Assembly: GCA_009760855.2 (NCBI GenBank) | Contig: WPIO01000151.1 | Span: 336,501 to 400,500 of the forward strand | DNA from: Cristatella mucedo | Taxonomy: Eukaryota; Bryozoa; Phylactolaemata; Cristatellidae | Direction: 5' to 3' | DNA: 64,000 nt | Shown here: positions 1 to 64,000 of the stretch, piece after piece | Numbering within the stretch: the stretch's first letter is position 1 | How the letters are laid out: the number at the start of each line of letters is the position of its first letter | Notes under the pieces: model-generated | What the model was told of the DNA's origin: nothing | What the model saw: the letters and a program-made list of their open reading frames with translations, nothing else | Databases searched by the model: none | Made by a program: the position numbers and the translations under genes

Positions 1-1989
1 TACTAGTTAGTTCCAGTCTGGCTTTAGTGCTAATCACTCCACAGAATCAGCATCGCTTAGGGTATAAAAGACCTACTTAGGAAAGCAGACATGGGTAGAG
101 TATCTGTGTTTTTTTGCTCGATCTATCGTCAGGTTTTGGTACTATCGATCGCAAAGTTCTTCTAGAGTGCCTCTCATCTCGCCTGGGCATCACTGGCACT
201 GCTCTGCAATTGTTCAAGTCCAATCTCAGTGGGAGACTCCAGAGTCTTGACGTGAATGAGCGAAGATTATCTGAGGTACGTGTGATATATGGGGTACCTC
301 AGGGCTTCGTGGTAGGTCTGGTTCTTTTCACGGTTTATACTCTCCCTCTTGCTGATGTGATTTCCAAACGCAATCTAGTCTTTCACTGCTACGCGGATAA
401 CACTCAGTTGTGCCTTTGCTTTGATCTCTCCGAGCCCTCCGGCAGGTCTATTTCTTTCAATTTCCTTGCTGAGTTCATCGGTAACGTCCACACACGGACG
501 GCATCAAATATTCTTAAATTAAATTATGATGAAACTCACTTAATCTCTATGACCAACCCAAGTGCGATTGAGAAATTCGAAAGGCTAATGCTAAAAATTG
601 GCTCTGCCAGCATATCTCCTTTGAATCTGCACCAAATCTGGATGTCATGTACCAAAGAGACCTTTCTTTAGACGCCACATCAGCTAGACAATCAAGTCTT
701 CCTTCTTTCAGCTACCTACCATTGCTAAAATTTGCGTTTTTTTAGAGAGGGATACCAAATCTAAGCTGATCCGTGCATTTGTGCCATCACGTCTCGACTT
801 TTATAACTCACTGCTTGCTGGTCTACCAGTACGTGTAATCAGCTGCTTACAGCTGGTGCGAAACTCTGCACCTAGTGTTGTCTGTCGTGAGCGTCCCTGC
901 TGCCACATGACACCACTTCTCGCCTACCTGCACTGGCCACTAGTCAAGCAACTAATTGACTTTCAGGTTTCGTAGCTCATCTTTAAATTCCTTTATGCTT
1001 TCGCTCCAGCCTATCTATTGGATCTACTGCCTAACCAGGCCAAGCGTCGTACCGCCAGCTTTTTGGAAACCAACAGTGTACTAAAAGAGCAAAGTTCTTA
1101 CGCTGACCCACAAGGCCCGCCAAGGCTTTGCTGCTTTGTACCCTGCTGAACTGCTGCATCAGTTTCAGCCTCTTCGCACCCTCAGGTTCTGTGTGGACAA
1201 TAAATTAGCTGCTCCATTGCTCCGCCTAACGACTATTGGCGACAAATTTAGCTCCGTAGGTCTTAAACTGTGGAACTCACTTCCACAATTCCTAGGCAAC
1301 GAAAACTACTCTTCTGCTGACGCCTATGGTTCACGTATTTCCAATGGTCATGAGCTGCTAATTCCATGCTGTTCACTACCTCAACGGCTCTCCTGACTCA
1401 GCTATGCTTTCCACTATCTGCTTGTTGCGTGAGACGAAGCCTGTTGGTTACCAAATGCGTACAGGAGCTTAGGCTGTGTATGTCCTATACGAAAATCCCC
1501 TGCCTCACACCCACATGGTCTTTATGGCTTTGTGGAGTTACAGACAGAGATACAGTACATTACATTACCTATACCTCGTACAAATCTCAAGTCCTGCGGA
1601 AACCATGCATTTAGTTTGTATGCTCCCAAAGCCTGAAACTCATTCCCGACGTCCGTCACGACATCCTAAGACTTAACAACTTTAAAAAACGAACGTATCT
1701 ATGAAACCATTTAGCGAGTCCCTGTGATTCGTCCTTTATGTGCCTATGCGTGCTGACACTGTTGCACGACGATGATAACCACACTTGCATGCTGACCCAG
1801 TGCATGTCTACCTTATGTAATTTTTGTTGTGTATCAAGAATGACGAGCATATCAAGCATATCACATCAAACATGTCTCACCGCTTGATCGTGTTTTCTTT
1901 GCAGCTACTGCAAAACACATAGAATGAGATTGAATTATTTGAGGGTGCTTTATAAAATGTATAACAATTATAAGTAATGCCATTATTGT
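1..1989 (+). mobile_element. LINE family A copy (CR1/Jockey-like), 5' cut by window edge
   Basis: Reverse transcriptase of a non-LTR retrotransposon, decayed by stops and frameshifts. Reading from 114 shows LDLSSGFGTIDRKVLL, then GVPQGFVVGLVLF and a YADNTQL form of the catalytic YADD box. The C-terminal part around 781-975 carries the family signature RLQLVRNSA and LHWLPVKQ-like text (here LHWPLVKQ). The 3' part resumes after a nested family B fragment at 1081-1566 and ends near 1989 after a degraded GAGATTGA...GGGTGCTTT hairpin. The 5' part is outside the window. Confidence 0.85.
1081..1566 (+). mobile_element. LINE family B 3' fragment nested in family A
   Basis: The family A sequence stops at CAACAGTGTA (1080) and resumes with CTATACCTCGTACAAATC (1567). 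Between them lies the 3' end of family B: CYPAELLHQFQPLRTL and LWNSLPQFL coding remnants, then the tail GTGGAGTTACAGACAGAGATACAGTACATTACATTA. It is heavily 5' truncated, as is usual for target-primed insertions. Confidence 0.8.
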
Positions 1990-3597
1990 TTTGGCGGCCA
2001 GTAACTTGTGGCGATTCAGATGCTTATTTTATATCATGGTCAATAACAGAACAAAATTCTCATAATACTGAACGTTTGTCCCCCTAGTCCCCCTCCGATG
2101 CTGCTAAGATTGGGATTAAGCTTCCATAGGGAGATTTCAAATTCAGGAGCCCTGTTGGAGGCAGCTGTAACAAATAATGCATGTAAAAGATACTAGTAAA
2201 AATATAATGGACAAGTAAATGAAAGCGATTTTGAAAGATAGCTGGTTAAAGCATTTAAATAGATGCTGAAGTTCACAATAGAGTGAGATGTAAAAAACAC
2301 TTTGGGCTACAGAGACATTTAGTTTAATAAACAAAACAAAGTCCTCAAGTCTGGTGCTGTAATGCACAGCTACGACAACCAATACTAACGAGGCGCACTC
2401 TTCGAGTCATGGGTGGCCCATCATAGAGGGTCCAATAGTGGACTCAGGCAAGCCGAACAATAGCATAGCTTTACAGTGGGCTGCATTTTGACAGCTCAAA
2501 TAGAATTCTGAGCACTTAATAATACCTCCATGTTCTTACACAAAGAATTGTGTATCGGCTTATGAACTGCCGTCTTTACCCCGGAAACAGGTTACATAAC
2601 GACGCTAGGCCTTACTTCTAAGCGACCAATAACTTTAAAAAAATCAGCTGAAAAGACCTATTGCATTGGCTTCGCATGAGCACTGGTTTGGTAAAAATGG
2701 CAGAGCTCAGCAGCAATCATGAACCTCCATAGCTCAGACGCAAGGCCATTCAATACCGGTAATGGTGCTTACTCAGTGGAACTCAAACCGCAAATGTCTC
2801 AGCTGGTATTGACATCGTTTTCAACCAAATTTTGAGTAACATCGTCTATTATGTCCTCTTTGGCACTTTCTTTGTCCAACTGCCTTTTTTGAATACAGTT
2901 TGAATTAGCACCTAACATGTTTCAGCCGCTCAAGGCCTCTAACTTACATTTACAGCCATTCAAGGTCAAGGACGGACCACCACAATTGTAGCTTGGTAGC
3001 TTACTCCCGATTACGAACACGCAAACTCATTAACAAAGTGCTCCAAAAAATTAATAGCTAGCAACTGATTGGAAACCTAAAGCCGACGCCACACGCTGAG
3101 CCCCAATCGGAAAGTATTATTTACAGGTCAATAGATAGAACACTGTACTGGCGGTCTAGGAATTTTCGAGATTGCTTTCAGATTGGTGCCAAAATATTCT
3201 AACAGGGGCGCTCAGTCGAAAGGCAGATGAGCTCTAGTCACTTTTTGAAATAAATGCATGAAAGTTGGCTGATGAATACTCTGCTTTTCACTTATTGGGT
3301 ATTTTAATCGTCGCTTGCTTTTAAGTAAACTGTTTCGGATCATGCAGATCTGGAAAGGCCTTCGAAGTTGCTTATGAGAAGTAAGTTGATAATATTCTCT
3401 GCACGGTTAACTAGGCAACTTCAGTAGAGCCGCACACAAGTTAACAGCTATTTAGCATACCCCTATTCACAATAAGTGTCTGTCTGCTGCCAAATATGCA
3501 GCAGCACTTGTTAGTGTCAAACTTGAGCAGGTGATAAGACGAGCAACACACAAATCAGAGTTCGTCACTGTTCATTTTATTCTCTGTCTCTTTGCAG
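1990..3597. other. Upstream intron sequence, nothing recognised
   Basis: AT-rich intronic sequence with no convincing exon, repeat end or RNA gene. I looked here for the domain I P-loop exon and did not find it, so it should lie left of the window. Confidence 0.5.
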
Positions 3598-3732
3598 CTA
3601 GTTCGTGTGAAAGGACCATATGTCGTCTTCTACTTGCTGCTTCTGATATTTTTTGGTGCTTTCTACGTCATAAACCTCATTCTAGCTGTCGTACGAAATG
3701 CGTACGGAACAGAGGCTAGCGAGGAGGCTCGG
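3598..3732 (+). CDS. Nav exon: domain I S6
   Basis: 45 codons, phase 0 to 0. The acceptor is TCTCTTTGCAG, with a good pyrimidine tract, and the donor is CGG|GTAGGT. It encodes the end of the domain I pore: a short extracellular stretch (LVRVKGPY), then S6 with LLLLIFFGAFYVINLILAVV. The S6 asparagine and the Gly in FFGAFY match the Nav consensus FLGSFYLINLILAVVAMAY. The residues after AVV are RNAYG instead of the usual AMAYE. The exon finishes with TEASEEAR, the start of the cytoplasmic I-II linker. A second donor four bases downstream is possible but would break phase with the next exon. Confidence 0.93.
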
Positions 3733-5565
3733 GTAGGTACAATGGCAGGAGCAGCAGCACTGGCCATCTGCACTTTTGATTTTCGCGTGCCTTAGGGTTA
3801 CTCAATAAACATTGCCTCCATTAGATAGGCCGGCTGGTAGCCTTGATACTAAAAGGTATGCTCGTGATCATCCCCTCAAGCTTGTTATGCAACCTCACGA
3901 TGCAGACCGGCTGCCGATTTCTTTCTTCAAAACTTAACCGAGACCGTAATGCTGCCACGTTACTAACCGCAGCTGCAAGCGGCACATTTTCTGTAGAGTA
4001 ATAGTGTCAAAAACCAAATAATTACTAGAAACGGTAGTGTAAGCATGCTGACGACGAGCGAACAGTTACAAGCTTCATCTGACGTGGGAAAGAGGCAAAC
4101 TGAAGCAATGATTGCCTATATGTCAGTACCCTTCCCTAGTGACTAGCCGAATTGATGCTGATTATACCAAGCCGTAGACAATCATGGCTCAGTCTCTCGG
4201 TTGAATTCCTTCGCCTTGCTATTCCCACCCTTGCAATCGCCATTCCCCCACGCTACTGTCTTCCCCCAACTCAACTCACCGACATATTTTAAGTTGTACC
4301 TTCTTTGTCTGCAATCTAGCACATCTGTGAACTCTTTGAAGTTCTCAAGCTGCCACCTCATACCAGCAGCTTTCTATGACGTTTTTCAACATGCTATTCC
4401 TTTGAAGATGCATTGCAAAGAATAATGCAATGCTTCGCCGTGCTGACGTGATTTACAAAACTGGGAGAGGCAGGTGAATCCATCTAATAAAGCGTCAGAA
4501 ACGGATGTACATACAGATTGGCGAACTGGTCACCAAAGCAAGCTACAAGCTGTTACCAGTATAAAAGAACGTGAGAACTTATGTGCCGAGCCTTTCTTGT
4601 GGTTTCAGTATTCTCCCGCTAGAATAGAAAGTCTCTCGTCCGTTTTCTCCCTTGCACATATATTTTATTAAGATTTCAGATTCTCTAAACTGGTCCATCA
4701 AAACTGACCTAAGCTCGACAAAGACTGTTAGCTTGTGCTTTAAGATCCGATCAATGTTCAATATTCATGACATTTGTAATGAGCTGACCCATAACAATAA
4801 TATCTGTGAAATAAAACTGATGAAGCTTCCCGCCATGGATTTTTTAATTACGAATATTTAACATAACACGTTTCCTCAATAAACATTTCCTAAGGTGCAC
4901 ATAAGGTGCAATATTGAATCGTAAGGCATTTTCTGAGATATTATGCTTACTATTTAATAGGTTTAAAATAATAATTTGAAGAGTTCTGGAAAGAACCACC
5001 ATGCAGCCATATGTTTACTAGTTCATTGGATACACCTCGTATGTATATTATCAAGTGCATTATTATTATCTGAGTAGAATAAGTCAAGTTCCGCCTTCCA
5101 CGATCCTTGGCTTCCGGCTCTGCTCAGCCAGCGGTGACATCCTCATAAGCTGTGGAAAATTGTTCAATCATAGCACTATAACGATTCAGCCATGTAGAGT
5201 AACTTGAAGTACATATTACTTTGAAAATCCATAATATTTTTCACTTAGACATATGCGGGAAACTAGCAAAATTCTACTAAGCCCATCGAATCTCCACTCG
5301 ATATTTTCCTCGGGTACCTTGCAAAGCACTCTCCACAGCAGAACAATTCTATATTGATCTATGCGTCATAATGAAAGAGCGTTTTCCCTTGAAAACCTTG
5401 CAAGATGTCACTGCAAAGGTGACTTAGGGTTTCAAGAACGGCAAGCATCGTCTTTGTGTGCGATTTTAGGTACGGCGACTCAGCGTATCCGAAAAGAAGC
5501 TACGGAAAAAATTGCTTGGGAATTTTGTGTCCAGCGGCTGATGCTCAGGCTTTGCTTCGTTTTAG
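3733..5565. other. Intron 1, no element recognised
   Basis: AT-rich intron of about 1.8 kb. Short open frames here have no family signature. I see no repeat end or RNA gene. Confidence 0.5.
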
Positions 5566-5586
5566 ATCGTTGCTGAGGAAGAAGCG
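5566..5586 (+). CDS. Nav microexon, I-II linker (21 nt)
   Basis: Seven codons, IVAEEEA, phase 0 to 0. An in-frame TAG forms the last three bases of the preceding acceptor (GCTTCGTTTTAG), so the exon cannot begin earlier in this frame. The donor GCG|GTAAGT is near-perfect. The acidic/alanine text extends the EASEEAR end of the S6 exon and matches the Glu-rich segment that follows domain I S6 in many Nav channels. Its last nine bases are repeated as the first nine bases of the next exon. Support is sequence only; a transcript would settle whether it is always included. Confidence 0.75.
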
Positions 5587-6377
<791 letters not shown>

Positions 6378-6638
6378 GAAGAAGCGGCTCGCGCTAAGAG
6401 AAACGAGAACACGGCACTACTATTCGATCCGACAAAGCTGAAAGAGCGACTGTCGTCACAGCAGCATTCGGCCGCCGATGCTGCAAGCATTGTCAACGCT
6501 CCGACCGCTGAAAGTAGTAGTACAGTCAAGCCGTCGACGGCGACGGTTGCAACGCCTCCTCAGATTGTCATCAACGATGGCTGCTCGCTGCTACAACCTG
6601 AGGATGGGGGACAGAGGAGTGCAGAATTCGACGAGCAG
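6378..6638 (+). CDS. Nav exon: I-II linker, part 1
   Basis: 87 codons, phase 0 to 0, starting directly after TGCATAG. It begins EEAARAKRNEN, the Glu/Ala/Lys-rich segment expected just after domain I S6, then a hydrophilic Ser/Thr/Ala-rich stretch with FDPTKLKERL and VATPPQIVIN. No membrane segment, so cytoplasmic linker. The donor CAG|GTACTC is chosen because the next exon also starts in phase 0. The frame stays open past this donor to a stop near 6800, and a second phase-0 donor (GCG|GTACTT, exon end 6774) could give a longer exon. Ser/Thr richness suggests phosphorylation, an inference only. Confidence 0.82.
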
Positions 6639-7324
6639 GTACTCGTGGGAGTTCGGGACAGATGTGGCATTGAACCAAGGGGTTCGCTTACTCTCTGCCC
6701 AATGAGCTTGTATGCCGATGTCTATCCTAATGCAGCATATCCTCAATTCCTGCTGCACACCTGGGCGACTTTTGCGGTACTTGCTGCTCTACACCACTAA
6801 ATCTGTAGATTCCCCTTCAGCGGCTAGCTGGTTGTTCGATTCAGCAGTTCACTTACAAGCAGCAGCATATAGGGAAGCACAGAGCTTCACATTGCCACTG
6901 ATGAAGTTATGCTAATGTTATAAACACGACGTAGTGGCTCTAAAAATTGACGTATCTACCAAAATCACTAGATCACAATGGTTCCATGCCATGCAGCTTT
7001 TGACAAACTAATGAGACCGCAACACTCAGATAGCACGTCGTAGTAGCAGCCATCGATTCACTCCAGTACACCTTCTATAGTAGAGTGCGAAAATAATCTA
7101 CAACACCACGCATTACGAACAAGTATATGCTCTTAGCACTTATACAGGAGCCACGTCTGTACAGTTAAGAGACTAGATCGCAGGCAGATTATTGAAAAGC
7201 TTGGTTTTTACTGCCACATCAATGCACGAGTATCGAAAAAACAATATTTCAACTAGCCTTAATTAACTTAAATGTGAGCCCTTATCATTATAATTTGATA
7301 ACTAATAATACTGAAAGAGTAATG
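6639..7324. other. Intron 3, first part, nothing recognised
   Basis: The first roughly 150 bases could be exon if the alternative donor is used. The rest is AT-rich with no recognisable element. Confidence 0.45.
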
Positions 7325-7885
7325 CAGGTCAGATTACACTTTCAGCAATGTGACACTACAAAAACTCAGGCTTGCTCACGAGGATATTTCATTTAAATTG
7401 GTCCACTCATTGCGGTATCCAGTCAGGACTTATGTAACTCACTGCTCTCATGTCTTCCAACCTGTGCTATAAAGTGCTTACCGTTGCCACAAAAGCTCTG
7501 CAGCCACGTTATCTGTTGCGTAAGTCGCTGCTGCCCTGGTACACCACTTCTTGATGAGCTACACTGGATTCTTATCAAGCTGCTTATCGACATCGCAGTT
7601 ACGCAGTTACATACGCAGTTACGTTATTAAATTGTTGGTTCTTTATTGTTAATTGTTGGTTCTTTAATTCTTTATTCTCTAGCTTCAGCCTACCTACGAG
7701 AGCTACTCCCCAACCCTAGCATCGCATCACGCACTGTTCAGACTCAAATCCTATGGCGACGTGCCAAATCTATCCTAAGTCTTTTCCAGCCCTTGATTGT
7801 AGTTCGTATGCACTCAAAGCATGGAACTTACTCCCGACTACCTTCACTGCATTATCTGGTTGACGACATTAAAAAAGGCTAAAAC
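7325..7885 (+). mobile_element. LINE family A fragment (decayed)
   Basis: Matches the RT C-terminal region of family A at low identity: remnants of ACLDKDT, CNSLL and AYLRELLPNP. It ends near TTAAAAAAGGCTAAAAC, the position where other copies read TTTAAAAAGAACTTAAAAAC. First of three partial copies in the same orientation. Confidence 0.6.
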
Positions 7886-7904
7886 GTACCCCTCCGTGGT
7901 TACA

Positions 7905-8425
7905 AAGAGCTACATGTGCACCTGCCACAACTTATAAATGCCTTGCTGGCCTACCAATATGTGCAGTCCTGCGATTACAGCTGGTGCAAACCTCAGCAAC
8001 TAGGCTTGTCATTGGTGCGCGTCACAGTTGCCAAATCATACAACTTCTCGCCGACCTGCACTGGCTACCAGTCAAGCAACGGATCGACTTCAAGGTCTTG
8101 TCGCTCACTTTTAGGTCACATCATTCTTTAGCTCAAGCTTATCTCTCAGATCTACTCCCCCGCCTGGCCAAGCATTGTACCACTAGCTTTTCGAAATCCA
8201 ACAGTTTACCAGTACCTCGTATAAACCTCAAATTCTGTGGAGACCCTGCATTTAGTTCGTATGCTCCCAAAGCCTGGAACTCACTCCTGACTTGTGTCAG
8301 AACATCATCTGACTTGACCACATTTAAAAAGAACTTAAAAACACCTATTTAGGACAGCATTTAATGGGTCCCTGTGATTCGTCCTTCATGTGCTTATGCG
8401 TGCTGACACTGTGCATGCTGCCACG
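7905..8425 (+). mobile_element. LINE family A fragment
   Basis: RT C-terminal region, better preserved: [19 protein letters not shown], then the terminal FSSYAPKAWNSLLT and TTFKKNLKT. Stops in the 3' UTR at GTGCATGCTGCCACG, before the hairpin and tail. Confidence 0.85.
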
Positions 8426-8454
8426 TTTTATTGAAATACTGACAATCGCAGCTA

Positions 8455-9450
8455 GGATTGATTAAGATAGAAATAACTTATTAGTTATGGGTAAACTAAA
8501 TTTGGTTCGGAAATGGGAAAGGCACTAAAAATCTAAGAATCTAACACTAAAATCTAAACACTAAAAATTGGCTCAGGCAGCCTATCTTTTGTTAAATGTC
8601 TGCGAAATCTAGGTGTCATTTTCCAAAGTGAAATTTTATTAGACGACCACATCAGCTCGGCAATTAAGGCGGCCTTCTTTAAGCTACATAACATTGCTGC
8701 AACTTGGGCTTGTTTAGATAGCAATATGACAGCTTAGTTGGATCGTGCATTTGTGACATCCCGTCTTGACTTCTGTAACTCACTGCATGCTGGACTACAG
8801 GCACGTGCTATCAGGCGATTACAGCTGGTGCGAAACTCTGCAGCCAGGCTTGGCTTTCGTGAGCGCCAAAGTTGTCACATCCCACCACTTCTCGCCTACC
8901 TACACTGGCTACCAGTCAAGCAACGGTTCGACTTCAAGGTTTCCTCGCTCACTTTCAGATACCTTCATTCTCCGACTTCAGCCTACCTATCACAACTACT
9001 GCCCCACCAGGCTAAGCATGGTACCACCCACTTTTCAGAAACTAACTATTTCATTATACCTCGTACAATCTTCAAATCCTTTGGAGACTGTGCATTTAGT
9101 TCGTATACTTCGAAAGCCTGGAACTCACTCCCGATTTGCGTCACGACGTCTGCTGACTTGATCGGATTCAAAAGGAAATTAAAAACACATCTAATTATGG
9201 CAGCATTTAGAATGTCCCTGTGAGTCGTCCTTTATTTGCTTATGTGTGCTAACACTGTTGCATGATGCCACTAACCACACTTGCATGCTAAACCTGTGTA
9301 TTTCACCCCTAAACATGCTATTCATGTTGTTTCTTTCAAGCTTGATACCTCTTACTCTTTGATCGTGTCTCCTCTGTAAAGCGCCAAGAAAGAGATTGAG
9401 TTATCTCAGAGTGCTTTATCAAGTGTATTTTAGTTATTTTTATTATTAAT
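8455..9450 (+). mobile_element. LINE family A fragment with 3' end
   Basis: Starts in the RT region (LLVMGK-like), continues through [28 protein letters not shown] and AFSSYTSKAWNSLP, and ends with the decayed hairpin AGCGCCAAGAAAGAGATTGAG and a TTATT-rich tail. Third of three same-strand partial copies at 7325-9450. Confidence 0.85.
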
Positions 9451-9881
9451 TACCAGCATTAAGTATCCACACAGACGTAATACAGCCAGTGTATATACTA
9501 ATTAAAGATAAATCTTCCGTCTGCTTGCAGTGCCTCAAATTTTTTAATGGCACCGACATCTTTTAGAGACTAATATGTCCTAAGTTGATTAAAAATCTTC
9601 GTCGTAGCAATGCATGAACTAACAGTTAACACTAGAGGGACGCCGGATGTGGTAATTGCAGAATTTTTTATTGCGCATCTATCTCTTATTTGACTAGAGA
9701 ATACTCAGATGGATTTTATGCTTCTTTCAAAAATTTGGAGAAGTTAACAACAATGGGAAAGCACACTGTGATTAGGTCTGCAGATTGGCTATCAGTTATC
9801 GAGGACGAACATTCTTAAGCACCCCTTAAATAGCCGGATACAATTTCGCTCTACTTACCCTCTTATTGCTCTACTTTATAG
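9451..9881. other. Intron 3, last part, nothing recognised
   Basis: AT-rich sequence leading to a pyrimidine-rich acceptor (CTTATTGCTCTACTTTATAG). Confidence 0.5.
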
Positions 9882-10098
9882 CTCAAATTGGAGGCAGTTT
9901 CAAGTCGAAGCATGTACCATTTGAACGTTGACGGCGATCGCGACAAAGAAAGTGCAAGTCCCACTCCAAGCCACTTAAGCGGGACAGAAGACGTGGACGT
10001 CGAGATGATAGCCGAAGACATATCTTCTCTCGATAACCGGCATAAACGCTACTTGCTGCAAAAATTTGCCACGCTGTGGCTAAACAAGATCAAGTCTG
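9882..10098 (+). CDS. Nav exon: I-II linker, part 2
   Basis: 72 codons plus one base, phase 0 to 1. Acceptor TACTTTATAG, donor TCTG|GTAACT. Begins LKLEAVSSRSMYHLNV, continues with a Ser/Pro and acidic region (SASPTPSHLSG, then EDVDVEM) and ends with a basic/aromatic stretch, KRYLLQKFATLWLNKIKS. It fills the cytoplasmic linker before domain II. The SASPTPS stretch holds SP/TP sites that proline-directed kinases could use, an inference. Start and end are supported by phase agreement with both neighbours. Confidence 0.85.
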
Positions 10099-11299
10099 GT
10101 AACTGGCAGCTTCGTCGAAAGAAACTATTTATTGCTGAGCATTGTACTTTGGTGGGATTTGTTGGTTGAGCTTAGAGTCAGCAGGCTGTCCGTATGTTGC
10201 AAGCTAGGTTTTCTCAGAGACACCGGGCGAGTGACATCTCCAAGCGTGCAAGGTCTCGCTTATAATACTTGTCGCCCTAGCACCGGGATGCAAGGCAAGC
10301 GAATTGCAGAAGCAGCTACTAGCACACCCGATTTGCACGATAGCAGCATACAAGATCAGATGTGCTGTCAATACCTAAAAAAAGATCCACTCTCCTACTT
10401 GAAAAATCCGGCTTGATTTTAACTACAGCCACTAGTTGTTAGTAAGTCAAAGTAAGTAGTGATAATTTAATTATATATAAGTGAGAACCGCACTCGATTT
10501 GGGCCGGGCAACAACTGAATTGATTACCAAATGTGTCGAAACCTTATTGTATAAATCGAACCTACAGACTTTATTTAATCCTTGTGGTAGCTGTAACCAC
10601 GTCTGGTAAGAAGACGTCTGCTGTAATAAGCTGCTGTTAATTCGATGCAAAATTTACATTCTTGAGATTATTTTTCGTGAGGAAGCTTACATTTTACCAT
10701 TGAAAAAATTGTGAATGATGAAAATGGTGTGCTCCATGACAGCCTGCACTGACGGTTCTGAGTTTGCGTCAATATGGAAAAGCAAAATCCCAAACAGACT
10801 TTTAAGCCACTCAAGATCAGTAATTATGAAACTTGTATCATGGTACGAATAATACCGATAAGCATGCGAATATTTATTTTTATTTTACTCCTGAATTATA
10901 TGTGTGGTGTTTGCAGCCCTGGCTTGCAGACCTGCAGAGTTGAAGTACTCGCCTTTGGCGACCAAGGCATTGGGCTCGAGGCTGCCGGAATATTTTAAGT
11001 TCCTTAATAGATATTGAGTTCTTTTAGGGTGCAATGCTAAAAAATATGTATTTACTGCAGTAGATATGCGGGATATTAAACCCGCAACAGCGGTGCTTTT
11101 TTCCGACCAATAAAGCAGCTGCCTACTTGATCTACATTGCAGTTCACAACTTGACATAGGGCTAGTGACCAACTCAACTTTTGGAAGCCTCAACCTAGAT
11201 TCCGTAGCCTCCAAAAGTCTGCTAGTGATCTGACTGGTGCAAGGCCAACGTGCCACTTACCAAGCAGGCTACTTAATCAGCCTCCCGATAGAAGTTAAC
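10099..11299. other. Intron 4, first part
   Basis: No element recognised. A 95-codon open frame from 10132 has an exon-like middle (10220-10400), but its splice phases do not fit the neighbouring exons. Confidence 0.45.
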
Positions 11300-14275
11300 A
11301 TTTTCCTTACAGACGTTGGAGCACTAGTAAATGTGTACTTCGTACCTGAACCCTCAGTTGCAGCCGATCGGCCAGTGCTAAACAGCCCTAATAATTCAAA
11401 CCAGCCGCCGTCTTGCATTGAGAGCCTCCTTAATTGCTCGTGTTAACTGTTCGCTCACTAAAAACCAAGGGGCTACTTATTCGCGACCAAGTTGTGTCGA
11501 GGCATTTCTTCTGAGCAAGATATGGATGGCTTCGTGTTCTGTTGGTTGCATATCTGAGACCATTTCGGCTATTTCCTCATTCTTTCAGATAACGTGGTTG
11601 GACGTGACGGGTGATAGAGAGCTGTCGTTGGCTCGTGAATCACTTGGATATAATACCTGTCGTTTCTCAGACGAGCTATCTTTTGAATTGTTTGTACTTT
11701 ATTAAACAATGTGCCTCTCATAAGTACTACCTGCTTACCTACTTCTAGCTGTCTAACCTTGTTTATTCGAGATGTTTTTGGGGCCTCACTAAATTATTCG
11801 TTATTGAAAGGTCTATATTGAATTATAGAGACTTTAAAGTTGATGCTGAAGACTGTTGTAACCGTTACAAACACTCATTTTCTTGACTGAGAACTTCGGC
11901 TTTGGCAATTAAGCTTGTCATACAACTCCTACTGGTGGCCACGTTCTAGATCTGATGAGCAAACAAGATGTCAGCCCCATGGATCTTATCTTGTTGCTTG
12001 AAAGCTTAAGATCCTTGATCATTGCACTCAATCTTTTTCACTATCTCTGTACCGTCATATGTCTGTAATTGCCTCGTCTTCTTGGTAAGCCAGCTTATTA
12101 ATCAATGGTATGGAGAAATTATTAAAATACTTTGTAATTCATGTTTTTAATCTGTAGAAAGACTCAGCCGGCAGTCACACAACCCACATTGATGCAGTAA
12201 ACTCGAACCTTGAACGTGCTCAAGAAGAGATAACTTAGCTAAAACTTTCCCTTTACCAAGTAATGGATATTTATTTCAATTTACCGAAATACTTTAAAAG
12301 TTGCATTGTCTTGTAAAGCCTAGGCTTGAGCACTACTTTAAAAAATCTGGGTGATGACGATCTAGCCAGTTTTTTTTAACACTTCACATCTGCACCTAAA
12401 AAGCGATCCAGTTTTTCCTTGAAAACTGAGTTCTGTTAGACAGACCCAGACAAAATTTATAAAACGTTGAATAGATTGATCGCCATGTCTGGCGTATCTT
12501 GCTACTTAGTAAAAAAAAATCACTGTTCGGCAAATAATTCTTTCTGCCTTTATCCTTGACATAATTGCATGTATCTATGACTCCACAAAGTCACTCACGA
12601 CCAAAGTAAATGTCTAGTAGGAATCTGCGATTTTCATTGAGAAATTTTCCGAGGTTTTTGTATTTGAAGCGCCACTTTAGTAACGCTTGTAAGAACAAAC
12701 ACTACTTCTTAAAGACTCTATTGCTTTCCTCTTATTTTCACCGGCGGATAAGTATAATCCAACCATCACCATATTTTTAAATCTTCTCTGGATAAAGACA
12801 TTGTCCCAAAGTCTCTCAATTCTACCATCGTTCAACCAATATTTGAAAATATGTGTTTGAATTCAGACGTCCCACAAAACTAGAGTCTTGTTTGCTTCTT
12901 AATTTGCGTCAAACAATTTTTGAAAATATTATCTCTAGGCAGCTCGTAGAACACTTATAAAATGAATAGTCAAAATAATTTCATTCGTGATTAAAAAACC
13001 TTATTCCACTGAAACTGTTCTCCTGTGTGTGACCAATGACATTCTAAACAGCGACGATGATGGTAATGTTATTGCGCTGACCCGGATCGATCTTTCAGAT
13101 GCCTTAAACACTATCGATCCAGCTTGATATGTAGGCTTGCTTCGGCACTAATGACCCGGTTAAAATAGTATTTGTCTGATCGCATTCAATCCGTATCGTC
13201 TGGGGGTTGGGTCTCATTCACCAGACCAGTCGCCTGTGGAATCACGCAAGAGTTCGTCCTCGGTCCTTTGGTGTTCTCCATTTACACTCAACCTCTCGGA
13301 AAAGTCATTCAAGCTAATGGAGTAGGCCGTCACTGTAATTCTGACGATAGTCAGCAGTGTTTGTCATTTAAACTGTCAAAATCTCCTGCAACAATTGATA
13401 AACTGAATACTTGGATAGCAAACATTTAATCCTTGATGTTGGCCAATGTCCTTAAATAAAACAATGAAGCAATCCTACTGATATTCAAAGTGAATCAAGC
13501 CGTGCTGCTTGATTAAGAGAACTTGAGCTCTTAATATGGTGCCGTCTTGAGACTAGCACCCTGTGCTAGGAATTCAGGTGTCCGTCTTCGGTGACTGCTT
13601 AAACTTTATAAACTCAGTAGGAATACTTCCTCAATAGCTAATCGTCCCGCTCAATCCCTGTCGAATTGAGGACCGTCTACCCCAGAGGTTGCTAAAAAAA
13701 ATCAAATTAGACCAAAATACCAATTTTAAATTATGATCCGTCGTTCAGTCGAGACGTCAACTGGACTACTATCTTTATATTTTGAATTTGCTGTCGAAAA
13801 AACCATTAGACCTCTGGAGCTTGTTATTTATATAGTTGCAAGGTTAGTCATCTAATTGCAGGGATTAAGCAGCGTTTATACCTAGTTGAACTGCTGCACC
13901 AGTTCTCTATTGACAATAATTCAGCTTTTCCGTTAATAGGCAAAGAGCTATAGTATCAGCAGCTGTTGCTCTGAAGAGTTTGAAAATCACTTCTAATATT
14001 TCTAGGCATCGATATCAAGTTTTCCTACTGCCGACTGTGGGAAATTCTTTCCGGCATTCTTCAGCTTCAACTTGAAAGGTTATCACTTCTTCGATAGTCC
14101 TGCTGACTCGCTATGGTTTTCACTTTCTCTTTGTTGCCTGAGATGTAGTCTGCTAACTATCCTATGTTTATAGATAGCCGTTTAGCCATTATGGGGGCTG
14201 TAGAAAACACACACTCATAACGCTAGCTTAGTTGTTGGAGTACCAGAAGGAGGTACCTTACATCACACGGAATTT
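11300..14275 (+). mobile_element. LINE family B, long decayed copy
   Basis: Endonuclease start is visible near 11420-11580 (IARVNCSL..., KIWMASCSVGCISETIS matching LLTETWM...SETTPPG of the better copy at 25683-30640). RT N-terminus at 12900 (FENIISRQLVEHL), RT core at 13080-13430 (GITQEFVLGPLVFSIYTQPL), C-terminal ELLHQF text at 13880-14080, and a tail-like TACCTTACATCACAC near 14270. Many stops. The 5' border is approximate. Confidence 0.7.
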
Positions 14276-14752
14276 TGCATGATCAGCAGTTCTATGTTAG
14301 TTCAAATTATATTGTCAATTCAATTTTTCATTTAACTAAATCTCATATTATATTAGGCGCTGTAGAATTCTATTAACCTAATAATGTGCATCTGACAAGC
14401 TATGTTTCTAGTTAAATTGGGGCAATGAAATATATTTATTTCCAAATTCCGATTTGAGCATAGATAGAAACTAGTACAGCCATAGTGAATATGAAGCAAG
14501 AGCAATTTATTCAGACAAATGAAAACTTTAATATATTCATATTATGCAGAGTATTTTTCTCAGTTAGAAAATCGGCAAGATACAGGTGCGATTGGCACTC
14601 TGGTCACAAAAATGTAGCCGGACACAGGAAGTGCTGTAGCCATTGCTGAGAAACATGATTTAAGGCATGCAGTGTATCACTTGGCCTACTGGTATTTTAC
14701 CCAATGTACCCGGAGGTCGATACTTCAAATCTGAGTTCTTCCGATATTTTAG

Positions 14753-14976
14753 AGGACGATCAGCTAATTGATAGAAACTGCACGGGCTGCGGGAAAATTG
14801 GTTTTAACGGTTATCATGACTGGATCAAACTGCAGAACATGGTTTTCAAGGTCGCAACCGACGGCTTGTTCGAGCTTTTTGTTACTCTGTGCATTGTTGC
14901 AAATACGGCAGTAATGGCCAGCGAATTCGATAGCATGACTGAATATCACCGCACTGCCAACGAGATCGCCAATCAG
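14753..14976 (+). CDS. Nav exon: domain II S1
   Basis: Two bases plus 74 codons. The acceptor TTCTTCCGATATTTTAG gives the phase (two bases) needed by the previous exon; the donor is CAG|GTAACC. Starts in the linker (EDDQLIDRNCTGCGK), then an amphipathic WIKLQNMVFKVATD and S1: LFELFVTLCIVANTAVMA. This matches the Nav start of domain II ([20 protein letters not shown]). It ends in the S1-S2 extracellular loop at TANEIANQ. Usual acidic residues after S1 are replaced by SEFDSMTEY. Confidence 0.93.
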
Positions 14977-15960
14977 GTAACCAGCGGCAGCGAATGAAAG
15001 CTCTTCTGAATAAGACAGCCTGCTTAACTCTGGAGGCTCTGATCATGACTAACAACCCGTTGCCGTCCTATGAGCACTTTACTTTACTAGAATAACAGCT
15101 GCTATATTTGGGTAGTGTGATAGCCAGAATAAATACAAGCGCGAGCCTCTGTTTTTCGCCGTTCAATTGACTAATTATTTTCTCTCTTTACTTTGCTGGG
15201 TATTGATTAGCTCCTAACTTTTTAACTTTTTTAACTGAATGTTTTTGAACGAGCCGTAACGAGAATTCACTAATTTGGGCTGCGGTCTCGTGGTTACTTA
15301 TGCTAACAAAAAGCAGCCTAATTGGAAGCTAAAAGCACACTGAGAAATTATCTGAGAATCCTACATTCATTTTATGTTTTCGATGAACCGTTTGCTTGCC
15401 CTTGGATCCTTTAGCGGAACCCCTGTCTCCAATATTTGAGCCCGAGTCTCTCTTATCCCCGTCCTCATTAGTAAAACGGAGGTTATGTTGTCTTAGGAAT
15501 CTCTCTCTCTCTCTCTCTCTCTCTGAAACTACAAAAAATTAAAAATTTCCCGAAATTTCCATTACAATTTAAAGCTGCTTTCAAAATGCGTACGGCAATC
15601 AACAGACTTTCTCAGACAGCACAAAGAAACAGACGAATAGCTAAAATTAGGAGGACACTCGTGGCAGTAATTTGCATCGGATTAACATACTATGGGGCCG
15701 CTAGAAAACACGTGCCTGAGTTAGCAGCACGAAGTTTTCCGTATCATTCTGTAAAGCAATTTGGAAGCGTATTCTACGATCTTGAATCGACGATAATGGT
15801 CTGCAATCACCGACCATCAACTGCAAGAATGAAACAGCCAATTTCTTGTCTGAGAGGCATGATGAATCTGAAACTGATGGCAAAGTTCAGTTGGGCATAA
15901 AAGAGCCAATGCCATAGCAGAATTTGTGGGTCACATTAAAAATTAAAAAGTACTTGCTGA
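14977..15960. other. Intron 5, first part, nothing recognised
   Basis: Contains a CT microsatellite at about 15500-15524 and a 104-codon open frame at 15586-15900 without family signature or splice context. No gene supported. Confidence 0.45.
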
Positions 15961-15964
15961 TTTA

Positions 15965-16115
15965 TTATCCTTTTTTGTGTAGCCTTTACGACTATCACCA
16001 CTGCTTGCACCGGCAGTAAAGGATGGCCAAACACAGGATTGCATCCCACGACCTCTGAACCGAAGTCATGAAAAGCAACCGCCCTACCTAGTGTTCCATC
16101 ACCGCTCGCGAAGAG
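15965..16115 (-). mobile_element. tRNA-derived SINE (family 1)
   Basis: Minus-strand copy: CCTTTACGACTATCACCACTGCTTGCACC and GATTGCATCCCACGACCTC are the reverse complement of the body and B box region of the SINE at 55845-56025. Diverged. Confidence 0.65.
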
Positions 16116-16439
16116 TAAGAATTTAATATATGCCTGAATAAGTAAGAAGTTACCTGAGTGGACTCAGTTCTCCTTTATCACAATGGCCACGTGACTGAAT
16201 ATTTTAAAATAATTGGCCGTCTTTGCATCATATTCATCAATACCATTTTTTAATTGGTACTGGCTTCTTTTAGTAGTCCTTACAATACTGGTTCAACGTT
16301 TTCCAGGCATAGACCGAACTAGGGAGGTAGGACACTCTCTTTAGTCAGCCAATGTAGTCAAGTAGTTCCTGACATGGGCGGCAATTGAGCACGATGTCTA
16401 GCTGTGATGCAAGCTCACTTGTGTGTGTGCCTAGTTGGT

Positions 16440-17480
16440 CTTGAGAATTGGAATCGCACTTTTAGTTCGCTTTACAATTTTAACACTCATTATGATGAGC
16501 ATTTGATAATAGTCCCAGCGTAGCACTGCCAACTGAAAGAGCATAGTCGCTGACTACAAATTAGTTCGTTGGCGGTTTCAAGTAAGTTGATCGATTTTAT
16601 CATGCTTAGTTTCGGATTAACATCCAGGAGCGAATATCTGCTTGGCAAGCATTCAGTTTATAACCCTCAGTAGCTTATTCTGATTGCTTGAATGACAAGT
16701 ACAGCTGGATGTCATCGGCGTATAAGTGATACTGGATATCATGGCCGGAATTACTTTTCGAGAGCCTCTTTTTCAAGGTAGAACGTCGAAGGTCAACGAA
16801 CAGCCCCTATAGAACTTGATGGACAATTGGTCTGCTATATGTAACTTGACCATCATATGGCATAGACTGAACAAGATCGGACAAGTGGGACTCGAATTAC
16901 ACCATAACCTAATCTGGGAGACTGTGGCTCACAATCTTATAAGTAAGAAAGTGTAATCAATAATATCAACGACAGCTGTTAGATCAAGCAAAACCCGAGC
17001 AGCAATGATTCGTCATCTTTGCAGCCCAGAATGTCATCAGTGTCACGTAGACAAATAGTCTCAGTAGGAAATCTTCACTCGGTAATTTCTTTTTCTTTTT
17101 GACACGACACAGACTGGATAAGATCTACACAGTACCAGACTTTAATCGCACTAGAGCCTCGTATAACAGACTAGTGATTATTTTCTGAAAAGTTTGGTTT
17201 GCAATAAATATTTCTGGCTGATAGATCAAGCTGGACCACCATTGTGAAATCACATCATAGTTTCTACCTGATTTCATTGGTCACAGAATAGAGACCGGTG
17301 TCAGTTGGATGGAATTGCTTATTTTGTGACAGTTGGTTTTTGATAAAACACTTTACCCATGAGATCCATAAGCTGCATGCCAAAAATATGTTCCATTTCC
17401 ATGGAAAGCAAGAAATAAAGTAGACTGGCTATATATTGCTGTGAGAGGACCAGTCTCAATTTAGGCACTTTGCATCTAAC
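16440..17480 (-). mobile_element. LINE family B-like remnant, strongly decayed
   Basis: Minus-strand similarity to the RT region of family B: CATCGGCGTATAAGTGATACTGGATATCATGG resembles CGTCAGCATAAAAGTGATATCCTATTCCGTGG at 52485-52516, and AGATCAAGCAAAACCCGAGCAG resembles the matching copy near 26995. Borders uncertain. Confidence 0.5.
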
Positions 17481-18214
17481 ATCAAGAGAACCACTCGCTG
17501 AGACTCAATTTAAAAGCGACGTCTATTTTTCAAACAAGCGCACAAAAGCACACAGAAAAAGGGCAAATTCACTTGCTTGAAATAGAATCCGAGCGTAACA
17601 GGTGCGTCTCTAGCTGCCTTTCGCGATACGAAGTGGATCATGGTGATGACACGAGCAGGGAGAACATTACAGACTTTTCATGGAAGAAAACTTGTAGTAC
17701 GGTTTCCGAAAGGTTTAGTTTTAGTGTGAGGAACGGCCAGGTTACTCGAGGCCAAGAAGCTGGTGACTAAGCACTGCTTTAGAAGAGCAAGGAACTTCTC
17801 GAGGTAAATGAGCTTTTAGTCTCATTTTAGCTGCTAAATGAGGGTGAACCTACTACTGATAGGCTAGAGAGTGGATTTTGAATTGGGTAGCCAGTGAGGC
17901 TCGAGCAGTGGTGATGTAATGCTCATCTTCCTCGTTGATGACAAGACATGACCGGTAAGCTGCCGAGCTTCGTTTCAGCTGCAGATAATTAAGGGCACTG
18001 ACCGGCAGTCCTAAATAGAACGAACGGCAGAAATACAGCAGGCAATACAGGAAGCGAATTGGTAAGAGTCCTAAACTTGCTCGATCCTAAGCAAAATTGA
18101 TGTTTAGAAACGCTCTCCCAAGTTTCCATTTGGATCACTTACGTTCCAATTATAAAATATCTTCAAATACCTGTGGCATTGCAGTACAGTTCTTATTCTG
18201 TTTGTGCCGAAGTT

Positions 18215-18430
18215 TGGGCTGGCTTTCTCAGTAAGAAAAAAAGGGTAACTAGTTCCACAGCCTCATTTATGTAGCCACAAAAAAGCTTAAACGGCTACCA
18301 CAAGCGCTTTCTGTGGGCAATTATGGATAACCCACTTAATGACTCGAACCCAAGCCTGTGCCGTGAAGAGCAAGCCCCTTACCCCTGGGTTAAGACCCGT
18401 GCATCATGCCTATGCTCATTACGGCAAGAG
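18215..18430 (-). mobile_element. tRNA-derived SINE (family 1)
   Basis: Reverse complement reads as a tRNA-like head (GGGGCTTGCTC...AGGCTTGGGTTCGAGTC, B box GGTTCGAGTC) followed by a body ending in a GGCTACATAAATGAGGCTG-like 3' end, as in the copies at 32245 and 55845. Confidence 0.7.
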
Positions 18431-20219
18431 ACTATTAGATGTTGACAATTTATTAAGATTAAAAACTTCAGCAATCATATGCAACATTATTTTGATGCAA
18501 ATGACCCTATTAGTTTCACTCGTCGTAAGTATAATACATGTTCGTGTATCAAAGCGTTGTAAACCACTAAAAATATGCTTTTTTCATTCGTGACACTCTC
18601 TCACCGTCAAAGCACTCCGATTTATTTTTGTATAGCTACACTTGGGATATTGCTCTTAATAGCAATGCCATTAGTTCTATTGTATTTACGATTATTTAAT
18701 TAGCTAAAGGTGTTTGCCTGAAGTATTTAATAGCTGCACAGGTCAAACGTGTCAGCAATCAGTAGCAGCTTTTCGAATTTTTGGTTCGGAATTTCCTCCC
18801 CAATTGAGGTGAATTTTTTTACTTCCCGTCCTAAGATAGTCATCTTGTATGGTTCTACATTTGAAAATTACTGTGGGGACTGAATTGCAGCCATGGCTAA
18901 TGCCACACTGGCATCCACCCATTTCGGCATTTGCGAGTCAGTGCATCTACTGAGCCGAGGCGAGCCGCCGGAGTCCATTCACATTCTTCGTCAAGCTGAG
19001 CAGGCCTATCAGTCAGTGCGTAAGAATATTCTCAAACTAAGCAGACCTGCATATGCTTTGTGGTAAATACAGTCTCAGTCAACGGCCACAGACGACATTG
19101 CCATTTGGTAACACTGGATCATAGCATCACCTTAAAGTGCAGGCACCTTACAGTCCAGGCCATCGGTTCGAATCGTGTGGAAGCTAATTCTGTATTGCCC
19201 ATGCAAGTACTCGTATTCACTGGTGCTTTTCACCTGAAGTTTAACCATAAATGATCTTTTAAGCTATGCTTCCAAACTAAGTAAATTCACAAGAAGTATA
19301 CTCAGGTAGGCGATGCGAAACCATTCCCCCTTCCTGTGCTAAACTGTCACTCAATTAATGCAGAATACATTTCTTCTCAGTGTAATTGTGAAAAGCTTTT
19401 TGCTGTTCAGAATGTGACAATGCTTATTAATAAACATGGAAGAGATTTGCTACCAATAGTTTCACTTGTCTGTCAGGCGCTTCTATATTTGACATTTGGT
19501 GGAGATGAGGATAAATCCCTAGTTGATCAGTTGCAGCTGGTCTGTGAAATAATGAACCAATTGCCTAGAATGATGCAATTGCTTAGAATGAGCCGCGGCA
19601 GCAGGTTACCCGTGCTCTCGATCACCGAAACCCCGGCTATGGGGGAAGGATAATTCATTCCAAATCTATTACTTCTAGGGCCGGCACACTGCCATGCAAT
19701 CAGTTTCTGATCAACTTGGCTTCCTTTTCAGTTTATTTAAAGCGGATCAAAGAGATTCGGGTTGTTTTCGGGTGATATGTAAATGCTTTATGTTTATCAT
19801 CACCATTATTTTTATCATTATCGTTCCTATCCTAATTGGAAAAATGAAAAGCAACTTCGATTCTCCGCGAAAGCTGGATATGATGTCCAAAATTTCACAT
19901 GCTGAATGGCCTCAATGAAACAATGAAATACTGTAAGACCTTATAGGTATATGGGCCAATTAGTTTGATTAGAGTACGAAAACTGAGGCATTTATACAAT
20001 ACTATGCATTGCACTCATCATTCTCAGCTGACATTCACACAGATTGATTCTTCGTATGGCCAGGTCAAAAATACGAAGAGACATCTGACAATATGACCTA
20101 ATACCGGCAAAATCAAGCAGTACTGGCGATTCAGGTCTCAAGACCCAAATATGGCAAATTCTGATCTTCCGGCAGCCTAGTCAGAAGCTACCAACTTTTT
20201 ATTAGAGTACAGCCAGCCT
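18431..20219. other. Intron 5, middle part
   Basis: Mostly AT-rich with no repeat identified. A GC-richer block at 18891-19019 looks exon-like but does not fit the channel frame; it is discussed as a finding. A GGTTCGAATC B-box-like motif near 19163 may be a SINE remnant. Confidence 0.4.
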
Positions 20220-20562
20220 AGCCTCGGTCGTGGCCTGGTAAGTTCAATCTCCTAGCACATAGGTGATCAACGCATGGCAGAACTGAGCTACCAAGAACTG
20301 CTGTCTTGCTGCCTACTGGGGCATAACCTTTCGGGTCGTCCTGAGCTGCTACTCCCAAGCTAATCACTTACTTGAATTTTCCCCTGTCAGCTATACGTCA
20401 CACATATCTCTTTGATACGGGGCTAAATCATGTTGGTTACCCAGCACACATCAAAAGCCGCCTATGCTTTATTTGAGCTCTAGAAAACTGTCCAGCATTA
20501 CGGTGCGTAGTCCGCGTGGCTTCGTGGAGTTACAGATACGATGCATTAGATTCCTCTAGAAT
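20220..20562 (+). mobile_element. LINE family B 3' remnant
   Basis: Ends with GTGGCTTCGTGGAGTTACAGATACGATGCATTA, a diverged form of the family B tail. Upstream text AAAGCCGCCTATGCTTTATTTGAGC resembles the 3' UTR seen at 59598-59624. Confidence 0.55.
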
Positions 20563-20970
20563 TAAAAAACGGTCCTTCTTCGCATCAAATGAGAGTAGCT
20601 TCCTAATGGTAACTCGTGCACCGCTGTTCAATGCAGAAACGTTAGCACATGCATTATTATTCATATTTTTACAAGAAATGAATTATGTTGGTTTCCTTGA
20701 ATGCATCACTTGAAGCTCAGGCTTTGCTTGCACTCTAGAAAACTCACCAGCAAACTGATAGTTAGCACTCGTGTTTTTTGAAGTTATAGAGACTAATATA
20801 GATTAGTTTTTTGGGATTAAGGAAGTTTTTATTTCCCGGAAATCAGAATAATTGAATACTGTGATGCAGGAAAAGATGGCCGATGCTGTGAAACTTAAAA
20901 ATTGTTGAATAGCTGCTCCTATTTGCGAGAAAGAAGCAGAGCTAACATCGTCTTTCTAATTACTTTGTAG

Positions 20971-21174
20971 GTATTTACGTGGATTTTTACCGTGGAAGCT
21001 GTCCTGAAAATTATAGCTCTCAGCAAGGAATATTTTAAGAATACCTGGAACTTATTGGACCTGATCGTGGTCATATTCAGTCTGCTGGATTTCATATTCG
21101 CATATGCCCCTTTAAACCGTGCAAATAAGAAGAGCATGAAATCGGTGCTAAAAATTATGAAAATATTCAGGCTG
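20971..21174 (+). CDS. Nav exon: domain II S2-S4
   Basis: 68 codons, phase 0 to 0. Acceptor TACTTTGTAG, donor CTG|GTGAGT. S2 is [15 protein letters not shown], with the conserved Glu and Lys of the Nav S2 charge pair; S3 is [18 protein letters not shown], keeping the key Asp. S4 begins at the end: [11 protein letters not shown]. Positive charges sit at every third residue, but the first two are Lys instead of Arg. The S4 helix is finished by the next exon (LRIMKLAQSW), so the intron cuts through the voltage sensor. Confidence 0.95.
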
Positions 21175-23339
21175 GTGAGTGGCGTTCAGCGAGCTATGCG
21201 ATTCTGACATGGCGGCAACTGCGAAAATCAGGCTCTCGCTGGAATTCACGTCACTGACATTGTGGCCACTAAGTACGTCTCTATGGGCCGTTGAGCTGGG
21301 CTGAAGATTAAAAAAGCTCAAGGCATCGACCCAGGAATCGCGAGGCTGGTTTTTTTAAGCTGCAACACAAGAGTGTCTGCACAGCTAGTCGTCTTAGCTT
21401 TCCTATGTACACGTGGAACCCGGGGGCTTGCTAGTAATTTTCTTAAGTATAATTTGTCTTCCGATTGGCTAAACTATTGTGTGACAAAACTCGAGAGAGT
21501 CGATTAACGCCAGTGACTCGAGTGAGGCCATCATAAGACAATGGATGTTGATCTTCTCGAGTAGTGGGACAATTTACAACTAAATAATGAGTATACGTCA
21601 ACAAAAACTCGAAAGCTCAGCTTTATTTTGTTATGATGAGTATGTCTCTCAATAGCGAACACACTTTGAGTACATGCACTCAACAGTATTAAATACTGTG
21701 TATTGTCTCGCCTGCAGACTGTCATAGGTGACGAAAATCTTCTCTGGCACACGACAGATATGCCGAACTTTGACTCTCTAGCGTCGGCGGCTCGGCAAGC
21801 GATTCGCTCGGGGCACACTGCAAAACTCGATAATGCTATGGTAGTTACCTGGTTTCACAGCCAGTACTAGATGACAAAGCAATCACCACGTCGAGAAGGT
21901 CAAAAGACTTACATTTTATCAGCTCTATCTGCCATATACTAGAAAACCCTCAAGTAGCTCTAGACCTAAAGTAGGCATCTCAAATGAGAAAATATTCATA
22001 GGATTATGATTATGTAGAAGGCTAGCAGCCTTCTACATAATCATATTTATTTTGAGATGGAGACACTATTGCCAGCCTTGAATGTGAAAATTGAGTTACA
22101 GCACGGAACTAGGGGAAGGACGCCTCATGGAATGACACTTGGAGAAATCAGTTCAGGTAGGGATGTTACTTTAGCCATCGACTCACATTAATTTGCAGAT
22201 TTGTGTTCCTAACAAATAATATGGAAATGAGGCTGTAAGAGCACCGCACAAATCGTAAGCTAAGGAGCTGTCGATGCATTGCTTCAGGTCACCCAGCGTC
22301 CTCTTGCTCGAGCAATGAGTGACTAGTCTAACTTGACATTGATCAAGCGTAGTGCTATTCCGTGGGGCCCCTATTAAGATGTGCCAAGAGAATGAGCTTT
22401 CTATCGGCAATTAAACCCTAACAGCATGCCACGCAATTCTCGACATCGACCTTGACTCTTTTGCCGTGACTGATACAGCATTTAAATCAACTGACTTTCC
22501 AACCAACCGCGGCCGATGATGATGCCACTTCCTCGGTTTATTCTTTCTTTTGTAACACGAGGTTTGTAAGAATTTGTTTTGAATAAAAAATGTTCACCCA
22601 GGGCATTGCTAGATTCTAAGCTACTTGCAGAGCCTTAGAAGCTATCCTTCAAATCTGATTACTGAGCATCTCCGTGGTCGGCTAAAATTTGAGGATTTCA
22701 GATCGGAGTAAGGTTTCGTCTTCCACAAATCTTACCTTCCTAGTACTGGTTTATCTCAATATTCACTTTAATAAGCCAATTTACTCTCTGTGTGCTAAAT
22801 CTTGCAATTTAGCTTATTCCTTTACTCTAGCAAACTTTCGTGCATGGGCCCATCTACATAAAAAGATGATCGGATATTCTGCCACAATTCAACACTCAGC
22901 TCATACTCTTATCACTGTGTACACATCTGACTACATCCTAATCTCTATCTCTCTGACAGCCTTTCTATGTCAGAATCTTGTCTTTGAATCGCAATACCTA
23001 AGGAAGCTTGATATTCTGAAGCGGCCCAGCATGAGCATTTTCCTCACAGCATCTATTTAATTCTTGGTCTGATTAGCCCACCATGGCATAATGTTGCAAG
23101 GGTCGCTTGTTAATGTTCTTGATTAGAGCTCTCGTCTAATTTGGCACATCGCAGCACTCGCCAAGAGAGCCTATGGTTTACTGAAGACAGTTAATTGGCC
23201 AAGATAGGCTGTGGTTTACTGCAGACTTTAAACCAGCTAGTAATTTTAAGCTTAAGCTTTAAAAAGCATACAATCAGGACTGCCCTTCGATCGACTGCTG
23301 GCGGAAATGAATTTTTTTCGTCTCAATGGTCCATTATAG
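21175..23339. other. Intron 6, first part
   Basis: No repeat family recognised. It holds a perfect 18-bp inverted repeat at 22006-22044 and a possible 123-nt cassette exon at 21718-21840, both treated as findings. Confidence 0.45.
22006..22044. repeat. Perfect 18-bp inverted repeat, 3-nt spacer
   Basis: Arm ATGATTATGTAGAAGGCT (22006-22023), spacer AGC, arm AGCCTTCTACATAATCAT. Imperfect outer arms (ATCTCAAA at 21978, TTTGAGAT near 22051) extend the symmetry to about 80 bp. Confidence 0.95.
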
Positions 23340-23445
23340 CTAATAACAATAATAATAATAATGCACATGATAAAGAGCCCTCGGAGAACTCAAGCTCTTT
23401 CTAGGCGCTTTGCATTTGCCACAAAGGGAAACGCGATTGAATGAT
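23340..23445 (-). mobile_element. LINE family A 3' tail fragment
   Basis: (AAT)n then GAGCCCTCGGAGAACTCAAGCTCTTTCTAGGCGCTTTGC: reverse complement of the family A 3' hairpin and tail. Only about 100 bases are kept. Confidence 0.8.
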
Positions 23446-23670
23446 GAGCTAAGTTGGTAGGTATTACAAAGTGGTAAAATGGTAGCTAAGGTCGAGTTTT
23501 GCTTTTGGAAGAGCATCACGAAGTCACGTCTGTACAATTTCAAGATATTGTTGGCAAACATCAGGCGACTCATCAACTGCAATTCACCAACACCCTTCGG
23601 GATTCTCTCTGCGATCCAGCCGTCACTTTTTTTTTTAGCTTTTTTGTTATTTAGCAAGAGAGACAACGTC

Positions 23671-23781
<111 letters not shown>

Positions 23782-23865
23782 TCATATCCTCAATGTGACG
23801 GGCACGTACGCATTTCAGGGTATCTTCGTCTGTAACCTGTGCGTGCGATTATATGTCCTCTTCAG

Positions 23866-24095
23866 TTGCGCATCATGAAACTGGCTCAGTCTTGGTCGAC
23901 GCTCCGCTCGTTGCTCGAGACCATCTTCTCAACGATTAGCGCCCTGGTCTACGTCGCCTTGGTTCTCTTCATCATCCTTTTCTTGTTCGCCGTGCTGGGC
24001 AGTCAGCTGCTCGGCGATGGCTACAACAACTTCGACTACATCCAAAGAGGACTAAATACGACATATGTTTACGACTATCATGGATCAATGCCTCG
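23866..24095 (+). CDS. Nav exon: domain II S4-S5
   Basis: 76 codons plus two bases, phase 0 to 2. Acceptor TGTCCTCTTCAG, donor CG|GTAAGC. Completes S4 (LRIMKLAQSW, versus LRVFKLAKSW in typical Nav), then the S4-S5 linker STLRSLLETIFSTISA and S5 LVYVALVLFIILFLFAVLGSQL. The family's GMQLFG end of S5 is here GSQLLGD. The extracellular turret has NTTY, a possible N-glycosylation site. The last turret text, GSMPR, leads into the P-loop exon only 112 nt downstream. Confidence 0.95.
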
Positions 24096-24207
24096 GTAAG
24101 CGGAGCCGCGTCGCCTGCCTTCTCTCTCCCTTTGCATTGGGCCAGTGCCTGCACTAGCTAAAACTTGTTCGATATCCCATCTAGTTTGGTAACCTGTTTT
24201 TTTTTAG

Positions 24208-24367
24208 CTGGAATTTCATCGACTTCCCACATTCCCTATTGGTCGTCTTTCATGTTATTTGCATGGCTTGGATAGAATTGTGCTGGGACTGCATGAACGC
24301 CAATCCTGAATCTAAATACCTTTGCCTGATCATCTTCATCCTGACGCTGGTTTTGGGGCAATTTCTG
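24208..24367 (+). CDS. Nav exon: domain II P-loop and start of S6 (filter residue Ala)
   Basis: One base plus 53 codons, phase 2 to 0. Acceptor TTTTTTTTTAG, donor CTG|GTGAGT. Reads RWNFIDFPHSLLVVFHVICMAWIELCWDCMN, close to the Nav domain II pore ([31 protein letters not shown]). The CGEW motif that carries the selectivity Glu is CMAW here: Gly to Met and Glu to Ala. The outer-ring Glu two residues later (WIE) and the WDCM motif remain. S6 begins LCLIIFILTLVLGQFL and ends in the next exon. The frame and both splice sites are clean, so this is not an obvious pseudogene lesion. Confidence 0.95.
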
Positions 24368-25682
24368 GTGAGTATAATTTTATTCGTGCCATCTTACGAT
24401 TGATTCCGTGGCTTCAGCTGGTAATATTATGACTGGGTGAGTTTGCCTAGCCATCTAGCTGGTTATTCTCAAAAATTGCAGAAAAAATTAGTGCTGGCCC
24501 ATCGTGCATTCATTTTCTGGATAGTGCTCATTCTAAGCGACTTCCAAATTAGTGCCACTTTTTGCTCCTGTTTGAAGCCGTCAAATTAGGCTAAACCTAT
24601 GCATTCACTGAGCGGGGATACTTTATGGGTGGTAAATTGTACAGCTTTTCTGAAGCACATATATTAATTACTTGGTGAAACCCTTAAACGACCGATAGCC
24701 AACAATCATCAGCTGTTGGAATACTATGCTCCGCTCATGTTAGTTGCATGGGGTGCTGTGTGGACTTTGACAATCGTTAGAAAAAATATCAGAACCTCTC
24801 TGGCACCAACGAGACCTCAATAACCCTGTGTTGAGGTGTAGGTCTCATAGAGGTCGAGCCATTGGGTCGTGTACAACAACTCACATTTCATACATCTCAC
24901 TGAAAGCAGGATCATAGCCCTCAAGGCTCCATTGTCCCCAAATAAATTTCCACATTTTTCTTACTCGAATTTCCATAACCAATTCCTTTACTTACCTACT
25001 CGTATTTTTACAATTTTACTACTCAAGAGCTCACATAGACACAATTATGAAACTGCCTATTTGAATTCGAGCAATTCTGTTACACCCCCCCCCCCGTACT
25101 CACATGCGTGCCATTCTGCATTTACCGTTCTCAAATTAATGCGACTCTGCCAATCGTGCTCTAGTACTCACACAACTCTCCAACTTGCTTGCTCTCACTC
25201 ATGCAGTTCTGCTAATTGCATTCCAGCTCGTGGGAATCTTCCCGATCCTTATAAAAAAAATGAGTAGTGGCCCGTCGTGTGTTTTTGGAAACCTATTTCT
25301 TTTAGAACCACAGGAAAGTTGTAAACTTTAAGAAATCTCTTTTGCCCCTCCACCCGGCCATTTTTGAAACTTTCCAGAAAGTATAGCTAACTTCTTGCGT
25401 AAATGGTTTTGCAACTCCTTGAAGCCCGTTCAGCCATGCAGCGAGCGGACTTAAAACTCGTGCACTTAAAAAACGTACAGCTACTAGCTGATGCGCATCC
25501 AATGGAGAAACCCTGCACAAATACGACGAACGATCACTAATGCTAATGCAAACCATCTCTTGAAAACCTGCACGCTTTTTTTAAGGAAGAAAGATTAAAG
25601 ACTCACACATGCCTACTATCATAACAAAACAAAGCACATACCGTCCTCTAATTAATCACAGCTCTTTATGGACCCTTCGCAA
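24368..25682. other. Intron 8, first part, nothing recognised
   Basis: AT-rich; contains a C homopolymer run near 25086-25096. A 132-codon open frame at 24869-25267 has no recognisable features. Confidence 0.45.
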
Positions 25683-28600
25683 GGAATGTATGCATCTCCG
25701 TCTGTAAGTCTGCTAAGCCGTATGGACTATATGGATGTTACGCAGCGGAGTTTTGTAAAGGGCGCTCACATCCTAAAAGGCTTTCGGTAAACATTCGGTA
25801 GCCAACAGACTTAATCCCAAGCATCAAAGAGAAAGTGGGAAGCATATCAGAGTCAGAAGAGCAGTTGAGGTAGTGAGTAGCATGGAAGGAGCAGGTCAGG
25901 AACACCGGAAAGGATGAGTCATAGTCGTCTGCATTAGAGTAGCTGTCATTCCATAAGAATCGTGGAAGCGATTTCCTTAGTCTAGGATCTGCAAGCTAAA
26001 GCTTCTGTCTCCAACGGTCGTTAAGCGGAGGTATGGAACAGCTAACTTATTGTCCTTACGGGACCTGACGGCACGAAGAGGCTGAAACTAGTGCAGAAGT
26101 TTAGCTAGGACGGAGGATATGGAGGAGCCAAGCCATGGCGGGTCTTGCGGGTCAGCTAAGAACTTGGCTCGTTATCCGTTGATCAATCGTCAGCCATCCT
26201 AGCTCTTTTAGGAAAAAATCCACGGGTTCAAATCTTTGGGAATTGAAAACTAGCCTTGCAGCCTCATTCATAGCTATTTGCAGTGGTCTACTTGCTTTTA
26301 TTGGTAACCCAGCAAAAGGAAACTACAATAATCAAGCTGAGACAGAACTAAGGAGCTAGTCAAATCCTTTGCTAGCCTCTGTGAAAGACAGCTCATAATC
26401 TTAGACAGGGATCAGACTGTATGACAAGCTGTAGAAGCAGTCTTCCGAATGAAGCTTTTAAAATCTAGGCTGCTGTCAAAAATACACATACATTTCGAGC
26501 ATGTGGTAATGGTCGCACGACGGCATCACCTATTACAAGAGCGAAGTCTTTTAATATAGCCGCAGGCATATGGTGTCCTATGAGCGGCTATTCAGCTTAC
26601 GGTCATTTAGTTTCCAGAGGTTTTTCGACATCCTGGATCGAATTTCGGCAAGGCAACGGTTCAGTTTATTAGTTGCTCCATCTGATTCCGACTTTTGAAT
26701 GGCAAATACAGCTGGGTATTGTCAGCATAAAAGAGATATCCTATTCTGTGGCTCCTGATAACTTTTTCCAGAGGTTGATTATGAATGGAGAACAACACGG
26801 GACCGAGGACGGACCCTTGAGGGACTCGATAGTTGACCCGCCTCGAGCGGGAGACCTGAACCCCAAGCGACACTGATTGAACTCAATTATGCTAGTACGA
26901 TTTAAACCACGCCAGTGCTTTGTACGCGAGGCCGATCGTTGTTCTCAATCGTTATAGTAGGACACTGTGGTCAACGGTTTTAAAGGTAGCCGGTAGATCT
27001 AGCAGTGTTGTGGCAGTGACATTCGTGCAATCGTTGTGGCATAGGATGTCATTGGTTACACGGAGGAGAGCAGTTTCAGTGGAGTGCTGCCTCTTGGACT
27101 GCGATCAAAGTTTTTCTGACATTTTATTCTTTTCAATGTGTGCAACCAGCTGCTCAGTAGCAATTTCTTTAAGAATCTTAGACACGAAAAGAAGAAGGGA
27201 AACTGGGAGATAGTTTGCAAGGACTTGTATTTTTAATCCACGCTATTTGAATTATTGGTTCTAACGATTGCCAATTTGAAGAACTTGGATACAACGTTTT
27301 CCAAAGAAGCTCTAAAAATCTTGGTTATGGCATGGATAAGTTGGTCTGACAGTGAAGACCACAGAAATGATGGTATAGAGTCTTCAGGAGACGAGTTCTT
27401 TTTACAAGACCTAATTAAGGTAGACACATTGCATGCAGAAACCTCGAAAAACATTTAAGGAGGATCGCAGGCTGTGTTTCCACAATTGCTTTACATGGAA
27501 GGGGCTTTATGGTGGCAAAAATGGGCACAATAATTTCAGTAAAGAAAGCTGAAAAATATTCTGCTGAACCATGATTATACGGGAGTTGAACCTCTAAGCC
27601 TTGGCCAGTCAATTGTTTACTGTCTTATATATCTGTTTTGGGTCCGACTGGCAGGTATTCAATTTTAGAGTGATAAAGTCTTGGATTTGTTAAGCTTCCG
27701 GTTGTAAACTCGAAGGAAGTCTTTGAAATTGACTAGATCTGCATCCGACCCTTATTTCTTAAAACAACGTTCAAGCCTGAGCTTAGCACAGTCCATGTTT
27801 TGAAGTTTGCTTCGTAAATTGAAAGGAATCTCTGCGATAGTACACGGACAGAACGAGCCGGAGAATGCTTGTCAAGAGTCCTCCTAAGTGCCACGTTCAC
27901 TGCATCATTGAGAATTTCGAGGCTGTAGGTCGAGCCTGGTTGCAAAGCAAGAAGACCTGCATCACAAACGGATTTCAAAAATATGTCTACGTGAATGCTT
28001 TTTAAGCTGCATCGCTGGACGAATTCGACATTACTCTGTCCAAACAAGAGAGCGGGAACAGTAAACGAGACCGAACGATGATCCGAGAGGGTCAAGTGAC
28101 ATACCTTACGGTCAGTGGGGAAGACATCCTTACTGAGCACGAGATCTAGAATGTGGCCACCAACATGGGTGGTGTAATTAACTTAATGAATCAAACCAAA
28201 ATTCTCCAAGCATTCAAGAAATGAGCATACCTGGCTGTTGACAGGATTGTCAACGTGAATACTGAAATTTTTAGCGATCAGTAATGGCCTGTCACACACA
28301 AGTGTTTTAGCGAGGAACTCCGAAAACTTCTCTATAAACAAGTTTAGACAGCCAGAAGGTGGTCGGTATATCACAGCACTGAGAGGCATTGTCTTAGATA
28401 AGGACCTGATTGCAACTGATTCAAATGATTGCAAAAAGCTGCACATCTTGTAGCTAAACGATTCACTCACAACCATTGCGTTCCGTCTTTAGCCTTGTCA
28501 GAAGGCGTAGACTGATAAAATGAAAACCCAGTTTAAGTAATCCCAGCTATAAAACTACTGGACCAATGGGTCATATGAGTTTCAGCAAGCTGAAATTCAT

Positions 28601-29150
28601 CTAGCTTCTCCTGGACCACCTGATCGCTGATAAGTAACCGCTTGGTTTTAGCGAGCGGGCATTTATTATGCGGAATTTAAGAGACTCCCATAACTGAGCG
28701 CCGCCAATGAAGTGGCTTGCTTTCAAGTTGACGTGTAGTCGGCCTGGCAATTGCAGGCCCTTCAAATTTGAATTGAACCTTAGTAAAGGCCGCCGTTCGA
28801 CGTTTCACAAAATGCTGAGGCACGACAGGTGAGCTGCTACCGCAAAGAGTGCTATTCAGTGCTTTTAACTTACGGGTCTTGGGTTTGATAGTCGACCTGT
28901 TGATAGGGCGAACGCGTGATTCAGAGAGGTTCTCACTGACCTGCCTATAAAAGCCCGCCGGTAGGTATCGACTAATGGCGACATTTCTCCTCATGCTAAG
29001 CAGGTCCTGTTTTCTGTAGTACCTACGAGAACAGTTCATAAATAGAAACAGCGAAGATAGAAGCAAAATATTCGAAGGTAGCACGGAGAAATCAGGTAAA
29101 GGTCCACACCAAGCTAGGAGTCGCCCGAGGCCACTCTCTAGTTCGTGCAA
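25683..29150 (-). mobile_element. LINE family B, near full-length, decayed
   Basis: Read on the minus strand. 5' region at 29150-28677 with Arg/Ser/Pro-rich text; endonuclease at about 28476-27733 (VIYRPPSGCLNLFIEKFSEFL, SDHRSVSF with the catalytic SDH box); RT at 27454-26660 (SLSDQLIHAITKI..., YRVPQGSVLGPVLFS, FYADNTQLYL); RT C-terminus and 3' UTR to the tail GGAGATGCATACATTCC at 25683. Several frameshifts and stops divide the frames, so it is not active. The 5' end is shared with the next copy, which argues that both start at the true 5' end. Confidence 0.85.
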
Positions 29151-29284
29151 GGAAGACTTTTGTTGGGAAAAAGCCCATAAACTGTAGCGATCCAGCTACG
29201 ATGCATGCCTTCATATGATTAAGTTGCAGGTATCTCGTGTAATACTACAAAACCATTGACGACTAAAACTAACGATTAGCTACA

Positions 29285-30640
29285 AAAGTTTTAAAAAAAT
29301 AAGTTACTTCAAAAAAAAGAAGACCCCGATTTCTTGAAACGATGTTCCAGCCTGCGCTTAACACGGCGCATCTTAAGGAGTTTTCTTGTAAATTGAAAGC
29401 AATCTCGACGACTTTGAACACGGATAGAGCGAACGGGAGCATGCTTGTCAAGAGCACTCCTGAGTGTCATGTTCATCGCATCAGTGAGGGTATCGAGGCT
29501 GCCGGTCGAGTCTGAATGCAGATCAAGAAGGCCTGCATGACAAACAGATTTCAAAAACTTGTCAATGTCAATGCTTTGTAAGTTACGTCGTTTGGCAAAT
29601 TCGACATTGCCCTGCACGTACGAGGGAGCAGGAACAGTAAACGAGACCGAACAATGATCTGAGATGGTCAGTGGTGAGGACATCCTTAGTGATCACGAGA
29701 TCTAGAATGTGGCCACCGACGTGGGTGCTATGATTAACGTGTTGGGCCAAACCAAAATTCTCCAGTCAGTCATGAAATGAGGGGACCTGGCTGTTGCTAG
29801 GGTTTTCAACGTTGATATTGAAGTGTCCTACAATCAGTAACGGCCTGTCACACACAAATATTTGAGCGAGGAACTCTGAAAACTTCTCTATAAACAAGTT
29901 TAGACAGCCAGAAGGAGGCTGGTATATCACAACAGTGAGAGGCATTATCATTGATGAAGACCTGATAGCAACCGATTAAAACGATGACCCATGCGAGAAA
30001 CTGCACATTTAATAGCCAAGCGATTCGCGAACAGCAATTGCAACCCGCCACTAACCTTGTCAGAACGCATGGACTGATAGAGTGAGAACCCGGGTGGGGT
30101 GGTCTCGGAATCACAGCTACTGGAACAAGGCGTCATCCAGGTTTCGGTAAGCAGAAATGCATCTAGCTTTTCCAGGACCACCTGATCGCCGATAAGTATA
30201 CCCTTGGTTTTTAGCGAGCGGACATTTAGTAGGTGGAATTTAGCAGGCTGTCCAACAACTGGGCGACTGGGATGAAGTGGCTTGTTCGAATTTGAATTGG
30301 ACCTTGGTAACGGCCGTAGGACGACGTTTGGCAACGTGCTGGGCTACGGCGGGTGGGCTACTACCGAAACAAGTACTATTCAGCGCTTTAAACTTACGAG
30401 TCGTAGGTTTGATAGCCGAGCTGTTGATAGGGCGAACGCAGGATGCCGGAAGGTTCTCACTGACCCGCCGGTAGGCGACATCGCATCTTATGCTAAGCAA
30501 GTCCTGTTTTGTGTAGCATATCCAAGGACAGCTCAAAAGTAGTTACAGCGAAGATAGCAGCGGAATACCCGAAGGTATTGAGAAATCAAGTAAAGGTCCA
30601 CACCAGGCTAGGAGTCGCCCGAGGCCGCTCTTTAGCGCTA
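29285..30640 (-). mobile_element. LINE family B, second copy, 5' half only
   Basis: Same strand as the copy at 25683-29150 and collinear with its 27740-29150 part: endonuclease text (VVIYQPPSGCLNLFIEKFSEFL at 29950-29885, SDHCSVSFTVPAP at 29664-29626), LLTETWMTPCSSSCDSETTPPG (30170-30105) and the same 5' sequence (GGTCCACACCAGGCTAGGAGTC). It lacks RT and 3' end. Confidence 0.85.
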
Positions 30641-30654
30641 GGAGGGCCGCATTT

Positions 30655-30895
30655 CGTTGGCCCTGTGATTCGTTCTTCAAGTGCTTATGCGTGCCGACTT
30701 CGTGCATGATGCCACTAGCCACACTTGTATGCTGACCCCGTGCATGTCACCCCTAACCATGTTATTCATGTCTTTAATCAAGAATGATACCACCCACTAT
30801 TCGATCATGCTTCCTTTGCAGCAAATGTAAAGCATCTAGAAAAAGATTGAGTTCTCTGAGGGCGTTTTATCAAGTGTATTAGTACTATTATATTT
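30655..30895 (+). mobile_element. LINE family A 3' UTR fragment
   Basis: CCCTGTGATTCGTTCTTCAAGTGCTTATGCGTGC through GATTGAGTTCTCTGAGGGCG and TCAAGTGTATTAGTACTATTA. Plus strand, adjoining the family B 5' end. Confidence 0.85.
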
Positions 30896-30899
30896 ACTA

Positions 30900-32230
30900 C
30901 GGAACACCAAGCTCTGCTGTACGGCCGCTCATCTCACTCGGGTATCACTGGTACTTTCCTGCAATGGTTCAGGTCCTATCTTGGTAAGAGGCTTGAGAAT
31001 AATGACGTGAATTCACAAAGATCATCCAAGTAACCTCTTAAATTCTGGGTACTTCAGGACTCGGGGCTTGGTTCCATTCTTTCACGGTATATATTCTCCC
31101 TCTTTCCATGTGATTATGAGGCACATTCTGGGCTTTGGCTTCTATGCAGATGACACCCAGTTGTACTTTTATTTTTATCTCTCTCTCTGCCATCGAGCAC
31201 GTCGAATCCTCTCAACTTGCTTGCTGCATGCATTGATGACATCCACACATGGATTGCAGAAGAAAAATTCTAAAATTGAGCGATGATAAAATGAGTTTAG
31301 TAGTTATGGGCGAACAACGTGTGCTCCAGAAATTGAAAGGGTTGACTGTCAAGAGTCGGCATCGCTGGCAAATTTCCTGCAGAATCTTAATGAAATCTAG
31401 CTCTCCTTTTCAAAGAGACGTTGCATTAGACGACCACACCAGCTCCACCAATAGTTCTTTCAGCTATAGAACATCGCCAAAATTCGGGCTTGTTTAAACT
31501 GGGATACCGTACCTAAATTGGTCCGAGAATTTGAGACACACCGTGTCGACTTTCGTAATTCAATGCCTCCTCGTCTATTGGTCTGGGCAATCAGGTGCTT
31601 AAATTTGGTGCAAAAAGTTTTAGCTAGGCTTGCCTGGTCTGAGCATAGCAGTTGCCACATCACATCTTTCTCGCTGACCTGCACTGCCTTTCAGTCAAGT
31701 AGTGTATCGACTTCAAGGTTTGTCACTCACTTTTAGGTCCCTTCATTCTTTGGCACCAGCCTAACTATCAGCTCTAATCCCTAACCATGTTAAGTATCGT
31801 ACTACTCCCTTTTAGGAATCCAATCGTGTACCTATACCTCGTGCAAACCTTAAACCCTTTGAAGACCGTACCTGTAGTTCATATGCTCTCAAAGCGTAGA
31901 ACACACTTGCGACTGCCTCGCGACATTCCCGGACTTTACCTAATTTAAAAAGAATTTAAAAACCCATAAATTGATCACAGGTTTTAGTGAGTTCTAGTGA
32001 TTCTTCCTTTGTATGCCTATTCGTGCTAATACTATACATGCTGCCACTAACCAAGCTTGTATAATGACCCACGGCATGTCACCTCTAACGAGGTTTAGCT
32101 TGATGTTATTGAGCATGCTACCACTATCCATTCGATCATTATTCCTTTGCAGCAAATGTAAATTTCCTAGAGAGATAATAAGTTTTCCTGGTGATGCTAT
32201 AATAAATGTATTAGTATTACCACTATTATT
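30900..32230 (+). mobile_element. LINE family A, 5'-truncated copy
   Basis: Starts inside RT (CTCATCTCACTCGGGTATCACTGG), with [14 protein letters not shown] at 31130, decayed C-terminus, 3' UTR, and a weak hairpin before a TATTAGTATTACCACTATTATT tail near 32230. Multiple stops. Confidence 0.8.
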
Positions 32231-32239
32231 TTATAAATT

Positions 32240-32395
32240 ATTTCCTCCACGAGGTGCTAGCCGTTCACAACCAGGGTCGTGTGTTTGACCCCGGAAGAGG
32301 CTGATCCGTGTTTGCCAACTGCAAGTGATGGCGATTGCCCAGAAGGCTCTTCAGCCGTTATAAATGAGGCTTTTAAATCTTCTTACCTTTTTTGT
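32240..32395 (+). mobile_element. tRNA-derived SINE (family 1)
   Basis: Head with GTCGTGTGTTTGACCCC (B-box region), body GCCAACTGCAAGTGATGGCGATTGCCCAGAAGGCTC, and end CGTTATAAATGAGGCTTTT; matches the copy at 55845-56025. It lies just before the IIS6 exon. Confidence 0.7.
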
Positions 32396-32511
32396 TGACA
32401 CGGGGCGTGAGGATTTCGCCCCAACCCCTCAGCTACGAGCCAAGTGGACCGTGAGCTCATTTTAATTTTTGGAGCGTTAACTATTGTTCGTCAAAAATGA
32501 TGCCGTTGTAG

Positions 32512-32860
32512 ATGCTCAACCTTTTCCTTGCATCTCTTCTGGATGCATTCAGCGGTGACAATGTAAAGAAAGAGAAAACGGTAAAACAGGAAAGCAAACT
32601 AAAGAAGAGCTTGATGCGCATTAAGCACTGCTTCAAAAAATCCTCCGGTGCATCATCAAAGAGATCTATTACCCCTGCAAGCTTCTTCAGCGATCGGAAT
32701 TCTATTGCTGCTAGCAAGATGACCATGAGGCGACCATCTTTAATCAAAGTTGAAGGAGCGCAGGTGGTTAACGAGAGTCATGTGTCGATGAAAAGTGGAC
32801 TGCCGCTAGATGCATCGCTTGTCCTTCAAGCCAAGAGTCAGGCATCCATGAGGAGTTCAG
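32512..32860 (+). CDS. Nav exon: end of domain II S6 and II-III linker, part 1
   Basis: 116 codons plus one base, phase 0 to 1. Acceptor CCGTTGTAG, donor TCAG|GTGCGT. Opens with MLNLFLASLLDAFSGDN, the Nav IIS6 end (LNLFLALLLSSFSADN), joined in frame to LVLGQFL of the previous exon. The rest is cytoplasmic linker: strongly basic (KKSLMRIKHCFKKSS) and Ser-rich, with MRRPSL, a good match to the PKA consensus RRxS. Phosphorylation is inferred, not shown. The first codon is ATG but it is internal to the protein. Confidence 0.93.
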
Positions 32861-33424
32861 GTGCGTATAAATAAATGAAATTGTGGGTTATTAATAACAT
32901 TAATAATCTGATAATGATTTTACTTTTGCATCTGATTCTCAGAGCACATTATCACTTTCTGGACACCTAACCTATGCTCAAAAATAATCATGATCGAACA
33001 GCTGGTGCACAGTGTCAATGAGGGTAATGCCGTTAGAGGTGACATGCACAGTGCCAGGATATGACCATGGTTTTTGGCTACATGCACAGTGCCGGAACGC
33101 ACAAACACTTAAAGGAAAACGACAAGGACCCATAAAATGGAATATAAACATTAGCGCCAGTAGATTTTTTAAATTTCATCAATTCAGGGATGTCAATACT
33201 TCAGTCGGGATTGAGTCCACGGCTTTGAGAGCATATGAACTACTTAAGTCACTGTATTAGGTATTACTGCCTAATTGACCTTACTGATATTCACATTGGC
33301 GGTCAGCCTTATGCATCCGCATGCTGCTTGTTTGACAGTGATGTCCTTCCACGAATGTGAAATTAATATTTATGGCTGGTCATCATACTTTCTTCCAATC
33401 GCACTAGCCTGTAGCCATCGAATG

Positions 33425-33545
33425 GAAGGCAAATGCATTTATTGATCGAGGTCGTGGGCTTGAGCCCAGTGTCATATGCAAAGCTCCTGAACAGAAATTT
33501 ATGTTCTCTTACAGCCTTATACAAATGGCATATATATAATTTTAT
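33425..33545 (+). mobile_element. tRNA-derived SINE (family 2) fragment
   Basis: GGTCGTGGGCTTGAGCCCAGTGTCATATGCAAAGC followed by CTGAACAGAAATTTATGTTCTCTTACAGC, matching the copies at 46775 and 49935, whose 3' part copies the family A hairpin. Confidence 0.65.
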
Positions 33546-34073
33546 ATTACCTGAGCTAATTCCATGACAGGTTGGGGATGACGCTATTACGATTTCCGAT
33601 TGAAAAGTAAACCTCTTTTTTGGGAGTTGTGAGTAATATCGACTGATGCACCAGGTAACTTATCTGGTAATTGGTATAGATTTGAAACATAATAAGGTGA
33701 CTTTATATGGTTACTTGGTAAATGCAGCGATAAAGACTCATTCCGGAACCAATTCTTGAGCATAAGATGAAGCTACTAAGGCAGGGCACACTCACATATT
33801 TGCCGTTGAACAGGCACTGCTGGAAGGACTGCATTACACGCGCCTAGCTTGTTGGAATCGAATATTTTCGTTATGTTCCTCCCATTGGGAGAGCCTCGCA
33901 GGGAGGATTATAGTAGGTTCATTGGGTCAGGTCCTAACGTCATGCACTGCGGCTGCTACATTCCCTCGACCTACATGATCTATCGTTCACAAAGAGGGTA
34001 AAAGACACAGCCAAGATTAGATAATGGTTTACTGACCTTTAATGTTATTGGCACACACACGAGCGCACACACA

Positions 34074-34121
<48 letters not shown>

Positions 34122-35354
34122 ATCACACACACGAGCTCGCACAAGCCTGCTTGATGTGTGTATGTATATGTCAAGCTTTGTGAGCAATTTTTTCAGTGTG
34201 TTTGAGATCATGCAAACCTTTTAGGTTCTGCAACATGAGTTGTGGTTCATTTTAGAATTACCTTCGATTGATATTAAGAATCTACATAAATATCTCAATG
34301 CAGCCTTATAGGTCATTTAAGTTGTATCTACTGACACTGTTTTACAGGGAAAGGGGCACTCTAACTCATGCTGTACCTTTCGTATATAGAGTCTGCGGGT
34401 GGCTCGTGTCGGCTTTACTACCCCTTGACTGCTGTTTGCAGCTCGTACGAGACAGTAACATATGGCCCAATCCTTCAAATAAATATCAGCTGGAACACTT
34501 CCTACGAAACATTTATAAGACGAGTGCCTCGCCTAAACTAGTAAGATTGAAGCTTACTCTTAAGCCTGATTTAGACGACAATTCTTGCTTCCTACCTACC
34601 TGAGTTTTACTGTGGTCTTCCGGTTTGTATGAGGAATGCAGTCTTGCTCCAAGTGTGGCTTCTTATTCGCTCCGCCACTGAGCTTTCATGGGTTATCAAA
34701 GGCATTTCTCTACGGCCAGGCTTCGTTAACTCTATTAGCGGTAGAATAAAAACTGTCCGCTATAGCCTTTATCGCTCGCCGCCTCAGAATCCGATTCTTA
34801 AACTCCGAAGTTGGCCTGGCCTGAACGGCGTATATGATTGGTCACTTACCAAGTCATGGCTGTAAGAGTAGAACCGGGTTTGGCTACTGAGTCTTCGCTA
34901 AGTCTCCACCTAAGTCTGGACCACCCCACTGTGTTGACGCATACACCGACAGCTCACTCGAGTACGTTGGAAGCAAGACTCGCCATCTAAGCCAGGCTTT
35001 CAATTCGTCATGTGCACTCCTCCCAATAGTAAGAGCAGGCTGCTCGTAATTTAACTTCCTAGCTTTGCCTTTACTCGCTTTAAGAGACGTACACCACCAG
35101 CCCATTCCTATGACGGCCCGAAATACGCTGTAGCTGCAGTTCGTATCACTTATTTGCTCGCAAAGAGGATGCCGAGTAGCGTTATAAGGGTGAAACGGAT
35201 GCAAACGCCGACCAGCACGAGCTCGCGAGTAAGCTTCACTAGAATGCACAACCAGCCATCTAAACACTATTTATTATTCATAGTGACTTCGCGAAAGACC
35301 ATTTAGTGTTTGCAAAGCCGTGGCAGCACTGGCTAGCAGTAGCAATTCGCCGTA
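33546..35354. other. Intron 9, second part
   Basis: Contains a CA microsatellite at 34053-34118. A 127-codon minus-strand open frame at 35267-34884 begins with GTG and has no known signature. No gene supported. Confidence 0.4.
34053..34118. repeat. (CA)n microsatellite
   Basis: CACACA run with minor interruptions at both ends; open frames here are repeat artefacts. Confidence 0.97.
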
Positions 35355-35435
35355 ATAATAATAATAAAAATAATAATGCCCTTGATAAAGCGCCCTAAGA
35401 GAACTTAATCTCTCTCTAGGCGCTTTAAATAATTT
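35355..35435 (-). mobile_element. LINE family A 3' tail fragment
   Basis: (AAT)n, then GATAAAGCGCCCTAAGAGAACTTAATCTCTCTCTAGGCGCTTTA: reverse complement of the family A 3' hairpin. Followed at once by an AT microsatellite. Confidence 0.85.
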
Positions 35436-35436
35436 T

Positions 35437-35439
<3 letters not shown>

Positions 35440-35519
<80 letters not shown>
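35440..35519. repeat. (AT)n microsatellite
   Basis: Pure AT dinucleotide run of about 80 bases. Confidence 0.98.
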
Positions 35520-35521
<2 letters not shown>

Positions 35522-36073
35522 CGATGGTATGGAAACAAAACAAGCTCACAATTTATTGACTAAAGAATATCTAAAGCTTACCTGTAAGCGTTCCATTTTT
35601 AAGTTCCAGCCCATTTTTTCAACAAGAAATACACGTTTTGTATCAGGTTACTCATCGGAAAAGTGAAAGAATGAGCAAACTCATTTTTAAAGGTCCTGCA
35701 TCGCCTCAATGAATTAAATCCCTGCAATATGTAGACATATTAATTGTTTAGCTGACTTGCAGCTGGCGGCAAAACCAGTACATTTTCTTCGAACTATTGT
35801 GGTGGCATATTATGGTCTTATATTCCTTAATTTAAAATTGTTTTGAATAGGCACCACTGTTTTTAGCTTCTCATGAATTATTTTATTCACAGCAGTTCCT
35901 TACGGATCAATATGATGATGCCATTGTTCTAGAAGTAACTGAACGCGATTTTAAGACTCCTATGTGCGAATTTCTCAAGATGCTTAAGCTTGCATGATTT
36001 ATTCCAATACGTGTCCCTCTATCACAAGTCGAAGAGTACTAGTCCGGTGACAATGTTCAGCTATGTGTTTCAG
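35520..36073. other. Intron 9, end
   Basis: AT-rich; nothing recognised. Confidence 0.5.
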
Positions 36074-36207
36074 CAACCCCGGTACAAGCCTTGAGTCGCC
36101 CAGAACTCACTCAGCTTGGTCTAACTACGGATCTCATAATCGACGGCAAAGAGACCGCTGCTCTATCGGTGACGACTAAAGCTTCGAGTGGCGTCCTGCA
36201 CAAAACG
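36074..36207 (+). CDS. Nav exon: II-III linker, part 2
   Basis: Two bases plus 44 codons, phase 1 to 0. Acceptor TATGTGTTTCAG, donor ACG|GTATGC. The two leading bases complete the codon left by the previous exon (G + CA = Ala). Text TPVQALSRPELTQLG and SVTTKASSGVLHKT is hydrophilic linker with no membrane segment and no motif I can name. Confidence 0.82.
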
Positions 36208-36708
36208 GTATGCGACAGCAATGTCGTAAAAGTGATGACCTTTGAATATAATAATTCATTATTAGCAGTAAAGTTGATTGTTCTAACCATTTAAGTTGCA
36301 TTTTTTACTAATCAACAAGCTTTCTTCTACCTATTCCTTTCTCGCATTCATGGCACACTAAAAGCAGCCATTAAATATTTTTGAGGCAGAGAGTAATACT
36401 CACATGAAGTTGATTGGCTGATTGAAGTCTGTAGTGCGATATTGATTGAGGTCAAGTTTGAGATTGATGCATACTAATCACCTGCTTGTGTTTTACTTTC
36501 ACATTGCTGGTTGGAAAGTAGCTCGATCAGGTACACCTCAAACTGTGCCGGACTCTGCAACAATCAATACGGCAACATCGGCTGACTGGTATACTTATAT
36601 TCTATTGGATTGATTCTGAACGCTAATCTACTCAGCAATTTTCATATATTTAAATTCACTGAAATATCAGTTCACGTGTTGTGCATCCTCAGCTCATCAG
36701 GAACTGAG
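36208..36708. other. Intron 10, possible missed microexon
   Basis: About 500 nt, no repeat recognised. The acceptor phase conflict at its 3' end suggests that a short exon could be hidden here. Confidence 0.35.
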
Positions 36709-37039
36709 GAGGTCAGGCAAGCTTGCTGTTATACGCAAAAGGGTTTCAAACACGTTATACGTTTTAAGGACCCCGAGATTTCTGCAATGAATCTGCAGAA
36801 CATCGAGCAGGCCTTCCAGACACATCGCGACCACTACGCAAGATTTGAAAGCGCCGTCGTGGCGAGCCAGCTCGGCACGAGTCCAATGCTTCGAGGACCA
36901 GTCATTATAGCTGAGGACTTTTCGGATAACCCGGATGTCCGCAAGACGATATTCCTACACGGCGGCACGGATGCTGCTGACGGGGACATGATGGAGAGCT
37001 CTTCTGAGGATGAAGAAGAAAACGCGGAGCAGCAAGAAG
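36709..37039 (+). CDS. Nav exon: II-III linker, part 3 (acidic end)
   Basis: 110 codons plus one base. The donor GAAG|GTAGTA agrees with the next exon. The start is less sure: 36709 (after CTGAG) is the only nearby AG that is in phase 0 with the previous exon, but the better-looking acceptors GTGCATCCTCAG (36692) and CTCATCAG (36700) are out of phase. The sequence includes GFKHVIRFKDPEIS, NLQNIEQAFQTHRDHYARF and VIIAEDFSDNPDVRKTIFL, and ends in an acidic run (MESSSEDEEENAEQQE). Cytoplasmic. If a small unseen exon lies between 36207 and 36690, one of the upstream acceptors could be used. Confidence 0.8.
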
Positions 37040-37264
37040 GTAGTAAACGATCTCTTTGTGGACCTGCTGATCGTGTGCATGGCCAGCCGTATGCAGTATG
37101 ACATGCTGACACGTCAATCTTTAATGCTCTATATATCCCTTGTTTTACTCGTACGTCCTTTGTCAAATAAGTAATGGAGGAATGATACAGCAATCATTAT
37201 GGTCATTTTGCTCACATTTTGACTTCATGCCTTTTAAGAATCCCAACAACCACCGTGGCTCGCA

Positions 37265-37403
37265 AACGCTGGATGATAATAATAATAATAATAATGTACT
37301 TGATAAGGCGCCCTCAGAGAACTTAATCTCTTTCTAGGCGCTTTACATTTGCTGCAAATGGAAATGCAATTAAATGGTTAGCAAAATCATGCTTGAAAAA
37401 CAA
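37265..37403 (-). mobile_element. LINE family A 3' tail fragment
   Basis: (AAT)n then AAGGCGCCCTCAGAGAACTTAATCTCTTTCTAGGCGC and 3' UTR; minus strand. It abuts a plus-strand copy. Confidence 0.85.
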
Positions 37404-38235
37404 TCCTCTCGTTAGACGACCACATCAGCTCCACAGTCAAATCTGCCTATTTTCAGCTTCATAACATTGCTAAAATTAGGGCTTGTTTAGATAAGGATAC
37501 CACGTCCAAGTAGGTCCATGCATTCGTGACATCCCGTCTCGACTTCTGCAACTCACTGCTTACTGGCCTACCAGCATGTGCGATCAGGCGATTGCAGCTG
37601 GTGCAAAACTCTGCAGCTAGGCTTGTCTGTCATGAGCGTCGCAGTTGCCACATTACTCCACTTCTCGCCGACTTGCACTGGCTACCAGTGAGGCAACGGA
37701 TTGACTTCAAGGTTTTGTCGCTCACTTTTAGGTCTCTTCATTCTATGGCTGCAGCCTATCTTTCAGATATACTACCCCCATCAGGCCAAGCATCGTACCA
37801 CCCGCTTCTCGGAATCCAATAGTCTGGAAATACCTCGTACAAACCTTAAATCCTTTGGAGACCGTGCATTTAGCTCGTATGCTCCCAAAGCCTGGAACTC
37901 CCTCCCGACCTGCGTCAGATCATCCCATGACCTGACCACATTTAAAAGAAACTTAAAAACACACCTATTTAGGACAGCATTTAGTGGGTCCCTGTGATTC
38001 GTCCTTGATGTGCTTATGCGTGCTGACACTGTGCATGCTGCCACTAACCACATTTGCATGCTGACCCTGTGCATGTCACCCCTAACCATATTATTCATTT
38101 TGTTTGTTTTTCAAGCATGATTTTACTTACCATTCAATTGCATTTCACTTTGCAGCAAATGTAAAGCGCCTAGAAAGAGATTGAGTTCTCTGAGGGCGCT
38201 TTATCAAGTGCAATATTATTATTATTATTATTATT
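37404..38235 (+). mobile_element. LINE family A, well-preserved 3' copy
   Basis: RT C-terminus with few lesions: [80 protein letters not shown]. Then the 3' UTR, the hairpin AAAGCGCC...GGCGCTTT at 38163-38202 and a (TTA)n tail. A good reference for the family's 3' end. Confidence 0.93.
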
Positions 38236-38445
38236 AAACACAATGGTTAGGGGTGACATGCACAGGGTCAGCATGCAAATGTGGTTAGTGGCAGCATGCA
38301 CAGTGTCAGCACGCATAAGCACATCAAGGACGAATCACAGGGACCCACTAAATGCTGTCCTAAATAGGTGTGTTTTTAGGTTCCTTTTAAATGTGATCAG
38401 GTCAGGGGATGTTCTGACGCAGGTCGGGAGGGAGTTCCAGGCATG
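38236..38445 (-). mobile_element. LINE family A 3' UTR fragment, inverted
   Basis: GGTTAGGGGTGACATGCACAGGGTCAGCATGC through GGGAGGGAGTTCCAGGCAT: reverse complement of the preceding copy's 3' UTR and coding end, joined tail to tail at the (TTA)n run. Confidence 0.9.
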
Positions 38446-38799
38446 ATGCTATGCAAACGTTTTCCCTCCAGCAGTTTTCAGTTCCACGATTGCTGCAAAA
38501 ACATGCTGCATACAGTTGGTGCTGTACATTTGTGTTCATTAAGTCGTTATTTAAATAAGTTTAAAAATTTACAAACTAGGCGTCATCTGCTGTTATCACA
38601 TTAAGGGTCTCCGCCTCAAAACGGAAGCGGGCATGATCGATCATCGCTAAGCGCACTCACTCACCGGCTCTTTTTGTTCAGCTTCGGATGACAACACATG
38701 GGAACTTGTAATGAAAGTATACAATCAGCAGGCCTCGTTCAGTGCGTTCTGCGCTTAGTAAAAGATAAACACAATACGTTTTCATAACCCCATCAGATC

Positions 38800-39720
38800 A
38801 TGTAATCTCTCCCCAGGCGCTTTATGTAAGCTGTAAGTGAAGCATGGCTATGTGGCATGTGGTAACTTTCAGTGTCCACCTATAAAATTTGGTTATAGGT
38901 AGCATGCACAGAGTCAGCATGCATAAAGAACAGAGACAAATTCACGTTTAAGTAGGCAATGCTGTGAGGAAAAGGTGCATTTAAGCTTATTTTTTAATGT
39001 TGTCATGTAAGGAGATTTTCCGACGTCAGTCTGGAGTGAGTTCTAGGCCTTGGAGCCTACGGACTACAGGCATGATGTCTGGAGGGCTTGAGGCTGATCT
39101 TAAAGTCATTATTTAATTTAAGTCTAATGAGCAGATTTTACGTCGAAAATCCTGGTATGGAGTTGTTCTGGAATCTAGGGTGGAGCCTGAGAATGAAGGC
39201 ACCTGCTGATGTAAAAACCTTGCGAAGTCATAAGCTACTTCATTAGGAGCCAATGCAGCTCTTCGAGAATGTTTCAATGTGGCACCTGCAATGCTCAAGA
39301 CCGACTAGCATCACTGAAAATTTTCACATTAACTGTAAGCACCTGTTGCATTGGTTTAGAAAACTGAAAGCCGTTAGCTACAGAAGTTGAGATGATATGT
39401 CACAAATGCATGGAACAGCTTGGATATGGAGTCCTTGTCTAAGCAGGCCCGAATGTTTGTGGTTTTGCTTCGCAGAAAGTATGTCTGCTTGACTTGGGAG
39501 CTGATGTGTTCGTCTATTGAAGAGTCACTTTAGAAGATGACACATAGATTTTTTACAGATGCTATCGGAAGTTTGCTGACAGAGCCAATTTAGATTATTC
39601 TCCTTATTAATTTATAGATCAACATGAGCTTGCCCATAACTTGTAAGTCAGTTGCATTGGTCATTTAATTAATTAAAGTCTTCCGTCATCTTCGTTTATA
39701 TGTCAGCCATATAAGCCAAA
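38800..39720 (-). mobile_element. LINE related to family A, diverged
   Basis: Minus strand. AATCTCTCCCCAGGCGCTTTATG matches the 3' hairpin; GTCAGTCTGGAGTGAGTTCTAGGCC... and GGAGCCAATGCAGCTCTTC match the WNS and LHW coding regions at low identity; continues into RT. May be a subfamily. Confidence 0.65.
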
Positions 39721-39814
39721 TTGGATTTGAGAACTTTTGATTTTGTTAACATGCTTGAAGACTAGGAGAAATCAAAGCATATGTATGCATGTATGTACGT
39801 GTTTGTGTTTTTCT

Positions 39815-40205
39815 CTATGTCTGTAACTCCACAAAGCCACAAAAACTAAGTGGGCGTTCAGCAAGAGAGTTTTTTTAATATCCAACTCAAAGCCTCAGTG
39901 GCTAATAATAAAAAAGTGAGGGATTAGTTAAGGTGGTAAGTAGCATGGAAGTAGCAATTCAGAACCTCTGGAAATTATTTGTCATTGGAAGCAGTATGGG
40001 AGGTCTCGTTGTATAAAAATTAGGAAGTGAGCTCCACAGTCTAGGACCTGCAAAGAAAAAGCTTTTCTGTAGCCAATGGCTTTTAAGCTGAGTAACTGAA
40101 CAGCTCATTTTGGTCCGAAGAGGACCCGAGGTTACATGTAGGCAGAAACTAGTTCAGCAGCTCAGCTAGGTATGGAGAAACCAATTCATGGCACGCCATT
40201 TGGAT
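39815..40205 (-). mobile_element. LINE family B 3' fragment
   Basis: TATGTCTGTAACTCCACAAAGCCACAAAAACTAAGTGGGCG is the reverse complement of the family B 3' end; continues to TGGAGAAACCAATTCATGGC. Confidence 0.75.
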
Positions 40206-40207
40206 CA

Positions 40208-40860
40208 GGATAATAATAATGCACTTGATAACGCACCCTCAGAGAACTCAATCTCTTTCTAGGCGCCTTACATTAGCTGCAAAGCAAACACGATCGAATG
40301 GTGAGTGGTATCACGCTTGATAAATAACATGAATAACATGGTAAGGGGTGACATACACACGGTCAACATGCAAGTGTGGTTAGTGGCAGCGTGCACAGTG
40401 CCAGCACTCGTAAACACATAAAGAACGAATCACATAAACCCACTAAATGCTGTCATAAATAGGTGCGTTTTTAAGTTCTTTACAAACGTGGTCAAGTGGG
40501 TCATGACCCAAGTCAAAAGTGAGTTCCAGACTTTGGGAGCATACGAACTAAATGCATGGTCTCTAAAGGATTCGAGGTTTGTACGAGGTATAGGTAAACA
40601 GTTATATTCCGAAAATTGGGTGGAACGATGCTTAGCCTGGTTCGGGAAGTAATCTGATAGGTAGGCTGAAGCCAAAGAATGGAAGAAACTATGAGTGAGT
40701 GACAAAACCTTGAAGTTGATCGGTCGCTTGACTGGTAGCCAGTGCAGGTCAGAGCGAAGTGGTGTGACGTGTCAACTGTGACGCTCATGACAGACAAGCC
40801 TATTTGCACTGATGATTTCCACCAGCTGTTAGCGCCTGAACTTTAATAAGACTTTTAACG
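40208..40860 (-). mobile_element. LINE family A 3' fragment
   Basis: Minus strand: (AAT)n, hairpin (CGCACCCTCAGAGAACTCAATCTCTTTCTAGGCGCC), 3' UTR, and the C-terminal coding text AFSSYAPKVWNSLLT (decayed). Confidence 0.88.
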
Positions 40861-41383
40861 TAACTAAGAACTACAAACTTTAGCACAAATTCAACTTTTC
40901 TGAGAACTGTACAAAACGTTTTCGATTCCATTTAGTGCCCTTTTATTTCAGACGTCCCTCCTACCTCAGAACTAGCGAACGAGGCATAGTACAAATCAGG
41001 GGAGTAGAGAGAAAAATAATAAGGACGTTGCATGGTGAAAACTGTTAAGCGACCACAAAAGAGTGACTTTAAGCACTTTTAAAATTTAGAAGCACCTGTG
41101 AGTACCTGTGTATAATTTCGTCATATTTGGGAGGGCAGTGGAAAGCACGTATTTTGCGAACTGGCAACTAACTGTGAGTTATGTCATTTTCAAATCTAGG
41201 GCATTCACCAAAACTATCCGCTGTCACTTTTTTGCATGCAATTTTTATCTAGCCATGACAAACGGCTACAGCTTGACTGTACTGTTCTGGCTTCCTCGTT
41301 CAGCTGCCATTGAACACTTGAAGAAGTGTACCTGCAATACTGTGCCTCAGCAGAGCCAGAAACGTCGCGTCTCTTTGTCGCAG
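40861..41383. other. Intron 11, end
   Basis: No element recognised. The last part is open in the frame of the following exon, but a stretch-in-frame is not by itself evidence of coding. Confidence 0.4.
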
Positions 41384-41537
41384 GCACAAAGGAGGAAGAG
41401 GAAGAAGTTGACGACCGGGTGAGGAAGATGAAGGAAGTAGAGCAAAAAGCCAGGGAAGCTGATCAGGGCGAGTTGCAGAAGACGGCCACAGGAGAGGTCA
41501 TTGTGCCAAGTTGCTGCTTCGCCGTATGCTATACGAG
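41384..41537 (+). CDS. Nav exon: II-III linker, part 4
   Basis: Two bases, 50 codons, two bases (phase 1 to 2). Acceptor TCTTTGTCGCAG, donor CGAG|GTAAAA. TKEEEEEVDDRVRKMKEVEQKAREAD has high helix and coiled-coil potential, then EVIVPSCCFAVCYT opens the cysteine-rich segment just before domain III. Comparable cysteines occur at this place in other Nav channels (CFPEGC-type text). Both end phases agree with the neighbours. Confidence 0.9.
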
Positions 41538-42009
41538 GTAAAAGAAAATTTACTAGCAAAGATGATGTATAACTCCGCTCACTGTCAGTTTGTATTGACA
41601 TCTGAAAAATCCATGTTTTGAAGAATATGCTCAATGAGATGGAGCCTCAGCTAGCGGTTGAATTATGCCAATAACATCTCCTCTGTCTACGAGGCTTCTG
41701 AAATGCTGTGCACTAAAGTGCAACACCCAATGTCACTATCAGAATTGACTCGATAATAACGGGAACGGAACAGCGAAGAGTACCCAAGTGCTAAGAAAAT
41801 GAGGAGAACTAATGAATATGAAAAAATACTGGAGCGTAAAACCTCTCTCAAGCTCATTGAATGATTAAGATGCCATGAGTTGCGATTATCTGGGAATCGG
41901 TTGATTCTCACGTGTTTTTCTAAATTCTTTCCGTACTCATGTTTCTATTAGGCAGAATTTTTTTATGGTTTACTGCACGTTTAGCGTTTACATGCAAACT
42001 TTTCAAGCC
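41538..42009. other. Intron 12, first part, nothing recognised
   Basis: AT-rich. Confidence 0.5.
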
Positions 42010-42142
42010 CAATAGACGGACATGATATTACTCACCATTCAATTGCTTTTCCCTTTGCAGCAAATGTAAAGCACCTAGAGAAATTGAGTTCTCTGAGGGT
42101 GCTCTTTATCAAGTGCATTCTTATTATTATTATTATTATTAC
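42010..42142 (+). mobile_element. LINE family A 3' tail fragment
   Basis: TTGCAGCAAATGTAAAGCACCTAGAGAAATTGAGTTCTCTGAGGGTGC then (TTA)n. Plus strand, about 130 bases. Confidence 0.85.
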
Positions 42143-43321
42143 AGACGGCCCGAACACCCAAGAACGTGATAGCTGTGGCTATTTTGAGATTTTTGTGGTT
42201 AATGCATCAATGGCATCAATTATTTCGTTTTAGTTCCTCCTGCAGTCAGTTTATGGCCAGTAGAGTGAGTGGCCAGCAGAGGTTATTACGACACTGCAGT
42301 TGGTTTATTTCTTGCTGCAATTTATGGCGGGGATATTTAAGTAATGGGTGGCAGAGGCCAGGGAGTTGCGACGTGGGTGCAGAGCGAGATGGTGGCGTAC
42401 AGGCACCTGCAGAATACGTGTGAATAAACGCCTTTGAGCTAGCTTCGGTGTTCTGAATGGTGCAGCCTACCTGCCGTTATTGAGAATGTCAAACTAAAAT
42501 AGCGACGTTGGTTCAGGTGTGCAGCGATTTCCACAGAGCACTATTGCCCCGATCCTCACTTCACTGGAGATTTTAAACCTATGGAGCAACTCTTTACCCA
42601 CAGCACTAAATGGCTATGCCAGGACCGTGCACGCCTACACACAAGCATAATAACACAAAATGCTATTCGTGAGCCCTATAGGTCAGTATACGGTGGCATC
42701 TGGTCTATGTTCCCCGAATTTTATTGGTATCTAACTCTATCTACCAAATTGTATGTATATGTTGCTGGCTCTCCCTGCCTCAAGAGCCGCACCGTAGAGG
42801 ATGTACCAGTGTGCTGAGATAGGAAGGGCTTAGGATGAACCGGGAGGTGTGTAATTTCGGCCTGCTATCCACAGCAGGGGCTGATTGATGTCGGCTTAAC
42901 TATCAACCTTGGCCATAACTTAGTCCAAAAAGAATCATCGGGAATTTTGTAGACATTCAATAAGGACTCAGTTGCTCACCCCGTGGTCGAGTAAAACTAG
43001 TAATTCTTTACTGTAATTTTTCGAGGCGCCGGCACATATACCACTAAGCTCTTACCCAAGTGTATTGGCTAGCTATTAAGGAGTGATTCGACGCTTCTCT
43101 GAAGTGATTGTCTGATGAACGTAAGTTCTAAGGAATTTTGCTAAGGTCAAGTCCTTTAAGTTTCCCTGTTTTTTCTCTGCATTTAAAACTTATAGTATCT
43201 TACTTACGTAACCGGTTTGATATTGGCACAATTATTAGCCATCTGTTTAAATGCTGGGCGGCCTAGACGGCTGCCAGGCAATTTAGTGTAGCACTATGAG
43301 CTGTCTGTCTATCTTTTACAG
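42143..43321. other. Intron 12, second part, nothing recognised
   Basis: No family signature. Open frames at 42166-42423 and 42581-42817 are not convincing. Confidence 0.45.
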
Positions 43322-43625
43322 CTGCACATGTTGCAATACTGTGTGCACTACAAGATGGACTGATTTCCGACAGGTGTGCCTTAAGATCTGCACTAATTCC
43401 ATTTTTGAATGGTTTATCATGGTGATTATCATACTAAGTAGTCTTACGCTAGCCCTGGAGGATGTGTACCTAGAGCAAACACCAGTATTGGAAACCATTC
43501 TGACTAATACCAACTTCGTCTTCACAGCAATCTTCATAATTGAGATGACGGTCAAGTTGTTTGGGCTGGGATTCCAAAAATACTTGACATCTGGCTGGAG
43601 CTTACTGGATGGGGCGATAGTCACG
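43322..43625 (+). CDS. Nav exon: domain III S1-S3
   Basis: One base plus 101 codons, phase 2 to 0. Acceptor TCTATCTTTTACAG, donor ACG|GTAAGT. Starts CTCCNTVCTTRW (cysteine-rich, cytoplasmic), then FEWFIMVIIILSSLTLALEDVYLEQ, which is Nav IIIS1 ([25 protein letters not shown]). S2 is FVFTAIFIIEMTVKLFGLGF and the start of S3 is WSLLDGAIVT. The acidic and basic residues expected in S2 are present. The next exon completes S3. Confidence 0.95.
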
Positions 43626-44982
43626 GTAAGTGCAATGCAAGATCGCCTGCTCGCAAAGAATGATTAAGCAGCGACCCCTGTTTGCAGCACATTGCTGACG
43701 TCACAAGCCTGTTCAGCTGTTCAGAGCCACTCAGGCCTTGTTTCTGCTCGAGCCATGGCTTTTCGTACACACATACTCACGCACACAAGCGCGAAAACAC
43801 ACAAGTATACACACAGACACACACACACACACACACACACACAAGCGCTCGTGCGCCCACACACTCGTGTATATATCCTCTTTATTTCAGCTAACGTCTT
43901 CACTCAAAATCTCTCTTAGATTATGTACTCATTCTTTGAACTTTTTATTTTTTTATATAATACCCAATTACAGCCAAATTTATCCCACGGGCCAGTAGTT
44001 CTTCAGTAGCTCCACTTTCACTTCACCAAGTCTCATTTGGCATTCACATTGTTGAACATGTTACCGTCTACATATCATTGTGAAGTGATTTTACTAGGAA
44101 TAGCTATTAAAACAAATGCAAGTCGCGCCTAGTACTCACGGAACTATAAGCGCTCTAAAGCGATTAGAACTAAAGGAAATGAAATGTTAGCTTATTAAAC
44201 AGCCTGGTATACTTAGTGGTCGATCAGATTTGGTGACTTTCACAACGATTCACAGAGAGGAAGTAGGAATTTTCTGTTGCATGACTCAAACCGACGACCA
44301 GTGTTGCGAAGTGCTAACATAATATCACTGTTCTAATACCATTTTTAAAACGAATACAAAATGCACTAGGCATTTACGAACAGTTGCGTAGCTCCTTTAT
44401 GCTTGGTAAATAAAATATTTTCGGAGCTTCCTTTTTATTCTGCTTGCAAATTGTGATTACCATGAGCTGGGGTCTTAGGCGTAGTGATTTTTTAGTAACT
44501 GCGAATTGATGTGCCCTGTTGAGCTTGCTTAACCATTAGCTCACGGCATTTCGACTTGATAAGCGGGGCTTAAACAGAATAGCTTCTAATTTCACTTACC
44601 TCACACAACAGCTAATTTCGTTTGAGCTATATCCCTTTATGAACTTCGTTTACCGTTAAACTAGTTTTTAAGATCTCGCATTGCTAGGTTGGTGAAAATT
44701 AGGATTTGTATTTAATTGTACAAAAAATACTCTCGGAGCACTGGCTCAGTCAAAACGAGTTAGAGGAAGGGCCGGACTTTTATTTGTATGTAGTTTAAAG
44801 TAGTGCGTAGGTTCTTGATCTCCTGAGGTTTGTAGGCTGATCATTTGAGTTATCCTTATTGCGATAATCCCTGAGGCAGCTTTTTTGCCGCAATGACTCG
44901 ACTGCTGACAATAAATGTTACGACATAAGTGAATTAGTCAGAATCCCTATCGCCATCGCTCTGCCTCTACTCTCACTCTCAC

Positions 44983-45036
<54 letters not shown>

Positions 45037-45295
45037 TCTCTCTCTCTCTCTCCATCTCACTCTCTTTCTATCTCACTATCTTTCTATCTCTCTCTCTATC
45101 TCTTTCTATCGCTCTCTATATCCCTCTCTTGGTTTCTCTTAGCTCTTAGCTCTTGCTCACGGATTGAAATTCTAGACACAGATAAAAGTTTGACCGTTGA
45201 AGCCATGCTCCATTCTTAAGCGTCAATCAGCAGCCGTGATACATACCACTTGTCTGCGATTATAGCAAGAGCTTGTTTCGCTGGTTTCTTTTCAG
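43626..45295. other. Intron 13 with CA and CT microsatellites
   Basis: CA-rich run at 43771-43846 and a long imperfect CT run at 44967-45128. The remainder is AT-rich with nothing recognised. Confidence 0.6.
44967..45128. repeat. (CT)n imperfect microsatellite
   Basis: CTCTCT run, pure at its centre, with CTAT/CCAT interruptions toward the right. Confidence 0.97.
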
Positions 45296-45421
45296 ATATC
45301 CATTGTTGACATAATTATGAGTTTAATCCCAAACCTGAGCAAACTCACATTTCTCAAAGCCCTGAGGACGTTTAGAGCCCTTCGTCCTCTTCGTGCTGTC
45401 TCTCGATGGGAAGGTATGAAG
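45296..45421 (+). CDS. Nav exon: domain III S3-S4
   Basis: 42 codons, phase 0 to 0. Acceptor GGTTTCTTTTCAG, donor AAG|GTAAGG. ISIVDIIMSLIP ends S3; [23 protein letters not shown] is the voltage sensor, nearly identical to the Nav consensus ([23 protein letters not shown]). Six basic residues at intervals of three. This sensor is intact, in contrast to the Lys-rich one in domain II. An earlier GT inside GGTATG is rejected because the family keeps GM(K/R). Confidence 0.96.
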
Positions 45422-46774
45422 GTAAGGTCATTAGGGCACGCACTCGAAGCTCCTGATATGAAAAACCATGCGGTCTGCTTGACTGCTTGATGCCAAATCC
45501 ACTGCATTTCAAACTATCGTGATTCTTATCGATTAAAATCATCATTATACCACCGAGAAGAAAAGGGCACAGTAGTGCCAACAAAAGGACGGCTTAGGAT
45601 GAGATAGAGAAAAGCTATGTAAATTAAAGTCCTAATACAGGAGTTCACACCTCATTGGTATTGCACGTGATTATGTATTGTACTAACGACATCATTCATC
45701 TGTGTGATACCTTCCATTGATTCTTTGAAGTCAGCTAATCGTGGCACTATTACATGTTTCCCTTACAAGCCCAGCGGTCGCACTATTTTAGCAGCTTAAT
45801 TTTGATTAACGACGCCAATCAATTTTACTTGTGTAATTATTTATCTATAATAAGGCTTTAAAGTAAATTTAAGGATTTATAATAAATGTCAAAAGAATAA
45901 TTAATCAATTTATCAAGATAAGAAGCTTACACAACAGTCGATGAATCTGGATAACTCTTAAATATCAGTCGGTAGCTCCGAAGCCAGTCTCTGAAGGAAA
46001 ACTCTGCTCCAGTTCCCCTATTATTGCCAGTCGCAAGTTCAGTGTCATGTCTAGAGAGTTGTAGCTACTCAAAAGTATTTAAAAAAATTAAAATTTTAAT
46101 AACAAGAATATTGATACTTTAAAAAACTTTGCACACTTAACGGTAGCTGAAAAGGAAGGATACCAACTACTTTATTATAACAGCATTCACAGCTTTAGAA
46201 CCCATGAGCTCTTAAAATGACAAAGCATGCTAATACAGCATAAGCTAGCACCAGATGCAATTTTAGTATTTTTTTAATGTCTCAACTTCGTCGGGATGTG
46301 ATGTCAGTCTGCATACAGTTCCAGGGTTTCAAATTCAAAAGGTCTGAAGGAATGGTATCTAAGGGATCTCACTTTAGTAATAGGTACAGCTAAGTGATAG
46401 GAGTTAGAAGAGCGTGGGATGCGACTACGGGCCAACTGAGTAACTCGATCGATGAGATTAGATTGGTCAGATCAGAGCGATCAGATCTGAGCCTGAGCAA
46501 AGGCAAGAAAGAACTGAAGTATCGGCCAAAGAGCCCAGAATCAGTATGGAGCTTGACATTGTAGAACTTTTCAGTTGATCTTCAACCATCCTCTTAACTA
46601 TATTTGGTCATCACAATATCAAGTGATCTTTGCACGGTGCTCTCGTATGTATTTTGCTTTGCCAAAATCAGCTTAAGCAAGCAATACAAGCTCGGAGATG
46701 TCATTGCCGCTTAAACTTACCCCCTGGATTATTCGCCCCTTTTTCCCAGTACGACGTTCCTAATTACCGCCGAG
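45422..46774. other. Intron 14, first part
   Basis: AT-rich. A weak minus-strand family A-like stretch around 46280-46600 (TTCAAATTCAAAAGGTCTGAAGGAATGG...) cannot be assigned with certainty. Confidence 0.4.
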
Positions 46775-46912
46775 CTGGTTTGGTCCAGTGGTTAAGGTGC
46801 TCGCCCCCGACTAAGGACTGGCTGAGGTCGTGGGCTCGAGCCCGGAGGCATATATGAAGCGCCTGAATAGAGATTAAGCTCTCTTGGGGCGCAATAAATA
46901 CAAATAATATAA
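46775..46912 (+). mobile_element. tRNA-derived SINE (family 2), best copy
   Basis: GCTGGTTTGGTCCAGTGGTTAAGGTGC (A-box region) ... GGTCGTGGGCTCGAGCCC (B-box region), a short link GGAGGCATATATGAA, then GCGCCTGAATAGAGATTAAGCTCTCTTGGGGCGC, the family A type hairpin, and an ATAAAT-rich tail that continues to about 46995. Confidence 0.85.
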
Positions 46913-46995
46913 ATAATATAATAATATAATAAATTAATAAAATAATAAAATAAATAATAATATTATTATTAATAAATAAAATAATAAATACAAAT
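46905..46995. repeat. AT-rich (ATAA)-type repeat
   Basis: Runs of ATAATATAATAAATTAATAA follow the SINE tail; probably tail expansion. Confidence 0.8.
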
Positions 46996-47809
46996 AAATT
47001 ATATTTAGCTTCAAGCCCTCTCATTTTGGCTTCATCGCCAACCTCCTATCCCAATCTAGGAGGACTGGTCCTAAAAAATTAATAAAAACAACGTTTTCCT
47101 TGAATTGTTCTCTGAGATAACTAAAGCTACCTTCTTACGTATTTTATTGATTAGCTTCTCTCACGAAACTAGAAAAAATCTGGTAACCTCTCCGGTGTAC
47201 AACTGATCTTATTAAGGCCTTTCAGGTAATTTGAATTATTTAGCTCTCTCGGCTAGCCCTTTCGAATCTCTCGGTGGAGTTTGGCACCTTGAGCTTTCAC
47301 ATTAATCGTGTTGCCTTTAATTTCACCTGAGTATTACCAGAATATCACTGTCACGGTTTAGGTAAAACAATAGCAGAACCATTCACAGTATAGGCGATAC
47401 ATGAGCGGCGACCGGCCATCCCTTGAGCTTTTAAGAATAATGTGCCTCTCTGAGATCATTTTGACATCAGATCATTTCGCAGTTTGTAATCTCCCTGTTG
47501 CTCATTGATCTAACCTTCATTGCTACTCCAGTGTAACGTAATATTACCTGAGCTTGTATCCCCTTCAAACTGCGATTACCTTCTGATTCTCAATTTGTAT
47601 TACGATTTGTTCAGTTAGAAAAATACCTACCTTTCTCACTAACCTACACCCTATGGGTAAAATTAGCATCACTCTGAAACTGGAAACCCTCGATTCTAAA
47701 ATTTGCCCATACAGCGCTTTTCTTCTACTATCTGCGGGAAATCTGAGTGTCCTTTCAAATATTCTTTCACGAAGTGATCAAATAAGCTCCATAGTTGAGC
47801 TTGCCTGAT
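46996..47809. other. Intron 14, middle, nothing recognised
   Basis: No repeat end or exon seen. Confidence 0.45.
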
Positions 47810-49920
47810 TCCAATTGATCATGATAACGATGCATTTTATATAAGGCCCTAATATAACTCAGTTTCTTGTAATTAGTATTATATTTGCTGCAAAGGAAGC
47901 GCGATTGAATGGTTAGTGGTGACATTCTCTGTGACAACAAGCGTAACTTTGTGATGGGTGACATGCAGATGGTCAGCATCCAAATATGGTTAGTCGCTGC
48001 ATGCAGTTTCAGTACGCACAATCAAATGAACATACTAAATGCTGTGTTAACTAAATTCGTCTTTAGTTTTCTTGATGTGGTAAAGTTTGATGATGTCGCG
48101 AAGCTAGTCGGATGTGAGTTCCAGGCTTTTGAAGTATGCTAACTAAATGCACGGTCCCCGAAGGATTTGAGGTTTGTACGAGGTATAGGTAAACGGTTAT
48201 ATTCCCAACAACGGCTAGAACGATGCTTAGCTTGGTGGGGGATCAGATCCGATAGGTAGGCTGGAACAGAGGAATGAAGGGGCTAACAAGGGAGCAACGA
48301 AACCTTGAAGTCAATCCATTGCTTGACCAGTTGCCAGTGCAGGTCGTCGAGACGTGGTGTAATGTGGCAACTGGGACGCTCACGAGAGACAAGTCTAGCT
48401 GCAGAGTTATGAACAATGTGTAAGCACCTGATTGCACAGGCCGGTAGATGAGCAAGAGGTTAGTTACAGTAGCCGAGACGGGATTTCCCAAATGCACGGA
48501 GTAATTTAGATTTGTTATCCCCGTCTAAGCAAGCCTAGATTTTAGAATTGTCATGTAGCCGAAAGTAGGGAGACTGAACCGTAGACCTGCTGCGGTCGCC
48601 TAATGAAAGGTCACTTTGGAACGTGAAGAATTGATTTTTTTCCGATTCAATAGGGTATCGGCAGGCAGAGCCGATTTTGAACTTTATCCTTTTCAATTTC
48701 TGAGTTACACTTGGTTTGCCCATAAGTGATAAGCTGCTTTTATCATTAAATTTAGGAAACTTTGCTGCTATCAATGTGCAGATGCTACCAATACCTGCAG
48801 CAAGGAAGTGGAGAGAATTGACGTTGGCATGGGTTTACAGGGATAAAAGCAAAGGTACAACTTAGTGTGATCTGCATGGAATAATTGAAACCCTAGATTG
48901 CGCCTGGCAATCACGTCACCAAGAGGGAGAGTATAAATCGTGACAAGAGCTGTGCTAGCACAGAGCGCTGAGGTACCTCAATACTTACGAGGCTCCTCGT
49001 GCCTCGTTCCATCGGTGTCTATTCACATCCGTACTCTGAAGTCACCTACTGAGATAGAACCTGGACTTTTTTAATGCAGTGTCAGTCATGGCCAGGCGAG
49101 ATGAGCGGCACTCAAGAAGGACTTGGTGATCGATAGTATCAAAAGCTGCCTAAAGATCAAGCGAAACAAGCAGAGAGGCTCTACTTAAGTCTGAACCTTA
49201 AGTAAGCTGTTGTACACCCGAAGCAATGCTGACTCTACGAAATGATAAGCTTTAAAACTAGAGTTTAACTTACTAGCAAGGTTTGACTTTTCAAAATGCG
49301 AGTTCGGCCTGTCTGCCACGATTCGTTTCACTGTCTTTGATAGGAAAGTTTTAATGGAGATTTGGCGAAAGTTGCTCAATTTCTTTTGGTTTAGTATTGC
49401 TTTCGTGAGTAGCGGCCTGACAACAACCTTTTTGAAAAGTTTTGAGATTTGACCTGAGGCTAATGATATATTTATGAGCTACTTATGCATGGAAGCAGCA
49501 GATCTATGTACCGTAGAAGAAGGATCGTAGAAATTAGGTCTAGAGGACTAATCTTCTTCTTTGACTGGTATATGAGTTTCAGTTCGTGGAGGCCATTTCT
49601 GGCCTCCATGAACGTAAACATTGAGGTGCTGCTTGGAAATGAGGGACAGGATTCTATGTGGTGGTGGCAGGTACTCCTGTTAGGAACTCTCTGATCTTTT
49701 CTATCTGTTTGACAAAGAAATGACGGAAGTGATCTGCTAGATCATCACAGGGATCACTAGGTAAGGATTTCACCTTAGAGCAGATAAGGATACGGTGTAT
49801 TGTAGACATCAGCATTTTTGGATTGTGCATCTGCGAATTGGCTTACTGTCTTATAGAATCTAGACTTGGCACTTTCTTAGGATAGATTGGTAAGATTTAC
49901 AGTGTGCATTTCATTCCCTC
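47810..49920 (-). mobile_element. LINE family A, long copy
   Basis: Minus strand. 3' UTR at 47815-48100, C-terminal coding decayed, RT with GKPSVTQKLKRIKFKIGSA (48720-48660), RT N-terminus with SKLNSSFKAYHFVESALLRVY (49265-49205) and the linker toward the endonuclease up to 49920. Frameshifts and stops throughout. Confidence 0.85.
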
Positions 49921-49934
49921 AGAATCCAATGGGA

Positions 49935-50125
49935 GCTGAACGACTGCAGCTAGGGCGGGGGACTGTCTGGCTAACCCCCCCCCCGGCCCTCCCCCAGCTC
50001 GTCAGCAGTCCTGACCCACCCTTTCTTCAGTGGGCTCGAGCCTCGTGGCATATGTAATACGACTGGATATATATTAAGTTCTCTTACGGCATTGTGAAAA
50101 TGACTTATATTTCTTATATTGTATA
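49935..50125 (+). mobile_element. tRNA-derived SINE (family 2)
   Basis: GTGGGCTCGAGCCTCGTGGCATATGTAAT then ATATATTAAGTTCTCTTACGGC, with a C-rich run (near 49975-49986) in the head. Decayed hairpin. It ends about 100 bases before the domain III S5 exon. Confidence 0.7.
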
Positions 50126-50230
50126 CGTTTACTAACTTTTGATATACCACTCACCCACACTATGCGGATTAGGTGGGAAACAACTTATTCCACGCTATCG
50201 GCTATCAACCTGCTGTGTGCTTCGTTGTAG

Positions 50231-50602
50231 ATCGTGGTGAACTCTCTTCTGTTTGCGATGCCCGCAATCTTCAATGTGCTGCTTGTGTGTATGTTATTTG
50301 GGTTGATATTCTCCATCTTGGGAGTGCAGCTCTTTGCCGGGAAATATTACGCCTGCTACGACCCAGAAAACGACCCTTCGTCACCGATCGTCAATGACCG
50401 TTATTGGTTACCGTTATATAATATGTCGGGTCATTATACGAACGTCACCGACATAATATCGTGCTTGAATCAGGACTACACGTGGAGAAATAGACTGGTA
50501 AACTTTGACAACGTGATTAACGGATACATCGCCCTCTACCAATTGGTTACTTTCGAGGGCTGGATGGAGCTTATGCAGTCTTCAGTCGACAGCAAGGACG
50601 AG
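50231..50602 (+). CDS. Nav exon: domain III S4-S5 linker, S5, P-loop (filter residue Glu)
   Basis: 124 codons, phase 0 to 0. Acceptor GTGCTTCGTTGTAG, donor GAG|GTAACT. IVVNSLLFAMPAIFNVLLVC is the S4-S5 linker and S5 start; S5 ends ILGVQLFAGKYY, as in Nav. The long extracellular turret holds NMS and NVT, two possible N-glycosylation sites, and cysteines in YACYD and ISCLN. The P-loop reads VNFDNVINGYIALYQLVTFEGWMELM. The residue that is Lys in DEKA channels (TFKGW) is Glu, as in DEEA channels of the Nav2/DSC1 type. The exon ends SSVDSKDE. Confidence 0.96.
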
Positions 50603-51394
50603 GTAACTCTCCCAAAAGGAAACCATCTGTGTGGTCGCCAGCAATGATTGCTGATTAGGTTACCATGTCATTGCTAGAGTGAGATTTGAAGTTATTTCTT
50701 GTGTTCTCTCTACTTTATCTGTAGATTCCTGCCTAAATTTTCTTCTGAACAAACCCATCAGGAACATGACTAAGTATTCGACCCCATAAATGACACCTGT
50801 ACCAGTTATTGATTTAACCGTAGTGTTACTTCCGGATTTTAGAGATTTTAGAGATTTTGAGAGATTGGTTTTAAATCCGTGAAAGACGATCTCTTTTTAT
50901 TTTGCAGCTCAACTAGTTTTAATGCGATCAATCTAATATAATTGTATGTAAGCTTTTTCTTGTCGTGTTGTTTTATGTTTCAGGTGCTAAAAACATTTAT
51001 TACTAAAATGGCACTCGATGAAGTATTTGAAATTATGAAAATCATGATAAATTGGTTCTCCTATTTTGAGACTCAATTGCTTAACCAAGTATCGCGTCCG
51101 AGACAAACCACTAAATCTATAAGCAACCATTTAATTTATCGTAATACCTCACCCCCTCTAAAATTGGTGTCCAACTTTACATAGCAAATGTACTGTTCAC
51201 TAGCCGGCTGAAGTCGGTAAAATTTGTTTGCTTACCACCAATTTAGTGACAGGATTTAAGACGCATACATTTTTAGTGAGTGAATAGACCGTTGACTTGT
51301 ATCTCGAGGTACAGGAGCATCTCCTATTGGAACTTCGTAAATGCGATTATCTAGCTCGTCATAGAGAACTCACGATTGCTATAGGTGTACAATT
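50603..51394. other. Intron 15, first part
   Basis: AT-rich, nothing recognised. Confidence 0.5.
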
Positions 51395-53695
51395 TAATTT
51401 TAATACTTGCATTTTCTACTACCAGTTTGAGGTTCATACGAGGTATGGGTAATATAATGTATCTCCGTCTGTAACTCCACAAAGTCATAAAGACTTTGCG
51501 AGTGTTACTCAGATGAGTTTTGCATAGCACACTCACTGCGTAAGCCTCTTTCGGTATGCGTGCGGTAGCCAAGGACTTCGTCTCAAGCAACAACGAGAAA
51601 GTGGAAAGCATAGCAGAGTCAGGAGAGCAGTAGAGGTAGTGAATATCATGGAAGTAGCAGCTCAGGACAGCTAAAAAGGATGAGCCATAGTGGCAATAGT
51701 AGAGTAGTTGTCGTTGCTTAAGAATTGTGGAAGCGAGTTCCACAGTCTATGACCGGCAGAGCTAATGCTTCTGTCGCCAACGGTCTTTAAGCAGAGGAAT
51801 GAGACAGCTAATTTATTGTCCACACAGGACCTGAGGGCGCGAAAAGGCTGAAACTTGTGCAGCAGTTTAGCTAATTAGGTAGGAGCCAGGTCGTTGCTGG
51901 CCTTGTGGGTCAGGGTAAGAACCTTGCTCTGAATCCGTTGGTCAACCGACATCCATCTTAGATCTTTTAGCAAAGGAGACACGTGCTCAAACTTCTGAGA
52001 CTTGAAGACTAGCCTTGCGGCCATATTCGTAGTCAGCTGCCGCGGCCTAATTGCTTTCTTTGGTAGCCCAGCCAAATGGGAATTACAATAATCAAGCCGA
52101 GACAGAACTAAGGAGCTGGTTACCGTTTTTTACAAGCCACTGTAGAAGAAAGCCTCTAACCTTGGATAGTGATCGGACGTGATGGCTAGCTGTAGAAGCA
52201 GTCTTCTGAATTGAGCTTTTAAAATTGAGGCAGCTGTCAAAAACAACACCTAAATTTCGAACTTGTGGTGATTGTCGCACAACAGCATCACCTATTAGAA
52301 GATCGAAGCGTTTTAATCCAGGAACACGCTGAGGGAGTCCTATGAGCAGCAGTTCGATTTTATCGTCATTTAATTTCAGGAAGTTTTCCGACATCCATGA
52401 TCGAAAATCGGCAGGGCGAGCATTCAATGTTTCAGTTGTGGCAGCAGATTCCGACGGCTTGAATGGCAAATACAATTGAGTATCGTCAGCATAAAAGTGA
52501 TATCCTATTCCGTGGGCCTTAATATTTTTTCCCAGAGGTTGGGTATCAACGGAGAACAGCAATGGACTGAGTACAGTCCCTTGAGGGACTCCACTGGTGA
52601 CCCTTCTCGTATGTAAGACCTGACCCCCACCCAACACGGGTAAACGATTTTATTTCTAAAACGTATTGCTACTATGCTTGGCCTGCATGGGGATTCGATC
52701 CGATGTGTAAACTGTAGCCAAAGAATAAAGGGACCTAAAAGTGAGTGACAAAACATTAAAGTCGATGCGCTGTTTGACAGGGAGACAGAGCAGGGCAGCG
52801 AGAAGTGATGTGATGCTGCTACTGTGAAGATCACGACAGACAAGCCTAGCAGCGAAATGTTCCACCCGTTTTAAGCTTCGGATTGCACAGGCCAGCAGAC
52901 TAGCAAGCAGTGAGTTACAGAAGTCGAGACGGAATGTCACAGATGCATGGACCAAATTTGGTGTCCCTGTCTAACTAAGACCACATTTTAGCAACGTTAT
53001 TAGCTAGAAAATAGGCAGACTTGACTGTGGAGGCGACGTGGTCGTCTAATGAAAGGTCGTTTTGGAACAGGATAGATAGATTTGGTACAGATTCGAGGGA
53101 AATGTGCTAGTAGAGCCGATTGAGAGCTTCAATCCGTCCTATTTCTGAATCACACTTGGTTTTCCCATAACTAGTAATTCGGTTTCATCATTCGATCTAA
53201 GAACATTTGCTGCCTTTGCCGTGCGGATGTTATCAATTCAGAAGGAAATTGATGCAATTCGACGATCTCGAAGGATAGCAGGGATCAAAGCGATAGTACA
53301 AATGAATGTGATCTCCGTAAAAGTGAAAGAATAGAGTGTGCTTGGGAATCACATCGGCAAGAGGGAGAGTATAGACCGTTAAAAGAACTAGACCTAGCAC
53401 AGGGCCCTGAGGTACCCCATATTTAAGAGGTTCCTTGGTGACCTGTGTCCATTTACATAAATACTCTGGAGTCTTCCAGTGAGATAGGACCTGAAACCTT
53501 GCAGAATAGTGCCTGTAATGCCTGGGTGAAATGAGGAGCACTCAAAAATGACTTTGTGGCCATCAGTACTAAAAGCTGCCGAAAGATTGAGCAAACCAAT
53601 CAGTGAGGGTCTACTTTCCAACCTGCATTCCTAAGTAAGTCGTTGTAAATCCGAAGCAATTCTGACTATGTGCAGGGATTTGGTCTAAAACCAGA
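51395..53695 (-). mobile_element. LINE family A, minus strand, split by family B
   Basis: The left arm is a short piece (GTTTGAGGTTCATACGAGGTATGGG, to 51448). The right arm resumes at about 52633 (GGGTAAACG...) and runs through the RT C-terminus ([21 protein letters not shown]), the 53540-53390 RT core (YGVPQGPVLGLVLLTVYTLPL) and the RT N-terminus to 53695. Family B fills 51449-52632. Confidence 0.85.
51449..52632 (-). mobile_element. LINE family B, RT and 3' end, nested in family A
   Basis: Minus strand: [17 protein letters not shown] and [14 protein letters not shown] (52610-52450) form the RT core with an intact YADD, then [20 protein letters not shown] and the C-terminal AGLPKKAIRPRQLTTNMAARLV. 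The tail is GGAGATACATTATATTA at 51449. 5' truncated inside RT. Confidence 0.9.
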
Positions 53696-55735
53696 CTGGA
53701 AGTTATCATCCAAAATGCTGATGTCAACGATCAACCATCTCCTCAACTGCTCCCAGAATAGCTCCTTACCTGATGATCCTAGTGAGGATCTAGCCGATCG
53801 CTTCTCTCGATTCTATGTGCAGAAGATAGACAAGATCAGAGTCCATCCCTGCAATGACAACATCCCCACTGCAATGTTGTTCCCCAATTCCTGGCTGCAC
53901 CTCAATGTCTACATTTAAGCAGGTCACTAGTGATCACGTCCTGAAGTTCATATCCCAATCAAAGAAGACAACAAGTCCTCTGGACTCTATTCCCACTGTC
54001 CTGTTCCTACGTTGCATTGATCTGCTGCTGCCATGCATAACTAATATCATTAAAATGTCATTAGCCTCAGGTCATGTCCCAGCACCTTTCAAAGGGCTGT
54101 AGTCAAACTTGTTCTCAAGAAAGCGACAATAGACGAAGAAAACTTGAGCAACTACTGCCCAGTCTCCCTTCTACCAGTCCTATCAAAGACACTGGAACTG
54201 GTCGCGGCGGACCAGCTGAACTCATATATCGAAACTTCAAACCATGCTAGTAAGCTCCAGTTTCGCTTTAGAGGTAATCATTTCACAGAGTCAGCATTGC
54301 TTAGAGTATACAACGACCTACTTGGGAATCCAGACATAGGTAGATTGTCTTTGCTTTTTTTGCTTGATCTTTCGGCAGCTTTTGATACTATCGATCACAA
54401 AGTTCTTCCAGAGCGCCTCTCATCTCGCCTGGGCATCACCGGCACTGCTCTGCCATGGTTCAGGTCCTATTTCAGATAGAGACTCCAGAGTATTGACGTG
54501 AATGGACAAATATTATCCAAGGTACCTCTGAAATATGGGGTACCTCATGCCCCGTGCTAGGTCCGACTCTTTTCATGGTTTATACTCTCCCTCTTGCTGA
54601 TGTGATTGCCAAGCACAATCTAGGCTTTCACTTCTATTGGGATGACACTCAGTTGTACCTTTGCTTTGATCCCTCCCCGCCTTCGAGCACCTCAAATTCT
54701 CTCAACTCTCTTGCAGATGAATTGATGACATTTGTGCATAGATGGCCGCAAAATTTCTGAAACTAAACGATGATAAAACTAAGTTATGGGCAAACGCAGT
54801 GGAATTCAGAAATTAGAAAGGCTGACGCTCAAAAGTGGCTCTGCCAGCATATCTCCTGTTGAATCAGCTCGAAATATAGGTATCATGTCCCAAAGTGACC
54901 TCTCGTTAGACGACCACATCAGCTCCACAGTCAAATCTACCTACTTTCAGCTACATAACATTGCTAAGATTTTGGCTTGTTTAGATAAGGATACCACGTC
55001 TATGTTGGTCCATGCGAGCGTAACATCCCGTCACGACTTCTGCAACTCACTGCTAACTGGTTCTACTGGCATGTGCGATCAGGCAATTGCAGCTGGTGCA
55101 AATCTCTGCAACTAGGCTTGTCTGTCGTGAACGTCGCAGTTGCCACATCACACCACTTCTCGCCAACCTGCACTGGCTACCAGTCAAGGAACGGATAGAC
55201 TTCAAGGTTTTGTCATTCACTTTTAGGTCACTTCATTCATTCGCTCCAGCCTATCCCTCAGATCTACTTTCCCACCAGGCCAAGCATCGTACCACCCGCT
55301 TTTCGGAATCCAACAGTCTACCGATACCTTGTACAAACCTCTAATCCTTTGGGGATCCTGCATTTAGTTCGTATGCTCCCAAAGCCTGGAACTCCCTCCA
55401 GACTTGCGTGAGAACATTCCCTGACTTGACCACATTTAAAAAGAACTTAAAAACAAACCTTTTTAGGACAGCATTTAGTGGGTCCCTGTGATTCGTCCTT
55501 CACGTGCTTATGCGTGCTGACACTTTGCATGCTGCCACTAACTACATTTGCATACTGACCCTTTGCATGTCTCCCCTAACCATGTTATTCATGTTGTTTT
55601 TTCATCAAGCATGATATTACTTACCATTCAATCGCATTTCCTTTTGTAGAAAATGTAAAACCCCTAGAGAGAGAATAAGTTCTCCGAGGGTGCTTTATCA
55701 AGTGCATTATCATTATTATTATTATCATTAGAAAA
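53696..55735 (+). mobile_element. LINE family A, best RT copy
   Basis: Plus strand. RT from the upstream linker (LADRFSRFYVQKIDKI) through [52 protein letters not shown] (YADD changed to YWDD) and SARNIGIMSQSDLSLDDHISS, then the C-terminus, hairpin and (TTA)-type tail at 55735. Frame breaks at several points. Joined head to head with the minus copy at its left. Confidence 0.9.
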
Positions 55736-57080
55736 GTTTAAAGTTTCTATCTGTCAGTTCGGCTGGCCTGCCATGACTAGTTCCAGTGCTACTGATAGGA
55801 GCGGTAGAGTTTAGTCCGGGGGATGTTCCCAAAGTTCTCTTGATCTAGTGTTGTGTTGGCACACTAGGTAAGGCGGTTGCTTTCGCAACCTCGGTCCCGA
55901 GGTCGTGGGTTCGATTCCTGTGGTGGGCGATTCTTTATCGCCACTGCAAGTGGTGGTGATAGCCGTAAAGGCTCTGTTGTCGCTATACAAAAAGAGGCTG
56001 TTTAATCAGCTAGGATTTTTTTTGAGTCCAGGCCTGACTGCAGCTTCTTTGAAAGGTGCTGGGACATGACCTGAGGCTAATGACACAATTATTATTTTAG
56101 TTATGAATGGAAGCAGCAGGGTGTATACTTTTCGTAGACGCAGGATAATGCAATTAGGGTTGAGATGACTAGTTATCTTCTTTTATTGTGATACGAGCTT
56201 CATGGCGTGATCATTTCTGGCCTCTTTGAATATAGACATTAAGGTGCAACAAATGAATTGAGGGTCAGGATTCCAGATGGGTTGGTGCCACCAAGGGACG
56301 GACCCCCTGATCTTGTCTATCTTGTTGACAACGAAACTAGGAAAGCGATCAGCTTGATCATCGCAATCTGTATGGTTTACAGACTGAGATACATTACATT
56401 AGGTAAGGATTTCACTTTGGAATGAATAAGAATACGGTTGATCATAGGCATCAGTATTTTTTAATTGTGCATTTATGAATCGGCATTTTATTTTGATAAG
56501 AGCTATACATGGTCTTTGCTAGGATATATTGGTACGATTTGCCGTATTCCTGGTATGCCTACGATGGACTGTCAGTCCTGAATTTTCGTATGCTTTTTCA
56601 AGATTGTGCTTAGTAGACCATCCTAGTTTAATATCTGCAGTAAACCATGGGCGATCTATGCGAAGTTGCACAGTCTTCATAGTCAGAGGTTCAAACTCGT
56701 CCAGTATGTCTGCAAGTGTCGTGTTGTAGCAATCACCTAGTGATGACAGGTTAGGTCAGAAATGGGATTGAGTAGCAGAGGCGAAACAGACATTTCCAAA
56801 CGGACAGCATAGATGTCAATAGTCTTGGGGTTTCGCTATTCACATATGAATTTAGACGAAAACGATGGCACACATTGTAGGCTGAATTATATCTTTATGT
56901 GGTCAGATAACCAGAATTTGGTAACAATCGGTGATTTTAGCCTGCAGTTGTAGGAGAAAATTTGGTCGAGTGCACGACCCTTGATGTTAGTACGGCCGTA
57001 CACATGAGCCATATGAGACGAAGAGTGAGTCACTGCATGAAATTCGGGGCTGAAGGCGTCAGCTGTATATTTAATGTAAT
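55736..57080 (-). mobile_element. LINE family A 5' part (endonuclease to RT start), minus strand
   Basis: Reverse complement includes GRALDQIFSYNCRLKSPIVTKFWLSDH (endonuclease end with SDH, 57040-56890) and the EN-RT linker, collinear with 49260-49900. It is interrupted by a SINE at 55845-56025 and a tiny family B tail near 56372-56405. Confidence 0.8.
55845..56025 (+). mobile_element. tRNA-derived SINE (family 1), best copy, nested
   Basis: TAGGTAAGGCGGTTGCTTTCGC (A-box side), GAGGTCGTGGGTTCGATTCC (B box), body TCTTTATCGCCACTGCAAGTGGTGGTGATAGCC, end CGCTATACAAAAAGAGGCTG. The cloverleaf is not intact, so this is a SINE and not a working tRNA gene. It splits the family A copy around it. Confidence 0.85.
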
Positions 57081-57081
57081 G

Positions 57082-57298
57082 CTTATGCGTGCTGACACTG
57101 TGCATGCTGCCACTAACCACATTTGCATGCTAACCCTGTGCATATCACCCCTAACCATATTATTCATTTTATTTGTTTTTCAAGCACGATTTTACTTACC
57201 ATTCTATTGCATTTCCCTTTGCAGCAAATATAAAGCGCCTAGAAAGAGATTAGGTTCTCTTACGGCGCTTTATTAAGTTTATTATTATTATTATTATT
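57082..57298 (+). mobile_element. LINE family A 3' UTR and tail
   Basis: ATGCTTATGCGTGCTGACACTGTGCATGC through AAAGCGCCTAGAAAGAGATTAGGTTCTCTTACGGCGC and (TTA)n. Joined to the inverted 5' part at its left. Confidence 0.9.
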
Positions 57299-57365
57299 AA
57301 TGTAATGTATCTCATCTGTAAATTCACAAAGTCATAAAGACTACGCGAGTGTTAATAGACACTTA
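57299..57365 (-). mobile_element. LINE family B tail fragment
   Basis: TAATGTAATGTATCTCATCTGTAAATTCACAAAGTCATAAAGAC is the reverse complement of the family B 3' end; only about 65 bases. Confidence 0.8.
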
Positions 57366-57814
57366 AGGCATTGCACTATGGTCAAACAACACACAGGTAG
57401 GATTTTAACAGGTCTTTGATGCATCGGTTTCCATGCAAAGTGTCCTTGAGAACTTTGATTTTCGGAAAGGAATTCTGCAACAGACAAGAAACGCTAGTAG
57501 CGCTTGGCGTCAGGAGGTGAAAACTTTAATAGTGCTCTAAGAGCAAAGGCCGTGCTTTTGCAGAGTAGATGCTAATAGATCCACTTCTAATAAGTTCCGA
57601 GGAGCAGTGACACTCAAATGCTTTGAATATTAGTCGCTGTAGTTGGTTTTTCTCTGCCCCACTTGGCGGCTCCCTGGAGAGTGAAGTTAAGCGGACAATC
57701 AAGCGAGTAAGCAGATAATGCGAAGCACAATCGTAGCATCCACTACCGCCCTCGAGAGCAAGTAGCATGACTAATAAAACAAAGGCCACGAGGATTGGGT
57801 AACTGCTCAATTTC
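57366..57814. other. Intron 15, unassigned stretch
   Basis: No repeat family recognised. A minus-strand open frame (57810-57526) starts with TTG, has a hydrophobic N-terminus and four cysteines, and is not supported as a gene. Confidence 0.4.
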
Positions 57815-58700
57815 CCCTGAATAACAATAATAATAATACATTTTTATAGCGACCCCGGATAATGCTGTTTCTTTTTAGGCACTTTGCATTAGCTCCAAGG
57901 AATGGCTAAAAAATGAACGGTCGTCCAGATAAGGAGCTTCGTTAGGTAGGGAGCTTCTGTATTTAGGTGCATTGTAGCTGCAAGCACGATCCCCGGAGGT
58001 TGAGAATAATAATGATACTCATAGATAATGCGCAGAATATTCTAGTAGAACTCACGCTCTGCCTAAGCACTTTGCTAATACTGGTAAAGGAATGCGTCAA
58101 TCTGTAATTAGTAGAATGAAGCGTCAGATTGGGTAGCACAGTAAATAAAATGTAAGTGAACGGAGTAAGAAAACGCTGCCAGGTACATGTGGGAGTTTAG
58201 CTTCCTTTTTTAATTTTGTACAAGTCGTGAGGTGTCTTGCGATCAATCAGTTCTGATTCCCAGGCTTAGCGAGCTTACGAACTGGAGGCACTTTCTCTAA
58301 ATTATCTGTGGTTGATTAGAGGCACAGCTAAATGAAAAATGTCAGAGAAGTGGGTGCTGCAACCATGAGCAGTAGGTAAATAGAAAGAAGGTATGCAAGA
58401 GCAAGTAAGAAAACACCTAAACTCGGGGACAAGGCCTATAAATCCATACACTCTTTTTGTAAGTTACTAGTGTCAATTTTGAGATGCCGTCTAATGGGGC
58501 AGTTGTTACTTTCAAGACCGGCTGACACAGTTTCGAGATTTTTCTACCACTGTAAGCGTGTTTATTGCTCGTTCTTTAACGAAATGAGTCTGCATAATGT
58601 AGGCAATTCTATTTACAGCAGCGGAATTTTCCAGCTATTAAGTAATGGCCACGACCTACACAGACAGCTCCGTGGTATAGAGCGAAAATCTGGTTGAATT
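57815..58700 (-). mobile_element. LINE related to family A, strongly diverged
   Basis: (AATAAT)n followed by TTTTTAGGCACTTTGCATTAGC at 57870 resembles the 3' hairpin side; a second such motif (CTGCCTAAGCACTTTGC) is at 58057. Further right the text resembles the copy at 38800-39720. Borders approximate. Confidence 0.5.
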
Positions 58701-58859
58701 CCACTGCCGACTCTGGAAGCCCGACTGACTGCCACTCTCAATGCATCGGTTTTTATGCAGATTACCGCATAATCGGTTCCTAGCCGCCACACTTAAGGAA
58801 CCACAAATAATTCAAATCAGTTCTTATTAGTGATGCTGTTGTGCAACCATCACCACGTG

Positions 58860-59716
58860 CTTGAAATTTAGGTGCCGTTTTTGACTGTGGCCTAATAACT
58901 AAATGCTTCATTCAGAAGACTGCTTCTACACCTTGCTATCAAGTCCGATCATTATCTAAGATTAGGAGTTGTCTTCCACGGTATCTTGCAAAAAATTACC
59001 AAGCTCCTTAGTCTTTTCTCGGCTTGATTATTATAATTCCCTATTGGCCGGGCTACCAAAAAGGCAACTAGGCAACAGCAGATGGCTATGAATATGGCTG
59101 TAAGATTAGTTTTCTATTGATACGGCTGCAAGGCTAATTTGCAAGTCTCCGAGGTTTGACAACGCGTCTCTTGGGCTAAAAGGGCTAGGATGACTGCCAA
59201 TTGATCAAGGAAACAGACCGAAGCTCTTACGTTGACCGACAAGGAAGGCCACGGCTTGGCTCCTCCATACCTAGCTGAACTGTTGCACCAGTTTCAGCCT
59301 CCTCGTGTCTTCAGGTCCTGTATGGACCATAAATTAGCTGTTCCATTCCTCTGCTTATAGACCGTTGGCGACAGAAGCTTTAGCTCTGCAGGTCCTAGAC
59401 TGTGGAACTCGCTTCCACGATTCCTATGCAGTGACAACTAGTCTCCTGCTTCCGACAGTGGCTCATCCTTTCCAGCGGTCCCGAGCCACTGCTTCCATGC
59501 CAGTCGCTACCTCAACTGCTCTCCTGACTCTGGTATGCTAAAAACTTTACCTTTACTCCGTTAGATGAAGTCGGTTAGCTCCCAAATGCGTACCAAAAGC
59601 CGCCTTGGCTTTGAGCGACCTATATAGCACTCTCCTACGTAACACCCACATCGTCTTTGTGGTTTTAGGAGATTGACCAAGAATAACCGTTATAAGCGGA
59701 GATACAATACATTACA
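58860..59716 (+). mobile_element. LINE family B 3' copy
   Basis: Plus strand: CATTCAGAAGACTGCTTCTACACC..., YLAELLHQFQPPRVFRSC near 59260-59320, WNSLPRFL at 59400, ending GAGATTGACC...GCGGAGATACAATACATTACA. Stops present. Confidence 0.8.
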
Positions 59717-60300
59717 GCAGTCGTAATCTGGCTGAATTAGCTAGCTGCCGCTTCAACACAGGTTTGAATAAGTATCCAGCCAGTGGGTAACAATTCGCAG
59801 TTCTCAGATAACCTTAGTGCTTCTGAACGGAAACTCTAGAAAACTAAAAAGAGATTACTTAGTAAACAGGCTAGCAGTGCTGTCACCGGGCATGTATGAA
59901 AAATTCTCATCTATTTGGTTCTTGAGCCCCTGCGGAAGTATTGTTAATGCAAATGCGTACTCAGCGAGTAAATCACTATCGTAGTCTTTTCATTCTGACA
60001 ATGGGTTCTTTGGGTGATCCAAGATAAGTGATGCATAACCAGTACAAAGCAGCTCTGCTATTTGAGCTTATTGGTGATTTACTGCTGCGACAGTCTTCCT
60101 CCACCCTTAAGACCCTTACATAAAGGTATGATACCCGTCTGTTAAGCAACATTTTTCTGTGTGCCTGTTCCCAAATCTACTTTCAAAATACACCTAAGAC
60201 GCCGGCGTAATGCCTCGACAGAGGGGCCATTACAGTGCACTGTCTTGAACAGCGAGGTGTACACTCTGTCTCATGCATTGGCGCCTCGTTGCTTTTCTAG
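59717..60300. other. Intron 15, end
   Basis: Nothing recognised before the acceptor CGTTGCTTTTCTAG. Confidence 0.5.
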
Positions 60301-60438
60301 ATTGGACTGCAGCCGACACCGGAGAACAACCTAAGTTACTATGCTTTCATCGTGGTCTTTATATTTATTGGGTCATTTTTCTCACTGAATCTGTTCATTG
60401 GTGTCATTATCGACAACTTCAACATGCTAAAAAAGCAG
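60301..60438 (+). CDS. Nav exon: domain III S6
   Basis: 46 codons, phase 0 to 0. Acceptor GTTGCTTTTCTAG, donor [25 protein letters not shown] continues the VDSKDE end of the previous exon and corresponds to VDVQPKYEENLYMYLYF in other Nav channels. S6 is [25 protein letters not shown], with the conserved Asn. It ends MLKKQ, at the threshold of the III-IV linker. The inactivation motif (IFMT-type) would be in the next exon; I do not find it in the remaining 3.5 kb. Confidence 0.96.
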
Positions 60439-60539
60439 GTGCGTATGGCGTGAGCTTTTCTCGGGGTCAACCATGACTTCCACCGTGAGTAACGTGAAGA
60501 GGCCAAAGTACTAGATAACGTGGACTATTTTCTTGTCCT

Positions 60540-61180
60540 CACAGCTCAACAGCAACAAGTTAATTGGCTGCCAAAGACTTACCAAAAGCTGCTTCGGATT
60601 TGAGTGTGCTACTCAAAACTCCCCTGCCTAATACTACCTCGGTCTTTGTGACTTTGAGGAGCTACAGACGGAGATACTCTGCACTGCCCCACTTCTGCCA
60701 AGCTTCATCACCTCCCAATAAAGTATTGAATCAACTTCAAGATCTTCTCTTTATGGCATACATGTCTCTTCATGCTCCTTCACCAGCCATGACCTATCCG
60801 ATCTCTTGGTTCTGGCTTCTGTAAACATCTACAATGACTGTGCACTATTTAAGCCTCGGCTAAGGCCAATCTGTTCATCTTTGCTTCCCATGAACTTGTC
60901 TACGCTGACCCTGTGTGCTTTGCGTGCTTACCTGTGCATTGTGCAGTGCATTTTATTAGCCAGGGGTACGACTAAATGGTATCCCAGCGGTTATACTTTG
61001 GATATTTTGCATGATTTATCTAAGCTTGATAACGTTCACGTAATCAAACCTTGATTAACTATTGCTTCCGTTGCAGCAAAGTATACGACGACTGGAAGAG
61101 CATTGTTATTTTTATGGAGCAATGCTGACAATCCTTTTTTATTATTATTAATTTTATTATTATTTGTATCTATAGCTCAG
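60540..61180 (+). mobile_element. Remnants of LINE B tail and LINE A 3' part
   Basis: TCTTTGTGACTTTGAGGAGCTACAGACGGAGATAC (60640-60677) is a family B tail; text downstream (ATTGAATCAACTTCAAGATCTTC, TGACCCTGTGTGC, CCGTTGCAGCAAAG, then TTATTATTATTAATTTTATTA) is a decayed family A 3' end. Confidence 0.5.
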
Positions 61181-62040
61181 AGCTACTCACTTCAAGTGAG
61201 CTACCACATGGGCACCTGCTAGGTGATTGGCGTTGCCTCTACTTCCAAGTCTTCCCAGTAATCAAATAGTTACAGCCGATCACTGCAACAGCCCTCCCTA
61301 CCACCGGTCGTGAAGCTGGGTAGCCCAACTGAGCAGTAAGTCTCCTGATCCAACAACGAACACTTTTTTGGCAGTAATAGCCTCGCCCGAGCCTAGTCTT
61401 ATGAAGTCAGCAGCAAGCATAGTCCGGCGGTCAGCAGAGAGGGATCTAGCCGTCTTCCCCTTCCCCTCATCCTCAGGTAACCCGTATGTTCCAAGCCTGT
61501 ACAGTTTCTGCATTGTCGAGTGACTTTTCATTCCATACCGACACGACAGTTGGCGGCATTTTTTAGTAGATAGATGTCACCATAGATGCCACTAATGCGT
61601 GGATTTGTGCTGCATTGCCGAGTCATCTGCCGAGACCCAATGCCTGCACCTCAGCGGCTCGGGGAGAGCCCCCGGAGTAGGAATCCGGAATAGGCAATCT
61701 CATCCCTGGTAGGGCCTGTAGGGCCTGGGCCTAATGATCGTGGGCTCCTGTAATCCACGTTCTCTCGCAATCTCCCGCATCAGGAGTCCATGTAGATACT
61801 CTCTAGGCACTTTACGAATAGCCAACGAGTGCCGGTCTCTCCGTTTTTTCGCATTAAGAGCGAGTCGACCGGTCTCGACCTCGACTCTGCACGTTGGCCC
61901 AGGCTTGCTCAGCCGTGCAGCTGCCGTCACTGGACTCGTCCTGTTGCCAAATGCCCGAAAACTAGAGGATTAAATTGCTCTGGTCGGTGCATGTTGACCT
62001 TGGACATCCTGAGCCACGGTCATTACATCGTGGTTAATTA
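61181..62040. other. GC-richer stretch, unassigned
   Basis: Clearly richer in G and C than its surroundings (61590-61990). Two overlapping open frames on opposite strands exist but have no signature. Could be part of an unrecognised repeat. Confidence 0.35.
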
Positions 62041-62044
62041 GGCA

Positions 62045-63415
62045 CGACTACAACCTCTACCTTTGCTTTTGATAGTATCGATCATAAATTTCTTCCAGAG
62101 CGCCTTTCATCTCGCCTGGGCATCACTGGCACTGCCCTGCGATGGTTCAGGTCCTATCTCAGTGGAAGACTCCAGAGTATTGACGTGAATGGACGGAGAT
62201 CATCCAAGGTACCTCTGAAATATGGGGTACCTTAGGGCTCCATGCTAGGTCTGGTTCTTTTCACGGTTTCTACGGTATATATATCACTCTTGCTGATTGC
62301 CAAGCACAATCAAGGCTTTCACTTCTATGTGGATGACACTCAGTTGTACCTTTGCTTTGATCCCTCCCAGCCTTCGAGCAACTCGAATTCTCTCAACTCA
62401 CTGGCAGCATGTATTGATGACATCTTCACATGGATGGCAGCAAATATTCTTAAACTAAACGAGGATAAAACTAACTTACTACTTATGGGCAAATCAATTG
62501 TGATTCAGAAATTGGATAGGCTGGCACTAAAATCGGCTCTGCCAACAAATCTCCTGTTGAATCAGCTCGAAATATAAGTCTCATGTTCCGAAGTGACCTC
62601 TCGTTAGATGACCACATCAGCTCCACAGTCAAATCTGCCTACTTTTAGCTTCATGACATTGCTAAAATTCGGGCTTGTTTAGATACAGATACCACGTCTA
62701 ACTTGGTCCATACATTCGTGACATCCCGTCTCGACTTCTGCAACTCACTGCTTACTGGCCTACCGGCATATGCAATCAGGCGATTGCAGCTGGTGCAAAA
62801 CTCTGCAGCTAGGCTAGTCTGTCGTGAACATCACATGTCCACATCACACCACTTCTTGCCGACCTGCACTGGCTACCAGTCAAGCAACGGATTGACTTCA
62901 AGATTTTGTCGTTCCCTTTTAGGTCACTTCATTATTTGGCTCCAGCCTATTTCTCAGATCTACTCCCCACCAGGCCAAGCATCGTACCACCTGCTTTCAG
63001 AATCCAACAGCCTACCAATACCTCGTCCTAACCTCAAATTATTTGGAGACCGTGCATTTAGTTCGTATGCTCCCAAAGCCTGGAACTCCCTCCCGACTTG
63101 CGTCACAACATCCCTTGATTTGACCACATTTAAAAAGAACTTAAAAACACACCTACCTTAGGACAGTATTTATTGGGTCCCTGTGATTCGTCCTTCATGT
63201 GCTTACGGCTGCAGACACTGTGCATGCTGCCACTAACCACATTTGCATGCTGACCATGTGCATGTCACCCCTAACCATGCTATTCATGTTGTGTATCAAA
63301 CATGATATTACTCACCATTCAATTGCATTTTCCTTTGCAGTAAATGTAAAGCGCCTGGAAAGAGATTGAGTCCTTTGAGGGCGCTTTTATCAAGGGCATT
63401 ATTATTATTATCATT
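62045..63415 (+). mobile_element. LINE family A, 5'-truncated copy
   Basis: Begins in RT (TTTGATAGTATCGATCATAAATTTC), [14 protein letters not shown] (YADD changed to YVDD), [46 protein letters not shown], hairpin with GGGCGCTTTT and a (TTA)n tail. Confidence 0.92.
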
Positions 63416-63689
63416 TGTTCATCTTGAGCACTTTCTTATTAGCACTGCTGTATTCCAGCAACTTGTTTCGTTCGGCATTAGCCGGGCAGACGTTTTCATC
63501 ATTACCGTGTTTTGCATTACCCAGTCTTATTTAATTCTTTTGTTATTATCTCTGGCTATGTGTTGTTGCTTGAGGACCCACTGCACGATATTTTGAAGCT
63601 AATGCTTAGCGCTGCAGAGCAATTTTTCAGACTCTGCAAAATGCCACTGCCTTTGCATGCAATTTGGCTCATAAAATATGCTGTCCAGT

Positions 63690-64000
63690 CGTGAGCTCAG
63701 AAATTGGAAACCTTATTGTTCGAAATAGTTTAGGCCAGTATGTCTCCTGTAGGATCTTAACTAAGTCCGGGTGTCCAGTTTGCAAGTGAGATTCGTGAGA
63801 TGACCCTATCAGCTCCGAACTAAAGTCCGCCAACTATCTACTGCGTAACGCTGCAAAGATTTGGGCTTACAATGATAAGGATAACTCGTGAAATTTCGTC
63901 CATGCATAAGTGATATCCTGTCTTAACTTCTGTAACAATCTATTCACAAGTTTTCGACCAGCACAATAAATCGATTACAGCAGATGTACTACTGTACGGC
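63690..64000 (+). mobile_element. LINE family A fragment, runs off the window
   Basis: AGAAATTGGAAACCTTATTGTTCG and AGATGACCCTATCAGCTCC...AGTCCGCCAACTATCTACTGCGTAACGCTGCAAAGATTTGGGCTTAC match the RT thumb region at low identity. Confidence 0.7.

Follow-up and report, generated by a model that had tools for sequence, protein, structure and literature searches.

Gene 3 in a tandem array of Nav-type genes

We analysed a stretch of 64,000 nucleotides from Cristatella mucedo (hereafter the window), which corresponds to positions 336501-400500 of contig C57 in an assembly of 572,011,866 bases and 688 contigs. The window holds the middle part of gene 3, which is third in order among four Nav genes arranged in tandem on C57; ion-channel matches align along this contig from about 78 to 537 kb. 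A genome-wide search with domain IV gave 10 matches: four without stop codons on C57 (at 162.8, 265.3, 410.7 and 536.3 kb), two from one broken copy on the same contig (302.2-302.7 kb), and one each on contigs C244, C210, C332 and C110. The gene count of the array is based on this search and on a domain II search, both of which score best candidates only. The broken copy (C57:302167-302707) is a decayed domain IV copy of the array and contains stop codons. Domain I of gene 3 lies upstream of the window and domain IV downstream, with the open frame ending at 411.9 kb, and the spans compared on C57 were 334136-411917 for gene 3 and 463826-536874 for gene 4.

Four homologous Nav-type domains were found for gene 3, each with a charged S4, and by eye the voltage-sensor charges are retained in all four. 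The best PDB matches of the domain I, II and III pores and of domain IV are Nav channels. Pfam assigned Ion_trans to the pieces of domains I, III and IV; the IQ and GPHH matches in the tail fell below the curated cut-offs, and the linker piece had no Pfam match. In the two genes whose III-IV linker was read, the IFM motif is absent (ALLTESQ in gene 3, TLLTESQ in gene 2), so that fast inactivation is expected to be weak.

All features of gene 3 in the window lie on the forward strand, and gene 3 aligns with gene 2 as a collinear chain of 21 segments, to which the identities below refer. The domain I S6 exon (LVRVKGPYVVFYLLLLIFFGAFYVINLILAVV...; 3598-3732) is open between a cag acceptor and a gtaggt donor and is 80% identical to gene 2. 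It is followed by two I-II linker segments whose ends are not fixed, the coding part at 6378-6608 (43%, in the same order as in gene 2) and 9882-10118 (50%), and by the domain II S1 region (14737-14979, ends likewise not fixed, 65%). The exon for domain II S2 to S4 (20971-21174) is open between a tag acceptor and a gtgagt donor and has an Ion_trans match (C57:357438-357689); neither this exon nor that for domain I S3-S4 is matched by gene 2 within the chain, and a nearby 5 kb of gene 2 reads N. The end of domain II S4, S5 and the outer loop occupy 23866-24095 with splice flanks (61%), and the domain II pore exon follows at 24208-24367. The end of domain II S6 continues into a II-III linker segment at 32512-32868 (ends not fixed, 57%), followed by a possible linker segment at 36067-36261 (38%) and two further ones at 36769-36972 (57%) and 41374-41535 (52%). 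Domain III begins with the S1 to S2 region (43317-43631, 66%) and the S3 to S4 region (45290-45419, 71%, the matched stretch running to 45433), and continues with an S5 and pore exon with splice flanks (50231-50602, 80%) and an S6 exon between a ctag acceptor and a gtgcgt donor (60301-60438, 74%).

Introns of the window, for example at 7873-8349, 37514-37994, 54054-55341 and 62236-63158, contain broken frames that by eye resemble LINE-type reverse transcriptase, and frames of the same kind recur in the introns of gene 2. Scans for Rfam families and for tRNAs gave no rows, and a scan for tandem repeats gave 20, none of them relevant to the channel.

The selectivity filter of the four genes

The domain II pore exon of gene 3 is an open frame that reads CMAW, compared with CGEW in Nav channels. 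Its acceptor reads ttag before C at 24207/24208 and its donor reads gtgagt after CTG at 24367/24368, and its translation is WNFIDFPHSLLVVFHVICMAWIELCWDCMN... The motif is encoded by TGC (24260-24262), ATG (24263-24265), GCT (24266-24268) and TGG (24269-24271), and the Ala codon GCT occupies the filter position that is Glu in Nav1 and Nav2. When this exon was searched against PDB with phmmer, 31 distinct sequences aligned with E values from 1e-8 to 9e-5. Among the matches listed, the Ala lies under the Glu of CGEW in five alignments to human Nav channels, and the Met lies under the Gly that precedes the filter Glu in human channels. The loop has no acid nearer than the Glu of the outer ring, three positions on (WIE), so that a shifted alignment would still leave the filter without its Glu. 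The first-pass annotation had proposed from the letters that Glu is replaced by Ala in domain II (CMAWIE), in an exon with clean splice sites and an intact frame; the codons and the PDB alignments bear this out, although the start that it gave, 24264, is the second base of the Met codon.

In domain III, gene 3 carries TFEGW, which aligns under TFKGW of human Nav channels; the same annotation had the residues right and placed them at 50548-50562, one base before their true site at 50549-50563. The filter residue here is Glu rather than Lys throughout the array, with TFEGW in genes 1-3 and SFEGW in gene 4. The domain I Asp and the domain IV Ala, the two residues that the first-pass annotation had advised reading from the transcript and that were read here from the flanking contig, align under the Asp and Ala of DEKA in human channels among the matches listed. 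The complete ring of gene 3 is thus D-A-E-A (MDRWED, CMAW, FEGW and VAGW in domains I-IV), which agrees with the earlier suggestion that none of DEKA, DEEA and DKEA describes it. The outer-ring Glu residues of domains I and II are retained (WED, WIE).

The loss of the domain II Glu is not confined to gene 3 as a single odd gene. Glu is absent at this position in all four array genes, with Ala in one and Ser in the other three. Gene 2 reads MDHWED, CMSW, FEGW and LAGW; gene 4, read in part, has MDHWED, CMSW, FEGW and VAGW; and gene 1, also read in part, has MDHWED, CGSW, FEGW and VAGW, so that each of the three is D-S-E-A. The filter codon is TCC in genes 2 and 4 and TCA in gene 1. Because three tandem paralogues carry Ser where gene 3 carries Ala, a base error is unlikely, and we rejected it as the source of the Ala.

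The residue that follows the domain I filter Asp also varies (region of C57:334370-334372, upstream of the window): gene 3 has Arg here, genes 1, 2 and 4 have His, and human Nav1.6 has Tyr.

Constraint on gene 3 and other sources of a domain II glutamate

For the dN/dS comparison of gene 3 with gene 2, 19 of the 21 segments were used, trimmed to their likely exon ends; the two weakest linker segments (6378-6608 and 36067-36261) were dropped, and codons with stops or N were set aside. Over 1,664 codons, dS was 0.74 and dN was 0.185, which gives a dN/dS of 0.25 (0.04 to 0.57 per segment). For the pore exons, the ratio was 0.10 in domain II (51 codons) and 0.17 in domain III (124 codons). Between gene 3 and gene 4 the ratio was 0.32 (five segments, 754 codons); one of the five, domain II S5, reached 1.17 over 77 codons with few changes. 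These ratios suggest that gene 3 is under purifying selection and that decay is unlikely, as the first-pass annotation had held, and with the 21-segment chain conserved and its segments open, we rejected a decaying copy.

The dS between genes 3 and 4 is uneven, at 0.05 for domain II S5, 0.09 for domain IV, 0.18 for the domain I pore, 0.27 for the domain III pore and 0.40 for the domain II pore, as if the tandem copies swapped sequence through gene conversion.

The first-pass annotation had named two routes by which the message might still carry Glu, another P-loop exon and RNA editing. When C57:160001-420500 (260,500 bases, of which 5,000 are N inside gene 2) was searched with the domain II exons of gene 3, gene 1 and C210, the only matches with E < 0.1 were exons of genes 2 and 3, and no Glu-bearing domain II exon was found; an alternative Glu exon was rejected on this basis for the searched 260 kb. 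As to editing, neither A-to-I nor C-to-U conversion can turn GCT into GAA or GAG, so deaminase editing cannot restore Glu.

When the domain II exon was searched against the whole genome, eight matches were obtained: the four array exons, C244 (E 4.5e-8), C210 (E 2.1e-6), C332 (E 3e-4) and C111 (E 3.9), the last of which is probably a chance match. The genes on C244 and C210, read in domains II-IV, are Nav1-like, with CGEW in domain II, TFKGW in domain III, and AAGW and SAGW, respectively, in domain IV. No further close relative with a domain II Glu was found among the best candidates scored in this genome-wide search. Since C244 and C210 were reached at 43-44% identity, a nearer exon of DEEA type would be expected to be visible, unless it is split, unassembled or below the search's first look.

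On C332 (about 13.244-13.299 Mb, minus strand) lies a third, divergent Nav-type gene with ALGEYTDALW in domain II, TTGEW in domain IV and few S4 charges; the best PDB match of its domain IV is human Nav1.2 (E 9e-53). In the Nav1-like gene on C210 (3040301-3040800, minus strand), the open frame of domain I S5 continues into a long stretch of some 30 Gln, which may be part of the message; no pore loop was seen in these 500 bases, which hold S5 and the Gln run.

In an unrooted table of seven domain IV sequences, gene 3 shares 45-46% identity with C244, C210 and human Nav1.8, and human Nav1.8 shares 57% with C244 and 56% with C210. These identities fit a Nav2 position outside Nav1, and they could also reflect fast change in the array. 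Kinship with Nav2 is probable from the Glu in domain III, the linker and these unrooted identities.

A two-carboxylate ring and its place among known channels

Taken together, the sequences indicate that the array is a Nav2-like variant with a D-A/S-E-A ring, that is, of Nav2-type build but without the domain II Glu. As read here, the filter is real, array-wide, under constraint, and undescribed in animals within the literature searched. As to function, we lean towards a Nav2-like, voltage-gated cation channel with two filter carboxylates and weak selectivity. Its history would begin with a single loss of Glu in the ancestor of the array, to which the Ser common to genes 1, 2 and 4 points; the Gly before the filter position would then have become Met (genes 2-4), and Ala would have been gained last, in gene 3. 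The pore would open on depolarisation, and the carboxylates of domains I and III would face each other with water in the gap, in place of the usual three-carboxylate ring of Nav2. With one carboxylate fewer and no filter Lys, Na+ and K+ would be passed with little discrimination, and Ca2+ would probably be bound and passed less strongly than in a DEEA Nav2. The basic neighbour of the domain I Asp (Arg in gene 3, His in its sisters) may weaken divalent binding further, and fast inactivation would be weak without IFM in the III-IV linker.

It is also possible, although we consider it unlikely, that the domain II residue matters little, and that the array behaves as an ordinary DEEA Nav2, permeable to Na+ and Ca2+, for which the domain I Asp, the domain III Glu and the outer-ring acids suffice. 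The retained outer-ring Glu of domains I and II is consistent with this. In the available text of PMC4537306, the E755A mutation of Nav1.4 lowers conductance by only about 30%, and in simulation water fills the space of the side chain, which suggests that the effect of a domain II loss, including the change in Na/Ca selectivity expected in the first-pass annotation, could be mild; however, that mutant was made in a DEKA ring, not in DEEA. In addition, the domain II pore exon belongs to the more strongly constrained segments, yet every copy in the array lacks the Glu, and the Gly-to-Met and His/Arg changes adjoin filter positions, which argues against a position of little consequence.

A further reading, which we regard as rather improbable, gives weight to the domain I basic residue and sees in the array a second solution to filter design: together with the loss of the domain II Glu, this residue would bring the net charge of the ring close to that of DEKA although the filter has no Lys. 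On this reading, gene 3 would be monovalent-preferring, perhaps Na-preferring, and derived from a Ca-permeable Nav2, and its His-bearing sisters would be tunable by pH. It seems more doubtful again that the array has moved to a role beyond plain conduction, as a channel that is tightly closed or acts like a sensor, much as NaX does. NaX offers a precedent, in that this relative of Nav channels, whose ring is altered, can remain silent when expressed in the standard way (PMC8931054, available part), but gene 3 retains its S4 charges in all four domains and NaX has fewer. An artefact of reading is barely credible: the array does contain one decayed copy, the gene models exclude the first coding exons and N interrupts gene 2, but gene 3 is open and conserved, no spare exon matched in the 260 kb searched, editing cannot produce Glu from GCT, and three sister genes carry Ser.

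The array is a constrained natural family without Glu, with the stepwise forms CGSW, CMSW and CMAW beside CGEW Nav1-like genes in the same genome, and it provides a direct test of the role of the domain II carboxylate and of whether a two-carboxylate ring can stay selective.

Among known systems, the animal rings given in the available part of PMC6259924 include DEEA, DEES, DEEG, DEET, DEKA, DEKG, DKEA and DKEG, and Nav1 and Nav2 are described there as sharing Asp-Glu in domains I and II, with the exception of cnidarian DKEA. No DAEA or DSEA channel was found in the open-licence literature, as searched by word match, title and the start of the abstract; the word matches for DSEA with sodium channel concern drug repurposing by title, not channels. 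The first-pass suggestion of a previously undescribed filter therefore holds for animals within that literature.

The RSDD and RADD channels (Verret et al. 2010, as cited in PMC6259924) resemble the array in having Ser or Ala at the domain II filter position; they are found outside animals, and differ in that their domain I residue is Arg and the residues of domains III and IV are both Asp. Two further channels, NaX (DENA) and the heterodimeric one of aphids (DENS), resemble the array as Nav relatives with an altered ring that is thought to cost them Na selectivity (PMC8931054 and PMC4332693, both in part). According to the part of PMC8931054 available, NaX shows no discrimination among monovalents and is impermeable to Ca2+, 1 mM of which inhibits it by about 70%. 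In both, however, domain III is changed and the domain II Glu is kept, unlike D-A-E-A and D-S-E-A. Cav1-3 channels have EEEE, EDEE or EEDD with Asp after the domain II position, whereas gene 3 is D-A-E-A with Trp there. The array shares with Nav1 (DEKA; cnidarian DKEA) the domain I Asp, the domain IV Ala and the overall fold, but it has no Lys in domain II or III and no IFM (genes 2 and 3). With Nav2 (BSC1/DSC1 type; oyster CgNav2) it shares the Nav architecture of four domains, the Asp of domain I, a Glu in place of Lys in domain III, the Ala of domain IV and the absence of IFM (genes 2 and 3). DEEA is reported for oyster Nav2 and for anthozoan and bilaterian Nav2 (PMC5295241), and the accessible portions of PMC4436565 and PMC10120453 agree on DEEA-type rings. 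Nav2 is thus DEEA (or DEES, DEEG or DEET) in the sources available to us, and where it carries the domain II Glu, the array carries Ala (gene 3) or Ser (genes 1, 2 and 4).
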